Made by a program: the position numbers and the translations under genes
Shown: positions 1 through 64,000 of the stretch, piece after piece
How positions within the stretch are numbered: position 1 is the stretch's first letter
Layout: every line of letters starts with the position of its first letter
The notes under the pieces: model-generated
The model's input: the letters and a program-made list of their open reading frames with translations, nothing else
Database searches by the model: none
Told to the model about the DNA's origin: nothing
Origin: Roseomonas sp.
Lineage (GTDB): Bacteria > Pseudomonadota > Alphaproteobacteria > Acetobacterales > Acetobacteraceae
DNA: 64,000 nt
Assembly (NCBI GenBank): GCA_020249925.1
Contig: JADCER010000009.1
Span: forward strand, 62,001 to 126,000
Reading direction: 5' to 3'

Positions 1-149
1 CCGGTGCGGTTCAAATCCTCTCGATCCTTCATCCAATGCCCCCATGGGCCGCGCGGGGGCGGCCTGCGGGGGCAAGCTAACGCCCGCCGAGGATCAGGCA
101 AGCGCCGGGGGCCTTCCCCTGGAGCCCGTGACGGTCCACATGAGGGGGC

Positions 150-788
150 ATGTTCCGCCGCGCCTTGCTTGCCGCCCCGCTTTTGCTGCCGCTTCCCGCC
201 CTGGCCCAGAACCAGGCTGCGGCGCTTTCCGAGCGTGATCGGCGCGATATCGCCGCCGTTGAGGCGTATTTGAACCGGCTGACCACGCTCCGCGCGCGGT
301 TTCTGCAAATTGCGCAGAATGGAGCGTCCGCGCAGGGCTGGGCCTATATCTCTCGCCCCGGGCGGATGCGGTTTGATTATGACCCGCCCGAGCCGCTGCT
401 GCTGGTGGCGGATGGCAACCAATTCCTGCTCTATGACCGGGAATTGAAGGCGCCCACCACCCTGCCCACCAGCGCCACGCCGCTTGGGATGCTGCTCCGC
501 CCCGAAATCCGGCTTTCGGGCGATGTCACCATCAGCCGCATCCAGCGCGATGGCGGGTTTCTGCGCATTACCCTGTTCCGCACCAATGACCCGCGCGAGG
601 GGACGCTGACCCTGGTGTTCCAGCCGGAACCGCTGGAATTGCGCCAATGGGCGGTTGTGGATGCCCAGGGGCGCGAGACCCGGGTGACGCTGACGCAGGT
701 TGAAACCGGGATGCCGCTAAATGCGCGCATGTTCCAGTTCAACCATCCGCAGTTTTTTGAACCGGGCGGGGCTGGGGGAAGGCCGTAA
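150..788 (+). CDS. lolA: LolA-like outer-membrane lipoprotein carrier protein
   Basis: This is a periplasmic LolA/LolB-fold carrier of 212 aa that would shuttle outer-membrane lipoproteins from LolCDE to the outer membrane. Residues 1-20 are a clear signal peptide ending ALA-Q. The mature part carries the LolA-family segments (ARFLQ near residue 50, then GWAYISRPGRMRFDYDPPEP), where a tight run of beta-strands starts. The length fits the family (about 200 aa). The start is the ATG after a purine-rich GAGGGGGC. No LolCDE gene lies nearby, and secB follows about 90 bases downstream on the same strand, so the two may share a transcript. Identification rests on fold-level motifs, so a general LolA-domain protein is possible, but no better alternative is seen. 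Confidence 0.9.
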   Translation: MFRRALLAAPLLLPLPALAQNQAAALSERDRRDIAAVEAYLNRLTTLRARFLQIAQNGASAQGWAYISRPGRMRFDYDPPEPLLLVADGNQFLLYDRELKAPTTLPTSATPLGMLLRPEIRLSGDVTISRIQRDGGFLRITLFRTNDPREGTLTLVFQPEPLELRQWAVVDAQGRETRVTLTQVETGMPLNARMFQFNHPQFFEPGGAGGRP

Positions 789-875
789 TCGCCTCGTTTG
801 CCGCCCCGCCCCCCGCGTGCTACCGCCCGGCGCAATCAGGCGGCTTTGCCCGCCCCCGCTTCGAAAGGCTTTGTC

Positions 876-1388
876 ATGTCCGAACAAACCGCCGCCCCTC
901 GGCCCGCCAATGGCCCCGGGCAAATGGCGCCCAGCCCCATTACGCTCAATCTGCAATACACCAAGGACCTATCCTTCGAAGTGCCGGGCGCGCCGCAGAT
1001 TTTCATCAACCTGCGCGAAGCGCCCAAGGTTGACATTGCCCTTGATGTCCAGGCCCGCCGCCTGCAGGAAGGCCAGGAGAATTTTGAGGTTACGCTGCAA
1101 ATCCGCTGCGAAGCCAAGATCGGCACCGAAACCCCGGCTTTCATTGCGGAGCTGGTCTATTGCGGCATTTTCACCCTGAACGGCATCGCGCCCGAGATGA
1201 TGGAACCCGTGCTGCTGGTGGAATGCCCGCGCCTGCTCTTCCCCTTCGCGCGCAATATCCTGGCCGAGGTCACCCGCGATGGCGGCTTCCCGCCCGTGAT
1301 GTTGGCGCCGATTGATTTCGTCGCACTTTGGCAGAATCGCCGCGCGCAGCAGCAGGTCGCCGCCGCCCCTGCCCAAGGAAATGCCTGA
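876..1388 (+). CDS. secB: Protein-export chaperone SecB
   Basis: SecB is the cytosolic tetrameric chaperone that keeps precursors unfolded and delivers them to SecA. The 170-aa product has the typical SecB core (QYTKDLSFEVPGAP, EVTLQIRCEAKIG, ECPRLLFPFARNILAEVTRDGGFPP). The tracked ORF begins at 798, but the preceding residues are unlike SecB. The ATG at 876 has an AAGG ribosome binding site nine bases upstream and gives the usual length, so it was chosen. The C-terminal tail is Ala/Gln-rich, which is normal variation. A hairpin follows about 12 bases after the stop, before hemH. Confidence 0.96.
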   Translation: MSEQTAAPRPANGPGQMAPSPITLNLQYTKDLSFEVPGAPQIFINLREAPKVDIALDVQARRLQEGQENFEVTLQIRCEAKIGTETPAFIAELVYCGIFTLNGIAPEMMEPVLLVECPRLLFPFARNILAEVTRDGGFPPVMLAPIDFVALWQNRRAQQQVAAAPAQGNA

Positions 1389-1399
1389 ATCTGCCGCTT

Positions 1400-1419
1400 G
1401 GGGGCGAAAAAACGCTCCC
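1400..1419 (+). terminator. Possible terminator hairpin after secB
   Basis: GGGGGCG and CGCTCCC can pair as a 7-bp stem with one G-T wobble around an AAAAAA loop, 12 bases past the secB stop. The following bases (TTGGGCGCTTTG) contain only short T runs, so intrinsic termination would be weak. Confidence 0.3.
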
Positions 1420-1459
1420 TTGGGCGCTTTGAACCCTTGACCCCCGGCCCGCGCATGTC

Positions 1460-2590
1460 ATGTGCGGGCGCATGGATCAGATGATGCCCGCACCGCAGCG
1501 CCGCCAGCGCCTGGCCATTGTGCTGTTCAACCTCGGCGGACCCGATGCGCCGGAGAGCGTGCGGCCATTCCTGGTGAACCTGTTCACCGACCCGGCCATT
1601 CTGCGCGTGCCTGGCTTTATCCGCCCCTGGCTTGGCCGGCTGATCGCCTGGCGCCGCACCAAGCCGGCGCAGGAAAACTATGCCGTGCTGGGCGGGCGTT
1701 CGCCGCTTTTGGAACTGACGGAAGAACAGGCGCGCAGCCTGGAAGTGGCCCTGGCTGATGAAGCCGGGACCGAGACGCGCTGCTTTGTTGCCATGCGCTA
1801 TTGGCACCCGATGAGCGATGAATGCGCCCGCGCCGTGAAGGATTGGGCGCCGGATCGCATTTTGCTGGTGCCGCTCTATCCGCAATTTTCCACCACCACC
1901 ACGGGTTCAAGCCTGGTGGCCTGGCAGGATGCCACGCGCAAGATTGGGCTGGATGTGCCGACCACGGCGCTGTGTTGCTGGCATTCGGATCAGGGCTTTG
2001 CGGCGGCCACCGCGCGGCTGGTGCGTGAAGCCTATGCCAAGGCGCGCGCGGAATTGCCGGCTGAAGTGCCGCTCCGCGTATTGTTTTCCGCCCATGGCCT
2101 GCCGGAATCGATTGTGAAGGCGGGCGATCCCTATCAATGGCAGGTGGAACAGACAGTCGCTGCCGTGGTCGCTGAATTGGCGATGCCGGAGCTTGATCAC
2201 ATTGTCTGCTATCAATCGCGCGTCACACCTCAGGTCTGGATCGGGCCTTCCACGGAAGGCGAGATTGAACGCGCGGCGGAAGAAAAGGTGGCGATCCTGA
2301 TCTGCCCCATCGCCTTTGTGTCGGAGCATTCCGAAACCCTGGTGGAATTGGATGTGGAATATCGGGAAGAGGCTGAGCATCTTGGCATTCCCGGCTATTT
2401 CCGCGTGCCGGCGCAGAATAGTGATCCGGCCTTTATCGCATCCCTCGCGCATCTGGTGCGCGGTGCCTTGCAATCCGGGCGCAGCCTGTGTTCCTTTGCC
2501 GGCGGGCGGCAATGCCCGAAGCAGCATCGCGATTGCCCGCATGAAAAGCTGCGCGTGGAAAACCTGACACGCGCCAAAGCCGAGGCATGA
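1460..2590 (+). CDS. hemH: Ferrochelatase (protoporphyrin ferro-lyase)
   Basis: Ferrochelatase inserts Fe2+ into protoporphyrin IX, the last step of protoheme synthesis, at the inner face of the membrane. The 376-aa product starts with the family hallmark (LFNLGGPDAPESVRPFLVNLF) and has the SAHGLPES segment with the active-site His and the EHSETLVELDVEY segment with the acidic metal/proton path. The first ATG (1460) was used; an ATG at 1472 is also possible. The C-terminus is unusual, holding three cysteines in a short tail (C-X7-C-X6-C). Some bacterial ferrochelatases bind a [2Fe-2S] cluster, so this tail may be a ligand set. The gene overlaps the following HAD phosphatase gene by 4 bases (ATGA). 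Confidence 0.95.
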   Translation: MCGRMDQMMPAPQRRQRLAIVLFNLGGPDAPESVRPFLVNLFTDPAILRVPGFIRPWLGRLIAWRRTKPAQENYAVLGGRSPLLELTEEQARSLEVALADEAGTETRCFVAMRYWHPMSDECARAVKDWAPDRILLVPLYPQFSTTTTGSSLVAWQDATRKIGLDVPTTALCCWHSDQGFAAATARLVREAYAKARAELPAEVPLRVLFSAHGLPESIVKAGDPYQWQVEQTVAAVVAELAMPELDHIVCYQSRVTPQVWIGPSTEGEIERAAEEKVAILICPIAFVSEHSETLVELDVEYREEAEHLGIPGYFRVPAQNSDPAFIASLAHLVRGALQSGRSLCSFAGGRQCPKQHRDCPHEKLRVENLTRAKAEA

Positions 2591-3237
2591 AGCGCCCCGC
2601 CGCCATCCTGTTTGATTGCGATGGTGTACTCGCCGACACCGAATGGGTAGTGAATAAGATTGTGGCGGAGGAAATGACCTGGCGCGGCTGGCCCATGACA
2701 GCGGCCGAAGCGCGGGAGACATTTTTGGGGCTCGCGCTGCCCGATATGCTGCCGCGTATTGAAGCGCGCGTTGGGCTGCTGCCGCCCGATTGGGCGCAGG
2801 AAATCTCGACCCTGATCGCGCGGCGCATGGCGGAAGAAACGCTGGCCATTCCTGGCGCGATAGACGCGGTGCGTGCCTTTGCTGCGGCGGGTGTGCCGGT
2901 GGCGGTGGCTTCGAATTCCTCGCGGTTTGAATTGGCGGCGAAGATGCGGAGCCTAGGCTTGGCGCAGATTTTCGCCGGGCGGGTGTTTTCCTTTGAGGAT
3001 GTGCCGCGCCCGAAACCCTGGCCGGATATCTATCTGGCGGCGGCGGCGGCTTGCGGTGCGGCGCCTGAGGATTGCGTGGTGATTGAAGACAGCGTGCCCG
3101 GCGTGCGCGCGGGCCGTGCGGCGGGATGCCGCGTGCTGGGTTTTTGCCATGAAAGCCCGGCTGCGGTGCTGGCGGCGCATGGGGCGGAGCCATTTGCGGA
3201 TATGGCGGCGCTGCCGGGGTTGTTGTTGGGGGGATGA
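2587..3237 (+). CDS. HAD-superfamily (subfamily IA) phosphatase
   Basis: This is a 216-aa haloacid-dehalogenase-like hydrolase of the beta-phosphoglucomutase/phosphoglycolate-phosphatase type. Motif I is FDCDGVLADT (nucleophile D10, acid D12), motif II is the VASNSS segment, motif III is the Lys in RPKPWPD, and motif IV is VVIEDSVPG. The helical cap lies between motifs I and II (residues about 18-85). The start codon overlaps the hemH stop (ATGA), so translation is probably coupled. Substrate cannot be read from sequence; small sugar phosphates or phosphoglycolate are the usual ones. A link to heme synthesis is suggested only by position. Confidence 0.88.
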   Translation: MKRPAAILFDCDGVLADTEWVVNKIVAEEMTWRGWPMTAAEARETFLGLALPDMLPRIEARVGLLPPDWAQEISTLIARRMAEETLAIPGAIDAVRAFAAAGVPVAVASNSSRFELAAKMRSLGLAQIFAGRVFSFEDVPRPKPWPDIYLAAAAACGAAPEDCVVIEDSVPGVRAGRAAGCRVLGFCHESPAAVLAAHGAEPFADMAALPGLLLGG

Positions 3238-3301
3238 GCGGTGATTCCCCGGCTGCGGAATACGCGATAAACTTGTCCGATAAGTTTGAAGAGGAAGGCC
3301 C

Positions 3302-3850
3302 ATGACCCTGGCGCAATGGTTCAGCTTCAATGGCCGCATCAGCCGCAAGACCTGGTGGATTTTCTATTTCCTCATCCCGATCGGCATCAACATCGCCGCC
3401 ACCGCGATCGAGGCGCAATTCCTGGGCTTCGGGGATGCCGTGCCGGACCATGCGGGCATGGGCAGTATGGGCATGGGGCCCATTGGCATCATCGCCGCTG
3501 TGGGCGGGCTTTGGGTGACCCTGGCCGGACAGGCGAAGCGTTGGCATGACCGGGACAAATCCGCCTGGTGGGTCTTGGTCTATTTCATCCCCCTGATCGG
3601 CTGGCTTTGGTCCTTCATCGTCGCGGGCTTTCTGCGCGGCACGCCTGGCTATAATCGCTTCGGCCCTGACCCGCTGGCGCCGGAGCTTCCTCCCGGAGGC
3701 TATGGCGGTGGCTATCAGCCGCCCTATCCACCGCAGGCGCCGGGGGGATGGCAGCCGCAAGGCCCCCCGCCGCCGCCTTCTGGGGGTTGGGGCGCACCGC
3801 CTCCGCCGCCTCAGGGCGGCGGCAGCGTGCCGCCCATCCGCCGGGGCTGA
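3302..3850 (+). CDS. DUF805 inner-membrane protein with Gly/Pro-rich tail
   Basis: This 182-aa membrane protein of the DUF805 family (function unknown) has the family start W-F-S-F-NGRISRKTWW and the signature RWHDRDKSAWW between transmembrane segments. Three or four hydrophobic helices lie in residues 18-115. The last 55 residues are almost only Gly, Pro, Gln and Tyr, with runs such as PPPPP and YGGGY, ending in a basic PPIRRG. This disordered cytoplasmic tail goes beyond the usual DUF805 length of about 120 aa. A GAGGAAGG ribosome binding site precedes the ATG. An imperfect operator-like repeat (AAACTT-N7-AAGTTT) lies 15-33 bases upstream. Confidence 0.85.
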   Translation: MTLAQWFSFNGRISRKTWWIFYFLIPIGINIAATAIEAQFLGFGDAVPDHAGMGSMGMGPIGIIAAVGGLWVTLAGQAKRWHDRDKSAWWVLVYFIPLIGWLWSFIVAGFLRGTPGYNRFGPDPLAPELPPGGYGGGYQPPYPPQAPGGWQPQGPPPPPSGGWGAPPPPPQGGGSVPPIRRG

Positions 3851-3899
3851 ACCGCGCAGCGCGATTTCCCTGGCGCGCTTTCCGCGTTAAGGAGTCCGC

Positions 3900-5588
3900 G
3901 TGCCCGATACCTCTCCGCCGCTCGATCGCCTTTCCGAAGCTGAGGCTCAGCCGGAACAGGCAAAGCGCGGCTTCTCCCCGCTGCTCAGGCGCATTCTGCT
4001 GCTGAATGCGCTGCCGCCGGCCTTGCTGGCGGCGTCCCTGCTCTACCTCGACCAATATCAGAACGCGCTTTTGGGCGCGGAGGTTGAGGCCATGCGTACC
4101 CAAGCGCGCATCTATGCCGGCGCCATTGCCGAAGCCGCGGTGCGGCCGGAAGGCGAACGCTATGTGCTGCAATTGGAAGCGGCGCGGCCCTTGCTCAGGC
4201 GCCTGGTGGACCCTTCGCCCAATACCCAGGCGCGGTTATTGGACACGGCCGGCCTGCTGGTCGCCGATAGCCGGATTCGTGATGGTGTAGGCGGCGCCGT
4301 TATTGCCGAACCCTTGCCGCCGCCGGAACCGCGCGGCGCGCTGACCTCCACCGTGGCAGGCATTTACGAAAGGATGGTCGGCATGTTCCCCGCGCTGCTG
4401 CGCGGGCGCGGTGGCCCGGGCATGGTGGTGGATAGCGCGCCCGATGCGCCGGATTTCGATTGGCAGCCCGATCTTGGCCCTGATCGGCGCGAAGAATTGC
4501 GCATGGCGCTGGAAGGCGGCGTCACCCCCTATATCCGCCGCAGCGCCGATGGCCGCCTGCTGGTGAGTGTCGCGGAACCGGCGCGGCGCGGTACGCAGAG
4601 TGTCGGCATTGTGCTGCTGACGCGTGAAGCGCGCGAAGTGGATCGGCGGCTCTTTGAAATCCGCGCTTCCGTGCTGCTGCTTTTTGCGACCGCGCTGATC
4701 CTGACGGTGGCACTTTCGCTTTATCTGTCCCGCACCATCGCCACGCCAATGCTTGACCTGGCGCGCGCCACGCAACGCATCCGCGAAGGTGAAGGCCGCG
4801 CGCAATCCGTGCCGGATGCGCTGCTGAAGCGCAATGATGAGATCGGCGTGTTGGCGCGGGACTTACAAAATTCCGCGCGCGCGCTTTGGTCGCGCATTGA
4901 CGCCAATGAACGCTTCGCCGCCGATGTGGCGCATGAATTGCGCAATCCGCTGACGAGTGTGCGGAGCGCCATTGAAACCCTCCGCCGTGTGGAAGACCCC
5001 GCCAGCCGCAACCGCTTGCTTGCGATCATTGCCGATGATGCGGTGCGCATGGATCGGCTGATTGGCGATATCAGCGATTCATCGCGCGTGGATGCGGAAT
5101 TGTCGCGCACCATTTCAACGCCGGTCGATATCGCGCCGATCCTCTCCGCGCTTGCCGATCTGCACGGCGCAACACGGGCCGAGGATGACCCGGTGGTGCT
5201 GCTGGAAGCGGAAGCGGGGCCGCTGGTGGTGCGCGGTGTGGAAGGGCGCATTGTGCAGGTATTCCGCAACCTTCTGGGTAATGCGCTTTCCTTCAGCCCG
5301 CCGCATGGCACGGTGAAGGTCAGCGCGCGCCATGCCGGCCCGATGATAGAAATTGTGGTGGAAGACCAAGGTCCTGGCATTCCCGAACAGAAGCTTGAGA
5401 GCATTTTTGAGCGTTTCTATTCCGAACGCCCAAGCGGTGAACGCTTCGGCCAGCATTCCGGTCTTGGGCTTTCCATCAGCCGGCAGATTGTGGAGGGCCT
5501 GCGCGGGCGGATTTCAGCCGAGAATATCCGGGACGCGAGCGGTGCCGTCACCGGTGCGCGCTTTACGGTGCTGCTGCCAGCCGGCTGA
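3900..5588 (+). CDS. ChvG/ExoS-like sensor histidine kinase
   Basis: This is a membrane sensor histidine kinase of 562 aa. Domains in order: a cytosolic N-terminus, TM1 (about 32-50), a periplasmic sensor domain of about 200 residues that resembles the Stimulus_sens_1/ChvG type, TM2 (about 256-278), HAMP, HisKA with the phospho-acceptor H345 in VAHELRNPLTS, and HATPase with N-box NLLGNALSFSPP, G1 DQGPGIP and G2 GLGLSISRQ. The start is a GTG with a good AAGGAG ribosome binding site nine bases upstream; no ATG serves the N-terminus. In many alphaproteobacteria chvG sits beside chvI and the hprK/PTS genes and responds to acid and envelope stress. None of those is here, so the partner regulator must be encoded elsewhere. 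Confidence 0.85.
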   Translation: MPDTSPPLDRLSEAEAQPEQAKRGFSPLLRRILLLNALPPALLAASLLYLDQYQNALLGAEVEAMRTQARIYAGAIAEAAVRPEGERYVLQLEAARPLLRRLVDPSPNTQARLLDTAGLLVADSRIRDGVGGAVIAEPLPPPEPRGALTSTVAGIYERMVGMFPALLRGRGGPGMVVDSAPDAPDFDWQPDLGPDRREELRMALEGGVTPYIRRSADGRLLVSVAEPARRGTQSVGIVLLTREAREVDRRLFEIRASVLLLFATALILTVALSLYLSRTIATPMLDLARATQRIREGEGRAQSVPDALLKRNDEIGVLARDLQNSARALWSRIDANERFAADVAHELRNPLTSVRSAIETLRRVEDPASRNRLLAIIADDAVRMDRLIGDISDSSRVDAELSRTISTPVDIAPILSALADLHGATRAEDDPVVLLEAEAGPLVVRGVEGRIVQVFRNLLGNALSFSPPHGTVKVSARHAGPMIEIVVEDQGPGIPEQKLESIFERFYSERPSGERFGQHSGLGLSISRQIVEGLRGRISAENIRDASGAVTGARFTVLLPAG

Positions 5589-5657
5589 TTCCGCTTCCCA
5601 GACCAGGCTTTCATGTTAGGCTTCCCGACAAGAAACCAATAACGGGAGGGTCAAGGC

Positions 5658-6629
5658 ATGATCACGCGCAGAAGCATGATGGCGGCGGGGGCAGTAGCGC
5701 TGGCCGCACCCGCGGTACGGGCGCAGGGGAGCTGGCCGGATAAGCCCTTGCGCTTTGTGATCGGCGGCGCAGCGGGCGGGGTTTCCGATATTTTTCTCCG
5801 CATGATGGAAAACCGGCTGCGCGAAAGGCTCGGCCAGCCCATGATCATCGACCCGCGCCCCGGGGCGGGCGGCATGGTGGGGGCGGAAGTCGCGGCGCGT
5901 GCCGCACCAGACGGCTATACCTATTACGTCAATCACATCGCCTCACACGGGATTGGGCCCACACTGTATCGGCGGCTTTCCTTTGATCCGCTCAGGGATT
6001 TGCCAGGGGTTGCGCGCATTGCCGCCATGCCGAATGTGCTGATCATCAAGGGTGACAGCCCGATCAGATCGGTCGCGGAACTGGTCGCCTTCTGCAAGGC
6101 CAATCCGGCGCGGGCGAATTTTTCCTCGGCCGGGTCGGGCACATCTTCGCATCTTTCCGGGTTGCTGTTTGGCATGCGCATGGGGATTGAGGTGACGCAT
6201 GTGCCGTATCGTGGCACCGCGCCTTCCATGGCGGCGGTGATGAATGGCGAAACGCTATTCGCGATTGATAACGCGCCGGCATCGCGCCAGCAGGTATTGG
6301 GGGGCTTGCTGAAAGCGCTTGGCGTTTCAACTGCTGCGCGTTCCAGCACCATGCCGGAAGTGCCAAGCCTGCAGGAACAGGGCGTGCCGAATTTCGATGT
6401 TGCTTCCTGGTATGGCATTGCAGCGCCCGCCGCCGTGCCGGCCGCCATTCGCGAAAGGCTGGGGGCAGAGGTGGTGGCCGCGCTCAATGATCCCGCCATT
6501 GCGCAGCGCGTGCGCGATTATGGGGCGGAGCCCTGGCCGCTCGGCCCCGCAGAATACGATGCCTTCATGCGCCGAGAGGTTGAAATCTGGGCGCCGGTGG
6601 TGCGCGCTTCCGGGGCGCAGATAGACTAG
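5658..6629 (+). CDS. Bug-family (TctC-like) periplasmic solute-binding protein
   Basis: This 323-aa binding protein belongs to the Bug (Bordetella uptake gene) / tripartite tricarboxylate transporter TctC family and would capture a small carboxylate in the periplasm. The N-terminus looks like a twin-arginine/Sec signal (ITRRSMMAAGAVALAAP...RAQG). The family blocks follow: WPDKPLRFVIGGAAGG, the ENR-like IIDPRPGAGG, the APDGYT block and VPYRGTAPSMAAVMNG. No tctA or tctB membrane genes are present in the window. Such orphan Bug proteins are typical of Burkholderiales and Acetobacteraceae and may feed a shared TctAB or act in sensing. The ligand is unknown. A GGGAGG ribosome binding site precedes the ATG. 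Confidence 0.9.
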   Translation: MITRRSMMAAGAVALAAPAVRAQGSWPDKPLRFVIGGAAGGVSDIFLRMMENRLRERLGQPMIIDPRPGAGGMVGAEVAARAAPDGYTYYVNHIASHGIGPTLYRRLSFDPLRDLPGVARIAAMPNVLIIKGDSPIRSVAELVAFCKANPARANFSSAGSGTSSHLSGLLFGMRMGIEVTHVPYRGTAPSMAAVMNGETLFAIDNAPASRQQVLGGLLKALGVSTAARSSTMPEVPSLQEQGVPNFDVASWYGIAAPAAVPAAIRERLGAEVVAALNDPAIAQRVRDYGAEPWPLGPAEYDAFMRREVEIWAPVVRASGAQID

Positions 6630-6679
6630 CCACACGGCAGTATCGCCAAGCCGCTTTGGGCACGGCATAAGCGGGCGCC

Positions 6680-8350
6680 GTGACCGAAGCGCCCACCCTG
6701 CCGCGACGCATCGCCTTTCTTGCCTTGGCCTTGGCCATCATGGCCGGGCTGTTCTGGCTTGCCTGGGCAACGCTCGCGCCCGGTGGCTGGACACTGCCTG
6801 AAATCCTGATCCTGATCTGTATTGCGGGCACTTTGCCCTGGGCCGCGCTGTCGGCCGGCAATGCGCTGATCGGGCTTGGCCTATTGCTGTTCACGCGCGA
6901 TCCTGTCGCCGCTGTCTTGCCCGCGCTTGCCGCCGCGCGGCCTGGCATCCCGCGAGGCCGCACCGCCATTGCCATCTGCATCCGGCGCGAAGACATGGCG
7001 CTGGTGCTGCCGCCACTGGCGCGTTTGCTGTCGGGCCTTGCGGCCGCCGGTGCGGCGGAGCGGTTTTCGCTCTGGTTCCTGTCGGACACGCCCGAAGGCG
7101 CTGATGCGCTGGCCGAAGAAGCCGCCTGCCGCGCCTTTGCCGCCGCGCAGCCGATTGCGACCCATTACCGGCGCCGCGCGCAAAATACCGGCTTCAAATC
7201 CGGCAATGTGATGGAGTTTCTGGACCAACACGCGGCTGGGCATGAATTCATGCTGTGCCTGGATGCAGATTCGGAAATGACGGCGGATGCCGTGCTGCGC
7301 CTGGTTGCTTGCATGGAAGCGGACCCGAAGCTCGCGATCCTGCAACAGCTTATTCATGGCAGGCCGACCAAGGCAGGATTTCCGCGACTGTTTCAATTCG
7401 GCATGCGCCACGGCATGCGCGCCTGGGCCATGGGACAAGCCTGGTGGCAGGGGGATGAGGGGCCCTATTGGGGGCATAACGCTGTCATCCGCATCGCGCC
7501 CTTTCGCACCCATGCGCGGCTGGAAACCCTGCCCGATGGGTCGCATATTCTCTCGCATGATCAGGTGGAGGCAACGCGCTTGCACGCCGCCGGCTGGAAG
7601 GTGCGCGTGCTGCCCGATGATGCCGGCAGCAGCGAAGGCAATCCGCCAAGCTATAGTGATTTCATCACGCGTGATCTGCGTTGGGCTGCGGGCAATATGC
7701 AGTATCTGGCGCTGCTGCGCCTGCCGGGCCTGACCCCGATGGCGCGCTGGCAATTGATCCAGGCAATTCTGTTGTTTTTGAGCGCGCCGTTTTATGTCGC
7801 GATCCTCTTGCTCGCGGCGTGGAATGGCCTTGGCGGTGGGGGTGATACCACGCCGATTGGCGCCTTGCTCGCGCTGCTCATCGCAGGTTGGTGCTGCCAT
7901 TATGCCGCAAAGCTTGCTGGTTACGCCGAGGTTCTGCTGAAGCCCGATCTTGCCGCACGCTATGGCGGGCGTGCGCAATTCCTGCGCGGCGCTTTGACGG
8001 AAATGGTCTTCACCGCCTTCATGGAACCGGCGCGGTTGATGAGCCAATGCCTGTTTCTGCTCGCGATGCCCTTCGGTATGCGCATGGGCTGGGCGCCGCA
8101 AAATCGCAGCGAACGCGGCATTGGGTTTGCGGATGCGCTCAAGCAATTCTGGGCGCCGACGCTTGCAGGCTTGGTGCTGACCTTCGTTTTTGCGGCGGTA
8201 TCCTTCACCGCGCTGCTCATCGCCGCACCCGTCCTGATCAGCCTGCTTGGCGTTATTCCCTTTGCCATGCTGACCGCCGATGCGCGGTTTTCTGCCTGGC
8301 TGGTCAGGCAGCGCATTTGCGCGCTGCCCGAGGAATTACACGCCAATTAA
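6680..8350 (+). CDS. opgH: Glucans biosynthesis glucosyltransferase H (OpgH/MdoH-like)
   Basis: This polytopic inner-membrane family-2 glycosyltransferase of 556 aa makes the linear beta-1,2-glucan backbone of osmoregulated periplasmic glucans from UDP-glucose. Two TM helices lead (about 12-30 and 38-60). The catalytic domain follows with KSGNVMEFLD, the metal-binding LDADSEM, LSHDQVEATRLHAAGW and the processivity motif RDLRW. About five more TM helices follow. E. coli OpgH is about 850 aa; this short form lacks the long N-terminal cytosolic extension. OpgG, the usual partner, is not in the window. The start is a GTG at 6680. The stop codon overlaps the convergent universal-stress gene stop inside the sequence TTAA. 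Confidence 0.88.
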   Translation: MTEAPTLPRRIAFLALALAIMAGLFWLAWATLAPGGWTLPEILILICIAGTLPWAALSAGNALIGLGLLLFTRDPVAAVLPALAAARPGIPRGRTAIAICIRREDMALVLPPLARLLSGLAAAGAAERFSLWFLSDTPEGADALAEEAACRAFAAAQPIATHYRRRAQNTGFKSGNVMEFLDQHAAGHEFMLCLDADSEMTADAVLRLVACMEADPKLAILQQLIHGRPTKAGFPRLFQFGMRHGMRAWAMGQAWWQGDEGPYWGHNAVIRIAPFRTHARLETLPDGSHILSHDQVEATRLHAAGWKVRVLPDDAGSSEGNPPSYSDFITRDLRWAAGNMQYLALLRLPGLTPMARWQLIQAILLFLSAPFYVAILLLAAWNGLGGGGDTTPIGALLALLIAGWCCHYAAKLAGYAEVLLKPDLAARYGGRAQFLRGALTEMVFTAFMEPARLMSQCLFLLAMPFGMRMGWAPQNRSERGIGFADALKQFWAPTLAGLVLTFVFAAVSFTALLIAAPVLISLLGVIPFAMLTADARFSAWLVRQRICALPEELHAN

Positions 8351-9180
8351 TGCGCCGCGAAAATCGCGCAGGGTGCCCGGCGCAAGAGATGCTTGGTGGC
8401 GGAACCGGTGAATAGGGCGCGGAGCCCCGTATGTTCATAAGCGCCCATCACCAACATCCCCGCCGGCATGGCAGAGGCTTCCGCCAAAAGCGCTTCCACC
8501 GGATGCGAGCCGATCACGGGCAGGGGCTTCGCATGTACATCATGGCGCTGCAGGAAACCCGCCGCGGTGCCGGCCAGGGCAGCGGCTTTCGCCTCATCAT
8601 CCGCGACACTCAACACCGTGGCACCGCCGCGCCCAAGACCAAGTAGCGCGAAAAGCTGTACGGCACGCAGCGCCCCGGGGGAGCCATCAAAAGCGACCAA
8701 GGCGGCGGCCGCGGGATCAAAACGCGCGCCGGGGGGCACCACCAGCAGCGGGCGCGTGCGGTCATGCAACAGCGCCTCAATCGTGGGGGAAAGCCCGTCT
8801 TCGGCTTCTTCGCGCCCCAAGGTTGAATCGCGCCCCACAACCAGCATGTCATGCGCGCCAGCGGCCCCAAGCAGGGCTTCGGCCGGGGAGGAATCCAGGG
8901 TTTCCAGGGAATAGGGCACGCCATCAGCGGCCTGATGCAAAGCGGCCACGGCCTCAGCCGCCGCGGCCTCAGCCTGGCGGAGCAAGGCAGCGTCACGCCT
9001 TTCCTTGAAGGCCGCAGCGCCAGGCGGCACGGCTTCATGCGCGCCGGTGAGGCCAGGGCGATCCATCAGGATCGCTGCCGTCAGCGCCGCACCAGTATGG
9101 CGCGCGAGCGCGAGGGCGTAATCCCGCGCGGCGATGGCGCCTTCCGTATCATCCAGGGCCAGCAGAATGCTGCGCAACAT
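8347..9180 (-). CDS. Tandem universal stress protein (two UspA domains)
   Basis: This 277-aa cytosolic protein has two UspA folds in tandem, residues about 1-145 and 155-277. The first begins SILLALDDTEGA and ends VVPPGARF. The second holds ALVAFDGSPGALRAV and ends with MGAYEHTGL...GSATKHLL, close to the Usp nucleotide-binding loop (G-X2-G-X9-G-S/T). Tandem Usp proteins are usually linked to stationary-phase, hypoxia or oxidative stress; no direct function can be assigned. The GAGGGAGC ribosome binding site supports the start. It lies 12 bases downstream of the M20 deacylase gene on the same strand, so the two are probably cotranscribed. Confidence 0.9.
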   Translation of the reverse strand: MLRSILLALDDTEGAIAARDYALALARHTGAALTAAILMDRPGLTGAHEAVPPGAAAFKERRDAALLRQAEAAAAEAVAALHQAADGVPYSLETLDSSPAEALLGAAGAHDMLVVGRDSTLGREEAEDGLSPTIEALLHDRTRPLLVVPPGARFDPAAAALVAFDGSPGALRAVQLFALLGLGRGGATVLSVADDEAKAAALAGTAAGFLQRHDVHAKPLPVIGSHPVEALLAEASAMPAGMLVMGAYEHTGLRALFTGSATKHLLRRAPCAIFAAH

Positions 9181-9192
9181 GGCTATGCTCCC

Positions 9193-10299
9193 TCAAGTAC
9201 CGGCGGCGGAGAGCATCCGCCGGAAGATCGACACTGCCGCCGCCAGATCAGCCAAGGCGACGCATTCGCGTGGCGTATGGGCGGTGGCGATGGTGCCAGG
9301 GCCCAAAATCACACAGGGCGCGATATCCTGCAATTCGCTGGCATCGGTGCCGTAAGGGGCGGTGGCGGCGGGCTTGCCGGTAACATTTTCCGCAAGGCGG
9401 ATCAGCGGGTGATCCGTGGGCAATTCCGGTGGCGTGCCTTCGCGCCTTTCGGTCAACTCCACTCCCGCGCGGTCTGCCGCTGCGCGCACCGCGGCTTCAA
9501 TGCCGCTCACGTCAATGCGCCGGCTGCGGCGGAATTTTATCCGCACGCTTGCTTGCGCTACCGTCACATTCACCGCCGTGCCGTGATTATCAATCACCAT
9601 ATTGAAATCGGAAAAGGGCGGGTCATAGGCCGCATCGTGATAGGCCGGGTCAAAGCGCAGCTTTTCATAAATGGCCTTCATTTCCGCCATGAAGGGAATC
9701 AGCGCCCAATTCGCATTCAACCCCTTGCCGGTGGAGGAATGCGCCTGCACGCCGCGTGCAATGGCCGTATATTCGATATGGCTGCGATGCCCGCGCACGG
9801 GCGCCAGCGCTGTTGGTTCCGCCACCACAATCCCCTGCAAGCCAAGCGATGCCGCGAGCTTTGATTGCGCGGCGATAATGCGCGCCCCTTGCTTGCTGGT
9901 TTCCTCATCCGCTGTCAGCAGCAGCGTTGCCGGCACATGGGCAGGCAGGCCGCGCGCGGCGATGATGCAGGCCGCGACCGGGCCTTTCATATCCGCGCTG
10001 CCAAGGCCATGCAGCACGCCATCCGCGATGCGCGGTGTCCAGGGAGGGTCTGTCCAGCCGGTTTCTGGCACCGTATCCATATGGCCGGATAGCGCGTAAC
10101 CGCGGCGCGGGCCGCGATGTGCGACAAGGGCGCGCTTTGCCACACCTTGCGGGTCTGTGTAATCCAGCCGTTCAATCTCAAACCCCGCCAATTCGGCTTC
10201 GATCTGATTGGCCAGTGGCAGGTTGGAGACAGCGGAACGGCTATCAATCGCCACCAGATCGGCGGCGAGGCGGGTAAGGGCTTCGGCTTCTTGGCTCAT
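9193..10299 (-). CDS. M20 metallo-deacylase, ArgE/acetylornithine deacetylase-like
   Basis: This zinc-dependent M20 hydrolase of 368 aa removes an acyl group from an N-acyl amino acid or related compound. Metal ligands are visible in order: H and D of SGHMDTVPETG, the bridging D of GSADMKGP, the catalytic E and ligand E of TADEETSKQ, and the late H of ATAHTPRE. The dimerisation lid is inserted at about residues 170-280. It fits ArgE-type enzymes in length and motifs. ArgE is not needed where ArgJ recycles acetyl groups, and the catabolic genes across the divergent gap suggest use on an acylated or D-amino acid; that is inference. It is transcribed away from the repeat-bearing region. Confidence 0.85.
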   Translation of the reverse strand: MSQEAEALTRLAADLVAIDSRSAVSNLPLANQIEAELAGFEIERLDYTDPQGVAKRALVAHRGPRRGYALSGHMDTVPETGWTDPPWTPRIADGVLHGLGSADMKGPVAACIIAARGLPAHVPATLLLTADEETSKQGARIIAAQSKLAASLGLQGIVVAEPTALAPVRGHRSHIEYTAIARGVQAHSSTGKGLNANWALIPFMAEMKAIYEKLRFDPAYHDAAYDPPFSDFNMVIDNHGTAVNVTVAQASVRIKFRRSRRIDVSGIEAAVRAAADRAGVELTERREGTPPELPTDHPLIRLAENVTGKPAATAPYGTDASELQDIAPCVILGPGTIATAHTPRECVALADLAAAVSIFRRMLSAAGT

Positions 10300-10343
10300 G
10301 CCCCCAGCATCCCTTGCGGCGCGGCGCAGGGCAAGCGAGGTTA

Positions 10344-10492
10344 GCGTCTGATCGCCGGAGCCGTGAATCAGCCGCTCAAAACAAGCGTCTGATCGGCGGA
10401 GGCGGCATCGCCGGAGCCGTGAATCAGCCGCTCAAAACAAGCGTCTGATCGGCGGAGGCGGCATCGCCGGAGCCGTGAATCAGCCGCTCAAA
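10344..10492. repeat. Tandem repeat, 56-bp unit, three copies (first shortened)
   Basis: Three head-to-tail copies occupy the gap between the divergent M20 and threonine-synthase-like genes. Copies two (10385-10440) and three (from 10441) are identical where they overlap. Copy one (10344-10384) is 41 bp because 15 bp between two ATC triplets are missing. Each unit can form a small hairpin (CGGC/GCCG around ATC) and includes GAATCAGCCGCTCAAA. It is too short and too regular in spacing for CRISPR and no cas gene is near. Confidence 0.9.
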
Positions 10493-10504
10493 TCATGGGC
10501 ATGG

Positions 10505-10528
10505 CATGATCCGTCAAAACGGATCATG
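10505..10528. promoter_or_regulatory. Perfect inverted repeat before the threonine-synthase-like operon
   Basis: CATGATCCGT and ACGGATCATG form a perfect 10-bp inverted repeat around CAAA, ending two bases before the first ATG of the operon. It looks like the site of a dimeric repressor or an RNA hairpin able to hide the start codon. The start itself has no clear Shine-Dalgarno sequence. Confidence 0.6.
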
Positions 10529-10530
10529 TT

Positions 10531-11661
10531 ATGCTCATGACAGAAATTGCCTACCTGGACCCCCGCAGCGGGGCCACCTATCCACTTGCCACGCCGCGCT
10601 GGTGTGGCGACGGCCAAGCCCCCCTGATGCTGACGCCACTCCCCGGCATGACGCGCGCCGCGATCCGCACGGAGGATCGTTCGCTCTGGCGCTATGGCGC
10701 TGCGCTGCCCTTCCTGCCGGATGATCCCATTACCATGGGGGAGGGCTGTTCGCCCCTGGTGCCGCGCGTCATTGGCGGTGCCTCGGCGCTCGTGAAATGC
10801 GAATGGTTCATGCCGACCGGGTCCTTTAAGGATCGTGGCGCATCGGTGATGCTGTCCCTGCTGCGTGCCCAAGGGGTGACAAATGTGCTGGAGGATTCTT
10901 CGGGCAATGGAGGCGCTGCCGTTGCGGCCTATGCCGCCGCGGGCGGGATGCGCGCGAAGATTCTGGTGCCGGCATCAACCTCTCCCGCCAAGACCGTGCA
11001 ATCGCGCGCTTCGGGTGCCGAGATTGAATTGGTGCCCGGCAGCCGGCAGGATTGTGCGGATGAGGCGTTGCGCCAGGCCAAGGATATCTTCTACGCCAGC
11101 CATAATTGGCACCCTTTTTTCCTGCATGGCACGAAAACTCTCGCCTATGAGCTGTGGGAGGATTTGGGCTTTGTCGCGCCCGATAATGTGATTGTGCCCT
11201 GCGGCGCGGGGTCCAATGTGCTGGGTTGTGGGATTGGCTTTGCTGAATTGCAGCGTGCGGGTGAGATCAAGAAGCTGCCGCGTATCTTCGCCGCGCAGCC
11301 GGAAAATTGTGCGCCGATTGCGCGCGCTTTCCTGAAGCAGCCGGCGGTGGCGGCGGTGCCGACCATTGCGGAAGGCACTGCCATCGCGCAGCCCATTCGC
11401 ACGCCAGAAGTCATGGCCGTTTTGCAGGAAAGCCAGGGCGGTGCGGTGATGTTGAGCGAGGCTGAAATTGGCGCGGCCACACTCGACCTGGCGCGTACCG
11501 GCATTTATGTGGAACCGACTTGCGCGCAGGCTGCAGCGGCATTCGTGAAATTGTTGGAAGCTGGTGCGATCCGCGCCGATGAAACCACCGTGGTGGTACT
11601 GACCGGCACAGGGCTGAAATCCACGCCGCGTATTGCGGAACTTTTGGGGGTAGCCATCTGA
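10531..11661 (+). CDS. Threonine-synthase-like PLP-dependent enzyme (fold type II)
   Basis: This PLP enzyme of 376 aa is of the tryptophan-synthase-beta/threonine-synthase fold. It has ITMGEGCSPLVP, the PLP-Lys segment PTGSFKDRGASVM, the substrate loop DSSGNGGAAVAAYAA, the phosphate-binding glycine loop PCGAGSNVLG and a C-terminal TGTGLKS like ThrC. True ThrC acts on O-phosphohomoserine, but the operon partners (an M81 peptidase and a D-threonine-aldolase-like enzyme) point to breakdown of an unusual hydroxy- or amino-acid, for instance as a lyase. ATG 10531 was used; 10537 is an alternative. Its stop overlaps the next start by one base (TGATG). Class is secure, substrate is not. Confidence 0.85.
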   Translation: MLMTEIAYLDPRSGATYPLATPRWCGDGQAPLMLTPLPGMTRAAIRTEDRSLWRYGAALPFLPDDPITMGEGCSPLVPRVIGGASALVKCEWFMPTGSFKDRGASVMLSLLRAQGVTNVLEDSSGNGGAAVAAYAAAGGMRAKILVPASTSPAKTVQSRASGAEIELVPGSRQDCADEALRQAKDIFYASHNWHPFFLHGTKTLAYELWEDLGFVAPDNVIVPCGAGSNVLGCGIGFAELQRAGEIKKLPRIFAAQPENCAPIARAFLKQPAVAAVPTIAEGTAIAQPIRTPEVMAVLQESQGGAVMLSEAEIGAATLDLARTGIYVEPTCAQAAAAFVKLLEAGAIRADETTVVVLTGTGLKSTPRIAELLGVAI

Positions 11662-13166
11662 TGGCCGGGCCGCGCATTGCCCTTTTGGGCTTTTCCATTG
11701 AATGCAACCGCTTTGCACCCCCGGCGACCTTGCGGGATTTTGAAACGCGCTGCCTGATTGCGGGCGATAAGATCGTGACTGATGCGCGTTCCGCCGCCCC
11801 GGCCGCCTTGGGCGAAATGCCGGGCTTTGTTACTGCCATGGATACCAGCGGCGCTTGGGAACCCTGCCCCATTTTGCTCGCCATGGCGGAACCAAATGGC
11901 CCGGTGGAACAAAGCGTTTTCGATGGCTTCATGCAGCAATGGCGCGACGGCTTGACGGCGCTGAAAGGCCGCGTGGATGGCGTTTACTGCGTGCTGCATG
12001 GCGCGGGTCTCGCCACCGCGGATCTTGACCCGGAAGGCAATTTGCAGGCGCTGATTCGCGATATCCTGGGCGATGTGCCGCTGGTGTGTTCCTACGACCT
12101 GCACGCGAATGTATCAGACCGCATGGTGGCGCTCACGGATGCCTTTGTCGGCTATCGCACCAATCCGCATCTGGATATGCGTGAACGCGGCGCGGAAAGT
12201 GCCGCACTCATGCGCAGGCTTTTGGCCGGTGAGCGTTTCCATCGCGCCTTCCGCCGCTTGCCGATTGTGGCGCCCACCGTTTCCATGCTCACTGCGCAGG
12301 GGCCCTATGCCGAGGTGATCAATCTCGGCCAGGAATGGGCGGCGCAAGATCAACGCATTGCCAATGTCTCCATCATGGGCGGCTTTGCCTATGGCGACAC
12401 GCCCTTCAATGGCATGGCGGTGATCATTACCGCGACAGACAAGGCAGCTGCGGAAGCGCTGGCGGATCGGCTGGCGGCGGCCATTTGGGAAAGGCGCGGG
12501 CGCTTCATTGCCAATCTGACCGCGTTGGAAGACGCCACGCAGAAGGCGCTGCATAGCCCTGTGCCACTGGCTTTTGCCGATGTTGCCGATAATCCGGGCG
12601 GTGGCGGGCGCGGCAATACCATGTGGATTCTGGAAGCCTTCCATCGCGCCGGCGTGCAGGATTGTCTGGTGGGTGTGATCCATGACCCGGCTTTGGCAGC
12701 GGAAGCCCATAAGCTGGGTAAGGGTGCGCGCTTCACCGCGCGCTTCAACCGCGATGTCGCCGCCGATGATCCCTTCAGCAAGCCCTTCAGTGCGGAAGCG
12801 GAGGTGGTGGCGCTTTCCGATGGGCGTGTGACCGGCCGGCGCGGCATTTTCGCCGGTACCGCGATGACGCTTGGCGCTACGGCTGCCTTGAAGCTTGGCG
12901 GCATCACCGTCGTGGTGATTTCCATTCGCACGCAATGCGCCGATCCCGCCTTCTTCGAACATCTCGGCTTGGATGTCGGGAAGGCACGCGCCGTTGTGGT
13001 GAAATCCCGCGGGCATTTCCGTGGCGGCTTTGATGAATTCTTCAAGCATGAACAGATTGTCGAGGTTGATTGCCCCGGCCTCACCTCGCCGATCCTGACG
13101 CGGTTTGACTGGAAGCATATGCCAAGACCTGTTTTGCCGATTGATAAGGAAGCGCGCTGGCCATGA
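11661..13166 (+). CDS. M81-family metallopeptidase (MlrC-like)
   Basis: This 501-aa protein has two parts: an M81 domain (residues about 1-290) and an MlrC C-terminal domain (about 300-490). MlrC was first known as the last hydrolase in microcystin breakdown, but most relatives are in non-degraders and act on unknown peptides or amides. Visible family signatures are IALLGFSIECNRFAP, GVYCVLHGAG, the metal-binding SYDLHANVSDRM, TNPHLDMRERG and DNPGGGGRGNT. It begins one base inside the preceding stop (TGATG) and overlaps the next gene by ATGA, so it is the middle gene of a coupled three-gene operon. Its location appears cytosolic, as there is no signal peptide. Confidence 0.88.
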   Translation: MAGPRIALLGFSIECNRFAPPATLRDFETRCLIAGDKIVTDARSAAPAALGEMPGFVTAMDTSGAWEPCPILLAMAEPNGPVEQSVFDGFMQQWRDGLTALKGRVDGVYCVLHGAGLATADLDPEGNLQALIRDILGDVPLVCSYDLHANVSDRMVALTDAFVGYRTNPHLDMRERGAESAALMRRLLAGERFHRAFRRLPIVAPTVSMLTAQGPYAEVINLGQEWAAQDQRIANVSIMGGFAYGDTPFNGMAVIITATDKAAAEALADRLAAAIWERRGRFIANLTALEDATQKALHSPVPLAFADVADNPGGGGRGNTMWILEAFHRAGVQDCLVGVIHDPALAAEAHKLGKGARFTARFNRDVAADDPFSKPFSAEAEVVALSDGRVTGRRGIFAGTAMTLGATAALKLGGITVVVISIRTQCADPAFFEHLGLDVGKARAVVVKSRGHFRGGFDEFFKHEQIVEVDCPGLTSPILTRFDWKHMPRPVLPIDKEARWP

Positions 13167-14269
13167 AGCTGGATGATCTGCACACCCCTTGCCTGGTGCT
13201 GGAACTTGGCATTTTGAAGCGCAATCTGGCGCGCATGGCCGATGCTGTGGCGCGGCATCCTGGCTTGAAGCTGCGCCCACATATGAAAACAGCGAAAAGC
13301 CTGGCGGTTGCGGCGCTGGCCGCGCCAGATCATGGGCCGATCACCGTCAGCACAGTCGCGGAGGCGCGTTATTTCGCCGGTGGTGGCTATCGCGATCAGA
13401 TCTACGCGGTGGGCATCACGCCACAAAAGCTTGATGCCATCGCGGCAATCAACGCGCAGGGCAATGACGTGAAGATCATCACCGATGATGCGGATGTCGC
13501 GACTGCCATCGCTGCCCATCCGGGCGTTCTGCCCACCTTGATCGAAGTTGATTGCGGTGAAGGTCGCGGTGGCATTGCGCCTAAGTCGGACAAGCTTGCT
13601 GAAATCGCTCAGCGCCTTGGCACAAAATGCGCCGGCATCATGACTCATGCCGGGCATTCCTATGCGGAACGCAGCAATGAGGGCATGCGCAAGGTGGCGG
13701 AAGCCGAGCGTGCCGGCGCCGTATTGGCGGCCGAGCGTTTGCGCGGCATGGGCATCACGCCGCGGGTTGTCTCGGCCGGGTCTTCACCCACCGCGCTTTA
13801 CGGGAAATCCATGGCCGGCATCACGGATATTCGCGCGGGTGTTTATATGTTCGGCGATTTGTTCCAGGGCCAGATCGGCACACATGGCATGGAAGATATC
13901 GCGGTGACGGTGTTGTCCGCCGTCACCTCTCGCAAGCAGGACCGCAATGCGGTGCTGATTGATGCAGGCGGCATTGCGTTGTCCAAGGATCGCAGCACTC
14001 AGGCGGCGCCGAAGGATCTTGGCTTTGGCGTCATGCTGGACCGCCACGGCAAATGGTCCTTTGGGGAGGCCATTGTCGTGCGCACCCATCAGGAACATGG
14101 CGAAGTGCGCGGCGCAGGTCCGCTACCTTTTGCGGAACTTCCCGTCGGTGCCTTGGTGCGTGTGGCGCCGAACCATACCTGCCTGACCGTTGCCGCGCAT
14201 GACCGCTATTACGTGGTGGATGGCGGGGATGAGGTGATTGCCGTCTGGGATCGGGTGAATGGCTGGTAG
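13163..14269 (+). CDS. D-threonine aldolase / D-serine dehydratase-like enzyme
   Basis: This is a 368-aa fold-type-III PLP enzyme of the alanine-racemase-like DTA/DSD family. The N-terminal (beta/alpha)8 barrel carries the PLP Lys in KLRPHMKTAKS; the barrel phosphate-binding part includes SAGSSPTALYG. The C-terminal beta domain has PNHTCLTVAAHDRYYVV, whose His and Cys match the Zn pair of eukaryote-type D-serine dehydratase; D-threonine aldolases use a related site. The enzyme would cleave a D-beta-hydroxy amino acid to glycine and an aldehyde, or dehydrate D-serine. It overlaps the M81 gene by ATGA and ends the operon. Aldolase versus dehydratase cannot be decided from sequence alone. Confidence 0.85.
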   Translation: MKLDDLHTPCLVLELGILKRNLARMADAVARHPGLKLRPHMKTAKSLAVAALAAPDHGPITVSTVAEARYFAGGGYRDQIYAVGITPQKLDAIAAINAQGNDVKIITDDADVATAIAAHPGVLPTLIEVDCGEGRGGIAPKSDKLAEIAQRLGTKCAGIMTHAGHSYAERSNEGMRKVAEAERAGAVLAAERLRGMGITPRVVSAGSSPTALYGKSMAGITDIRAGVYMFGDLFQGQIGTHGMEDIAVTVLSAVTSRKQDRNAVLIDAGGIALSKDRSTQAAPKDLGFGVMLDRHGKWSFGEAIVVRTHQEHGEVRGAGPLPFAELPVGALVRVAPNHTCLTVAAHDRYYVVDGGDEVIAVWDRVNGW

Positions 14270-14312
14270 GGCGCCCGCCCTGTCATGAAAGCTTCACGTG
14301 CATCAGGTCATG

Positions 14313-14330
14313 TTTCCACTATACTGGAAA
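14313..14330. promoter_or_regulatory. Putative ars operator over the -10 box
   Basis: TTTCCA-N6-TGGAAA is a perfect inverted repeat that contains a good -10 hexamer, TATACT (14320-14325). Counting about seven bases from the -10 puts the transcription start on or next to the ATG at 14332, so the message is probably leaderless; no ribosome binding site is present. ArsR binding here would block polymerase. No convincing -35 box is visible. Confidence 0.6.
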
Positions 14331-14331
14331 A

Positions 14332-15132
14332 ATGGAAACAGAATCCGCTGCTGCGGCATTTGCCGCCTTGGGCCAGCCCACCCGGCTGGCCCTGATCCAA
14401 AACCTGCAAAGCGCGGGGCCTGAGGGCCTGCCGGCAGGCGACCTGGCCGAAGCGCTCGGTGTGCCGCCTTCCACGCTTTCATTCCACTTGCGCGCGCTGG
14501 AAGATGCCGGGCTGATCACGCCGCAGCGCCAGGGGCGCCAGGTGCTCTACGCCAGCGCCCCGGCGGCCTTTGCTGCGCTGGTCGGGTTTCTGGGTGGGGC
14601 AACGGCGCCCATCACCGCCCCGGGCCGGGCCATGCGGGTGCTGTTTCTCTGCACACGCAATTCGGCGCGTTCCATCATGGCGGAAGCCATTCTGAACCGC
14701 ATCGGTGCGGGGCGTTTCCGCGCCTATTCCGCCGGGTCGGAACCCGCGCCCGATGGGCCGCTGCCGGAAGTGCTCGCGCAGCTTCAGGCGCTTGGGCATG
14801 ATGTGGCGCCGCTGCGGTCCAAATCCTGGCAGGAATTTACCGGCCCCGATGCACCGCGTTTTGATTTCGTCATCGCGCTTTGCGATACGCTGGAGGGTCA
14901 GCGCTGCCCGGATTTTGGCGATACCATCACCAGCGCGGCCTGGCCCTTGCCGGACCCGGCGAAGTTTTCGGGCGGCGGCGCCGAACGCGCGACGCTACTA
15001 AATGAGCTTTATGCGGCGCTGCGGCGCCGGCTCGAAATTTTTATCAGCCTACCCTTCACCACGCTCGATCGCATGGCGTTGCAGGCACGCGTTGAAGCTT
15101 TGGGCAATCCAATGGCGGGAGCACGGGCATGA
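14332..15132 (+). CDS. ArsR-ArsC fusion: HTH repressor joined to LMW-PTP arsenate reductase
   Basis: This 266-aa two-domain protein starts with an ArsR/SmtB winged helix (residues about 1-90; [12 protein letters not shown] and the recognition helix [10 protein letters not shown]). The second domain is a low-molecular-weight-phosphatase arsenate reductase from residue 100 ([14 protein letters not shown]). The P-loop is C107-X5-R113. C184 and C192 sit where thioredoxin-coupled ArsC has its redox pair, and PDP follows. There is no cysteine in the HTH half, so the usual arsenite-binding Cys pair of ArsR is missing. It overlaps the GAPDH gene by ATGA. The role would be to reduce arsenate and to control the operon; whether both halves work is inference. 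Confidence 0.9.
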
Positions 15133-16172
15133 GGGTTGGCATCAATGGCATGGGCCGCATTGGCCGCCTGGCATTTCGTGGCGCTTTCGGCGCGGCAGAA
15201 CGGGGTGAGGATGATCCGCGCCGCGCCAATCGGCTGAATATTGTGCATGTGAATGAAGTGAAGGGCGGCGCGGCAGCCACCGCGCATTTGCTGACTTTCG
15301 ATAGTGTGCAGGGCCGTTGGCGCGCGCCCATCGCGGCGGAAGGCGCGGATGGGTTTCGCATTGGCGACAAGCGCATCGGCTTTACGGAACACACGACACC
15401 GGCAGCGATCCCCTGGGGTGATTTGGGTGTTGATCTGGTGCTGGAATGCAGCGGCAAGTTTCTGACCGAAGCGAGTTTGCGCGGTCATCTCGACCGCGGG
15501 GCGAAGCGCGTGATTGTCGCGGCACCGGTCAAGGAGCCTTCAGTGCTCAATATCGTGGTGGGTGTGAATGATGCGCTCTATGATCCCGCGCGCCACCCGA
15601 TTGTGACTGCTGCATCCTGCACCACCAATTGCCTCGCCCCCGTGGTGAAGGTGGTGCATGAGGCGATTGGGATCAGACATGGGCAGATCACCACCATTCA
15701 TGATCCCACCAATACCAATGTGGTGACGGATGCGCCGCATAAGGATTTGCGCCGCGCGCGTTCGGCCATGCTGTCACTCCAGCCCACCACCACAGGAAGT
15801 GCAACGGCGATTGCGCTGATCTATCCCGAATTGAAGGGCAAGCTGAATGGCCATGCGGTGCGGGCACCGGTCTTGAATGCTTCCCTCACTGATTGCGTCT
15901 TTGAAGTGCAGCGCGCCACAAGCGCCGAGGAATTGAATGCGCTGTTCCGTGCCGCGGCCGTTGGCCCGCTAGCAGGCATTTTGGGTTATGAGGATCGGCC
16001 GCTGGTTTCCGCCGATTATGCGCGGGATACGCGGAGTTCCATTATTGATGCGCCATCCACCCTGGTGACGGATGGCACCATGGCGAAAATCTATGCCTGG
16101 TATGACAATGAAATGGGCTATGCCTGCCGCATGGTGGATCTGGCCTGCATCATGCAAGCGCGCGGCATCTGA
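15129..16172 (+). CDS. ArsJ-associated glyceraldehyde-3-phosphate dehydrogenase
   Basis: This is a 347-aa GAPDH with an N-terminal Rossmann motif ([11 protein letters not shown]), the catalytic [11 protein letters not shown] (nucleophile C164) and the C-terminal [14 protein letters not shown]. In known ars operons a dedicated GAPDH uses arsenate in place of phosphate to make 1-arseno-3-phosphoglycerate, which ArsJ exports. The tight position between the ArsR-ArsC fusion (ATGA overlap) and arsJ (one base between stop and start) supports this role over glycolysis. Glycolytic GAPDH normally sits with pgk, which is absent here. Compared with housekeeping enzymes, the segment after the N-terminal motif ([15 protein letters not shown]) is slightly expanded. 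Confidence 0.92.
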
Positions 16173-16173
16173 C

Positions 16174-17388
16174 ATGCGCAACTACGCCATCGTCACCGCC
16201 GCCTATTGGGGGTTTACGCTGACCGATGGCGCCTTGCGCATGCTGGTGCTGCTGCATTTCCACAAGCTTGGCTATTCGCCTTTTGCGCTGGCGTTTCTGT
16301 TCCTGCTGTATGAAGCGGCGGGGATTGGTGCGAATCTTATCGGCGGCTGGCTTGCCACGCGCTTCGGCATTGCGCGCATGTTGGCGGTGGGGCTTGGCGC
16401 ACAAATCGTGGGTTTCCTGATTTTGTCAGCGTTATCGCCGCATTGGGTGCCAGCCATGGCGCTGGTTTGGGTGGTGGTCGCGCAAGGCATTTGCGGCATT
16501 GCGAAGGACATCACCAAAACCGCGTCCAAATCCGCCATCAAACTGACAGCCGGCGATGCCTCGGGCCGTTTGTTTCGTTGGGTTGCCTGGTTCACCGGCA
16601 GTAAGAACGCCATGAAAGGCGTTGGGTTCTTCTTGGGCGGTGTGCTGCTGGAAGCGCTCGGTTTTCAGGGCGCGCTTTGGTTGATGGCCGCGCTGCTCGG
16701 GCTGGTATTGCTGGGCGTTTTGGCTTCCCTGCCGCCGATGATGGGCAAGGCCAAGGCGTCAGCCTCCATGCGCGAATTCATGGCGCGGGATCGCGGCGTC
16801 AATCTGCTGGCGGCCGCGCGTGTTTTGCTGTTTGGCGCGCGCGATGTCTGGTTTGTCGTGGCCCTTCCCGTGTTTCTCTATGCCTCGGGCTGGAGCTTTG
16901 CGGCGGTGGGCGGTTTCCTCGCCATCTGGACCATCGGTTATGGGTTGGTGCAGGCGGTGGCGCCATCCTTGATCCAGCGTAGCGCCGATGGGCTGAGCGC
17001 CGAGGTGCCGGCGGCGCGGCTATGGTGCCTTGGCCTGGCGGTGATACCACCCGCGCTGATGGCCGCGCTTTGGCTTGATGTGGGTCGCGCTGATCTGGTG
17101 CTCGTGCTCGGGCTTTTGGTGTTTGGCTTTGCCTTTGCCGTGAATTCCTCACTGCATTCCTACCTGATCCTTGCCTATGCAGGCTCCAAAAAAGCCGCCG
17201 AGGATGTAGGCTTCTACTACGCCGCCAATGCTGCTGGGCGCTTTGCCGGCACGTTGTTGTCAGGTTTGCTCTATCAAATGGCGGGCATCATGGGCGTCTT
17301 GGCGGGGGCGGCGGTGATGCTCGGGTTATGTTGGGCAATTACGCTCTTGCTGCCGCAGGAACGGGGTGCTTACGCTGAGCCGGCATGA
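16174..17388 (+). CDS. arsJ: Organoarsenical efflux MFS permease ArsJ
   Basis: This 404-aa major-facilitator protein has about 12 hydrophobic helices. It has the ArsJ-type N-terminus (MRNYAIVTAAYWGFTLTDGALRMLVLLHFHKLGYSPF) and the mid-protein KDITKTASKSAIKLTA block. It exports 1-arseno-3-phosphoglycerate, which breaks down outside the cell to release arsenate. The tracked ORF starts at 16072, inside the GAPDH gene; ATG 16174 begins right after that stop and matches family N-termini, so it was preferred. It overlaps the flavodoxin-like gene by ATGA. Confidence 0.92.
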   Translation: MRNYAIVTAAYWGFTLTDGALRMLVLLHFHKLGYSPFALAFLFLLYEAAGIGANLIGGWLATRFGIARMLAVGLGAQIVGFLILSALSPHWVPAMALVWVVVAQGICGIAKDITKTASKSAIKLTAGDASGRLFRWVAWFTGSKNAMKGVGFFLGGVLLEALGFQGALWLMAALLGLVLLGVLASLPPMMGKAKASASMREFMARDRGVNLLAAARVLLFGARDVWFVVALPVFLYASGWSFAAVGGFLAIWTIGYGLVQAVAPSLIQRSADGLSAEVPAARLWCLGLAVIPPALMAALWLDVGRADLVLVLGLLVFGFAFAVNSSLHSYLILAYAGSKKAAEDVGFYYAANAAGRFAGTLLSGLLYQMAGIMGVLAGAAVMLGLCWAITLLLPQERGAYAEPA

Positions 17389-17876
17389 AGACACTTCTCG
17401 TTATTCACCATTCCATGACCGATGGCGCGCGGCAGATGGCGCAAGCCGCGTTGGAAGGCGCCATGGCGGAAGGCCATACCGCCGTTGGTGGGCTGCATGC
17501 CACCGAAGCGGCGCCAGAGGATTTGCTGGCCGCCGATGGCTATATCTTCGCCACACCGGAAAACCTGGCCAGCATGGCCGGCGTGATGAAGGATTTTTTT
17601 GATCGCTGCTACTATCCGCTGCTCGATCAAATCCAGGGCCGACCTTACGCGACGATGATCTGCGCCGGATCGGATGGCACGGGTGCGGCGCGGCAGATTG
17701 CGCGCATTGCGACCGGCTGGCGGTTGAAGCCGATTGCGGAGCCGCTGATTGTGATCACGGGCGCGCAAACACCGGAAGCCATTGCTGCGCCAAAGATCAT
17801 CAGCAGAGAAGACCTTGCGCGTTGCGAAGAACTCGGCGCCGCATTCTCTGCCGGGCTTGCTACCGGAATTTTTTGA
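17385..17876 (+). CDS. Flavodoxin-like / NAD(P)H-FMN oxidoreductase family protein
   Basis: This 163-aa protein has a flavodoxin fold: strand 1 and the phosphate loop are KTLLVIHHSMTDGARQMA, the next FMN-contact loop is FATPENLASMAGVMKDFFDRC, and a third is MICAGSDGTGAARQIARI. It belongs with flavodoxin/WrbA-like reductases and not with ArsH, which has a different N-terminus. It overlaps arsJ by ATGA and is the last gene before a convergent Bug gene with only one base between stops. A role in arsenic metabolism is suggested by the operon only; it might reduce quinones or supply electrons to the arsenate reductase half. It is not a standard member of arsJ operons that I recognise. Confidence 0.8.
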   Translation: MKTLLVIHHSMTDGARQMAQAALEGAMAEGHTAVGGLHATEAAPEDLLAADGYIFATPENLASMAGVMKDFFDRCYYPLLDQIQGRPYATMICAGSDGTGAARQIARIATGWRLKPIAEPLIVITGAQTPEAIAAPKIISREDLARCEELGAAFSAGLATGIF

Positions 17877-17877
17877 T

Positions 17878-18858
17878 TCAGCTTTCCGGCTTCAGCCCAA
17901 GCCGGCGAATCAGGCCGCCCCAGCGCGCAATATCGGAAGCAAGCAGCGCGCGGAAGGCCTCCGTATCACTCCCCACCACGGTAAAGCCCGCGGTTTCCAA
18001 AGCGCGACGTTGATCAGGCACCGCAAGCGCCTTGCCGGTTTCCTCCGCCAGTCGCGCGATACGATCCGCCGGGAAGCCCGCCGGCGCAAAAAGCCCAATC
18101 CAGGCAATCGCCGGATCGGAAGGCACGCCGGCTTCCGCCATGGTCGGCACTTCAGGCAAAGCCGGGAAACGTTCCGCACTTGTCACCGCCAGCGCCCGCA
18201 CGGAACCATCGCGCACCTGGCCAAGCACACCGCCGGTTGCAGCGAAAAACGCCTGGATGCGCCCGGCGACCAAATCCAACACCGCTTGGCCGACCGCACG
18301 ATAGGGCACATGCACCGCCTCAAAACCCTGCGATGCCGCCAAATCTTCCATCACCAGGTGGGAAAGTGTGCCGGGCCCGGTGGAGGCATAGCTGATCTTG
18401 CCCGGATTGGCCTTGGCGAAGGCAACAAACTCGGCAGCGTTGCGTGCGGGTACCGAAGGATGCACCACCAGCACAAAGGGCAGCCGCGCCAGAAGGCTGA
18501 TCGGCGCCAAATCTGTTGCGGGATCATAGCCCAACGCCGGGTTCAGGATTTTCGCCGTGCTGCCCGGCCCGCCAATTGTCACCCCCAAAGTATGGCCATC
18601 GGTCGCGCGCGCCACGGCTTCCGTGCCGATATGCCCGCCACCGCCAGCGCGATTTTCCACAATCACCGGCTGGCCCAGCACCTGCTGCAAATGCGGCGCA
18701 ATGGCCCGTGCCGCGAGGTCCGGCGTGGACCCGCCCGGAAAAGCACAAATGATCCGCACCGGCCGATCCGGCCAGGCGGCTTGCGCGCGCAGAGCGCCCG
18801 GGCTTGCGGCAAGCCCGGCGCTCAGCGCCAAAAGGGAGCGGCGATGGAAGCTATTCAT
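17878..18858 (-). CDS. Bug-family (TctC-like) periplasmic solute-binding protein
   Basis: This 326-aa protein has a signal peptide of RRSLLALSAGLAASPGALRAQ type and the Bug family blocks WPDRPVRIICAFPGGSTPD, IVENRAGGGGHIG and VPYRAVGQAVLDLVAGRI. It shares only motif-level similarity with its neighbour at 18939-19904, so the two are not a recent duplication. No TctA/TctB genes are near. The ligand cannot be predicted. The stop lies one base from the stop of the convergent ars-operon flavodoxin gene, so transcripts from the two strands run into each other. Confidence 0.9.
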   Translation of the reverse strand: MNSFHRRSLLALSAGLAASPGALRAQAAWPDRPVRIICAFPGGSTPDLAARAIAPHLQQVLGQPVIVENRAGGGGHIGTEAVARATDGHTLGVTIGGPGSTAKILNPALGYDPATDLAPISLLARLPFVLVVHPSVPARNAAEFVAFAKANPGKISYASTGPGTLSHLVMEDLAASQGFEAVHVPYRAVGQAVLDLVAGRIQAFFAATGGVLGQVRDGSVRALAVTSAERFPALPEVPTMAEAGVPSDPAIAWIGLFAPAGFPADRIARLAEETGKALAVPDQRRALETAGFTVVGSDTEAFRALLASDIARWGGLIRRLGLKPES

Positions 18859-18938
18859 GGAATGGTGCCCGGTAAGAATGCACCCTCACAATGGCGTCAG
18901 GCGGCGCGGGCTGCAAGCGGCATATGGTTGCGCGCCCG

Positions 18939-19904
18939 TTACTCAGGCTGGAAATTCGCGAGCCGCAGCAATTCGGCATTGCGGGCCACATCAGCGCGGA
19001 TGAAGGCCTCGGCTTCCTCAACGGTTTCCGCCACGGGCTCAAACCCAAGCCCGCTCAGGCGCTGCACCGTTGCAACTTCACGCATGCCATCAACCAAAAT
19101 GCGGTTAAGCCGCTGCAGGATTTCAACCGGTACGCCGCGCGGCGCCCAAACGCCATACCAGGAATAGAATTCAAAACCGGGCAGCCCTGCTTCCGTCAGG
19201 GTCGGCAAATCTGGCGCCAAGGGCGTGCGTGCGGCGGTGGCCACACCAAGCCCGCGCAATTGCCCCGCGCGCACCATGGGCAAGGTCGCCAGCACCGGAT
19301 CGAACATCAGTTGCGCATTGCCGGCCGCGACATCCGTGAGCGCCGGGGCAGAGCCGCGATAGCCGACGATTTCGATATTCGCCCCGGTCAGGCGATTGAA
19401 TTCAATGCTGCCCAAATGCCCCGCCGCCCCAAGGGAGGATGTGGCGAAGGACCATTTGGCAGGTTCCCGCTTCGCGGCATCCACCACGGCGGGGATGGTG
19501 GTTTGCGGCAAGCGCGGGTTCATCACCAGCACCAAGGGCCCGCGCGCGGTGCGGGCGACCGCCACGAAATCCTGCACCGGATCATAGGGCGCATTGCGCA
19601 TCACATGCCGCGCCATGGGATGGATGGAAGCAGAGCCGAGCAGCGTATAGCCATCGGCTGCTGATTGCAGCACGGCCTGGCTGCCAATCGCGCCATTCGC
19701 TCCAGCCCGGTTTTCCACCACAACAGTCACGCCTAGCGCATCAGCAAGCTTGCTCGCCGCCAGCCGAGACATGGCATCCGTCGCCGCGCCAGGTGTGAAG
19801 GGCACAATCATGCGCAAGGGGCGATTGGGCCAGACACCTTGGGCGATGGCGGGGCTGGCCAAAGCTGCGCTGGTGAGGCCAAGCAGGATATGGCGCCTTT
19901 GCAT
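18939..19904 (-). CDS. Bug-family (TctC-like) periplasmic solute-binding protein
   Basis: This is a second Bug protein of 321 aa, 80 bases upstream of the first on the same strand. The tracked ORF starts at 19964, but the ATG at 19904 sits directly before a standard signal peptide (QRRHILLGLTSAALASPAIAQ) and has a GGGGGT ribosome binding site, so it was chosen. Family motifs are WPNRPLRMIVPFTPGAATD, VVENRAGANGAIG and the YRGSAPALTDVAAG block. Tandem Bug genes like this are probably an expanded uptake repertoire for carboxylates. The divergent molybdenum-hydroxylase gene starts 126 bases away and might use the captured compound; this is inference from position. Confidence 0.9.
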   Translation of the reverse strand: MQRRHILLGLTSAALASPAIAQGVWPNRPLRMIVPFTPGAATDAMSRLAASKLADALGVTVVVENRAGANGAIGSQAVLQSAADGYTLLGSASIHPMARHVMRNAPYDPVQDFVAVARTARGPLVLVMNPRLPQTTIPAVVDAAKREPAKWSFATSSLGAAGHLGSIEFNRLTGANIEIVGYRGSAPALTDVAAGNAQLMFDPVLATLPMVRAGQLRGLGVATAARTPLAPDLPTLTEAGLPGFEFYSWYGVWAPRGVPVEILQRLNRILVDGMREVATVQRLSGLGFEPVAETVEEAEAFIRADVARNAELLRLANFQPE

Positions 19905-20030
19905 GATGACCCCCGGATGTTTGCGCATGAACCTCATTAGGGAGAATGCTTGCCCGCGCGTCAAGAAATCCTTGGGATTGACGAAGCGCCGCCGCGTCTA
20001 TGAGCTTACAGGGCAAGGAAAGGCCAGACC

Positions 20031-22379
20031 ATGAACCATGTGCCCGCCACCATGAGAGGAACCGGCATCGGCGCCCCCGTGCGTCGCGTTGAGGATATGC
20101 GTTTCCTGCGCGGGCAGGGGCGTTATGTGGATGATCTGGGTGGCAGTGATGTCGCGCAGCTTGTGATGCTGCGTTCCCCTCATGCCTCGGCGCGCGTCAC
20201 GAGGTTGGATGTCAGCAAGGCGCGCGGCATACCAGGTGTGCTATTGGTATTGACGCCCGAGGATATTGAAGAACTCGGTGTGCTGCGCTGCATCACGCCA
20301 CGGCTGCAAAGAAATGGATCACCTTTGGCGCAAACGCCTTGGCGTATGTTGGCGATGGGGCAGGTGCGTTATGTGGGTGATGCTGTGGCCGCGGTGATCG
20401 CGACATCGCGCGCGGCGGCGCAGGATGCGGCAGAAGCGATCATTGTTGAATATGAACCCCTGCCCGTGGTGACGGATGTGGCAGAGGCGATCAGGCCCGG
20501 TGCACCGCAGGTTTGGCCCGATTTGGCACAAGAAAATGAAAGCGTCCTGTTCCGCCTGGGCGATGCGGCGGCGGTGGAGGCTGCCTTTGCGCGCGCGGCG
20601 CATGTCACGCGGCTTGATTTCCGCATCACGCGCGTTTCCGCCAATCCCATGGAACCGCGCAATGCGCTGGCGAGTTATGATCCCGTGGAGGATCGCTATA
20701 CGCTGACGACTGGCACGCAATTGCCGCATGTGATGCGCAATGAAATTGCTGAATTCGCGCTGAAGATACCAACGAATAGGCTGCGCATCATCTCGCCCGA
20801 TGTTGGTGGCGGTTTCGGCATGAAGGAAAGCCCGTTTCAGGAATATGTGCTGGCGCTGCATGGCGCGAAGCGGCTTGGTCGGCCGGTGCGCTGGACAGCG
20901 ACGCGCACGGAAAGTTTTTTGGCCGATACGCATGCGCGGGACAATGTCTCAACCGCAGAATTGGCGCTGGCGGCGGATGGTACTTTCCTCGGCTTTCGCG
21001 TGCATACTTTGTGCAATGTTGGCGCCTATCTCGCCTGGCAAGGGCCGGTTTCCGCTACCAATAACGTCGGCGGGCTCGCGGGGGTTTACCGCACGCCGCA
21101 TATTTTTACCGAAGTGCGCTGTATTTTCACGCATACGCAGCCGACCGCGCCCTATCGCGGGGCAGGGCGGCCAGAAGCGATTTACGCGATTGAGCGTATC
21201 ATTGATCTGGCCGCGGATGAAATGGGCATGGACCGGATTGCGCTACGCGAAAAGAACCTGATCCAACCGGAAGCGATGCCGTTTCGTACCGGGCTTGATT
21301 ACACCTATGACAGCGGCGATTTTCCGAAGAATATGGCGCTTGCCCTGAAAGCTGCAGATTGGGCAGGGTTTGAGGCGCGGCGTGCGGAGGCCAAGGCGCG
21401 CGGCAAGCTGCGCGGGATTGGCATTGCCAATGCGATCGAAAGTGCCGGCGGGCCGCATCGTGGGCCTTTGGAAGAATCCGCTGAAATCCGCTTCGATTCC
21501 GGCGGCAGCGTGACCTTGCTGATGGGCAGCCATAATCACGGCCAGGGGCATGAAACGGTGTTTCGCCAGATCGCCTCAGAACGCTTGGGGATTCCGGCCG
21601 AGCGTATCCGCTTCATCAATGGGGACACTGATATCGTAACGCATGGGCGTGGTACGATCGGGTCGCGTTCCATGATGGCCGCAGGTGGCGCGCTGGTGGG
21701 TGCGGCGGAGCGTATTATCGCGCGCGGCAAGAAGATTTCCGCGCATTTCTTGGAAGCGGCGGAAGCCGATATTGAATTCAGCGAGGGGCAATTCCGCATC
21801 GCGGGGACGGATCGCGGCATCGGTATCGAAGCCCTTGCGCGCCGCAGCTACATCCCCGGGCAATTGCCAATGGGCGAAGAACTTGGGCTTTCCGCCTTGC
21901 TCATCACGCGCCCAGGTGACGCGACCTTCCCCAATGGCTGCCATATCGCCGAAGTGGAAATAGACCCTGATACCGGAGAGGCTGAAACTGTCGCCTATGT
22001 GGTGGTGGATGATGTCGGCACCGTGATCAATCCGCTGCTGCTGAAGGGGCAAATTCATGGCGGCATTGCGCAGGGGCTGGGGCAGGTGTTTGGCGAGGAT
22101 ATTCGCTATGACGCCAATGGCCAACTTCTGACTGCAAGCTTCATGGATTACCTGATGCCGCGTGCGGCGGATTTCCCGGATATGGTGGTGAAAAGCAACC
22201 CGGTGCCAACCAAGACCAATCCGCTTGGCGTGAAAGGCGCTGGAGAGGCCGGTACTGTAGGCGCCTTGCCGGTGCTGATCAATGCAGTGGTGGATGCGCT
22301 GCGCCCGCTTGGCATTCGCCATATCGAAATGCCCGCAACGCCGGAGCGTATCTGGGCCGCTATTCGCAACGCCGGTTAG
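20031..22379 (+). CDS. Solitary CoxL/XdhB-type molybdopterin-binding subunit
   Basis: This is a 782-aa large subunit of the xanthine-oxidase family, which would hydroxylate an N-heterocycle, aldehyde or similar substrate. The N-terminal a/b hammerhead starts with RRVEDMRFLRGQGRYVDDL. Moco-binding parts include the GGGFGMKE loop, the PYRGAGRPEA segment and the QGHET segment. The catalytic Glu is in KGAGEAGTVG. PYRGAGRPEA lacks the Cys of the CO-dehydrogenase active-site loop (SYRCAGR), so it is not a form I CODH. The Fe-S (small) and FAD (medium) subunits that normally sit beside it are missing from the window. It converges with the COG0523 gene, with overlapping stop codons. Confidence 0.9.
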   Translation: MNHVPATMRGTGIGAPVRRVEDMRFLRGQGRYVDDLGGSDVAQLVMLRSPHASARVTRLDVSKARGIPGVLLVLTPEDIEELGVLRCITPRLQRNGSPLAQTPWRMLAMGQVRYVGDAVAAVIATSRAAAQDAAEAIIVEYEPLPVVTDVAEAIRPGAPQVWPDLAQENESVLFRLGDAAAVEAAFARAAHVTRLDFRITRVSANPMEPRNALASYDPVEDRYTLTTGTQLPHVMRNEIAEFALKIPTNRLRIISPDVGGGFGMKESPFQEYVLALHGAKRLGRPVRWTATRTESFLADTHARDNVSTAELALAADGTFLGFRVHTLCNVGAYLAWQGPVSATNNVGGLAGVYRTPHIFTEVRCIFTHTQPTAPYRGAGRPEAIYAIERIIDLAADEMGMDRIALREKNLIQPEAMPFRTGLDYTYDSGDFPKNMALALKAADWAGFEARRAEAKARGKLRGIGIANAIESAGGPHRGPLEESAEIRFDSGGSVTLLMGSHNHGQGHETVFRQIASERLGIPAERIRFINGDTDIVTHGRGTIGSRSMMAAGGALVGAAERIIARGKKISAHFLEAAEADIEFSEGQFRIAGTDRGIGIEALARRSYIPGQLPMGEELGLSALLITRPGDATFPNGCHIAEVEIDPDTGEAETVAYVVVDDVGTVINPLLLKGQIHGGIAQGLGQVFGEDIRYDANGQLLTASFMDYLMPRAADFPDMVVKSNPVPTKTNPLGVKGAGEAGTVGALPVLINAVVDALRPLGIRHIEMPATPERIWAAIRNAG

Positions 22380-23341
22380 GCGCGCGCTTCTTCTTCCAAG
22401 GCTTCCAAAAGCCGCGCCGGCCACCATTGCGGAATGCCCTGGCCGATCAGTACCAGGCGCGATCGCCGATCCGCTGATGGCCAATCTTCCAGCCATTGAA
22501 TGGGATGCAGCACATGGCGCACGCCATGCAGCACGGCGGGTTTTTCTGGTGCTTCCGCGACGCGGATGATGCCCTTCATGCGCAGCAATTTCTCCCCGGC
22601 ATGTTCGGCGAGCGCTTCCAGGAATAGCGGCAACACCACGGCGGGGAGCGGTTCTTCACGCAGGATGGAAATGGTCTCCACCCCCGCGCTATGGCGGGCG
22701 CTGGGCGTGGCAATGGCTTCCAACCAATGCTGCAAGGTTTCTGGCCCTGCGGCGGAAGCGAAAAGCATATCCGGTGGAATGGCACCCTGCACCGCGCGCA
22801 GGATTGGCGCGCCGGGATTAAGCGACGCAAGCTTTGCTTCCAAGGCCGTTGTATCGGGCGCAAGATCGGTTTTGCTGAGCAGCAGCCTATCCGCGAGCAT
22901 GGCCTGCTGCGCGGCTTCCGGATGGCGCGTAATTGTCTCGGCACCTAACAGCGCATCCACCACCGTCACCACCGCTTCCACGCGATGGTCCTCCGCAATG
23001 CTTGGGTCCATCAGCAGCGTGTGCAGAATAGGCGCGGGATCAGCGAGGCCCGATGTTTCAATCAGCACGCGGTGATAGGTGACAGCGCCTGATCGGTGCC
23101 GCGCCGCCAGATCGATCAGCGTGCGTGCGAGATCGCCGCGCGTCGCGCAGCAAAGGCACCCATTGGCAAGGCCGAGCAGGTTTTCTTCCGACGTTTCAAG
23201 CAATTCATGGTCAAGCCCGATATCGCCCCATTCATTGACGATCACCGCACTGCCGGCATAGGCGGGATCACGCAGCACAGAACGCAGCAGCGTGGTCTTG
23301 CCGCTACCCAGAAATCCCGTGATGACCGAAACGGGAATCAC
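22376..23341 (-). CDS. COG0523 (CobW/ZNG-like) G3E metallochaperone GTPase
   Basis: This 321-aa G3E GTPase has Walker A GFLGSGKTT (residues 9-17), the EWGDIGLD loop, the metal-binding CxCC motif in NGCLCCATRGDL, ETSGLADP and the base-recognition SKTD. A CobW C-terminal domain follows. COG0523 proteins use GTP to hand Zn, Co or Fe to client enzymes; cobalamin genes are absent here. The start is a GTG overlapping the stop of the 94-aa gene by four bases (GTGA), so it is translationally coupled to the hydantoinase-like operon. The obvious client is that zinc-type amidohydrolase, an inference from position. Confidence 0.92.
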   Translation of the reverse strand: MIPVSVITGFLGSGKTTLLRSVLRDPAYAGSAVIVNEWGDIGLDHELLETSEENLLGLANGCLCCATRGDLARTLIDLAARHRSGAVTYHRVLIETSGLADPAPILHTLLMDPSIAEDHRVEAVVTVVDALLGAETITRHPEAAQQAMLADRLLLSKTDLAPDTTALEAKLASLNPGAPILRAVQGAIPPDMLFASAAGPETLQHWLEAIATPSARHSAGVETISILREEPLPAVVLPLFLEALAEHAGEKLLRMKGIIRVAEAPEKPAVLHGVRHVLHPIQWLEDWPSADRRSRLVLIGQGIPQWWPARLLEALEEEARA

Positions 23342-23622
23342 AATGGCGCCGCAACCCGCGCGCGGGCCGGTTCCGTACTGGTTGCGTTCAGCGCATAACG
23401 CAGGCTCCGCAATAGCCCGAGCATGGAAGCCGCCGGACGGCGCCGGGTTTCACTGATCAGCCACCAGCGCATCGGCGCCTCTGCCGGCGCAGCTGGCGCC
23501 ACATGCAGCACCTGATCGCCCACGGTAACTTTCACGCCGGCATCAGCAATATCCACGCGCCCGGTCACGCCCCAAAGGGTCAGGCTATCAGCAAGCAAGG
23601 CGCGCAGCGCGGGTGGGTTCAT
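23338..23622 (-). CDS. Unknown 94-aa protein between hydantoinase and COG0523 genes
   Basis: The protein is not recognised. The tracked ORF begins at 23670, but ATG 23622 overlaps the hydrolase stop (ATGA) and is the better start. It is small and soluble-looking, with no signal peptide or membrane helix. A first half rich in Leu/Val/Gly (LWGVTGRVDIADAGVKVTVGDQVLHVAP) looks like beta-strands. Then comes a Trp pair (MRWWLISETRRRPAAS) and a basic helix LLRSLRYALNAT. Overlap at both ends (ATGA in, GTGA out) suggests it works with the hydrolase and the GTPase, maybe as an adaptor. There are no Cys or His pairs to mark a metal site. Confidence 0.75.
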   Translation of the reverse strand: MNPPALRALLADSLTLWGVTGRVDIADAGVKVTVGDQVLHVAPAAPAEAPMRWWLISETRRRPAASMLGLLRSLRYALNATSTEPARARVAAPL

Positions 23623-25046
23623 ACGGCGGGCGCGGTGCGGATTTCCTGCGGGATGCGCCGCGGCAGCCATTGCCCACCAGCCGCATCACCGACCCAGCGA
23701 TCATTTTCGACCATGATCTTGCCACGCAAAATGGTCATGGCAGGCCAGGCATCCACCTGGCGGCCTTCCCAGGGCGTATAGTCGCTTTCATGCAAGGCTT
23801 CGGCGCGCACCATGCGCCTAAGCTTCGGGTCAAGGATGCAGATATCCGCATCCGCGCCCGTGGCAATCGCGCCCTTGCGCGGATACATCCCCATGATCTT
23901 CGCGGCATTGGTGGAAACCGCATCAACGAATTGCCGGAGCGTAAAGCCGCGCTTGCCGACCATTTCCGTATACATCACCGCGACACGAGGCTCCACACCT
24001 GAACTTCCGCCAGTTGTGTCATCCACCCGCTTGCCTTGCGTTTTCACTGCCAAGGAACAGCAAAGTTCGTCGGTCGCGACACAGGAAATCGAGCCATCAC
24101 GCGCCCCGGCCCAAAGCTCATCCTGATCCGCCTGAGACTTCAGCGATGGGTAGGTGTGATAGATCTGCCCATTCGGGCGCTTATAATCCTCACTGGTGTA
24201 GAGCATGTATTGATGGAGCGACTCACCATAAATCGGCAGGTCCTTGGCGCGCGCATCGCGAATGGCGCGCACACCATTCCCGGCTGAGACATGCATCATG
24301 TAAAGCGCGGTGCCGGGCACATGTTCCGCGAGACGCATGACGCGGCGGAAGGACAGATCTTCCGAAAGTGTATTATGCACCTCCGCCATATTCTCAAACC
24401 CGGCGCGGTTTTCGCGGAAGAGTTTGGCGTACATATGCATGACAATGTCATTGTCTTCGGCATGGATCACGCCAAGCCCACCCTTGGTGGAAAGCACCTG
24501 AAACACTTCCCAGATATCGCCGAAATCCACCATGCGGCCCTTGCGGGAAGGGGTGATGTCGGTGGTGAAGATTTTCGTGGTGGCGTGGCCGGCTTCAATC
24601 GCCTCCCCCAACTGCGCGGGGATATCGGGCGGCAAATCGCCTTCCACCATGATGTGAAAAGCGTAATCGCAAGGGCAGCCATCGGCCTTCCAGGCGGCGT
24701 GGCGTTCAGCGATGGCGCCTTCAATGGTTTTGCCATGGGTCCAGCGCACGAAATCCAGAATGCTGGTGGTGCCGCCATAAAGCGCGGCTTTGCCGACGAC
24801 CGAAGCGCCCTGGGTTTGATCAATCTTTCCATCTGGCCCCGGGATCGGCCAAAGGCAATGCGTATGCGGGTCAATCCCGCCCGGCATCACGATGCTATCG
24901 CCCGCTTCCACCACCCGCACACCAGGCGGTATGGGCAGGGTACCCGGTGCGGCAATGGCGACGATTTTCTCGCCCGCTATGCCAATTTCAGCCGGCCCAA
25001 TGGCATAGGGCGTGACGACGCAATTGCCCTTGATCACAAGATCCAT
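23619..25046 (-). CDS. Hydantoinase/dihydropyrimidinase-family amidohydrolase (variant)
   Basis: This 475-aa cyclic amidohydrolase has the binuclear metal ligands of the family: HxH in DPHTHC, a carboxylated Lys in TTKIFTTD, His in GVIHAEDN and MMHVSAGNG, and Asp in VATDELCCS. In most dihydropyrimidinases the Asp is followed by His (SDHC or TDHC). Here the stretch reads TDEL with two adjacent Cys, marking a separate subfamily, and the second homologue at 49684 keeps SSDHCAF. The ATG at 25046, after GGGGGTATCACC, replaces the tracked start. The likely reaction is opening of a ring amide such as a hydantoin or dihydropyrimidine; the true substrate is open. It leads a coupled operon with an unknown protein and a metallochaperone GTPase. 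Confidence 0.88.
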   Translation of the reverse strand: MDLVIKGNCVVTPYAIGPAEIGIAGEKIVAIAAPGTLPIPPGVRVVEAGDSIVMPGGIDPHTHCLWPIPGPDGKIDQTQGASVVGKAALYGGTTSILDFVRWTHGKTIEGAIAERHAAWKADGCPCDYAFHIMVEGDLPPDIPAQLGEAIEAGHATTKIFTTDITPSRKGRMVDFGDIWEVFQVLSTKGGLGVIHAEDNDIVMHMYAKLFRENRAGFENMAEVHNTLSEDLSFRRVMRLAEHVPGTALYMMHVSAGNGVRAIRDARAKDLPIYGESLHQYMLYTSEDYKRPNGQIYHTYPSLKSQADQDELWAGARDGSISCVATDELCCSLAVKTQGKRVDDTTGGSSGVEPRVAVMYTEMVGKRGFTLRQFVDAVSTNAAKIMGMYPRKGAIATGADADICILDPKLRRMVRAEALHESDYTPWEGRQVDAWPAMTILRGKIMVENDRWVGDAAGGQWLPRRIPQEIRTAPAV

Positions 25047-25126
25047 GGTGATACCCCCATTCGGCGCTTGGTCTGGCGCCGGGGGGAAGCCTAAACCCAA
25101 AATGCGGGTTTAGGCCAATGCTGGCT

Positions 25127-25600
25127 TCAGCGCCGGGGCGGCGCGGTGCCGGGCACTTCGCGGGAAATGCGTGCGCGGTCCGTTTCCGTCACCGTCACAC
25201 GGTCACCGACCTGCAGCCCAAGCTCATTGGTTTGGGTAATCACGCGTTCGCCGCCGGAATCAGGGCGGATGATGAATTCCATCGCCTCACCACGCGTGGC
25301 GCCTTCTTCAATGGCAGCGCCAGCCGCACCGCCAGCCAGCGCGCCAACCACGCCGCCCACAGTCCGCGCGCGCCAATCACCGCCGATGGTGCTACCCAGG
25401 AAGCCCCCGCCAACAGCACCGGCCGTGGCACCCACGCCGCTGCGTGCGCCGCTTACGGCCACGGGGCGCATGGCGATGATGGTGCCGCGATAGACAGTGC
25501 CTTGGATGCCCAATGCTTGGCGTTCCACGGTTGTGTTCGTCGCCGGCGCGCAGGCAGCAACGCCAAATAGCAGAAGGATGATGGACAGGCGAAGAAGCAT
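25127..25600 (-). CDS. Glycine-zipper outer-membrane lipoprotein (SlyB/Rcp-like)
   Basis: This 157-aa lipoprotein has a signal peptide and lipobox GVAAC (lipidation at C17). The centre is a glycine-zipper 2TM segment (GATAGAVGGGFLGSTIGGD...GGVVGALAGGAAGAAIEEG). The C-terminal beta part has VITQTNELGLQVGDRVTVTE, as in SlyB/17-kDa antigen relatives. Such proteins sit in the outer membrane and affect envelope integrity under stress. A TGAGGAGA ribosome binding site precedes the start. It stands alone, 80 bases downstream of the hydantoinase-like operon region and on the same strand. Confidence 0.88.
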   Translation of the reverse strand: MLLRLSIILLLFGVAACAPATNTTVERQALGIQGTVYRGTIIAMRPVAVSGARSGVGATAGAVGGGFLGSTIGGDWRARTVGGVVGALAGGAAGAAIEEGATRGEAMEFIIRPDSGGERVITQTNELGLQVGDRVTVTETDRARISREVPGTAPPRR

Positions 25601-25743
25601 CAGAGTGTCTCCTCAATCAGGATGATAGACTCAGCCTTGGATCGGCTAGGCAGCAAGGCCCGCCGCAAACCTGCTGGGCTTTTGGCGTCAATCTAGCCAT
25701 GTTTGGCAATACTCCAAGGCGCGATTATGGCGGGCTTTTCGGT

Positions 25744-26544
25744 TCAAGGCGCCGGCAAAAGCGCATCCGTGCGACCCATGAGGCGATAGGCAATAAGCCC
25801 GAGCCATTCCCGAAAACCCCATTCGAATTGACCGAGCCTTTCCGGGAAAGGCGCATCGTAAAGCACAGCCAGGGTATGGCCGGTGCGATAATTCACTGGC
25901 CAGGCGATGATCCCTTGCCAGCCGGCCTTGCGGAACACCCCCATGGCGCGCGGCATATGGCTGGCCGAGGTGACCAGCAGCCAAACCTCATCCGGTTTTG
26001 GCTGCACCAGGGCGTGTGTCAGCACCGCATTCTGATGCGTATTGCGTGCCGCCGCCTCATAAATCACGCGCGGCCCCGAAAGGCCGAGGCCTTCAAAGAA
26101 CTTCCGCGCCACATCGGCTTCAGTCAGCCCGCCATGCACCAGTGAACCCTGGCCACCGGTGAAGACGATACGCGCATCGGGGAAACGCCGCGCCAGCGCA
26201 ACGGTTTCTGTCATGCGTTCCGCGGCGCCATTGATGGCAGGGATGCCGCGTTCATCAGTGATGTTCTGATCCACCGCGCCACCCAGCACAACGATGCCAT
26301 CAACCCGCGTGAGCGGCTCAGCCGGGCGCGCAAAGCGATCTTCCAGCGGCAGCAGAATGAATTGGCTGATGGGGGTTGCGATGAGCAGGAAAAAGAACGC
26401 AAGACAAGCCAGGACAAGCCAGCGGCCAGAGCGTAGCCCGCGCCAGATCATGGCAAGCCCAATGGCACCAACCAGCAGGGCAAAATGTCCCGGCCGTGCC
26501 GGAAACCACAATATCTTTGAGACTATATAGGCAATATCCGTCAT
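25744..26544 (-). CDS. DUF218 (ElyC/SanA/YdcF-like) membrane protein
   Basis: This is a 266-aa inner-membrane protein with two N-terminal helices (FALLVGAIGLAMIWRGL and WLVLACLAFFFLLIATPISQF) and a periplasmic DUF218 domain. That domain has GIVVLGGAVDQ, IVFTGGQGS, the acidic ADVARKFFEGLG stretch, the N-T-x-Q-N segment (AARNTHQNAV) and LVTSASHMPRAMGVFRKAG. E. coli ElyC, of the same family, protects peptidoglycan synthesis; the biochemical role is unknown. The tracked ORF begins at 26622; the ATG at 26544 fits the TM segment better and was used. Confidence 0.88.
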   Translation of the reverse strand: MTDIAYIVSKILWFPARPGHFALLVGAIGLAMIWRGLRSGRWLVLACLAFFFLLIATPISQFILLPLEDRFARPAEPLTRVDGIVVLGGAVDQNITDERGIPAINGAAERMTETVALARRFPDARIVFTGGQGSLVHGGLTEADVARKFFEGLGLSGPRVIYEAAARNTHQNAVLTHALVQPKPDEVWLLVTSASHMPRAMGVFRKAGWQGIIAWPVNYRTGHTLAVLYDAPFPERLGQFEWGFREWLGLIAYRLMGRTDALLPAP

Positions 26545-26646
26545 GACAGGGTCCAAACCGCGCGAGGATTGCGCAAAGCAGCGTCGCCGTGGCCTGTCAA
26601 GCGAAGCGGCGGCCGGGCTCAATCAAGCCCGGCGCCGTCCGTTCAG

Positions 26647-27027
26647 TTACTTGCGGCCAGCTTCGGCCTTGGCAGCTTCGGTCACGCGCTGATCAGCGGC
26701 AAGGATGGTATTGCGCAATTCGCGCATGAAGGCGTTGCCCTTGGGCGTGCGCTGCACCAGTACCGACCGACGATCGGATGGATCAGGCTTGCGCCGGGCA
26801 AGATCATGATCACCCAAACGATCAAGGGCGCGCGTGATCGCCGGCTTGGATACATTCAGCTTTGCGGCCAGGCCGCGCACCGTATGCGGGCCATCCGAAA
26901 GATAGCTGATGAGCATGACACCAAGTTGGCGAGAGGAAAGATCATGCGCATCCCGGCGCACGAGTGCAACGATCGTTTCCTGCAAAACGCGTATCATGTG
27001 ATCTGAGCCATTATTATTGCTGGCCAT
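26647..27027 (-). CDS. MarR-family transcriptional regulator
   Basis: This 126-aa MarR-type winged-helix repressor has RQLGVMLISYLSDGPHTVRGLAAKLNVSKPAITRALDRLGDHDLARRKPDPSDRRSV, the standard MarR helix-turn-helix and wing with the conserved D-x-R-D/S-R-R turn. The tracked ORF starts at 27117; ATG 27027 with an AAAGGAAAA ribosome binding site is more likely. It lacks the usual long N-terminal helix of some MarR proteins and has an Asn-rich start (ASNNNGSDH). It follows the M17 aminopeptidase gene by 115 bases on the same strand. Targets are unknown. Confidence 0.9.
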   Translation of the reverse strand: MASNNNGSDHMIRVLQETIVALVRRDAHDLSSRQLGVMLISYLSDGPHTVRGLAAKLNVSKPAITRALDRLGDHDLARRKPDPSDRRSVLVQRTPKGNAFMRELRNTILAADQRVTEAAKAEAGRK

Positions 27028-27142
27028 TTGATTTTCCTTTCCGTGCGACAAATGCGGCCTTTCCGGCCACTGATTCTCATTGAAGGGCCATAAACTAGCT
27101 GGACCTGATATCGTCATACACAGGTTTCACTGAAATGTCATA

Positions 27143-28510
27143 TCACAATCTCCCTGAAAAATCTTGTAACATTTTAAACATGGCGCGCGCCGCCTGCGCT
27201 TCGCCACCCTCCGGTCTTCCTGGGCGCGTTGAATCGTTCCAGGCATAGACATCAATATGCGCCCATGGCTGCCCCTTCGGCAGAAAACGGCGCAGGAAAA
27301 GCGCGGCCGTCACCGCGCCGGCCATGGGCTTTTGTGAAACATTGCTAAGGTCGGCGAAGGGCGTATCAAGCCAGGAATCATATCCATCATGCAAAGGCAG
27401 GCGCCAAAGCGGGTCCTGAACCGCCTGTCCGGCACGCAAAAGCCCTTCAGCCAAAGCATCATCGTTACTGAAAAGAGCAGGCAGATCAGGGCCCAGCGCC
27501 ACACGGGCAGCGCCAGTAAGTGTAGCAGCATCCAGGATCAGTGCGGGTTGCTGCTCGGTTGCAAATTGTAACAGATCACACAGGACCAATCTTCCTTCCG
27601 CATCGGTATTGCCGATTTCAACCCTTAGTCCCTTGCGCGTATGCAAGACATCCATCGGCCGCATGGCATTACCGGACACAGCATTTTCCACCGCGCCAAT
27701 CAGCACCAGCAGGCGGATCGGCAATCTTGCGCGCATGACCATTTCTGCAACGGCCAACATTATCGCTGCCCCACCCATATCCTTCTTCATACGGAGCATG
27801 GCGGCAGAAGGCTTGATATCGAGCCCACCAGTATCAAAGCAAACCCCTTTGCCGCAAAGCGCTACCAATGGGCCATTGGCATCACCTTCCCAATGCAAGA
27901 TAGCCAAATGCGGTGCGCGGGGACTTCCCGCGCCAACCGCTGCCATGCATGGAAAGCCATCCAACAAGGCTTGACCCGTGATGATTTCCGCGCGGCCATC
28001 ATGGCGCTGCGCCAGACCGGCCGCAGCTTCCGCCAATTGCTGCGGGCCCAATTCAGCCGCCGGCATATTGATAAGGTTCCGTGCGGCGCAGATCGCCTCA
28101 GCCATCATCACCGCATTTTCGGTGCCGGAAGGGGCAATCAACTCAGCCGGGGCGCGTTCCTGGCGCTTGTGATGCAACCAACGATAAGCGCCCAAATGCC
28201 AACCCAGAACGGCATCCGTGGCATTGGGGATGGACCCGGCAAGATGCCAGCGGCTTCCCGCTGGCAGTGACCAGGCTGCGCCACCGAAATGCCAAGGCGA
28301 AGCTTCCTTTCCGATACCGATCACCGCACCGGCCAATCCGTTTTCCCCGGGCAGCAAGGCGATTTCCCCAGGCTTCGCGGCAAAGCCGGAAGCACGCAGA
28401 AACGCCGCAGAAACCTCAGGCAGGCCGGCAAGGAACCCTGGCAGATCCTCGGCGCAAATTGCGTGCAATGGCCGCGAAGAGACCCCTTCAACTGGCGCGA
28501 CTTCAGCCAT
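27143..28510 (-). CDS. Leucyl aminopeptidase family protein (M17)
   Basis: This two-metal M17 aminopeptidase of 455 aa releases N-terminal residues from peptides in the cytosol. The C-terminal catalytic domain has the KGVCFDTGGLDIKPS and KKDMGGAA ligand blocks and the signature NTDAEGRLVL. The variable N-terminal domain (about 1-150) resembles E. coli PepB-like or alphaproteobacterial forms and not classic PepA. The tracked start is a GTG at 28537; ATG 28510 with an AAAGGGAAAG ribosome binding site is better. A plausible promoter lies about 105 bases upstream. Confidence 0.92.
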   Translation of the reverse strand: MAEVAPVEGVSSRPLHAICAEDLPGFLAGLPEVSAAFLRASGFAAKPGEIALLPGENGLAGAVIGIGKEASPWHFGGAAWSLPAGSRWHLAGSIPNATDAVLGWHLGAYRWLHHKRQERAPAELIAPSGTENAVMMAEAICAARNLINMPAAELGPQQLAEAAAGLAQRHDGRAEIITGQALLDGFPCMAAVGAGSPRAPHLAILHWEGDANGPLVALCGKGVCFDTGGLDIKPSAAMLRMKKDMGGAAIMLAVAEMVMRARLPIRLLVLIGAVENAVSGNAMRPMDVLHTRKGLRVEIGNTDAEGRLVLCDLLQFATEQQPALILDAATLTGAARVALGPDLPALFSNDDALAEGLLRAGQAVQDPLWRLPLHDGYDSWLDTPFADLSNVSQKPMAGAVTAALFLRRFLPKGQPWAHIDVYAWNDSTRPGRPEGGEAQAARAMFKMLQDFSGRL

Positions 28511-28614
28511 CAATCTTTCCCTTTCCGGCACCACCAAGGCGCGGTTTCAATACAGGCCTGCTATGTGAGGGTTCATCATCCAGATATCAATTCAGGTGAT
28601 TGAAAATCCGCTTA

Positions 28615-28642
28615 ATTTTATACTGTTACTGTTAACCAACAA
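28615..28642 (-). promoter_or_regulatory. Putative sigma-70-type promoter for the M17 aminopeptidase
   Basis: On the minus strand TTGTTG and TAAAAT are separated by 16 bases, in an AT-rich patch about 105 bases before the aminopeptidase start. Match to consensus is moderate. Confidence 0.35.
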
Positions 28643-28661
28643 TGAACGATCTTGATATGCG

Positions 28662-28680
28662 TCATGTTTTCGAAACATGA
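28662..28680. promoter_or_regulatory. Perfect 8-bp inverted repeat, possible operator
   Basis: TCATGTTT-TCG-AAACATGA lies about 20 bases upstream of the putative -35 of the M17 gene. Its size fits a dimeric HTH regulator, for example the MarR protein encoded downstream. An intrinsic terminator is less likely because no T-run follows. Confidence 0.4.
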
Positions 28681-29022
28681 TGCCTGACATGCCAATCCGC
28701 CAAATCATCATTCAGTCTCACCCGCAAATCGGCGTATACGCCAAGGCTTGCGGCAGGCAGGCATGGGGGGATGCCTAACATGCGTTTCCAGGTCGTTGTC
28801 ACGCATGATGTTGCGGCGCAGCAAAAACGCTTGACGATTGGGCTTTTGTCGCGTGCGTCACGGGTGTCTCTGGCTTCTTGGGCGGGCGGCGCAGCCTGGG
28901 GAAGGAAACGCAACGGCCTTTCAAGATCCCGCCGCCTATTGCAGAAAGCGTTCCGGCCGATGCCCCAAGGCGCCATCCAGGCTGCCCGGGATCATCAATC
29001 TGCCTGAAACAGCAAGTGCGCC

Positions 29023-30201
29023 ATGACCGATACCCCCACTGACGCTGCCTGGCGCCTTGCCTTTGGTGATCTGACGCCAGCACAGGTCTTTGCCCTGCGT
29101 GAAGGGACAGCGTGGCGAAGGCTGCCTGATGATACTACGGATCGCTATGCAGGGCTGCTTTCTATTGCCGATCTGGATGCGTTTCTGCGCACCGATGCCG
29201 CGCGCCATCCGCGCGTGAGCATGGCCGATGGCGGAAGACAGGGCAGCGCCGCGATACCACCTGATGAATATCTGCAGGCTGATAGCAGCCGCGTTGATCT
29301 GCCGCGCTTGTTTGCCCGCTATGATGCGGGGGGCAGCCTGATTGTTTCGCAATTTCATGAATTGCATGCGCCACTTGCGCGGTTCTGCCGTGGCCTCGAA
29401 AAAGTGTTTCTCCATCCGGTGCAGGCCAATATCTATCTGACGCCGCCCGGCGCGCAGGGCTTTCGCGCGCATTTCGATACGCATGACGTGCTGGTGCTGC
29501 AGGTATCGGGCAGCAAATCCTGGCGCGTTTGGGATGACATCCCTTTTCCTTCGCCGAGCCGCGCGACACCTTGGGCGAATAAGCAAAGCCCTGCCGGGGT
29601 CGCGCATGCGCTGACGCTCAATCCCGGTGATGCGCTTTATCTGCCGCGTGGCGTGATGCATGAAGCGGTAGCGCAATCGGGCGATGCGCCATCACTTCAT
29701 ATCACCATCGGATTTTTGGAAGCGTCCATCGCCGATATGTTGCGGGAGCTTTTGGAAATCCTGGAGGCGGAAAACTCTGCCCTGCGCGCCAGCATCCCAT
29801 CCTGGCGGCTTGCTGAGGCGGATGGCGCCACCGCCATCGCAGCGCGGCTTGCGCCCGCCTTGGCCGCGCTATCATCGGACGCAGCGCTTGATCGGATGGC
29901 ACTTGCCGCCATGGATCGCATTACGCGGGATCGGCTGCCGTTATCGCAACGAAGCCTCACGCATCGCCCAATTGGTGCTGAGGATAGGCTGCGGCTTTCG
30001 GATGCGATGCATCATCATCTGGTGCCGCTGCCTGAAGGGGGTGGTGCGCTGCGCTGGTATGGTGGTGTTGAAATGCTGAACGCCACGGAATGCGCCTGGC
30101 TCACGCAATTGGCGGAAGGTGCCACGCCGGCCAACCTGGGCGCGGGCGCGCTGCCCTTTTGTCAGCGCCTTGCCGCGCTGGGGCTATTGGAACGCTGCTG
30201 A
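29023..30201 (+). CDS. JmjC/cupin-type 2-oxoglutarate oxygenase (ribosomal-oxygenase-like)
   Basis: This 392-aa protein of the Cupin_4/JmjC family is related to bacterial YcfD (RoxA) and human MINA53/NO66, which hydroxylate ribosomal proteins. The Fe(II) triad is visible: H150 and D152 in AHFDTHD, and H213 in LPRGVMHEAVA. A dimerisation helical region and a C-terminal winged-helix-like domain follow (WYGGVEMLNATECAWLTQL). The size matches the family. The natural substrate may be a ribosomal protein, but that is not shown by sequence. It is convergent with uup, with ten bases between their stop codons. Confidence 0.85.
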   Translation: MTDTPTDAAWRLAFGDLTPAQVFALREGTAWRRLPDDTTDRYAGLLSIADLDAFLRTDAARHPRVSMADGGRQGSAAIPPDEYLQADSSRVDLPRLFARYDAGGSLIVSQFHELHAPLARFCRGLEKVFLHPVQANIYLTPPGAQGFRAHFDTHDVLVLQVSGSKSWRVWDDIPFPSPSRATPWANKQSPAGVAHALTLNPGDALYLPRGVMHEAVAQSGDAPSLHITIGFLEASIADMLRELLEILEAENSALRASIPSWRLAEADGATAIAARLAPALAALSSDAALDRMALAAMDRITRDRLPLSQRSLTHRPIGAEDRLRLSDAMHHHLVPLPEGGGALRWYGGVEMLNATECAWLTQLAEGATPANLGAGALPFCQRLAALGLLERC

Positions 30202-30211
30202 AAACGCAGCT

Positions 30212-32023
30212 TCAACCGCCGCTTTCCTCCCGCAGGATTTCCAATTCCAGCCAGCGAGTCTCCGCCTGCTGCAAGGCCGCCTGCGCTGCGCCCAAAGCGC
30301 CGGTCGCCTTGGCGAAACCAGCAGCATCGCGCACATAAAACGCTGGATCGGCGATGCGTTTTTCAAGCGCGCTGATCTCCGCCGAGAGCTTTTCCATCTT
30401 GGCGGGCAGGGTTTTCAATTCATGCTGCTCCACCGCGCCAAGGCCCTTCTTTCGAGGCGCGGGTTTCGCTGAAACTGCCGCCTCTCGCTTCGGCGCTGGT
30501 GCCTGTTTTTCAGCAGCCCGCGCCCGCACGCCATGGCCGCGCTGCGCCACCATGTCGCTATAGCCGCCGGCATATTCCTGCCAGCGCCCGGCTTCTTCAA
30601 AGGCAATCACGCTGGTGACGCAGCGGTCGAGGAAGTCACGGTCATGGCTCACCAGCAGCACCGTGCCGGCGTAATCCGCGATCAATTCCTGCAATAGATC
30701 AAGCGTCTCAAGATCCAGATCATTCGTCGGTTCATCCAATACCAGCAGGTTGGATGGTTTGGCGAAGGCGCGCGCCAGCATCAGCCGGCCGCGTTCACCG
30801 CCAGAAAGCGCGCCAAGTGGCGTGCGCGCCTGTTCTGGTGTGAACAAAAAATCCTTCATATAGCCAAGCACATGGCGCGGTGCGCCGCCGATATGCACCA
30901 TATCCCCGCGTCCTTCGGTCAGCGCTTCCGCAAGCGTCACGGCGGGGTCCAGCGCGGCGCGGCGCTGATCCAGCCCGACCATTTCAATTCCGGCGCCGAG
31001 CAATACCTGGCCCGCATCAGGCGCCAGCGTGCCGATCAGCATATTAAGCAGTGTGGTCTTGCCCGCGCCATTGGGCCCCAGAATACCCACGCGATCACCA
31101 CGCATGATGCGCGTCGAAAACCCGGTGATGATCGGGCGGCCGCCGAAGGATTTGCTGATGCCATCGACAGCGATCACCAGATTGCCGGAAGAAGCGGCCT
31201 CAGTCGCGGCCATGCTCACGCGCCCCGGCGCGGTTGTTCTTTCACGCCGCCGCGCGCGCAAGGTTTGCAGGTTTTCGAGCCGCCGCACATTGCGCTTGCG
31301 CCGCGCGGTCACGCCATAGCGCAGCCAATGTTCTTCGCGGACGATCTTGCGCGCCAGCTTATGCGCATCGCGTTCTTCTTCTTCCAGCACCTGATCACGC
31401 CAGGCTTCAAAGGCGCCAAAGCCCTGTTCCAGCCGGCGCGTTGTGCCGCGATCCAGCCAGACCATGGCGCGTGAAAGGCTTTCCAGAAAGCGCCGATCAT
31501 GGCTGATGAGCACCAGCGCAGCGCTGCTGGCGGCCAACTCCGCTTCCAGCCATTCAATCGCCGGCAGATCGAGGTGATTGGTGGGTTCATCCAGCAGCAA
31601 GATATCGGGCGAAGGTGCCAAAGCGCGCGCCAGCGCCGCACGCCGCGCCTCTCCGCCCGAAAGCGCCGCGGGTGCTTCGGCGCCAGTCATCCCCAGGCTT
31701 TCCAGCAAATAGCGCGCACGATGCGCATCATCCGCCGGCCCAAGCCCCGCTTCGACATAGGACATGACATCGGCAAAACCTGAAAGATCAGGTTCCTGAT
31801 CCAATACGCGGAGCGTCGCGCCCGGTTGCAGAAAACGCGTGCCCGATTCCGGCTCGATCAACCCGGCAGCGATCTTCAGCAGCGTTGACTTGCCCGAGCC
31901 ATTCCGCCCGACCAGCGCCAGCCTTTCACCAGGCGCCACGGAAAGCGAGGCGCCATCCAGCAACCTCGTAGTACCAAAACCCAGGCGGATATCCTGCAGG
32001 ATCAGAAGCGGGGGTGCGGCCAT
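30212..32023 (-). CDS. uup: ABC-F ATPase, Uup-like
   Basis: This 603-aa soluble ABC-F protein has two ATPase cassettes and no membrane domain. Cassette one has Walker A GRNGSGKST, signature LSGGEARR and Walker B LLLDEPTNHLD. Cassette two has GPNGAGKTT, LSGGERGR and LVLDEPTNDLD. The linker between them is about 80 residues of Arg/Glu-rich helix. A C-terminal coiled-coil domain (about 530-600, KMEKLSAEISALEKRI) marks Uup, which binds branched DNA or ribosomes and affects precise transposon excision. It starts three bases after the purA stop, so it is the last gene of a terC-hisZ-purA-uup unit. Confidence 0.92.
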   Translation of the reverse strand: MAAPPLLILQDIRLGFGTTRLLDGASLSVAPGERLALVGRNGSGKSTLLKIAAGLIEPESGTRFLQPGATLRVLDQEPDLSGFADVMSYVEAGLGPADDAHRARYLLESLGMTGAEAPAALSGGEARRAALARALAPSPDILLLDEPTNHLDLPAIEWLEAELAASSAALVLISHDRRFLESLSRAMVWLDRGTTRRLEQGFGAFEAWRDQVLEEEERDAHKLARKIVREEHWLRYGVTARRKRNVRRLENLQTLRARRRERTTAPGRVSMAATEAASSGNLVIAVDGISKSFGGRPIITGFSTRIMRGDRVGILGPNGAGKTTLLNMLIGTLAPDAGQVLLGAGIEMVGLDQRRAALDPAVTLAEALTEGRGDMVHIGGAPRHVLGYMKDFLFTPEQARTPLGALSGGERGRLMLARAFAKPSNLLVLDEPTNDLDLETLDLLQELIADYAGTVLLVSHDRDFLDRCVTSVIAFEEAGRWQEYAGGYSDMVAQRGHGVRARAAEKQAPAPKREAAVSAKPAPRKKGLGAVEQHELKTLPAKMEKLSAEISALEKRIADPAFYVRDAAGFAKATGALGAAQAALQQAETRWLELEILREESGG

Positions 32024-32026
32024 CAG

Positions 32027-33316
32027 CTACCCCGCGAAGGGGTCACGCATCATGATGGTGTCGTCACGTTCGGGGCTGGTGGAAAGCAGCACCACGGGGG
32101 CTTCGACCAATTCCTCAATCCGGCGGATATACTTCACCGCCTCGGCCGGCAATTCGGCATAGGAACGGGCACCGCGGGTGGAACCTGGCCAGCCGGGCAT
32201 GACCTCAAAAATCGGTTCCGCCGCCGCTTGCGCGCGTTGCCCGGTGGGCAGGCGCTTCATGACTTCGCCATTCACCTTATAGCCGGTGCAGATCTTCAGT
32301 TCAGCCAGGCCATCCAGCACATCAAGCTTGGTCAGCACCAGGCCCTGCACGCCGCCCACCTTCACCGCCTGCCGCACCATGCAGGCATCAAACCAGCCGC
32401 AGCGGCGGGGACGCCCCGTGACGGTGCCGAATTCATGGCCGCGCTCACCCAAGCGCTTGCCGATTTCATCGTGCAATTCAGTGGGGAAAGGCCCGGAACC
32501 AACGCGCGTGGAATAGGCCTTGGCAATGCCGAGTACGAAGCCAATCGCATCCGGCCCAATACCCGCGCCAGCGGCGGCGCTGCCGGCCACCGTATTGCTG
32601 CTGGTGACGTAAGGATAGGTGCCGTGATCCACATCCAGCATCACCGCCTGCGCGCCTTCGAACAATACGCGCTTGCCGGTAGTGCGTGCCTCATCCAGGC
32701 GTTCCCAGATGGCCTCGGCAAAGGGCAGCAGCTTTGGCGCGAGCGCGAGCAAATTATCCAGCAGCGCCTGTTTTTCGAATTCCGGCGCGCCAAGGCCGCG
32801 CAGCAGCGTATTGTGATGGCGGAGCAATTCATCAAGCTTGTCGGAAAGCGTCTCAGGTTCCGCCAGATCACACAAACGGATCGCCCGCCGCGCCACCTTG
32901 TCCTCATAGGCAGGGCCAATACCGCGCCCGGTGGTGCCGATTTTCGCATCGCCCCGCGCCGCTTCGCGTGCCTTGTCCAATGCGGGATGCAGCGGCAGGA
33001 TCAGCGGCACATTATCGGCAATGCGCAAATTCTCAGGCGTCACGGAAAGCCCCTGCGCGGTCACTTTGGCGATTTCGGAAAGCAGCGCTTCCGGGTCCAG
33101 CACCACGCCATTGCCGATAATGCCAAGCTTGCCACGCACCACACCGGATGGCAGCAGCGAAAGCCTATAGGTCTGATCACCCACCACCAGCGTATGGCCG
33201 GCATTATGCCCGCCCTGAAAGCGCACCACGATATCCGCGCGGGAGGCAAGCCAATCAACAACCTTGCCCTTGCCTTCATCGCCCCATTGGGCACCGATCA
33301 CGGCGACATTGGCCAT
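32027..33316 (-). CDS. purA: Adenylosuccinate synthetase
   Basis: PurA makes adenylosuccinate from IMP, aspartate and GTP, the first step of the AMP branch. The 429-aa product begins [23 protein letters not shown] with the GTP-binding loop, then [26 protein letters not shown], and the late [11 protein letters not shown] and TSPERDDT. The tracked ORF adds 67 residues; the ATG at 33316 with GAAAGGTTG ribosome binding site gives the exact family N-terminus. It starts four bases after hisZ ends. The next enzyme of the branch, purB, lies 3 kb away on the other strand. Confidence 0.97.
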
Positions 33317-33320
33317 GGTT

Positions 33321-34511
33321 TCAACCTTTCCGAGGCAGCGCCACAGCGCGCCCGTCTTGAAGTGAGTGGGTGCAGCGAAGCGATTCGGGCGTATCCGAAG
33401 CCGATAACGCTGCGACAGTGACAAAGCCCTGCGCGCGGAAGGCAGCGCCATCCGCGCCAAGCGGAATGAAAAGCCGGGCCGGTTCCGCGCTGCGGGGTGC
33501 GGCGCGCAGCACGGCATCCGGGTAAAGCGTCATGCCCGTGGCCGGTTCGCCATTATGGGAAACGTAGCGCCCGCCACGCGCCAATTCTCCGCCAAGCCCC
33601 GGCCCATAAAGCGTGAAGGCCACACCGGTATGGTAGCGAAGGCCACGAAACTCCACGGGATCGAGTGTGATGCTGAGCCCCGGCGCGCGGCGTGCAATGG
33701 CAGCGATCACGGCGGCCGCAGCCTGGGCCAGGGCGCGCGCGGCAGCGGGCAGTGCTGCCTGTTGCAAGGCGGCCAGCGCAGCGGCTGCCGGGCCCGAAGC
33801 CGCCATCAGCGCAGGCAGGGCTTGCAATACGGCGACGCCTGAATCGCGCACCGAAGCCGCCACCGCTGCGCTATCCTTGCGATCCAAAGCGCGGGCCAGG
33901 CTGGCGCGCAAAGCCGGCGCAAGCCCCGCGGCGTCCAGCAAGGCGGGTGTCAGGCTGGGCAGCATGACATCCAGGCTGACGGGTGCGACACCAATCGCAG
34001 CAAGGGCTTCCACCGCCACAATCGCCACTTCGGCATCGGCTTCAATCGCATCACTGCCAATGACTTCAATCCCGGCCTGGGGAAGCTGGCGTTCGGGCGC
34101 CAATTGCGTGCCGCGCACGCGCAGCACCTGCCCTGCATAGCAAAGCCGCAGGGGGCGCGGTTCAGCAGCCAGCCGGGTTGCGGCAATGCGCGCCACTTGC
34201 GGCGTGGTATCGGCGCGCAGCCCCATCATGCGCTGGCTGACCGGGTCCATCAGGCGAAAGGTCTGATCCGCTACTGCGGCGCCAGAACCCGTCAGCAGAC
34301 TGTCTTCAAATTCCAGCAGCGGCGGCTTGACGCGTTCATAGCCATGCTGCGCGAAGGCGGCCATCATGGCTTCCACCAAGGCGGCTTCCCGCGCCGCATC
34401 GGGCGGCAGCAGATCGGCGAAGCCGGCAGGCAACAGGGCAGGATTGGGCAAATCTTCGGTCATGAACAGGGGCAGGGTTTGGCAGGGGCCGCGCGGCTCG
34501 GCAAGCCCCAT
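33321..34511 (-). CDS. hisZ: ATP phosphoribosyltransferase regulatory subunit HisZ
   Basis: HisZ is a catalytically silent relative of HisRS that activates short-form HisG at the entry to histidine synthesis. The 396-aa product has [34 protein letters not shown], the [19 protein letters not shown] segment, and the late [23 protein letters not shown]. HisRS anticodon-binding and full ATP-site parts are missing. The first ATG (34511) has an AGGG site and lies eight bases from the terC stop; ATG 34463 is also possible and closer to related N-termini. HisG is not in this window, but hisF and hisE are 14 kb away. Confidence 0.9.
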
Positions 34512-34519
34512 ACGCTGCC

Positions 34520-35206
34520 CTAACCCGTTCGGGTGAAATCGCCCGCTCGACCGGGGCTCAGCATTTCCGCATGGCCATGGCCCGAACCGGTCAAATAGCC
34601 GTAAAGCTGATGCGCACCCTCATAGGTCATTTCAATGCCGATCCAGGCAATCAACGCAACGCCGGCATAGGCAATCCAGCGAAACCGCGCGAGCAGCCGG
34701 GCGATGATGGAAGCGGCCACCCCCATCAGAATGATGGAAACCCCAAGCCCCAGGATCAGCATGGGCAGATTGCCGCGCGCAATGCCCGCAATCGCCAGCA
34801 CGTTATCAAGCGACATGGACACATCCGCGATCACGATCTGCTTCAGCGCCGCGGCCATGGTCTTGCCGCCGGCGCCATCCTCATGGCCCTCAGGGTCCTC
34901 TTCCTCGGCCTTTTCCTCACGCAATTCCTTGAAGAAGCCATAGGCAATCCAGAGCAGCAAAAGCCCGCCGATCAGCATCAGCCCCGGCACTTCCAGCAAA
35001 TAGACGGCAAAGATGGAGAAAATCACCCTGAGCACGGTGGCGAAGATCATGCCAAACAGGATGGCGCGGGAACGTTGCGCGGCGGGCAGGCCGGCTGCCG
35101 CCAAGCCAATCAAGACCGCATTATCGCCTGACAGAACGATATTGGCGAACATGATCTGGCCAAAAGTGGCCAGGTTGAAGTTTCCCAGGATAGTCGAAAA
35201 ATCCAT
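34520..35206 (-). CDS. TerC-family membrane protein (copy 1)
   Basis: This 228-aa TerC/YjbE-type membrane protein has about seven TM helices. The metal-linked acidic motifs are NIVLSGDNAVLIG in the first helices and VIADVSMSLDNVLAIAG in the later ones. An acidic, His-containing cytosolic loop (REEKAEEEDPEGHEDG) lies between. TerC proteins export manganese or support metal loading of secreted proteins. The tracked ORF starts at 35239; ATG 35206 with a GGAG ribosome binding site was preferred. It begins the terC-hisZ-purA-uup unit. Confidence 0.9.
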   Translation of the reverse strand: MDFSTILGNFNLATFGQIMFANIVLSGDNAVLIGLAAAGLPAAQRSRAILFGMIFATVLRVIFSIFAVYLLEVPGLMLIGGLLLLWIAYGFFKELREEKAEEEDPEGHEDGAGGKTMAAALKQIVIADVSMSLDNVLAIAGIARGNLPMLILGLGVSIILMGVAASIIARLLARFRWIAYAGVALIAWIGIEMTYEGAHQLYGYLTGSGHGHAEMLSPGRAGDFTRTG

Positions 35207-35321
35207 AACGCAGCTCCGGACACGCAGGCCCGCTGCCACGCATAAAAACTATGCGTCGCCGTTACCTGCCCCGGCGACCCAAACAGTACCCAGAATGCGG
35301 CGGGGCGTGAAGCCCCGCAGC

Positions 35322-36143
35322 TCAGCCATGGGCCGTAGAAGACCCGCGCCGCGCTTGCCGAACCACATCGGACACAAAGGCGGCGATACCGGTATAGACA
35401 ACCAATTGCAGGAAGGTGACGCCCACCCAAAGCCAGACCGGGAAAACCCCCGGCAGGGCGAGGAAGCCCAAAGGCAGGAACAGATAGGCATAGGCCTCGG
35501 CCACCTGCTGCGTGACCTGCTGGGTGCCCTCATAAATCATCTGGCCAGCCACATACAGGATGATGAACAGCCCGACCCAGGCAATCCAGCGATGCTTATC
35601 GAGCAAGCGGGCAATGAAGGTCGCCGCAACGCCCATCAGAACCACGGAAACCGCAAGGCCAATGATCAGAACATAGGGGTGATCCTTGGCCGCGCCCGCC
35701 ACTGCCAGCACGTTATCAAGCGACATGGAAACATCGGCCACTAGGATTTGGGTGATGGCCTGACGCAGTGTCTTTTTCGGCGCGCCTGGGACAGCGCCGT
35801 TTTCCAGCGCCTCCACCCCTTCATGCTGTTCTGTAACAGCGGGGTCGCCATGGCTGCCGCCATCGCGCAATTCGCGATACATTTTCCAACAAACCCAGAG
35901 CAGCAAGACGCCGCCGGCGAGCACAATCCCCACGATTTGCAGCAATTGCACGGTGATGGAAGCGAAGCCGATACGCATGAGCGTCGCGGCGATAATGCCC
36001 CAGAAAATCGCCTTCTTCCGTTGATCTGCCGGCAATCCTGCTGCTGCCATGCCGACCACGATGGCGTTATCGCCCGCAAGCACCACGTCAATGAACAGGA
36101 CCAGAAGAAGTGGCTGAAGCCATTCAGGGAACATTTCCAACAT
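35322..36143 (-). CDS. TerC-family membrane protein (copy 2)
   Basis: This is a second, longer TerC protein (273 aa) 115 bases upstream of the first. Motifs are FIDVVLAGDNAIVVGMA and LVADVSMSLDNVLAVAG. The middle loop is also acidic and holds several His (DGGSHGDPAVTEQHEGVE). A longer C-terminal extension adds two hydrophobic helices (YLFLPLGFLALPGVFPVWL and VGVTFLQLVVYTGIAAF). The two copies differ enough to be old paralogues. Neither has a recognisable manganese riboswitch upstream. Confidence 0.9.
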   Translation of the reverse strand: MLEMFPEWLQPLLLVLFIDVVLAGDNAIVVGMAAAGLPADQRKKAIFWGIIAATLMRIGFASITVQLLQIVGIVLAGGVLLLWVCWKMYRELRDGGSHGDPAVTEQHEGVEALENGAVPGAPKKTLRQAITQILVADVSMSLDNVLAVAGAAKDHPYVLIIGLAVSVVLMGVAATFIARLLDKHRWIAWVGLFIILYVAGQMIYEGTQQVTQQVAEAYAYLFLPLGFLALPGVFPVWLWVGVTFLQLVVYTGIAAFVSDVVRQARRGSSTAHG

Positions 36144-36283
36144 TTTGATTTTTATCCGGCAGGGGGTTGCATTCTGTTACAAAACCAATAGCGAGGCCTT
36201 GCCGAGGCCGCAAGCCCGGGCCCACTGCTTGCCTTCCAAGCTTTATGGGGCCACAGGAACAAGGCCTTTCCGGAGTCTCCGCC

Positions 36284-37618
36284 ATGGTCCCGCGCTATTC
36301 CCGCCCGCAAATGGAAGCCATCTGGGCCCCCGCCAATCGCTACCGCATCTGGTTCGAGATTGAAGCCCTGGCCGCCGAGGAAATGGGCCGCATCGGCACC
36401 ATCCCGGTTGAGGCCGCGCGCATCATTCGTGAAAAAGGCGCGCCGCGTGCGGCGGGGATTACGGATGCCGATATCGCCCGGATCGATGAGATTGAACGCG
36501 TCACCCGCCATGATGTGATCGCCTTCCTGACCTGGATGGGGGAAGGCATCGGCCCGGAAGCGCGCTTCATGCATCAGGGCATGACATCTTCCGATGTGCT
36601 GGATACCTGCCTGGCCGTGCAAATGACCCAGGCGGCGGATTTGCTGATTGCGGATGTTGATGCGCTGTTGGCGGCGCTCAAGGCGCGGGCGATGGAGCAT
36701 AAATTCACCCCCACCATCGGCCGCAGCCATGCCATCCATGCCGAACCGACCACTTTCGGCCTTAAGCTCGCCGGGCATTACGCCGAATTCGCCCGCAACC
36801 GCGCAAGGCTGGTGGCGGCGCGGGCCGAGGTCGCCACCTGCGCCATTTCCGGCCCTGTCGGCACTTTTGCGAGCGTTGACCCGCGCGTTGAGGCCTTTGT
36901 CGCGGCCAAGCTTGGCCTTTCGGTGGAGCCGGTTTCAACGCAAGTGATCCCGCGTGACCGTCATGCGGCGTTTTTCGCCGCTTTGGCAGTGGTGGCAAGC
37001 GGCATTGAAAGGCTGGCCACCGAAGTGCGCCATTTGCAAAGAAGCGAAGTGCGGGAAGCCGAGGAGTTTTTCCATGCCGGGCAGAAGGGGTCTTCCGCCA
37101 TGCCGCATAAGCGCAACCCGGTGCTGAGTGAAAACCTGACTGGGCTTGCGCGGCTGGTGCGCGGCTATGTGGTGCCGGCGCTGGAAAATGTGGCGCTTTG
37201 GCATGAACGCGATATCAGCCATTCATCGGTGGAACGCGTGATCGGCCCGGATGCGACGATCGCGCTTGATTTCGCGCTGATGCGCCTGACCGGCATGATG
37301 GAAAAGCTCACCATCTATCCCCCGCGCATGCAGGCCAATCTGGAAAGCCTGGGCGGTGTGGTGCATAGCCAGAAGGTGCTGCTGGCGCTGACTCAGGCGG
37401 GCATGAGCCGGGAAGATGCCTATGCCACCGTGCAGCGCTGCGCCATGGCAACCTGGCAGGCTTTGGGCAGCGCGGGGGCCAAGGATTTCCGCACCAATCT
37501 TTTGGAAGATGCCGGCGTAGCCGCGCTGATGGATGGCGCGGCGCTTGATCGCGCCATGGATCCCGCGCGCGATTTTGGCCATGTGGAGACCATTTTCGCG
37601 CGCGTCTTTGGTGGATAG
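36284..37618 (+). CDS. purB: Adenylosuccinate lyase
   Basis: PurB acts twice in purine synthesis: it splits SAICAR to AICAR and adenylosuccinate to AMP, releasing fumarate each time. The 444-aa product has the family elements RIWFEIEALAAEEM, the HQGMTSSDVLDT segment, IGRSHAIHAEPTTFG and the signature GSSAMPHKRNPVLSEN. The ATG at 36284 follows a GGAG ribosome binding site and gives the normal N-terminus; the tracked ORF adds 39 unlikely residues. It is divergent from the second terC gene across about 140 bases that should hold both promoters; no clear box was seen. Confidence 0.97.
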   Translation: MVPRYSRPQMEAIWAPANRYRIWFEIEALAAEEMGRIGTIPVEAARIIREKGAPRAAGITDADIARIDEIERVTRHDVIAFLTWMGEGIGPEARFMHQGMTSSDVLDTCLAVQMTQAADLLIADVDALLAALKARAMEHKFTPTIGRSHAIHAEPTTFGLKLAGHYAEFARNRARLVAARAEVATCAISGPVGTFASVDPRVEAFVAAKLGLSVEPVSTQVIPRDRHAAFFAALAVVASGIERLATEVRHLQRSEVREAEEFFHAGQKGSSAMPHKRNPVLSENLTGLARLVRGYVVPALENVALWHERDISHSSVERVIGPDATIALDFALMRLTGMMEKLTIYPPRMQANLESLGGVVHSQKVLLALTQAGMSREDAYATVQRCAMATWQALGSAGAKDFRTNLLEDAGVAALMDGAALDRAMDPARDFGHVETIFARVFGG

Positions 37619-37621
37619 AAA

Positions 37622-39208
37622 CTAGAAGCTTAGTGGCGTCGCCCGCACAACCAAGGGCAGGCGCCGCACTTCCGCCAGCACCGCTTCGGGCATCGGGCCA
37701 TCCAGCCCGACCAGGCAGATCGCGTCGCCACCTGGTGCCGCGCGGCCCAGATGCAGCGTGCCGATATTGATGCCCGCTTCCGCCAGCGCCGTGCCAAAGC
37801 GCCCGATGAAGCCGGGCTTATCCTGATTGGTCACATAAAGCATATGCGGCGCGAAATCGGCCTCCACCGCAATGCCCTTGATCGCGACCAGGCGCGGCTT
37901 GTTTTCGGCAAGCAAAGTGCCCGCGATTGAACGCTGCCCCTGATGGGTGGTGACAGTGATGGTGAGCAGCGTCTGATATTCGCCCCGCCGTTCCATGATG
38001 GTTTCCGCCACGTCAATGCCGCGTTCCTTTGCCAGCACTGGCGCATTCACCATATTCACCGCGCCCATTTGCGGCGTCAGCACGCCAGCCAAAGCGGCTG
38101 CCGTCAGCGGGCGTCGGTTCAGCTCCGCAGCATGGCCTTCATATTCAATGCGGATCGCCTTGATCGCATCATCCTGCCCGGCGCTAAGCTGCCCCGCCAT
38201 GGAACCGAGCAAGCGCGCCAGTTCCATATAGGGTTTGAGGCGCGGCGCCTCTTCCGCGGTGACGCTTGGCATATTGATGGCGTTGGAAACCGCGCCGGTC
38301 AGCAGGAAATCCGACATTTGTTCGGCGACTTGCAGCGCCACATTTTCCTGCGCCTCATTCGTCGCCGCGCCAAGATGCGGGGTGCAGACAACATTCTCAA
38401 GCGCGAAAAGCGGGCTGTCGGTCGCGGGCTCGACCTCAAACACATCCAAGGCAGCGCCAGCCAGATGGCCGGATTGCAGTGCTTCGGCCAGCGCCACTTC
38501 ATCCACCAGGCCGCCGCGCGCGCAATTGATCAGCCGTGCGCCCTTCTTCATGCGCGCGATATTCTCGCGCGAGAGGATATTGCGCGTCTGTTCTGTCATG
38601 GGCGCATGCAGCGTGATGAAATCGGCACGCGCCAGCAATTCGGGCAGTTCCACCTTCTCCACACCAATTTCCACGGCGCGTTTTTCGGAAAGGAAAGGAT
38701 CGAAGGCAATCACCTTCATCTTCAGCCCATTGGCGCGATCAGCGACAATGCCGCCGATATTGCCGCAGCCGATCAGGCCAAGGGTTTTCGCAAAAAGCTC
38801 CACCCCCATGAAGCGGTTCTTTTCCCATTTGCCCGCCTTGGTGGAGGCCGAGGCTTCCGGCAACTGCCGCGCCAAGGCGAACATCATCGCCATGGCGTGC
38901 TCAGCCGTGGTGATGGCATTGCCGAAGGGCGTATTCATCACAACAACACCGCGCGCGGTGGCGCTGGTGACATCCACATTATCCACGCCGATGCCAGCGC
39001 GACCCACCACCTTCAGGCGCGGCGCGGCTTCCAGCACTTCCCGCGTCACCTTGGTGGCGGAGCGCACCGCAAGCCCATCATACTCGCCAATAATGGCGCG
39101 GAGTTCGGCGGGCGTCAGGCCGGTTTTAACATCGGCTTCAATGCCACGCTCACGAAAAATCGCGACCGCGGCGGGGCTGAGTTTGTCGGAGATCAGAACG
39201 CGCGCCAT
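37622..39208 (-). CDS. serA: D-3-phosphoglycerate dehydrogenase
   Basis: SerA oxidises 3-phosphoglycerate to 3-phosphohydroxypyruvate, the first step of serine synthesis. The 528-aa long form has a D-2-hydroxyacid dehydrogenase core (GRAGIGVDNVDV, TLGLIGCGNIGGIVADRA, the NCARGGLVDE block, TPHLGAATNEAQENVA with catalytic His), then the intervening (ASB) domain from about residue 320 and a C-terminal ACT domain (about 455-528, NIGTLHLGRAAPGGDAICLVGLD). The tracked ORF starts at 39265; ATG 39208 gives the usual MARVLISDKLSPAA. It follows serC by five bases. Confidence 0.96.
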   Translation of the reverse strand: MARVLISDKLSPAAVAIFRERGIEADVKTGLTPAELRAIIGEYDGLAVRSATKVTREVLEAAPRLKVVGRAGIGVDNVDVTSATARGVVVMNTPFGNAITTAEHAMAMMFALARQLPEASASTKAGKWEKNRFMGVELFAKTLGLIGCGNIGGIVADRANGLKMKVIAFDPFLSEKRAVEIGVEKVELPELLARADFITLHAPMTEQTRNILSRENIARMKKGARLINCARGGLVDEVALAEALQSGHLAGAALDVFEVEPATDSPLFALENVVCTPHLGAATNEAQENVALQVAEQMSDFLLTGAVSNAINMPSVTAEEAPRLKPYMELARLLGSMAGQLSAGQDDAIKAIRIEYEGHAAELNRRPLTAAALAGVLTPQMGAVNMVNAPVLAKERGIDVAETIMERRGEYQTLLTITVTTHQGQRSIAGTLLAENKPRLVAIKGIAVEADFAPHMLYVTNQDKPGFIGRFGTALAEAGINIGTLHLGRAAPGGDAICLVGLDGPMPEAVLAEVRRLPLVVRATPLSF

Positions 39209-39213
39209 GAGCC

Positions 39214-40386
39214 TCAGGCCCCCGCCATTTCGGCTTGCACGGAGGCCAGCGCCCAATCCAACCACGGCAGCAGCGCCTTGATGTCAGCGGTTTCCACCGT
39301 GGCACCACCCCAGATGCGCAGGCCCGGCGGTGCATCGCGATAGGCGCCCGCATCAAGCGCGACACCTTCCGCCTCAAGCAGGGAGGCAATCTTCTTCGCC
39401 GCCGCGGCCTGGACATCAGGCGCCAAGGCCGTGAACCAGGGCGTGGTGATGGTCAGGCAGATGGAAGTGCAGGAACGCGTCGCCGCATCCTGCGCCAGAA
39501 AACCATAACCACTGCCAGCCGCGACCCAGTCCGCAATCGCGGCAAGATTGGCTTCGCTCCGCGCAATCAGCCCCTGCAACCCGCCAATGCTTTCCGCCCA
39601 ACGGAGCCCATCAAGCGCATCCTCCACACAGAGCATGGAAGGCGTATTGATGGTTTCGCCCTTGAAAATACCCTCGCTCAGCTTGCCGCCACTGGACAGG
39701 CGGAAAATCTTCGGCATTGGCCAGGGCGGCGAGTAGCTTTCCAACCGAGCCACCGCGCGGGGCGATAGCGCCAACATGCCATGCGCCGCTTCCCCGCCCA
39801 GCACCTTCTGCCAGGACCAGGTCACCACATCGAGTTTCGCCCACGGCAAATCCATCGCGAAGGCCGCGCTGGTTGCATCACAAATTGCAAGCCCTTCGCG
39901 ATCGGCGCTGATGAAATCCGCATTCTTCAGGCGCACGCCGCTGGTCGTGCCATTCCAGACAAAAACCACATCGCGCTTGGGATCAACCGCGCCAAGATCA
40001 GGTAGCTTGCCGTAGGGCGCATCAAGCACGCGCGCATCGGCCAGCTTCAATTGCTTCAGGATATCGGTCGCCCAATCCTTCGAGAAGGATTCCCACACCA
40101 GCACATCCACCCCGCGCGCGCCGAGCATGGACCACATCGCCATTTCCACCGCGCCCGTATCAGACGCCGGCACAATGCCAAGCCGCCAATCGGCCGGCAT
40201 GCCCAGGATAGATTTGGAAAGCGTAATCACCTCGGCCAGCTTCGCCTTGGGTGTCGCGGCGCGGTGGCTGCGGCCGAGCAGCGCGCCTTCCAAAGCGGCC
40301 AATGTCCAGCCAGGCCGCTTGGCGCAAGGACCAGAGGAAAAACGAGGATTGGCCGGGCGAATCCCCGGCTTGGTGGCTGCTGCCAT
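39214..40386 (-). CDS. serC: Phosphoserine aminotransferase
   Basis: SerC converts 3-phosphohydroxypyruvate and glutamate to O-phosphoserine using PLP. The 390-aa product is of the long alphaproteobacterial type, starting with [22 protein letters not shown] and [14 protein letters not shown]-Lys lies in [19 protein letters not shown]. The substrate-binding segment is [11 protein letters not shown], and [10 protein letters not shown] follows. It is the first gene of the serCA operon. A structured leader precedes it, which may be a serC-motif RNA. Confidence 0.95.
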
Positions 40387-40404
40387 GATGCGGCTCCCTT
40401 CCAG

Positions 40405-40443
40405 AAGCGGATGCGCCCCGGTGGGGGGGCGTGGCCCGCACCC
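40405..40443 (-). promoter_or_regulatory. Structured leader of serC (candidate serC-type RNA element)
   Basis: On the minus strand GGGTGCG pairs with CGCATCC in a 7-bp stem enclosing a CCCC/GGGG hairpin with CCCACC loop, ending about 18 bases before the serC start. Alphaproteobacteria are known to carry a conserved serC-motif RNA in this position. Its consensus could not be compared here, so this is only a candidate; it might also be a simple attenuator. Confidence 0.35.
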
Positions 40444-40512
40444 TGGTTACGCCTGGGAAGGGGGCTGATCAAGCGGGAATGCGTGGAGCGGTGAATAACG
40501 CCCTAACCGCCC

Positions 40513-43500
40513 TTACTGCCGCGGCGCCTGGCCTGCCGGTTCCTGGCCAATTCCGAATATGCCGCGCAGGAAACCCGGTGTCAGCGCCGCCAAGGGGTTG
40601 ATGGAGGTTTGCGGATCATTGAGCGGCCCACGCATGCGATAAGAAACGGCGAATAGCCCCCCGCCTTCTTCCGGGCTGAAGAGCCGCCCAAAAATTGGAA
40701 TACGCCCGAGCAGCGTGTTGAAAATATAGGCCGGCACGATGGTGCCTTCCATGTCCATGCTATCGCGCACGCGATCAATGCGCCCCTTGGCCGTAAGCCC
40801 AAGTGAGGATGAAAAGGCCCGCGCATCCTGCAAGATCAGCGCCTCCGGGCTTAGGCTGAAGGGGATGGTGGCGCGTGTGAAATTCAACCCGGGGCCGCTC
40901 AGCGCATCCACCAGGCCATAAAGCGTCATGGCCTGCAGCAGCTTGCCAAGCCCCGGCGCATCACGCACCGCGAAATCCTCCAGCACCGCATCGCCAGAAA
41001 GTGTCGCGCCGGGGCGTGTATTCTCGTATTTGCCCGTCACGGTCAGTTTGCCGCCCTGGATGGTTTTCAGCACGTCAAAGGCGCGCAGCAATTCGCCGCC
41101 ATTATCGCTGGTCAGGTTGAAGGCACGGCGCTGGCCTTCCGGCGTGATGGTCAAGGCGAAGCTGCCGCGTTCTGGCAGGCGCGCGCTGATATTGGCCTGC
41201 TGCGTGACACCTAGCGCATTGACCCTAAGCGCGGCTTCCAGCCCTGCAATCTCCTTCCCGTGGGGCAGCAGCACACGATCGAAACGCGCCTCAATCCGCG
41301 CCGCAGCGCCGTCTTCGGCGGGCTTGTCGGGCGCCATATGGGCGCCGAGCGCCGGCGCCATATCCAAGACCGAACCCCGCAGATTGATCACCCATTGCCC
41401 GCCGCCGCGGGTCGCTGGCGGACGCAGCTCACCAGTGAAACGGGATCGCCCCAGGCTCACACTCGTCAAATCGATGCGTTGCGGGATGTTTTGGCGCAGC
41501 TCACTCGCGCGGCCGCGAATGAGTGAATCAGGTGTTTCAACGCGGAAGCTTTCAATCAGCGTCACCTGACCGCCCTGCATCAGCACCATCGCCTCTGCAC
41601 TGCCGGCGACCCCCGGCGGCTTGGACCAGGCCAGGGGGTCAAGGCTGAGGGTCGCGGCGCGCAAATCCGCCCGCACGGCAAGCCTGGATTGCCCATTGCG
41701 GCGCGTTTCATTGCGCAGATCAATCTGCACTGGCCCTTCAAGTAGCGGCTGGCCATCCAGGCCAAGTGCCGCCAATTGTTTGGCATCAGCGCGGGCGGAA
41801 ATGATTTCGCGTGAGACGATATCGCCCCCCGCGCCGGATCGAAAATCGGTTTCTTGCCGGATGCGCGCTTCAATATCGCCAAGCACGCCGGTACCGGTGG
41901 CGGTCAGCCCGGCATTGCGCAGGGAAACGCTTGCCACGCCGCGTTCCAAATCGCGGTCGAAGGCAATGCGCGGAATGCGCAGATCGCGCACTTCAAGCTC
42001 TGCCTGGATATCAATCTGTTCGATATCCAAAGCCTTGATCAGCGGAAAGCTCAGTTTCAGGGTCGCCGAATCAAGCGTACCGGTCGGGTCATTGATCGGC
42101 GGCGGGCGCCTTTCGAAAATCTTCAGTCGAGGATGGCGCACAATACTCCACGCCTCCGCCAAGGGGCCGCGCAGCTTGGCTTCGATCCGCGCTGTCTCGG
42201 GACTGGTCGCGAAGCTGATCGAAACCGTGGCGCCATCCGTGACAATACTGCTTTCCGCCTGCTGCCCACTGGCAATCTTGATATCAATGCCATCCAGGGC
42301 AAAGCGCGCTTCGGCCACCGCGTTCTGAAAGGGCGGGATGGGGCGTAGCCAATGCACCGTGGCGCCCTCTGCCCGCGCGATCCCGCTGAGTGCGGTGATT
42401 TCCGCACCATTGCCATCCGCCCCGATCCGCGCCGCAAGCCGCCACTGGCCCTCTCGCAGCATGCCCGCTGTCAGGTTTTCGGCGAGCCATTCGCGTTGCT
42501 TGGGTGCGATGCTCGGCGGCCAATAATGTGCCAGATCGGCAATATCCAGGCCGCGCAGATTTACCTCGGCTTCCGTCTGCCAGGTGCCATCCCGCAAGCG
42601 GGCCTCGCCGCTGGCGCGGATGCTGGGCGGCGGGGCAGCGCCCGGGCGCGGCGATGGCTGCGGCGCGAAGGCCAGGCGTTCCACGCGCACCACATCCTCA
42701 GCCATGGTCGCATCCAGCAACAGGGAAGCGAAGGGCAAATCCCCGCGATCATTGGGCAAATGCAGCATGCCTGCCCCGGTGCGCAGCCGGCCCATCAACA
42801 AATCCGGCCGCGGCGCGCCGGCGAAGCGCGCGATCAGGGTGATTTCCGCCTCCGCATCCAGCGCGGCCAGGGGCGCCAATTCCGCACTCGCCTTCGCCAG
42901 TACCGCCGGGCGGATGCCGCGCGCGGAGAGCGAAGCCTCCCCCCGCCAAAGCCCACGGTCCAGATTGCCCGCGATGGTCACGGGAATGCGCTGCTCGGGC
43001 AGATCAAGCAGCGCCTGTCCCGTGAGTTCAAGCCCACCCGCCGCGCGGCGTTGCAGCACAAGGGATGCAAGATTGGCGCGCGCCACCCGCCCTGATGCCT
43101 CATCGGTCAAGGCCAGGCTGGTATCCAAAAGCGCGATGCGCCGGATCGCCGAAAGCGCCGTTTCCTCATTTGGGGGCGCCAGCCAGGCGGTGATGATGTC
43201 GGCAAGCCCATCAAACTCGGCCGCTTGTGTCGCGCTGGCTTCGGCTTTGGGGGGCGCAAGCCCGAGGGAGAGCGCCCCCGCCCTATCCCGATTCGCAAGC
43301 AGGCTGAGCCCGCGCAATTCCAACCCGCGCAATGCAATATGCCCGCGCAGCAGGCTGCCCGCCGAAAGTGATGCATCCACCTGCGGCAGCACGGCAATCA
43401 GCCCATTTTCCGTGTCCGAAAGCCGGATATCGGCAAAGCGCACGGCAATCGGTGAACGATGCCCTTCCCGCCAGCCCGCCCAGGAAATCTCTGCCGAGGC

Positions 43501-43698
43501 AATCTCAACGCTCTGCCCGGTAAGGGCCTGATTGGCGATGCTTTGCGCCTCACGCGCCAGCCAGGGCAGGCTGAGCGGGCCCTGTTCCAGCCGCCAGACA
43601 ATGCCGCCAAGCGCAAGCCCGGCCAGCAACGCCAGGGTCAGGCAGACCCTGGCGAGCAGTTTCAGCCCCCGCCCCGCTTGACCTGCGACCCGCCTCAC
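40513..43698 (-). CDS. YhdP/AsmA-like inner-membrane-anchored giant protein
   Basis: This 1061-aa protein has one N-terminal TM helix (about residues 15-35, ARVCLTLALLAGLALGGIVW) and a very long periplasmic region of beta-strand repeats, as in the YhdP/AsmA-like (DUF3971 and AsmA_2) family that forms bridge-like lipid conduits to the outer membrane. The C-terminal end has the typical LLQAMTLYGLVDALSGPGLNFTRATIPFSL and SLGLTAKGRIDR parts. The tracked ORF (1166 aa) runs 298 bases into glnE on the other strand. The GTG at 43698 follows GGGAAAGA and starts right before the TM helix, so it was chosen. That leaves just 17 bases between the two divergent starts. Confidence 0.85.
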   Translation of the reverse strand: MRRVAGQAGRGLKLLARVCLTLALLAGLALGGIVWRLEQGPLSLPWLAREAQSIANQALTGQSVEIASAEISWAGWREGHRSPIAVRFADIRLSDTENGLIAVLPQVDASLSAGSLLRGHIALRGLELRGLSLLANRDRAGALSLGLAPPKAEASATQAAEFDGLADIITAWLAPPNEETALSAIRRIALLDTSLALTDEASGRVARANLASLVLQRRAAGGLELTGQALLDLPEQRIPVTIAGNLDRGLWRGEASLSARGIRPAVLAKASAELAPLAALDAEAEITLIARFAGAPRPDLLMGRLRTGAGMLHLPNDRGDLPFASLLLDATMAEDVVRVERLAFAPQPSPRPGAAPPPSIRASGEARLRDGTWQTEAEVNLRGLDIADLAHYWPPSIAPKQREWLAENLTAGMLREGQWRLAARIGADGNGAEITALSGIARAEGATVHWLRPIPPFQNAVAEARFALDGIDIKIASGQQAESSIVTDGATVSISFATSPETARIEAKLRGPLAEAWSIVRHPRLKIFERRPPPINDPTGTLDSATLKLSFPLIKALDIEQIDIQAELEVRDLRIPRIAFDRDLERGVASVSLRNAGLTATGTGVLGDIEARIRQETDFRSGAGGDIVSREIISARADAKQLAALGLDGQPLLEGPVQIDLRNETRRNGQSRLAVRADLRAATLSLDPLAWSKPPGVAGSAEAMVLMQGGQVTLIESFRVETPDSLIRGRASELRQNIPQRIDLTSVSLGRSRFTGELRPPATRGGGQWVINLRGSVLDMAPALGAHMAPDKPAEDGAAARIEARFDRVLLPHGKEIAGLEAALRVNALGVTQQANISARLPERGSFALTITPEGQRRAFNLTSDNGGELLRAFDVLKTIQGGKLTVTGKYENTRPGATLSGDAVLEDFAVRDAPGLGKLLQAMTLYGLVDALSGPGLNFTRATIPFSLSPEALILQDARAFSSSLGLTAKGRIDRVRDSMDMEGTIVPAYIFNTLLGRIPIFGRLFSPEEGGGLFAVSYRMRGPLNDPQTSINPLAALTPGFLRGIFGIGQEPAGQAPRQ

Positions 43699-43715
43699 TC
43701 TTTCCCTAGGCTCCC

Positions 43716-46697
43716 ATGACCCTTGCCCCAGCAGCTTTCCCCCTGCCCCGCGGATTCGACAAGGCCGCCGCAGCCCTCGCCCAGGCGCATTTCGCCGATA
43801 AGGGGGATGCGGAACGGCGCTTTGCCGAAGGCGCTGAGGGCGCGGCGATATTGGAAGCGCTGGGCGGTCATAGCCCCTATTTAGCCGATTTGGCGGTGCG
43901 GGAGTCACCCACCCTGCTTTTGATGGCCGAACGAGGCCCGGATGAGGCTTTTGCCCGCGCCATAGACCCGCTGCTGCGCCTTGACCCCGCCACACCGCGC
44001 CCGGCCTTGGCAACGCTGCTCCGCCAGGCCAAGCGACAGGGCGCTTTGGTGGCGGGGCTTGCCGATATCCGCGGGCTTTGGGGGTTGGATCGCGTCACCG
44101 GCGCTTTATCCGAATTGGCGGAACTCAGCATAGATACCGCCTGCGCCCATTTGCTGCGCGATGCCGCGGCGCGGGGCGATTTGCGCCATACCGGTGGCAG
44201 CCGGACGGATGCGAAATCCATCGGGCGGCAATCGGGCCTGGTCATTCTGGGCATGGGCAAGCTAGGCGCGCGGGAACTGAATTACTCATCCGATGTTGAT
44301 TTGATGGTGCTTTACGATCCAGCCGCTGTGCAGGACCCGGATCGCGCCCAGGCGATTTATGTCCGCATCGCGCGCGACCTGGTGCGGCTGATGGAAGAAC
44401 GCACCGCCGATGGCTATGTGTTTCGCACCGATTTGCGCCTGCGGCCTGATCCAGCGGCGACGCCGCTCGCGGTCTCCATCCCCGCTGCCATCGCCTATTA
44501 TGAAAGCATGGGTCAGAATTGGGAACGCGCTGCCATGATCAAGGCGCGGCCTGTCGCGGCAGATCGTGCGGCGGGGGATGCATTCCTGCGCGAAATCCGG
44601 CCCTTTGTCTGGCGCCGTTATCTGGATTTCGCGGCGGTCGCGGATATCCATTCCATCAAGCGGCAAATCCACGCCCATAAGGGGGCGAAGGGCGCGCATG
44701 ATACGGTGCAATTGGCCGGGCATGATGTGAAGCTTGGCCGCGGCGGCATTCGCGAAATCGAATTCACCGTGCAGGTGCTGCAATTGATCTGGGGCGGGCG
44801 TGATCCCGCCTTGCGCGACCCGACCACGCTGGGCGGGCTTTCCGCCCTTGCTGGCGCGGGCAAGATCGAACGGCGCGCCGCTGCTGATCTGGCCGATGCC
44901 TATGGTTTCCTGCGCCGGCTTGAACACCGGCTGCAAATGGTGGCGGATCGGCAGACGCATCGCCTGCCAGAAGATGAGGAAGGGATTGCGCGCATCGCCT
45001 CCTTCCTCGGCTACGCGGATACGGCCGGTTTTGCCGAAGATTTCGCCTATCATTTGCGCCGTGTGGAACAGCATTACGGGCGCATGTTTGAAGCGGAACC
45101 GACGCTCGCCGCCGATACGGTGCAGGGTGATTTGGTTTTTACCGGTGTGGAGGATGATCCCGCCACCATCGCAACCCTGCGCGCCATGGGCTACGCCAAT
45201 CCGGGCAGCATCGCCGCCACGGTGCGCGGCTGGCATCACGGCCATGCGCGCGCCATTCGCAGCGAACGCGCGCGCGAATTGCTGACCGCGCTGATGCCAA
45301 GCCTGCTCGCGGCTTTCGGCAAGCAGCGTGATCCGGATGCGGCGCTGATGCGCCTGGATGCGCTATTTGGCCGGCTGACGACGGGCGTGCAGGTCTTGAG
45401 CCTGTTGCATCGCAACCCGCCCATGCTGGACCGTCTTGCCGGCATTCTGGGCGCCGCGCCGCAATTGGCCGATCATTTGGCGCATCACACCGCAGCGCTG
45501 GAAGGGCTGCTGGTGGGGGCGGGTGGCGGCATTGGCAGCGCGGCTTCCGCCTTGCCCGCACTGGTCAAGGAAGCGCGCTATTTCGAAGAAGCCATGGAGG
45601 CTTCACGACGCCTGGTACAAGAAGGCAAATTCGATATTGATGCCGCGACGCTTGAAGGCGCCATAGACCCCGATGCAGCGGGGGAGGCGCGCAGCGCACT
45701 CGCGGATGCCGCCATTGCAGCGCTGCTGCCGCACGTGACCGCGGAATTCGCCGCGCGGCATGGCGTGGTGAAGGGCGGGCAGCTTGCGGTGGTGGCGCTT
45801 GGCAAGCTTGGTGGGCGGGAAATGCTGCCCGGATCCGATCTTGATCTGATCCTGGTTTATGATCACGCCACCGAAGCTGAAGCCAGCGAAGCCAAGGCCA
45901 AGCGTGGCGCGCCACCGATCCGCCCCTTGCCGACGAGTCAATATTTCACGCGTCTGGCGCATCAAATGGTTGGCGCCATTACCGCGCCCGGCGCTGAAGG
46001 CAAGTTGTATGAGGTGGATATGCGCCTCAGGCCTTCGGGATCGAAGGGGCCGGTCGCGGTCTCGCTCGGGGCATTTCAGCGCTACCAGGCAGAAGATGCC
46101 TGGAGCTGGGAACGCATGGCGCTGACGCGCGCGCGCGTGGTAGCCGGGCCACCCGCACTATCAAGGCGCATTGCTGCGGCCATCCGCGCTGCCTTGTCCA
46201 ACCCCGAAAAGGCCAAGACCGCCATTGCCGATGCGCTGGCCATGCGCCAGCGCATGCTGCGCGAATTGCCCGCCGCTGGGCCATGGGATGTGAAGCTGAG
46301 CCCCGGCGGGTTGGTGGAGGTGGAATTCATCGCCCAGGCGCTGCAATTGCACCACGCGCCGCGTCACCCGGAAGCGCTGGCGACCACCACGCGCATCGCC
46401 ATCGCCAATCTGGCCAAGATCGGCGCGCTAGGCAGCGCTGAGGCCGAAGGGCTGATTGCCGCCGAACGGCTCTGGCGCGGTATCAGCGGCATTCTGCGCC
46501 TGACCCTTGGCCCCTGGCGGGAGGAAACCCTGCCAGAACCCGCTGCCTCTGCCGTGCTGCGCGTCGCGGGCCCGCTTTGCGCCACACCGCCCGTTGACCT
46601 TCCGGGCCTGCGCGCACAGATGGAAGCCAGCGCTGCCTTGGTGCGCAAGGTTTTCGAAGCCCGGCTTGGCCGGCTGGATCAGGGGAATCAATCATGA
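43716..46697 (+). CDS. glnE: Bifunctional glutamine synthetase adenylyltransferase/deadenylylase
   Basis: GlnE adds AMP to or removes it from glutamine synthetase according to PII and glutamine, tuning ammonia assimilation. The 993-aa product has two nucleotidyltransferase modules, each followed by a helical GlnE domain: module one with VILGMGKLGARELNYSSDVDLMVLYD (deadenylylase half) and module two with VALGKLGGREMLPGSDLDLILVYD (adenylyltransferase half). Both Asp-x-Asp pairs are intact. The length is standard. No clear ribosome binding site is seen before ATG 43716. It overlaps the Bcp gene by ATGA, an unusual pairing of nitrogen control and peroxide defence. Confidence 0.96.
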   Translation: MTLAPAAFPLPRGFDKAAAALAQAHFADKGDAERRFAEGAEGAAILEALGGHSPYLADLAVRESPTLLLMAERGPDEAFARAIDPLLRLDPATPRPALATLLRQAKRQGALVAGLADIRGLWGLDRVTGALSELAELSIDTACAHLLRDAAARGDLRHTGGSRTDAKSIGRQSGLVILGMGKLGARELNYSSDVDLMVLYDPAAVQDPDRAQAIYVRIARDLVRLMEERTADGYVFRTDLRLRPDPAATPLAVSIPAAIAYYESMGQNWERAAMIKARPVAADRAAGDAFLREIRPFVWRRYLDFAAVADIHSIKRQIHAHKGAKGAHDTVQLAGHDVKLGRGGIREIEFTVQVLQLIWGGRDPALRDPTTLGGLSALAGAGKIERRAAADLADAYGFLRRLEHRLQMVADRQTHRLPEDEEGIARIASFLGYADTAGFAEDFAYHLRRVEQHYGRMFEAEPTLAADTVQGDLVFTGVEDDPATIATLRAMGYANPGSIAATVRGWHHGHARAIRSERARELLTALMPSLLAAFGKQRDPDAALMRLDALFGRLTTGVQVLSLLHRNPPMLDRLAGILGAAPQLADHLAHHTAALEGLLVGAGGGIGSAASALPALVKEARYFEEAMEASRRLVQEGKFDIDAATLEGAIDPDAAGEARSALADAAIAALLPHVTAEFAARHGVVKGGQLAVVALGKLGGREMLPGSDLDLILVYDHATEAEASEAKAKRGAPPIRPLPTSQYFTRLAHQMVGAITAPGAEGKLYEVDMRLRPSGSKGPVAVSLGAFQRYQAEDAWSWERMALTRARVVAGPPALSRRIAAAIRAALSNPEKAKTAIADALAMRQRMLRELPAAGPWDVKLSPGGLVEVEFIAQALQLHHAPRHPEALATTTRIAIANLAKIGALGSAEAEGLIAAERLWRGISGILRLTLGPWREETLPEPAASAVLRVAGPLCATPPVDLPGLRAQMEASAALVRKVFEARLGRLDQGNQS

Positions 46698-47164
46698 GCG
46701 AATTGGCCGAAGGCAAAAAGGCTCCCGCCTTCAAAATGGCGGCGAGCGGCGGGCGGGAAGTCTCCTCAGCCAGCCTGAAGGGCAAGCCCTATTTGCTGTA
46801 TTTCTATCCCAAGGCGGATACGCCCGGCTGCACCAAGCAGGCTTGCGGCGTGCAGGAAGCGCTGCCCCAGCTTGGCAAGCTTGGCCTGACGGTGATTGGC
46901 GTTTCGCCCGATGCCATGCCGCCGATTGAAAAATTCGCCAAGAAATACGGGCTGGAATTTCCGCTGGCGTCAGACCCGGAACATAAGACGGCCGAGGCCT
47001 ATGGCGTGTGGGTAGAAAAATCCATGTATGGCAAGAAATACATGGGCATGGAGCGATCCAGTTTTCTGGTCGGCGCCGATGGCAAGATCGCGAAAATCTG
47101 GCGCAAGGTGAAGCCGGAAGCCCATGCGGCGGAAGTGCTGGCTGCAGCCAAGGCGCTTGGGTAA
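46694..47164 (+). CDS. bcp: Thioredoxin-dependent thiol peroxidase (Bcp/PrxQ)
   Basis: This is a cytosolic peroxiredoxin of 156 aa that reduces H2O2 and organic peroxides. The motif PKADTPGCTKQACG carries the peroxidatic C46 and the nearby resolving C51 of the PrxQ two-Cys type. The active-site Thr and Arg (RSSFLVGADG segment) are also present. The length is typical. Its start overlaps the glnE stop (ATGA), so it is translated with glnE. Confidence 0.95.
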   Translation: MSELAEGKKAPAFKMAASGGREVSSASLKGKPYLLYFYPKADTPGCTKQACGVQEALPQLGKLGLTVIGVSPDAMPPIEKFAKKYGLEFPLASDPEHKTAEAYGVWVEKSMYGKKYMGMERSSFLVGADGKIAKIWRKVKPEAHAAEVLAAAKALG

Positions 47165-47165
47165 T

Positions 47166-47185
47166 CTGCCGGGGTTTTACGGCAG
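47166..47185. terminator. Hairpin between convergent bcp and hisE
   Basis: CTGCCG and CGGCAG form a perfect 6-bp stem around GGGTTTTA, starting just after the bcp stop and covering the last codons of hisE. It could end transcripts from either strand, though the run of T inside the loop does not match a classic intrinsic terminator. Confidence 0.35.
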
Positions 47186-47764
47186 CTTGCTGGTGCCGGC
47201 AGCGCGGATAATGCCCTCAGGCCGCGCAGCCTTCTCAGCGATGCCGCTAATGCCCTGGCGGCGCGCCAATTCGGCCCAGACTTCCGCGGGCCGGATTCCG
47301 GCATCCACCCAAACCACCATCAGGTGATAGAGCACATCGGCTGATTCCAACACCGTGGCAGCGCGATTGCCGATGGTGGCTTCAATGACGCATTCCACCG
47401 CTTCTTCGCCGAATTTCTGCGCAACCTTGGCGGTGCCGCGCGCAATCAGCCGCGCGGAATGCGAAGACGCGATGTCACCCGCAAGGCGCCGCTGTTCCAC
47501 GGTTTGCCAAAGCTGATCAAGGATCGTGGCATCAGCGCCCGTCGGTGAAACGCTGAGCGGTTCCAGCACCCGCGCTTCCACCTTTCGAATGCGCTTGGGG
47601 AGTTTGGCGCCTTTCACCTTGAGCCCGCCGGGCAGCGGCAGCGCTGCCTTCTTCTTCCCGGCCTTCGCAGCCTTCAGCTTGGCGCTTGGCTTTTTCTTCA
47701 CCTTGCCGGCAGGCTTGATCTTATTCGCCGCCTTCACCTTGGCGGGCTTTGTGGCCTTGGCCAT
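47177..47764 (-). CDS. hisE: Phosphoribosyl-ATP diphosphatase with Lys-rich N-terminal extension
   Basis: HisE removes pyrophosphate from phosphoribosyl-ATP in the second step of histidine synthesis. The all-alpha MazG-like catalytic part covers residues about 80-180 (ILDQLWQTVEQRRL, VAQKFGEEAVECVIEA, ESADVLYHLMVVWVDAG). A normal HisE is about 110 aa; this one has 195. The first 65 or so residues are a basic, Ala/Lys/Pro-rich tail like histone H1, with 16 Lys among the first 40. The ATG overlaps the hisF stop by one base (TAATG). If translation began inside, near residue 70, a normal-sized HisE would result, but no good internal start codon is seen there. Confidence 0.9.
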   Translation of the reverse strand: MAKATKPAKVKAANKIKPAGKVKKKPSAKLKAAKAGKKKAALPLPGGLKVKGAKLPKRIRKVEARVLEPLSVSPTGADATILDQLWQTVEQRRLAGDIASSHSARLIARGTAKVAQKFGEEAVECVIEATIGNRAATVLESADVLYHLMVVWVDAGIRPAEVWAELARRQGISGIAEKAARPEGIIRAAGTSKLP

Positions 47765-48546
47765 TACGCGGCCTCCTGACGATTCGGGACGGGGCGGATC
47801 GGCAAACCCGCTGCGGCAAGCGCGGCCTTGGCTTCGGCAATCCGAAGTACCCCGTAATGGAAAACACTGGCGGCGAGCAGGCCCGTGGCACCAGCGCGCG
47901 CGCCTTCGACAAAATGGCTTAATTCACCGACACCGCCGGATGCCACAATCGGCAGCCGCGTGGCGGCACGCACGGCTGCGGTCAATTCAAGATCAAAGCC
48001 CTGCTTGGTGCCATCGCGGTCCATTGAGGTCAGCAGAATTTCTCCTGCGCCAAGAGCCTCGACCCGCTTCGCCCAGGCAATGGCATCCATGCCCGTGCCG
48101 CGCCGCCCGCCATGGGTAAAAACCTCCCAACCACCGCCCACGTCACGCCGCCGCGCATCAATCGCGACCACGATGGCTTGGCTGCCAAAAGCCTCAGCCG
48201 CACGGCGCACCAGATCAGGATCGGCAACCGCGGCCGAATTGATGGAAACCTTGTCAGCACCCGCCAGCAAAAGGCGACGCGCATCATCAACGCTGCGCAC
48301 GCCGCCACCAACGGTCAGCGGAATGAAGACCTCGGCCGCCGTGCGGGAGACCACATCCAGGATCGTATCGCGGTTTTCGGCGGACGCCGTGATGTCAAGG
48401 AAGGTGATCTCATCGGCGCCTTCGCGATCATAATTGCGCGCCTGTTCCACCGGGTCCCCGGCATCGCGCAACTCCACGAAGTTCACGCCCTTCACGACGC
48501 GACCATCTTTCACATCCAGGCAGGGAATGACACGAAGGGCGAGCAC
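47764..48546 (-). CDS. hisF: Imidazole glycerol phosphate synthase cyclase subunit
   Basis: HisF is the (beta/alpha)8 barrel that, with HisH, turns PRFAR and ammonia into IGP and AICAR. The 260-aa product has [20 protein letters not shown] (catalytic Asp), [53 protein letters not shown] and [13 protein letters not shown]. The tracked ORF has 45 extra residues; the GTG at 48546 after AAGAGGTCCC gives the proper N-terminus. hisE follows in the same operon. HisH and HisA are outside the window. Confidence 0.96.
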
Positions 48547-48690
48547 GGGACCTCTTGTAAACTCACGGTTGCGATAGTTGTGGCCAGGGAAGGTGATTTC
48601 CTTGGAATCGCGATGCGCCGGAATGATCCCCCGGTCAAGCCCCGAAAGACAAGGCTTGCAGGGGGCCGCGGGCAGCGCCACATTTCACCC

Positions 48691-49281
48691 ATGGCCAGAA
48701 AGGGCAAAGCCGCCACCCGCAGGGCTGGCGATTATCTGACCGGGCATTTGCTGATTGCGATGCCCGGCATGGAAGACCCGCGCTTTGCGCAAAGCGTGGT
48801 GTGTTTGTGCAACCATTCCGCCGAAGGCGCCATGGGGCTGATGGTGAACCGCCCGATCGAGGGCCTGGGCTTCGACAAATTGCTGAAGCAGCTCGGCCTG
48901 AAGCCCGTGCCTTCGCAGCGGCAGATCCGCCTTGTCTCCGGCGGGCCGGTGGAAGCTGGGCGCGGCTTTGTGCTGCATACGGATGATTGGTCCGCCGAGG
49001 GAAGCCTGACCTTTGGCGAAGGCCTCGCCCTGACCGCGAGCGTTGATATCTTGAGCGCGATTGCAAGCGGCGGTGGGCCGCGCCAGGGCTTGCTCGCGCT
49101 TGGCTATGCCGGCTGGGCGCCCGGCCAATTGGAAGAGGAAATCCAGCGCAATTCCTGGCTGAGCGTGCCGGCCGATGAGGCGCTTTTGTTCCAGGAGGAT
49201 GCCAGCACCGCTTGGCAAGCGGCGCTGGCGAAGCTCAAGGTGCATCCGGCCTGGCTTTCTTCCGCGGCCGGGCATGCGTGA
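48691..49281 (+). CDS. YqgE/AlgH family protein (DUF179)
   Basis: This 196-aa protein of the YqgE/AlgH family has function that is still unclear. Family signatures: LTGHLLIAMPGMEDPRFAQSVVCLCNHSAEGAMGLMVNRP near the start, the LVSGGPVEAGRGFVLHT block, and LGYAGWAPGQLEEEIQRNSWL near the end. The tracked ORF begins at 48112, inside hisF on the other strand; ATG 48691 is the plausible start and matches family N-termini. A small cupin gene follows 13 bases downstream. Confidence 0.9.
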   Translation: MARKGKAATRRAGDYLTGHLLIAMPGMEDPRFAQSVVCLCNHSAEGAMGLMVNRPIEGLGFDKLLKQLGLKPVPSQRQIRLVSGGPVEAGRGFVLHTDDWSAEGSLTFGEGLALTASVDILSAIASGGGPRQGLLALGYAGWAPGQLEEEIQRNSWLSVPADEALLFQEDASTAWQAALAKLKVHPAWLSSAAGHA

Positions 49282-49294
49282 GGGTTCTTGATCC

Positions 49295-49636
49295 ATGCAC
49301 ATGTCAGCCATTCCCTTCGACACCACCGATTGGGCGCAGGTGCAACCGACACGCCATGCTGGCGTGACCGGCGAAGCGCTATGGCGCACGCGCCATGTTG
49401 GGCCGGCGGAAAACCCGATCCGCGTGCGCATGGTGGAATATTCACCCGGCTATGTCGCCGATCATTGGTGTCAGAAAGGCCATGTGCTGCTGGTGCTGGA
49501 AGGCGAATTGGAAACCACACTGGTTGATGGGCGCGTCTTCATGCTGAAGCCTGGCATGTCCTATCAGGTGGCGGATGGGGCAGAGCCGCATATGTCGCGC
49601 ACCACCATCGGCGCCAAGCTATTCATTGTGGATTGA
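49295..49636 (+). CDS. Small cupin protein (DHCW-motif type)
   Basis: This 113-aa single-domain cupin has both beta-barrel motifs: GYVADHWCQKGHVLLVLEGELETTL and FMLKPGMSYQVADGAEPHMSRT. The DHWC stretch at the first motif marks the DHCW cupin group, in which the metal site differs from the usual G-X5-HXH. Function is unknown. It follows the YqgE gene closely (13 bases) and is closed by a strong hairpin. Confidence 0.8.
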   Translation: MHMSAIPFDTTDWAQVQPTRHAGVTGEALWRTRHVGPAENPIRVRMVEYSPGYVADHWCQKGHVLLVLEGELETTLVDGRVFMLKPGMSYQVADGAEPHMSRTTIGAKLFIVD

Positions 49637-49642
49637 TGTGGT

Positions 49643-49672
49643 TTCAAGCCGCGTGAACCCACGCGGCTTGAA
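49643..49672. terminator. Bidirectional terminator hairpin, 13-bp perfect stem
   Basis: TTCAAGCCGCGTG and CACGCGGCTTGAA form a perfect 13-bp stem around AACC, between the ends of the convergent cupin and dihydropyrimidinase genes. This is the strongest hairpin seen in the window. The TT/AA ends give short flanking U tracts in both directions. Confidence 0.75.
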
Positions 49673-49683
49673 TACCAGGGGCG

Positions 49684-51171
49684 CTAAATCGCTGGCGGCG
49701 GCGCCGGATCAAACCCATCAGGCGTGATGCCGCGCGGCCTGATCATGGCGTAAGGCCCGCGCGGCAGGAAGCGGCCAGTGCCGGGTTCTGCCTGCACCTT
49801 GCCATCACGCATCACCACTTCGCCGCGACGGATGGTCATGACGGGCCAGCCGGTGACCTCCATCCCCTCATAAGGGGTGTAATCAATCGCGTGCTGCATC
49901 AGCGCATTGGTGATGGTGACTTTCTTCTTCGGATCCCAGAGCGCCAGATCGGCATCCGCACCGACAGCAATCGCGCCCTTACGCGGCGCGAGGCCCATCA
50001 GCCGCGCGGGGTTGGTGCTGGTCAGGCGAACGAATTCATCCAGGCTGATGCGGCCCTTGGAAACACCTTCGCTGAAAATGATCGGCAGGCGCGCGGTGAA
50101 GCCCGGAATGCCATTTGGGATATCGCGGAATACCGCATCCGAACCATTCTGGCGCTTGCCGCGATCACCTTCGAAGGAAAAGGCGCAGTGGTCGGATGAA
50201 ATCACATCCAAGGTGCCGCGCCGGATCATTTCCCACACGCGTTCATGTTCCGCGCGGCTGCGCGGTGCTGGGCTGCACATGAATTTCGCACCCTCAAAGC
50301 CCGGGCGATCCATATCGGCAGCGGTCAGGCTGATGTATTGCGGGCAGGTTTCACCCCATACCTTCACGCCACGCGCCTGGGCGCGCGCGATTTCCTCGGC
50401 GGCTTCTTCGCAGGAGACATGGAAGATTTGGATCGGCTGATCCACCAATTCCGCGAGCGCAATGGCGCGATGCGTCGCTTCACGTTCCACCACCGGCGGG
50501 CGCGCCCAGGCATGGTATTTCGGCGCTGTCATGCCATGCTTCAGCAATTCATGGGTGCGCCAATTGATCGCCTCATAATTCTCGCAATGCACCGTCACAA
50601 GACAGCCGAGCGTGCGCGCCTTGGTGAGAACACGGAGATACTGCGCATCATTCAAATGCAAAGGTTCGTAGGTGAGGAAGACCTTGAGGCTGCGCACCCC
50701 TTCCGCGACAAGCTTTGGTACTTCCTGATCCATCACGGTATCGGTCGGATCGCTGATGATCTGGTGGAAGGAATGGTCAATCATGCCGCGGGCGGCGCGG
50801 GCGCGGTAATCCGTATAGCGTTCCCAAACGCCATAGCCCTTCCATTGTGGAATGAAGCACACAACGGAAGTGGTACCACCGGCGAAGGCGGCGGTGGAGG
50901 CGGTGGCGAAGCTTTCCTCATTCACCGTGATCGGTGGTTCCGCGAGGCCGGTGCTCGCATAGCCGCCGCGTGAGGGTTCTTCGATATGGCAATGGCTATC
51001 CACGCCGCCGGGCAGCACCAGCGTGCCGGTAGCATCCACCACGCGTGCGCCATCGGAAAGCTTTTCGCCAAGCGCCACAATGCGCCCATCCTTTACGCCA
51101 ATATCGCAACGCGTGGTGCCGAAGCCGGTTGCAACCTCTCCGCCACGCACCACCAGATCGAATTCCGCCAT
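49684..51171 (-). CDS. Dihydropyrimidinase-like amidohydrolase
   Basis: This 495-aa cyclic amidohydrolase would open dihydropyrimidine, hydantoin or allantoin-type rings. Metal ligands: HxH in DSHCHIE, carboxylated Lys in SLKVFLTYE, His in VTVHCEN and IFHVSCEEA, Asp in SSDHCAFSFE. It keeps the His after the metal Asp, unlike the relative at 23619. It lies at the 3' end of a seven-gene directon headed by prpF. ATG 51171 has AGGGG at the right spacing; the ATG two codons earlier has none. Two members of this superfamily 25 kb apart point to versatile cyclic-amide breakdown. Confidence 0.9.
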   Translation of the reverse strand: MAEFDLVVRGGEVATGFGTTRCDIGVKDGRIVALGEKLSDGARVVDATGTLVLPGGVDSHCHIEEPSRGGYASTGLAEPPITVNEESFATASTAAFAGGTTSVVCFIPQWKGYGVWERYTDYRARAARGMIDHSFHQIISDPTDTVMDQEVPKLVAEGVRSLKVFLTYEPLHLNDAQYLRVLTKARTLGCLVTVHCENYEAINWRTHELLKHGMTAPKYHAWARPPVVEREATHRAIALAELVDQPIQIFHVSCEEAAEEIARAQARGVKVWGETCPQYISLTAADMDRPGFEGAKFMCSPAPRSRAEHERVWEMIRRGTLDVISSDHCAFSFEGDRGKRQNGSDAVFRDIPNGIPGFTARLPIIFSEGVSKGRISLDEFVRLTSTNPARLMGLAPRKGAIAVGADADLALWDPKKKVTITNALMQHAIDYTPYEGMEVTGWPVMTIRRGEVVMRDGKVQAEPGTGRFLPRGPYAMIRPRGITPDGFDPAPPPAI

Positions 51172-51192
51172 GGTCATCCCCTGTTGTTAAAA

Positions 51193-52383
51193 CTACTGAA
51201 CATCCAAGCGCCCGGCCGCCAAGCCAGCAGCGCGGCCCGTGCTGAAACAGGCTTGCAGCAAATAGCCGCCCGTTGGCGCTTCCCAGTCAAGCATTTCGCC
51301 ACAGGCGAAAACACCCGGCAAGCGGCGGAGCATGAGGTTTTCATCCACCTCAGACCAGGCAAGCCCGCCGGCCGAGGAAATGGCGCGCGCGATTGGGAAG
51401 GCGCCCGTCACCTGCAACGGCAATGCCTTGATCAGGGCGGCGAGATCGGGCGTTACGGCACTGGATTTCAGCGCTTCCTGCACCAGCGTAATCCCAACCG
51501 GCGCCAGCCCCGCATTGCGCCGCAAATGATTGGAAAGCGAGAGGCTGCCGCGTCTTCCCGCCAAGCTTGCTGCCAGATCGGCCAAACCAACATCAGGCCG
51601 AAGATCGAGATGCAACGTGACGCTGTGCTGCCCTTCCAAAGCATCGCGGATCGCCGCACTCAGGGCATAAACCGCACCACCTTCAATGCCTGCTTCGGTG
51701 ATCATTGCCTCACCACGTTGCGTGATGCCGCCGAACGACAGCGCAATGCGCTTGAGCGGTGTGCCGGCGAAGCGTTGACGCAAATGCGGGGACCAGGGAA
51801 TGGCAAAGCCCATATTGGATGGCGCGAAGGGGCGCGTGGCGATACCCGGCAAAAGCGCCGGCCAGGTACCATCCGACCCAAGCCGCGGCCAGGAAGCACC
51901 ACCCAAAGCCAGAATGGTCGCCGAAGCCTTGATTTGGGTTTCACCATCCGGTGTGGCGAAACGCGCCGCACCATCAGCCGCAAAACCGAGCCAGCGATGG
52001 CGCGTGAGCAGTTGCACACCAAGCGCAGATAGCCGCGCCATCCAGGCGCGCAGCAGCGGCGATGCCTTCATGGCACGCGGAAAAACCCGACCGGAGGAGC
52101 CGATGAAACAAGGCTGCCCAAGCCCCTCAGCCCAGGCGATCAAGGCCTCGGGCGGGAAGGCGCGGATATGCGGCGCGAGATGTGGTTCTGCCGCGCCATA
52201 ATGCTTCAGAAAACATGGCAGCGCTTCCGAATGCGTCAGATTAAGCCCGCCGCGCCCGGCAATCAGCAGTTTGCGCGCGGGCGACGGCATGTGATCTGCC
52301 ACCAGCACTGAGGCCCCCGCCTGCGCCGCGGCTTCCGCCGCCATGAGGCCGGCGGGGCCCGCGCCAATAACCAGAACGCTCAG
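51193..52383 (-). CDS. BaiN/HI0933-family NAD(P)/FAD flavoprotein, CTG start
   Basis: This 396-aa flavoprotein begins with a full Rossmann FAD motif, SVLVIGAGPAGLMAAEAAAQAG. The ORF track starts at the later ATG (52344), which would remove the GxGxxG. Upstream in frame there is no ATG, GTG or TTG before a stop, but a CTG at 52383 overlaps the VOC stop (CTGA), mirroring the ATGA overlaps elsewhere in this genome. So initiation at CTG is proposed. Other family motifs are RGGLNLTHSE, GGASWPRLGSDG and the closing CGEMLDWEAPTGGYLLQACFSTGRAAG. It may reduce a C=C bond in a catabolic intermediate, but the substrate is unknown. Confidence 0.85.
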   Translation of the reverse strand: MSVLVIGAGPAGLMAAEAAAQAGASVLVADHMPSPARKLLIAGRGGLNLTHSEALPCFLKHYGAAEPHLAPHIRAFPPEALIAWAEGLGQPCFIGSSGRVFPRAMKASPLLRAWMARLSALGVQLLTRHRWLGFAADGAARFATPDGETQIKASATILALGGASWPRLGSDGTWPALLPGIATRPFAPSNMGFAIPWSPHLRQRFAGTPLKRIALSFGGITQRGEAMITEAGIEGGAVYALSAAIRDALEGQHSVTLHLDLRPDVGLADLAASLAGRRGSLSLSNHLRRNAGLAPVGITLVQEALKSSAVTPDLAALIKALPLQVTGAFPIARAISSAGGLAWSEVDENLMLRRLPGVFACGEMLDWEAPTGGYLLQACFSTGRAAGLAAGRLDVQ

Positions 52384-52763
52384 GCGCTGCGTTCCAGCAA
52401 TTCAATCGCGACATTCTCCGGCCCGCGCACAAAGCAAATGCGAATACCGGGACGGATCGCGGTGGGTTCCATGGTGAATTCAGCGCCCTTGGCCTTCAAT
52501 TCGGCAACCACCTGATCAAGCCCCGTCACGGCCAGGCCGATATGTTCCAAGCCACGATACGGCATGCTGGGCGGTGGTGCCGTGTTGTCGCCCTTGATGG
52601 GTGCAATGAAAATGATTTGCCCGCCAAGCCTGATATCCACGCGCGGCTCGCCCTGCTGGGTGGAGCGCAAAACCTCAGCCCCGAACATGCGTTCGTAAAA
52701 CACCGCCGTTGCTTCCGGATCGGGGCTGCGCAGATGGATGTGGTCGAAGGTGAATTGGGCCAT
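52380..52763 (-). CDS. VOC-superfamily (glyoxalase/dioxygenase fold) protein
   Basis: This 127-aa VOC protein has paired beta-alpha-beta-beta-beta units: FDHIHLRSPDPEATAVFYERMFG first and YRGLEHIGLAVTGLDQVVAELKAKG second. Possible metal ligands are H8, H in GLEHIG and E in VAIELLE. Such proteins act as isomerases, lyases, dioxygenases or epimerases. Lying between CoA-transferases and a flavoprotein, it could be an epimerase or lyase acting on an acyl-CoA. AGGGGG precedes the start. Confidence 0.88.
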   Translation of the reverse strand: MAQFTFDHIHLRSPDPEATAVFYERMFGAEVLRSTQQGEPRVDIRLGGQIIFIAPIKGDNTAPPPSMPYRGLEHIGLAVTGLDQVVAELKAKGAEFTMEPTAIRPGIRICFVRGPENVAIELLERSA

Positions 52764-52777
52764 GGTTTCCCCCTATT

Positions 52778-53965
52778 TCAAATCACGCCAGCGGCGCGGA
52801 GTTTATCGCGCGCGGCGGCATCATAGCCAAGCTCGGCCAGGATGGCATCATTGTCGGCGCCAAGCGGTGGCGGCGGCGTATCCACGCGCGGGCCGCCATG
52901 CGCAAAGCCAAACGCAGCGACGGGGACCGAGAATGGTCCCGTCACGCCAGGCGCGGCTTCGAAGCGATGCACCACGCCGCGCCCCTTGATCTGCGGATCA
53001 GCGAGCGATTCCGCCAAATTGCGCACGCGTCCTGCCGGCACATGACGCGCCTGCAAATAGCTTTCCCATTCGGCGGCAGTCTTGGCCCGCAACAACTCGG
53101 CCAGCGTCGCCGTTTCATTGGCGCGATCGGCATGGCGCGCTTCATTGCTGTCCTTCGCCATATCGGGCCGACCGAGCGCATGCCACAGACGCCGCTGTTG
53201 GCGAAGATTGCTCGCGCCAATCATCACCAGCCCATCTGCCGTTTCATAGCAGCTATTGGTCGCATATTCATGATCATTGCCGCGCGGGCGCGGGGGTTTG
53301 CCGCTGCGCGCATAGGATGTGACATGGCTTGCCATCATCATGATCGCGACATCCAGCATGGCAAGATCAATATGCTGGCCGCGTCCGGTTTTCTCACGCT
53401 GGAACAAGGCCGCCGATAGCGCGAAGGCGCCCATGGTGCCGGTGGCGTAATCAATCGCTGGCGCACCGAATTTGATTGGGTTCACCTCCGGCGTGCCGGT
53501 GCAGGCCATGATGCCGGATGTTGCCTGGATCACGTGATCATAAGCGGTTTGTTCACCGCGCGGCCCACCATGACCAAAGGCCGAGATCGAGCAATAGATC
53601 AGCCGCGGATTGATCTTCAGCAAATCCTCATAGCCCAGGCCCAAAGCCGCGAAGGCACCGGGGCGGAAATTCTCCACCAGCACATCGGCGCCCGCGATCA
53701 GCTTGCGGAAAATCTCGCGCGCGGCTTCCTGCTTCAGGTCAAGCGTCAGGCTGCGCTTGTTTGACCCCTGCGTCAGATATTGGCAGCCCATACCGGCTTC
53801 GTTCAAGGGCATATCACTGCCATTGACGCGGCTTTGATCAGGATCACCCGGATGCTCAATCTTGATCACATCCGCACCCAATAGGCCGAGCTGATAGGCC
53901 GCGAAGGGGCCGGCCAAAACATGGGTTGCATCAATGATGCGGATGCCTTCGAAGGGGCGGGTCAT
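52778..53965 (-). CDS. CaiB/BaiF-type CoA-transferase
   Basis: This is a class III CoA-transferase of 395 aa. The N-terminus IRIIDATHVLAGPFAAYQLGLLGADVIKIE and RVNGSDMPLNEAGMGCQYLTQGSNKRSLTLDLK fit the family; ENFRPGAFAALGLGYEDL and the YDHVIQATSG segment follow. It moves CoA from an acyl-CoA to a free acid. A GAGGAATCG site supports ATG 53965. It is 18 bases downstream of the second CoA-transferase; both belong to one transcript. Confidence 0.92.
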   Translation of the reverse strand: MTRPFEGIRIIDATHVLAGPFAAYQLGLLGADVIKIEHPGDPDQSRVNGSDMPLNEAGMGCQYLTQGSNKRSLTLDLKQEAAREIFRKLIAGADVLVENFRPGAFAALGLGYEDLLKINPRLIYCSISAFGHGGPRGEQTAYDHVIQATSGIMACTGTPEVNPIKFGAPAIDYATGTMGAFALSAALFQREKTGRGQHIDLAMLDVAIMMMASHVTSYARSGKPPRPRGNDHEYATNSCYETADGLVMIGASNLRQQRRLWHALGRPDMAKDSNEARHADRANETATLAELLRAKTAAEWESYLQARHVPAGRVRNLAESLADPQIKGRGVVHRFEAAPGVTGPFSVPVAAFGFAHGGPRVDTPPPPLGADNDAILAELGYDAAARDKLRAAGVI

Positions 53966-53983
53966 TGGCGATTCCTCAGGTCT

Positions 53984-55216
53984 TTATGATGGCGCTTCAA
54001 GCAGTACGCCATCGCGCTTGAGTACGGCAATTTCATCTTCGGTCATGCCAGCCGCGGCCAGCAACGCTGCGCCATCCTGCCCAAGCCGTGGTGCTGGCCG
54101 ACCGGGCGGTGCATTGCCACCGGAAAAGCGATTTGGCTGACCAATCGCGTAGGTGGCACCCTCAGTCGGGTGTTCTTCGTCCTGCACCATGCCAACCGCG
54201 CGCAAATGCGGATCATCCAGCAAGCCCGCGATGGTATTGTAGGGTGAGGCCGGCACATCGAGCCTGTCAAAAATCTCGAGCCATTCGGCTGAAGTCTTGC
54301 CCTTTAACCCGCCAGCGCGAATGGCGAAATAATCGCGCGTATTGGCGGTGCGCCCGGCAATCGTCGCAAAGCGCGGATCGGTCTTCAATTCAGGCCGGCC
54401 AATCGCCTCAAAAAACGCATGTGCCTGCGCATCTGTATTGGCGGAAATGCAGATATAGCCATCAGAAGTTGGCAAGGGCCGCGCATCGGGGCTCAACACG
54501 CGGTGATCACCAGGCGGGCCGAGTGCAGGGCGGAAGGACATGGCGCCAAGGTGTTCCATCATCACATAGGCGGCCATGTTTTCGAACATCGGCACTTCAA
54601 TCGCCTCACCCACGCCAGTTTTCTCGCGCCGATAAAGTGCGAAGCCAATCATCTGCGCGGCGATCAACCCAACCGTGTGGTCTGCGACCAGCATCGGCAC
54701 ATAGCGCGGTTCCCCGGTGGAGGCTTCAAAACAGCCCGCAACACCTGCGGCACCTTGGATCACCGTATCATAGGCCGGCCTGCCGGCATAAGGCCCGCCG
54801 GAGCCGAAACCCGTGATGGCGCAATGGATCAGGCGGGGGGCGATGGCGTGCAGGCTTGCGGCATCCACACCAAGCCGCGCCTGCGCATCCGGGCGGATAT
54901 TGCTGACAAAGACATCCACCGTTGCCGCCAGACGATGCAGCGCCGCCAGCCCCGCCGGCGCCTTCAGATCAAGTGCGATGGATTTTTTGCCGCGATTGAA
55001 ATTGAGGAATTTGCCATTCATGCCGGGCGAGCGGCCCTTGCCGGCAAGCTGGCGCAGCAAATCGCCGCCTGGGCTTTCAAGCTTGATGACCTCTGCGCCA
55101 TGCTCCGCCAATACGCCAGTGCAGACAGGCCCGACAACGACCGAGGAAAGATCAAGCACGCGAATACCCGCGAGTGGTCCGATCATTCCTTCTTGCAATG
55201 TTTCTGTCCCAGTCAT
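53984..55216 (-). CDS. CaiB/BaiF-type CoA-transferase (second copy)
   Basis: A 410-aa class III CoA-transferase: IRVLDLSSVVVGPVCTGVLAEHGAEVIKLESPGGD, RGKKSIALDLK, SNIRPDAQARLGVD and AYDTVIQGAAGVAG. ATG 55216 overlaps the preceding stop (ATGA). Compared with the neighbour it has an N-terminal extension of about ten residues; ATG 55186 is an alternative start but its AAGGA site is too close. The two copies are only moderately alike, so they may serve different acids or form a heterodimer. Confidence 0.92.
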   Translation of the reverse strand: MTGTETLQEGMIGPLAGIRVLDLSSVVVGPVCTGVLAEHGAEVIKLESPGGDLLRQLAGKGRSPGMNGKFLNFNRGKKSIALDLKAPAGLAALHRLAATVDVFVSNIRPDAQARLGVDAASLHAIAPRLIHCAITGFGSGGPYAGRPAYDTVIQGAAGVAGCFEASTGEPRYVPMLVADHTVGLIAAQMIGFALYRREKTGVGEAIEVPMFENMAAYVMMEHLGAMSFRPALGPPGDHRVLSPDARPLPTSDGYICISANTDAQAHAFFEAIGRPELKTDPRFATIAGRTANTRDYFAIRAGGLKGKTSAEWLEIFDRLDVPASPYNTIAGLLDDPHLRAVGMVQDEEHPTEGATYAIGQPNRFSGGNAPPGRPAPRLGQDGAALLAAAGMTEDEIAVLKRDGVLLEAPS

Positions 55217-56058
55217 GAAAACCCATAAAGCCGCGCGGGGTTATCCACCAAAAGCTGCTGCAGCGCGGCTGCATCGGCAAAGCGTGGCAGCAAATCCACC
55301 AGATCAGCCTCATCCGGTTCCCAGCGCACATTTGGGTGCGGCCAATCCGTGCCCCACAATACGCGATCAGGTGCCGCCGCGATCAAGCGTTGCGCGAAGG
55401 GAATCGCATCCGTAAAGGGCGGGCCAGTTTCGGAAATACGCTCCGCACCGGATACCTTCACCCACCAATTCGGGCGCCTCAGCAATTCCAGCAATAAGCG
55501 GAAGGGGGTTTGGTCCAAACCATCGCGCACCGGCACGCGCCCCATATGGTCCACCACCACCGGCAGAGAGAATTCGCCAAAAAATTCAAGAAAATCCGGA
55601 ATGTTCCCGGCATCCAAATGCAGCACCAAATGCCAACCCATCGGCGCAATGCGCGCCGCGGTGCGCCGCACCAGCGCCAAATCCGGCACGCCGCCCAAAT
55701 GCTTCACAAAGCCAAAGCGCACCCCGCGCACGCCGCCTTCATGCAGGGCACGAAACGCGGCATCTTCAAAACTTTCATCAATCAGCGCCACGCCGCGCCA
55801 GCGGCCATTGCTCCGCGCAATACCATCCAGCATGGCGCGATTATCGGCCTTATAGACAGTGGTTTGCACAATCACGGCGCGATCCACGCCAAGCCTTTCA
55901 TGCAAGGCAAGCAGATCATCGCTGGTGCGTTCCGGCGGCGTATAGGGTGCGCCCTTGGCCAAAGGGAAACGATCAAAAGGCCCCCAGATATGCACATGCG
56001 TATCGCAGGCGCCGCGCGGCAGCAGAAAAGCAGGTTTGCGCATCGTCCCCATGGTCAT
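55213..56058 (-). CDS. Amidohydrolase_2 / LigI-like lactonase
   Basis: This 281-aa TIM-barrel hydrolase of the amidohydrolase 2 family is close to LigI, which opens 2-pyrone-4,6-dicarboxylate. It has ACDTHVHIWGP (HxH), RGVRFGFVKHLGG, the VVDHMGRVPVRDG segment and VLWGTDWPHPN (Asp). LigI works without a metal in the known enzyme. The start at 56058 has a GAGGGAAAGG site. Neighbouring PrpF protein suits a protocatechuate-4,5/gallate-type pathway, where LigI and a PrpF-fold isomerase act in sequence, but ring-opening dioxygenase genes are absent. Confidence 0.85.
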   Translation of the reverse strand: MTMGTMRKPAFLLPRGACDTHVHIWGPFDRFPLAKGAPYTPPERTSDDLLALHERLGVDRAVIVQTTVYKADNRAMLDGIARSNGRWRGVALIDESFEDAAFRALHEGGVRGVRFGFVKHLGGVPDLALVRRTAARIAPMGWHLVLHLDAGNIPDFLEFFGEFSLPVVVDHMGRVPVRDGLDQTPFRLLLELLRRPNWWVKVSGAERISETGPPFTDAIPFAQRLIAAAPDRVLWGTDWPHPNVRWEPDEADLVDLLPRFADAAALQQLLVDNPARLYGFS

Positions 56059-56111
56059 ACGGCCTTTCCCTCAGGCGGCTGCACGCGAGCATTGCACAGC
56101 AAGCGCGAAGG

Positions 56112-57254
56112 TCAAACCAGCGCCGCCGCCACAGCAACCTTCCCCTGCATCAGGCGCCTTGCGCTGCGATAAACCACAGCGCTTTCCGCGTGCCAGCCGG
56201 CGCTACCTTGGCGTACTTCAGCGCCCACCGAGAGAATGCCAGAAGGATTGGCCACGCGCGTTTCATCCGTGCGCGCTGGTGGCCCGGCCAATTGATGCGG
56301 CACGCTGCCCGTGATGCGGCTCGCGACACCAAGGCACATCGCACCGGTCAGCGGCACGGCACGATGGGCGCGTTCCATGGAAATCATGCGCACCGCGATA
56401 TCATGGGTATCTGCGGCGAAGGCCGCGCCATCAAGCGCGCGGTAAGCCGCGGGCGATGCGACCACGGCGATCTTCGGTAAGGCAAGGCCAACTTGCTCCG
56501 GCGTTGCGGCGAGGCCCATCATCACACCTGCCTTGCGGCGCAGCGCATCAAGTAGCGCCATGCGCGCGGGGTCTGCTTCAATCGCATCAGGGCTTTCCGT
56601 GCCGGTCAGTCCCAAATCGCGCGCGTCGAAGAAGGCGCAGGCATTGGCAGCATCTATTAGGCTCACGGCATAAGCGCGCCCTTCATGGTGCAGCGTATCA
56701 TAAGGCTTTCCCGTGGGCAGAAGGCGCCCGGTTGCGCCACCGCCGGGCGCCAGAAAATCAAGCCTGATGCGCGCGCCGGAACCTGAAACACCTGCCATGG
56801 TAAAATCGCCGGCGGTCACCGCTTTGCCACTAAGCACGGGAAAACGCGCATGGATGATGCGCTTGGTGTTGACCTGATGGATGCGCACCAGCGCTTCCCC
56901 ATCCGCCAGCCGCACCAGCCCCTCATCCACTGCAAAGGGACCCACAGCGGAGGAAAGATTGCCGCAATTGCCGGACCAATCCACGACGGGCTTATCCACC
57001 GCAACTTGCGCAAAAAGATAATCCACATCCGCATCGGGATGTGTTGGCGGGCCAATGATCACGGCCTTGGAAAGCGAGGAAATACCGCCACCCATACCAT
57101 CCAATTGCCGCCCATAGGGATCAGGACTGCCAAGCACCGCAAGGAAAATCGCATCCTGCTTCGCGCGATCGGCTGGCAGATCGCGCGCATGAAAGAACAC
57201 GCCCTTGCTGGAACCGCCGCGCATGAAAACAGCGGGGATGAAGGTTTGATCCAT
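56112..57254 (-). CDS. PrpF-family isomerase/tautomerase
   Basis: This 380-aa PrpF-domain protein has two diaminopimelate-epimerase-like folds: IPAVFMRGGSSKGVFFHARDLP at the start, QLDGMGGGISSLSKAVII, and VDWSGNCGNLSSAVGPFAV. PrpF isomerises 2-methylaconitate in propionate breakdown; close relatives are oxalomesaconate tautomerase or isomerase (GalD/LigU) in aromatic catabolism. There is no prpB/C/D or acnD gene here, and the LigI-like gene 53 bases away favours the second role. A GGAG site precedes ATG 57254. Confidence 0.88.
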   Translation of the reverse strand: MDQTFIPAVFMRGGSSKGVFFHARDLPADRAKQDAIFLAVLGSPDPYGRQLDGMGGGISSLSKAVIIGPPTHPDADVDYLFAQVAVDKPVVDWSGNCGNLSSAVGPFAVDEGLVRLADGEALVRIHQVNTKRIIHARFPVLSGKAVTAGDFTMAGVSGSGARIRLDFLAPGGGATGRLLPTGKPYDTLHHEGRAYAVSLIDAANACAFFDARDLGLTGTESPDAIEADPARMALLDALRRKAGVMMGLAATPEQVGLALPKIAVVASPAAYRALDGAAFAADTHDIAVRMISMERAHRAVPLTGAMCLGVASRITGSVPHQLAGPPARTDETRVANPSGILSVGAEVRQGSAGWHAESAVVYRSARRLMQGKVAVAAALV

Positions 57255-57281
57255 GGGCTTTGCTCCGTACCGTTCGCGATA

Positions 57282-58055
57282 TCAATCCGCTATCGCAATG
57301 GCGGATAATTGATGGCCAATCGGCCCGCCACCGGCCAGCGTATTGCGGCGATGGCTGAAGAACCGCGCCTCATCAGCCAGCGTGTCATGCGCCAGAATGC
57401 TAACCGCAACACCAAGCGCTACAAGCCGCGCGGTGCAATAGCCGGGCAGGTCAAACTGCCAGCGCCCATCGCGCTTGCCGGTTGCGAAAAATCGCGCATC
57501 GGCAGGATCACGCGCCAATACTGCATCGCGCAAATCAGCCGCCACTTCATAGGAAGCCTGATGGATACAGGGGCCGACTACCGCGACAATATCGCGCCGC
57601 GCCGCGCCAAGCCCTTCCATGGCGAAGATGGTTTCTTCCAGCACCCCAAGCACCGCACCACGCCAGCCGGCATGGGCACCACCAATCACGCCGGCGTGGC
57701 GATCGGCGAAAAGCACTGGCGCGCAATCGCCGGTGATGATGCCAAGTGCAATTCCCGCGCGTCGTGTCACCACGCCATCCGCTTCCGGGCGTTGGTCTTC
57801 CGGCCAGGCTTCGTCCGCCACCACCACGCGCTTGCCATGCACCTGCGTCAGTCCACAAAGCGCGTGATGTTGCAGCCCAAGCGCCGCCGCCGCACGGGTG
57901 CGATTCTCCCGTACCGCTGCGGCATCATCCTTGCCTGTGAGCGAGCAATTCAAGGAGGCAAAAGCCCCCGTTGAAACGCCGCCATTGCGCGTAAAAAACC
58001 CGTGCTTCAGGCCCGGGTGCTGCAAGGGATTGGCGGTCAGGAATTCAGCGCTCAT
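57282..58055 (-). CDS. pgeF: Multicopper-like polyphenol oxidase / PgeF-type purine nucleoside enzyme (YfiH)
   Basis: This 257-aa YfiH/DUF152 protein has HGFFTRNGGVSTGAFASLNCS, GLTQVHGKRVVV, GIITGDCAPVLFAD, GAHAGWRGAVLGVLEET and the ending SHRRN. H and C residues in these motifs form the Zn site. Members act as laccase-like or purine-nucleoside enzymes and, as PgeF, edit misplaced L-Ser in peptidoglycan precursors. The ATG at 58055 overlaps the midA stop (ATGA), an arrangement conserved in alphaproteobacteria. The annotated ORF has 14 extra N-terminal residues. Confidence 0.9.
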   Translation of the reverse strand: MSAEFLTANPLQHPGLKHGFFTRNGGVSTGAFASLNCSLTGKDDAAAVRENRTRAAAALGLQHHALCGLTQVHGKRVVVADEAWPEDQRPEADGVVTRRAGIALGIITGDCAPVLFADRHAGVIGGAHAGWRGAVLGVLEETIFAMEGLGAARRDIVAVVGPCIHQASYEVAADLRDAVLARDPADARFFATGKRDGRWQFDLPGYCTARLVALGVAVSILAHDTLADEARFFSHRRNTLAGGGPIGHQLSAIAIAD

Positions 58056-59074
58056 GCGGTTTCGAATCCAGCAGGTATCGGCAGGCTTGAATCGCATAGC
58101 GCCAGCGCCTTGAATAGCCGCCCCATCGCCTCTGGCGCCGTCAGCCGATGTGCGGCGGCAAGCTGTGCCTGGGCGCGGGCGGGATCAAGCCGGGCGAGCA
58201 TTGCAGCGCGTGTCATGAAGCCAAGGCGTTGCAGAAAAACGCCTTGCGGCAGCGGGCCATGCGCTACGGCACCGGCAGCGCGTGCGGCGTTGGCAAAGGC
58301 CGCGAAATCCACATGGGCGGTGATATCCACCTCTCCGGGGGCGCTGAGAGGATCAACCGGTTGGCCCGCGCGCATGGCTTGCAGGCTATCACCAAAGGCG
58401 CTTTCCGCCGGGCCATAATCAATCAATAGCGCTGCGCCGCCATGGCGCTTCAAGCGCGCACCAAGCCAGCCCGCAAAACGCAGCGCCGCTTCATTCACTT
58501 CCTGCACCGCCCCGTGCGGTGCGTCTTCCGGCAGGGAGGCATCGCTTGGCACTTCAACGAATGCACCATCCAATACGAAGCGTTCATGCCAAACACTACC
58601 TCGGCGAATGAATTGGCGAATGGGCAGCGCATCCAGAAATTCATTTGCCAAAAGGATCATCGGCGCTTCCGGCAGCGCTGCCACATCCTCATGCCAGGTG
58701 ACACCCGCATCACCCAACTTCGCCGCCTGCGCTTCACGCAAACGCGGTGATGTTTCCACCAAATGCACCTGCAAGGCCGCACGAAATGCCGGCATCATTT
58801 CGGCAATGGCACGCAGCGCATCCGCCATCAGGCTACCGCGCCCAGGCCCGCATTCCACCAGCAATACCGGATCAGGCCGCCCCATGGCCTGCCAGGTTAC
58901 CGCTGCCCAAAGCCCAAGGCATTCCCCAAAAGCCTGAGATATTTCGGGCGAAGTGGCGAAATCCTGAAACGGATCACGCGCGGCGTAATAGGCCGCCGCG
59001 GCGCGCGCCATGAAATGGTCAAGCCGCTCCGCATCCTTGGGTGCATAGGCAATTTCAGGCGGCGTGATGGTCAT
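58052..59074 (-). CDS. Class I SAM-dependent methyltransferase, MidA/NDUFAF7-like
   Basis: This 340-aa COG1565/DUF185 methyltransferase has YYAARDPFQDFATSPEISQAFGECLG, SAM loop LVECGPGRGSLMADALRA, VHLVETSPRLREAQ and ANEFLDALPIRQF. Human NDUFAF7 methylates an arginine of complex I subunit NDUFS2; bacterial members may do the same to NuoD. It is coupled to pgeF. In many alphaproteobacteria lgt precedes it; here a Bug gene does instead. Confidence 0.9.
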   Translation of the reverse strand: MTITPPEIAYAPKDAERLDHFMARAAAAYYAARDPFQDFATSPEISQAFGECLGLWAAVTWQAMGRPDPVLLVECGPGRGSLMADALRAIAEMMPAFRAALQVHLVETSPRLREAQAAKLGDAGVTWHEDVAALPEAPMILLANEFLDALPIRQFIRRGSVWHERFVLDGAFVEVPSDASLPEDAPHGAVQEVNEAALRFAGWLGARLKRHGGAALLIDYGPAESAFGDSLQAMRAGQPVDPLSAPGEVDITAHVDFAAFANAARAAGAVAHGPLPQGVFLQRLGFMTRAAMLARLDPARAQAQLAAAHRLTAPEAMGRLFKALALCDSSLPIPAGFETA

Positions 59075-59142
59075 ACCGTTTCCGACAGAGGGATACTGAC
59101 CCCTTGTCGCAGATCAGGCGCGCCGCCGGCAAGGGCCGCGCT

Positions 59143-60126
59143 TCAATCCACCCGCGCGCCTGAAGCGCGGATCACCGGCGCAAGCTTCGCTTGCTGTGCC
59201 GCGCGAAAGGCGCTGATTTCCGCCATGCTGGTAAACCAGGCGGTTGCACCTTGCTCACGGAAGGATCGCACCAGATCAGGATGTTCCAAGGCCTGCCTGC
59301 TGAAATGCGACATCCGATCTGCGATATCCTTGGGCAGGCCGGCGGGCGTGCAAAGGCAGGTCCATGAAATCACGTCAAACCCCGGCAGGAATTCCGCAAT
59401 GGCGGGCAAGTCAGGCTCGATCGGGCTGCGCTTTTCGCTTGTCACCGCCAAGGCCCGCACCTTGCCCTGACGCGCAAGCGCAAGCATGGAAGGCATATTA
59501 TCGAACATCATGTGAATGCGCCCGGCCATCAGATCAACAAGCCCAGGCGCCGCACCGCGATAGGGCACGTGTTCCATATTCACGCCCGCCAATTGCTTGA
59601 ACATCTCACCCGAGAGATGGAGCGTAGTGCCCGACCCCGCAGACCCAAAGGAATACCTGCCCGGATTGGCCTTCAGCAGCGCAATCAATTCCGGCACGCT
59701 GCGCGCCGGCAGATCGAGATTGACGCCCAGCAGATTGGGCAATTGCCAAAGCCCGGTGATGAAGGTGAAATCCTTCTCGGGATCGAAATTCAGGCTGCTG
59801 TAAAGCGTTGGCGCAATCGCGTGGGAGGCGATGCCCCCCATCCCGATCGTATAGCCATCAGGCGCGGATTTCGCGATGGCATCCACACCGACATTGCCAC
59901 CCGCACCGGCGCGGTTTTCCACCACAAAGCTCTGCCCCGTGATTTCCGTCATGCGCGCGCAATAAATGCGCGAAAGCACATCGGTGGAACCGCCAGCGGG
60001 GAAGGGGTTGATGTAGCGCACCGCCCGGCGCGGCCAATCACCCGCCTGCGCGCGGGCAATGTTTGGCATTGCCACAAGGCTGGTGCCGGCCAGGATGGCG
60101 CGGCGCGAAAATCGCGATTTGGACAT
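59143..60126 (-). CDS. Bug-family (TctC-like) periplasmic solute-binding protein
   Basis: This 327-aa Bug protein has a signal peptide SKSRFSRRAILAGTSLVAMPNIARAQ, then WPRRAVRYINPFPAGGSTD, VVENRAGAGGNVGVD and VPYRGAAPGLVDLMAGRI. It is the fourth orphan Bug gene in the window. A TAT-type SRRAILAG motif suggests Tat or Sec export. It is 68 bases upstream of midA on the same strand and probably not functionally related to it. The ligand is unknown. Confidence 0.9.
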   Translation of the reverse strand: MSKSRFSRRAILAGTSLVAMPNIARAQAGDWPRRAVRYINPFPAGGSTDVLSRIYCARMTEITGQSFVVENRAGAGGNVGVDAIAKSAPDGYTIGMGGIASHAIAPTLYSSLNFDPEKDFTFITGLWQLPNLLGVNLDLPARSVPELIALLKANPGRYSFGSAGSGTTLHLSGEMFKQLAGVNMEHVPYRGAAPGLVDLMAGRIHMMFDNMPSMLALARQGKVRALAVTSEKRSPIEPDLPAIAEFLPGFDVISWTCLCTPAGLPKDIADRMSHFSRQALEHPDLVRSFREQGATAWFTSMAEISAFRAAQQAKLAPVIRASGARVD

Positions 60127-60224
60127 TGGCGTTCTCCCCTGAAGGATGCGGGTTTTGCGCCGCAGCTTTCAGGGGCAAGGCTGCCCGAATCCGGGCCAAG
60201 GTCAAGAAAAAACCGCGCGTAGCC

Positions 60225-62528
60225 CTATCCGCGTGGCACGGCGGCATGTGCGGCCAGGCAGGCCACATCCACAATCTGATTGACGCCCGCCTGCATGGGC
60301 ACGATTTGCGCCGAATGCGAAAGCCCGGTCAGCAGCGGCCCGATGACCGTGCTGCTGGTGAGGCGTGGCACGGCACGTGTCAGGATATGCGCCGCGTGAA
60401 TGCCCGGCATGATCAGCACATTGGCCGGCCCGGTCAGGCGGCAGAAGGGATAAAGCGCCGCCCGCAGCGCCGGATCAAGCGCGACATCGGCAGACATTTC
60501 GCCATCAAACTCAAAATCCGCGCCGCGTTCTGTCAGCAGCTTTACCGCTTCACGAATGCTGCCGGGGATGGTGCCGCGCGGGTCACCAAAGGTCGAGAAG
60601 GAAAGAAATGCCACGCGCGGTTCCAGCCCAAGGCGCCGCGCAGCAGCCGCCGATCCGCGCGCAATACTGGCCAGTGTCGCCGCATCCGGCCTTTCGTGAA
60701 TGGCGGTATCGGCAACCAGCACCGTTCCCGCCTGGCGCGAAATGATGATGGAAACGCCAAAGGCAACACGACCGGGCACCGGGTCTATCGCCATGCTGAT
60801 GCCCTCAAGCGCTGCCGAATAGGAACGCGTGGTGCCCGTGACCACCGCATCTGCCTCTCCGGTTGCGACCATGCAGGCGGCGAAGACATTGCGATCCTGA
60901 TTGACCAGGCGCTGGCAATCGCGTTGCAGAAAGCCATCGCGTTGCCGCTTGCCATAGAGGAATTCCGCATAGCGGCGCGTCGATTCCGATATGCGCGCAT
61001 TCTGGATTTCAATGCCGTCAGGCAAGGGAATGCCAATGGCATTGGCGACTGCGGTAATCCGATCCTCCCGCCCCACCAGAATGGGCGTGCCATAGCCCGC
61101 ATTGCGGAAGCCAATGGCGGCGCGGATCACCTTTTCTTCCTCGCCTTCCGCAAACACGACGCGCTTCGGGTTCTGCCGCACGCTTTCCGCAATGGCTTCC
61201 AAGGCGCCCACGGTGGCATCCAGCCTATTCGCCAAATCCCGCGCATAGCGCTGCAAATCCGGCAAGGGCTTGCGCGCCACACCACTATCCATCGCGGCTT
61301 TCGCAACTGCCGGAGACACGCGCGAAATCAGCCGCGGATCAAAGGCATTGGGGATGATGTATTCGGGGCCGAAGCGCAGGGCCTTGCCGGCACCGGCGCC
61401 CGAAACCTCCTCCGGCACATCTTCCCGCGCCAGCATGGCGAGCGATTCAGCGGCTGCGATTTTCATCGCGTCATTGATGGTGGAAGCGCGCACATCAAGC
61501 GCACCGCGAAAAATGAAGGGAAAGCCCAGCACATTATTGACCTGGTTCGGGTAATCCGAACGCCCCGTGGCGATGATGCAATCGGGCCGCGCGGCGCGCG
61601 CCTCATCCGGGGTGATTTCCGGATCGGGATTGGCCATGGCGAAAATGATGGGCCGGGGTGCCATGGCCCTGATCATTTCGGGCGTCAGCGCGCCCTTCAC
61701 CGAAAGGCCAAAGAACACATCCGCGCCATCAAGCGCTTGTGTCAGCGTGCGCGCGGAAGTGGTCACTGCATGGGCGGATTTCCACTGATTCATCCCTTCC
61801 TGGCGGCCGCGCCAGATCACACCCTTGGTGTCACACAGAATGACATTTTCGGGCCGCATGCCCATGGCCTTGACCAGCTCGGCACAGGCAATCGAAGCGG
61901 CACCCGCGCCATTGATGACAAGCTTGGTGGTTTTCAAATCGCGCCCGGTCAGATGGCAGGCATTGATCAGGCCGGCAGCGGCGACAATGGCGGTGCCATG
62001 CTGATCATCGTGAAAGACCGGAATATCCATCAATTCGCGCAAACGCTGTTCAATCACGAAGCATTCCGGCGCCTTGATATCTTCCAGATTGATGCCGCCA
62101 AAAGTCGGGCCCAGATAGCGCACGGCATTGATGAAAGCGTCCGGGTCTTCCGTATCCACGCAAAGATCAATCGAATCCACATCGGCAAAGCGCTTAAACA
62201 AGGCGGCCTTGCCTTCCATCACGGGCTTCGAAGCAAGCGCACCCAGATTGCCCAACCCGAGCACCGCCGTGCCATTGGAAATCACGGCCACGAAATTGCC
62301 CTTGGCCGTATAGTCATAAGCAAGCGTCGCATCGCGATGAATATGCAGGCAGGGTTCCGCCACACCTGGCGAATAGGCGAGGCTCAAATCCCGCGCCGTG
62401 ATCAAGGGCTTGGTCAGGCGGATTTCAAGCTTGCCGGGCCGGCCTTCCCGGTGCATTGCCAGCGCTTCTTCGGCGGTGACGCGCGCCGTGCGCGTATCCT
62501 CAACCGGCGTTTTTTTCGCGTCATCCAT
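60225..62528 (-). CDS. maeB: NADP-dependent malic enzyme with C-terminal PTA-like domain
   Basis: MaeB converts malate and NADP+ to pyruvate, CO2 and NADPH. The 767-aa product has the malic domain (residues about 15-160; [35 protein letters not shown]), the NAD-binding domain (about 165-420; [31 protein letters not shown]) and a C-terminal phosphotransacetylase-like domain (about 430-760), thought to be regulatory. The length agrees with the type. ATG 62528 follows GAGGAG at long distance; GTG 62537 is also possible. Confidence 0.95.
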
Positions 62529-62619
62529 TCTTGTCACTACTCCTCAAACCAATCGCATCATGCCGTTTTGTGCACCGCGCCGCGAGGCCCCAGCTTCGCA
62601 GGCGCAGCAAAGCACGCCC

Positions 62620-64000
62620 TTAGACCCGCCTGACATTCCAGGGATAGGGCGATGATCCCTGCAAAATCCCAGTGATATTGCGCCGGAAAGCGGTTCTGAT
62701 CCTGAATTGGCCAAGCGGAATGAAGGCCGCATCTTCCAGCGCCAAGCGCCCAAGGCGGGAAGCGATTTGCTTCTGTTCAGCCTCGCTCGGCGCGAAAAGC
62801 CAGGATTCGGCCAGGGCCTCAGCCTCATCACTTTTCCACCAGCCAAACCAGCCGCCCGTACCCTGGCCGCGCACCAGGAAGGAAACGGCGGGATTGGCCC
62901 AGGCGGTAGCACCCCCCGTGGTATGCAGGATGGACCAGCCACCGCGCTCTACCGTTTCGCGATTGCTCCGCCGCTGCACCACCGTGCCCCAATCGCTCTC
63001 AGCCAGGTCAATATTCATGCCGATCCGCTTCAGCCGATCCGCGGTCACTTGCCCAAGCGGGCCGATATCCGGGAAATCCGTGGGATTGATCACAACCACG
63101 CGCTGATTGGCATAGCCCGCTTCACGAAGCGCGGCGCGGGCGCGGTCAAGGCTGCCCGGCATCATCGCCTCACCCAGGTCTTCGTAATAGGGCGTCTCAC
63201 GCGGCCAAAGGCTACGGCAGAGATCCCAATCGGTCCGGTCATCTCCGCGTGACGCGCGCATATAATCTTCCTGCAAAACAGAAAGCCTGACGGCGCGGCG
63301 GATGCGCACATCATCAAAGGGCGGGTGCAGGTTATTCATACGCATCACGGCCATCCGCCCGCCCGTATCAGACACTTCGCGGCGCACATCGCGCGCGCGG
63401 GCCAATAGCGGCTGCAAATCCGGATGCGGCCTTTCCCACCAATCAACCTCACCATTTTGCAAGGCGGCCGCGGCTGTCGCCGGGTCTGGCAGGATATGCC
63501 ATTCAATGCGGCGGAAATGCGCGATCTTGGCGCCCGATGTCCAGGAAGGCGCTTCCTGGCGCGGCTGGTAGCCATCAAACTTCTCATAAACCACGCGGCT
63601 GCCGGAATTATATTCGCCCGCGATGAAGCGATAGGGGCCGGATCCGATCATCTCGGTCACGCCGCGATTGGGATCGGTCTCAGCCAGACGTTCGGGCATG
63701 ATGAAGGGTACGGCGGAATCGGGCTTTGCCAAAGCATCCAGCAACAACGGGAAGGGGCGCTTCAGGCGGATTTCGATGGTGCGGTCATCCACCGCGCGCC
63801 ATTCATCAACCTGGCGTATCAGCAATTGGCCAAAAGGTTCGCGTGCGCACCAGCGCTTGATGCTGGCGATGCAATCGCGTGCGCGGACCGGTTCGCCATC
63901 ATGGAAGCGCAGCCCAGGGCGCAGCGTGATGCGCCAGCGCCTGCCATCATCCAAAACCTCGGCCCCTTCGGCCATTTGTGGCTTGGGTTTCAGGGCCGCA
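62620..64000 (-). CDS. ABC transporter substrate-binding protein, family 5 (partial, 5' end outside window)
   Basis: This is the C-terminal part (about 460 residues) of a family-5 extracellular solute-binding protein for peptides, opines or similar. Visible blocks are RWRITLRPGLRFHDGEPVRARDCIASIKRW, IGSGPYRFI, NGEVDWWERPHPDLQPLL and a closing GSSPYPWNVRRV. The reading frame stays open to the last base, with no start near, so the signal peptide and about 100 residues lie beyond the window edge. The tracked M at 63975 is internal. Membrane components are not visible. Confidence 0.9.
   Translation of the reverse strand, partial: AALKPKPQMAEGAEVLDDGRRWRITLRPGLRFHDGEPVRARDCIASIKRWCAREPFGQLLIRQVDEWRAVDDRTIEIRLKRPFPLLLDALAKPDSAVPFIMPERLAETDPNRGVTEMIGSGPYRFIAGEYNSGSRVVYEKFDGYQPRQEAPSWTSGAKIAHFRRIEWHILPDPATAAAALQNGEVDWWERPHPDLQPLLARARDVRREVSDTGGRMAVMRMNNLHPPFDDVRIRRAVRLSVLQEDYMRASRGDDRTDWDLCRSLWPRETPYYEDLGEAMMPGSLDRARAALREAGYANQRVVVINPTDFPDIGPLGQVTADRLKRIGMNIDLAESDWGTVVQRRSNRETVERGGWSILHTTGGATAWANPAVSFLVRGQGTGGWFGWWKSDEAEALAESWLFAPSEAEQKQIASRLGRLALEDAAFIPLGQFRIRTAFRRNITGILQGSSPYPWNVRRV

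Follow-up and report, generated by a model that had tools for sequence, protein, structure and literature searches.

A candidate metallocentre-maturation module joining a COG0523 GTPase and a small protein of an undescribed family to a hydantoinase-like amidohydrolase in Acetobacteraceae

The results of this analysis suggest that three adjoining minus-strand genes of Roseomonas sp. form a dedicated metallocentre-maturation module with a new client, a D-hydantoinase-like amidohydrolase, and a small protein of a family not described before. We put the probability of this reading at roughly two in three. The genes lie in the window (the whole stretch of 64,000 nucleotides that was analysed) in the order hydrolase, small gene and GTPase, and their coordinates, including the ATGA and GTGA overlaps given in the original prediction, were confirmed (Table 1). 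Since the three genes are kept together in relatives even when they have moved apart, the small protein and the GTPase look like a dedicated maturation kit. The earlier proposal of a dedicated loading system was thus supported by the gene order, by the co-retention of unlinked copies, by fusions of the small protein with the GTPase, and by a second hydrolase clade (clade B) in which a GTPase is paired with the hydrolase. A perfect inverted repeat between the trio and the upstream lipoprotein-like gene is probably the terminator of that gene, so that the trio is likely to be its own transcription unit. No riboswitch or other Rfam family was matched at positions 20000-28000.

Table 1 Features of the trio locus (positions in the window)
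Feature	Position	Strand	Basis
D-hydantoinase-like binuclear amidohydrolase (clade A), 475 aa, ATG start, presumed client	23619..25046	-	Pfam/NCBIfam, conserved ligands
Small protein, 94 aa, no assigned family, ATG start, presumed adaptor/co-chaperone	23338..23622	-	
COG0523 (CobW-like G3E) GTPase, 321 aa, GTG start	22376..23341	-	
ATGA overlap, hydrolase stop/small-gene start	23619..23622	-	
GTGA overlap, small-gene stop/GTPase start	23338..23341	-	
HxH metal-ligand motif H61-T-H63, followed by C64	24858..24866	-	codons counted from the ATG at 25046
D326-E-L-C329-C330, metal-ligand Asp and Cys pair	24057..24071	-	alignment
P-loop GFLGSGKTT of the GTPase	23291..23317	-	
CxCC metal-binding motif of the GTPase, C62-L-C64-C65	23147..23158	-	
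Inverted repeat with perfect 9-bp arms (CCTAAACCC-GCATTTT-GGGTTTAGG), separating the trio from the lipoprotein-like gene upstream	25090..25114	-	

A scan of species genomes yielded 80 related loci, mostly from Acetobacteraceae; the hosts were Roseomonas-type MAGs, Belnapia, Siccirubricoccus, Roseicella, Caldovatus, Rhodopila and others, and a few loci came from MAGs labelled as beta- or other alphaproteobacteria. A homolog of the small protein was present in 75 of the 80 loci and adjoined the hydrolase in 74, while the GTPase directly followed the small gene in 51 loci, in three of which the two were fused. An in-frame start at a 4-nt overlap was found at 59/74 hydrolase/small junctions and at 47/48 unfused small/GTPase junctions of the relatives; coupling by the 4-nt overlap was more frequent than expected by chance. 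The order of the trio, whose loss in relatives would have refuted the original prediction, is therefore kept across Acetobacteraceae and in a few other MAGs, and in phylum-wide samples the small protein and the clade A hydrolase were essentially confined to Acetobacteraceae. Because no neighbour beyond the trio was common to all loci, the trio itself is the conserved unit. In the fusions, the small protein is joined to the N-terminus of the GTPase; two of them (L098 and L091) are intact and the third (L084) is frameshifted. The intact fusions pair in the tree (98/96) and may represent one fusion event that spread.

We examined co-occurrence in 250 Acetobacteraceae genomes, calling the clade A hydrolase at 59% identity or more. 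The hydrolase was present in 59 genomes, the small protein in 57 and both in 56, leaving three genomes with the hydrolase only, one with the small protein only and 190 with neither; these counts partly reflect shared ancestry. A single genome (G280) among the 191 that lack the hydrolase has either partner, and its small gene lies at the very start of a contig. A cognate GTPase was found in about 55 of the 59 hydrolase genomes. GTPase matches above 285 bits were obtained in 51 of them, one of which (in G151) is of the clade B type by the tree. As for the eight genomes below this score, G048 carries a full cognate GTPase by the tree, the same copy being present in G709, the genome of locus L081; four have partial or lower-scoring matches with 53-61% identity; and no cognate GTPase was found in G038, G170 and G211.

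Each pair of the trio also occurs without the third gene beside it. The hydrolase and the small gene are commonly linked while the GTPase is unlinked or farther off (e.g., G222, G150 and G129), and of the 23 genomes without an adjacent GTPase, 15 show a match above 310 bits elsewhere. In Caldovatus, the small gene and the GTPase are linked and the hydrolase is elsewhere (L156-L158; L201 and L204). In clade B (L149-L154), whose hydrolases are 54-56% identical to the query hydrolase (P0001), the GTPase is immediately upstream of the hydrolase and there is no small gene. G151 has a clade A hydrolase, an unlinked GTPase of the clade B type and no small gene, which suggests that the need for the small protein is tied to the type of GTPase. 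Against the module reading, the GTPase was not always found: neither the small gene nor a cognate GTPase was found in G038, a 90% complete genome with an intact hydrolase, and G170 and two related Rhodopila-type MAGs (L090 and L115) have the hydrolase and the small gene with no cognate GTPase found.

The GTPase matched the cobW domain (PF02492, 156 bits; cut-off, 20.7), which contains the P-loop, and the CobW_C domain (PF07683, 62 bits; cut-off, 22). It is YjiA-like, with E. coli YjiA as the nearest solved structure, and its N-G-C-L-C-C motif occupies residues 60-65, in line with the COG0523 assignment made at the outset. GC.CC was present in all trio GTPases examined, except for the frameshifted L084. 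In the tree, the adjacent, fused and unlinked copies from hydrolase genomes formed one clade (94/90), and the clade B GTPases, including the unlinked one of G151, formed their own (100/99).

This tree bears on the possibility that the GTPase is a general zinc-homeostasis protein of the ZigA/ZagA/YciC type and that the hydrolase is only an operon-mate or a zinc-saving stand-in, like the PyrC and HisI paralogs of Zur regulons. COG0523 genes are indeed often found in clusters that also hold zinc-enzyme paralogs, such as that of the amidohydrolase PyrC (PMC2770081), and the Zur-regulated proteins YciC, ZigA and ZagA, which accompany HisI, PyrC and FolE2 paralogs, share the GTPase family and the CxCC motif with the trio. 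However, a Zur-type COG0523 gene exists separately in this genome: the closest paralog (on L116) is neighboured by a FUR-family gene and by HisI2 (PF01502), and between them is a Zur-box-like site at 7276-7290, whereas no such site occurred within the window. The trio GTPases stand apart in the tree from these Zur-linked paralogs beside HisI2 and FUR-type genes, follow the hydrolase when unlinked, and have their own client and small partner; besides, the Zur-linked PyrC paralog has not kept its metal ligands, whereas the hydrolase has. A role in general zinc homeostasis is thus improbable.

The hydrolase matched Amidohydro_1 in the Pfam/NCBIfam profile search. Its best models were those of D-hydantoinase/dihydropyrimidinase, with scores well under the cut-offs (TIGR02033, 290.5 vs. 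393 bits; PRK13404, 291 vs. 647), its nearest solved structures were D-hydantoinases, and its identity with paralogs was about 31-35%. In the alignment, the binuclear metal ligands H61, H63, K158, H195, H252 and D326 were conserved, as in D-hydantoinases and dihydropyrimidinases. These enzymes differ from the trio hydrolase in lacking a Cys pair after the metal-ligand Asp, which was present in 94/94 clade A and B rows and in 0/12 paralog rows; the motif DE[LIV]CC is common to both clades, with DA in place of DE in one member. Clade A hydrolases also have Y299 and G346, where all 12 paralogs have Ser/Thr and Asn, and a loop (TDITPSRKGR in the trio hydrolase) inserted after the Lys ligand that the paralogs lack. 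Y299, G346 and this loop make a simple hydantoin or dihydropyrimidine an improbable substrate. The original prediction of a hydantoinase-like binuclear amidohydrolase therefore stood as regards the fold family and the six ligands, but the canonical hydantoinase pocket and a score above the cut-off were not found. The alignment sets the enzyme apart from canonical hydantoinases: it retains the metal ligands, and its substrate pocket is altered. Cyclic amidohydrolases are usually regarded as loading their metal unaided; that a GTPase chaperone is not generally known to be required by D-hydantoinases counts against the module reading. None of the genes called around the canonical dihydropyrimidinase of the same genome (49684-51177; TIGR02033, 495 bits vs. 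cut-off 393) belonged to COG0523.

All six ligands were retained in every complete clade A hydrolase, with L155 (genome G211) as the sole exception found. L155, which belongs to clade A in the tree though identity binning had placed it with clade B, has H63N and H252N and retains the CC motif, and neither the small protein nor a cognate GTPase was found in G211. The apparent loss of ligands in a genome without both partners is a single but telling case. A more distant Arthrobacter homolog (L229; 45% identity), the only hydrolase homolog in a plasmid search, has a broken reading frame and DGVCT in place of DE[LIV]CC, and no GTPase was detected in the 15 kb around it.

The small protein matched no Pfam or NCBIfam family. 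With a dN/dS of about 0.11-0.30 in seven within-genus comparisons, its gene evolves under purifying selection, and an alignment of 39 diverse members showed D12, W17, R52 and W53 to be invariant. No Cys or His was conserved among these members, so the protein is unlikely to carry metal itself. This absence would also suit a hydrolase subunit with a structural or regulatory role (in stability, oligomerisation or gating of the substrate) or a GTPase-activating factor instead of a metal-transfer adaptor, and so would the persistence of the small protein with the hydrolase in G170, L090 and L115. On the other hand, the small protein is fused to the N-terminus of the GTPase in relatives, its gene remains linked to that of the GTPase where the hydrolase lies apart, and it is absent from clade B and from G151, where the GTPase is of the clade B type. 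We therefore consider the subunit or activator role rather unlikely, and an adaptor role remains our preferred reading of the small protein.

The structure model of the small protein (pLDDT, 91.5) showed a helix, five strands and a helix in this order (alpha-beta5-alpha), and this predicted topology resembles that of frataxin/CyaY. A Foldseek search of the model against the PDB gave nothing at E below 0.001; bacterial frataxin was among the top matches, which was not significant (E, 1.1; probability, 0.77; TM, 0.48 over 61 columns). A profile comparison with frataxin was weak (14%, P = 0.0019; reversed decoy, 0.5%, P = 0.11), and the frataxin profile PF01491 had no match at E ≤ 1 in the 39 members. 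Homology with frataxin was thus not established by these comparisons. It is conceivable but doubtful that the trio is a three-component COG0523 system in which a frataxin-like co-chaperone links a G3E GTPase carrying the metal with a hydantoinase-fold enzyme, the binuclear site of which has a Cys pair beside it and perhaps contains a non-zinc metal.

The genes around the trio and its relatives may give a clue to the pathway. Clade A loci had DAO-family FAD oxidoreductases nearby (11 loci), as well as luciferase-like monooxygenases and RidA- and PNPOx-like genes. Near the clade B loci were amidases, an importer-binding protein and a RutA equivalog, which scored 625.7 bits against a cut-off of 498. 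Among the clade A loci, an ABC importer abuts the GTPase in G261 and is near the hydrolase in G151. This gene content fits a putative breakdown of a nitrogen heterocycle. Such catabolic neighbours are common enough to raise the alternative that the trio shares the cluster only through a common pathway and that the GTPase acts on another metalloenzyme of this route. However, the trio is all that these varied neighbourhoods have in common, and in clade B the hydrolase and the GTPase are paired in a different gene order; we regard maturation of another enzyme as having little likelihood.

The closest parallel to the maturation of the hydrolase by the trio is the Fe-type nitrile hydratase with its activator Nha3/P44k (COG0523 subgroup 2), likewise a catabolic metallohydrolase with a dedicated COG0523 GTPase (PMC9164220, PMC2770081). 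As for Nha3-type dedicated maturases, the linkage to one client enzyme is conserved in relatives. The trio differs from that system in the client fold, in the predicted binuclear site and in the extra conserved small protein, which is not a client subunit. By analogy, the best reading is that the GTPase would perform client-specific metallation with the small protein as an adaptor, working like Nha3 on nitrile hydratase.

In the UreG and HypB systems (with UreE, UreF/H and HypA), a G3E GTPase and a small accessory protein deliver metal to one enzyme. This plan is like that of the trio, whose GTPase belongs to a different subfamily (COG0523) and whose small protein had no detected similarity to a named family. 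The UreG/UreF/UreH complex is mentioned in PMC9164220. The remark in the original prediction that the client was not recognisable among established COG0523 partners was borne out, as the hydrolase was not found among the clients discussed in PMC2770081 and PMC9164220. In the open-access literature, no paper joining COG0523 with hydantoinase or dihydropyrimidinase and no description of the trio were found; the lone match for CobW and hydantoinase was an acetophenone-carboxylase-type cluster with an unrelated hydantoinase B annotation.

Based on these results, we infer metal transfer from the GTPase to the hydrolase, as described below. The GTPase would bind a transition metal at its CxCC switch-I motif, and the small alpha-beta5-alpha protein would dock it onto the apo-hydrolase. 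Hydrolysis of GTP would then let the metal pass into the binuclear centre formed by HxH, a carboxylated Lys, two His and Asp, perhaps via the Cys pair beside the Asp ligand. The mature hydrolase may open a cyclic amide, imide or ureide other than a standard hydantoin or dihydropyrimidine.

Established COG0523 clients are few. According to a 2022 review, many COG0523 clusters are without a characterised member, and clients should be predicted from gene clusters (PMC9164220). In the present case, the client prediction is specific and the co-factor is new, and the natural fusions, the rearrangements and one probable loss case provide material for probing the trio. If the module reading is true, dedicated GTPase metallation would extend to cyclic amidohydrolases, and a COG0523 system would gain a third component.

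The window that holds the trio of hydrolase, small protein and COG0523 GTPase also encodes a canonical D-hydantoinase/dihydropyrimidinase. None of the genes called around this enzyme, a natural control, belongs to COG0523. Beside the trio, a molybdopterin-binding large subunit gene (xanthine dehydrogenase/CoxL-like; 20031-22379, plus strand) is convergent with the GTPase gene and overlaps its end by 4 nt, and two TctC-type solute-binding protein genes lie in tandem (17878-19964, minus strand).

Locations of features outside the trio
Feature	Location	Details
Canonical D-hydantoinase/dihydropyrimidinase	window 49684-51177 (-)	TIGR02033, 495 bits
Zur-type COG0523 paralog	L116:5813-7813 (G000:C22)	adjoins HisI2 and FUR-family gene
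Second hydantoinase-type enzyme	L117:6593-8946; also L180	COG0523 GTPase directly downstream
Clade A hydrolase, H63N and H252N	L155:7357-8784	genome G211
Hydrolase homolog, 45%	L229:7001-8417	Arthrobacter sp. StoSoilB13 plasmid
Clade B cluster	L151:3032-9250	RutA equivalog, amidases, COG0523 GTPase, hydrolase
Clade B cluster	L153:4267-9719	amidases, COG0523 GTPase, hydrolase
Unlinked cognate GTPases	L159:5366-7193; L191:1500-3324	near paired deacetylase-like hydrolases

The closest COG0523 paralog in the genome shares its locus with a Zur-box-like site, TGTTACTTTATAACA (L116, 7276-7290). The second hydantoinase-type enzyme, paired with its GTPase in two genomes, is about 33% identical to the trio hydrolase, scores above the TIGR02033 cut-off and lacks the DELCC Cys pair.

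Neither the small protein nor a cognate GTPase was found in the genome of the doubly substituted hydrolase of clade A (the clade of the trio hydrolase), which may be degenerate or repurposed. The plasmid homolog has a broken reading frame and DGVCT in place of DELCC, and no GTPase was detected in the 15 kb that surround it, on a stretch that carries no listed genes. Trio or hydrolase copies also occur in MAGs titled Asaia bogorensis (L042, L043, L047, L097); since three of these copies are 95-96% identical to Roseomonas-type MAGs, the labels look wrong.

The two clusters of clade B, the sister hydrolases, represent a candidate heterocycle-degradation operon, the RutA equivalog being assigned to L151 of the two. 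One of the paired deacetylase-like hydrolases carries PF01522, and the pair hints at a possible ureide or amide pathway.
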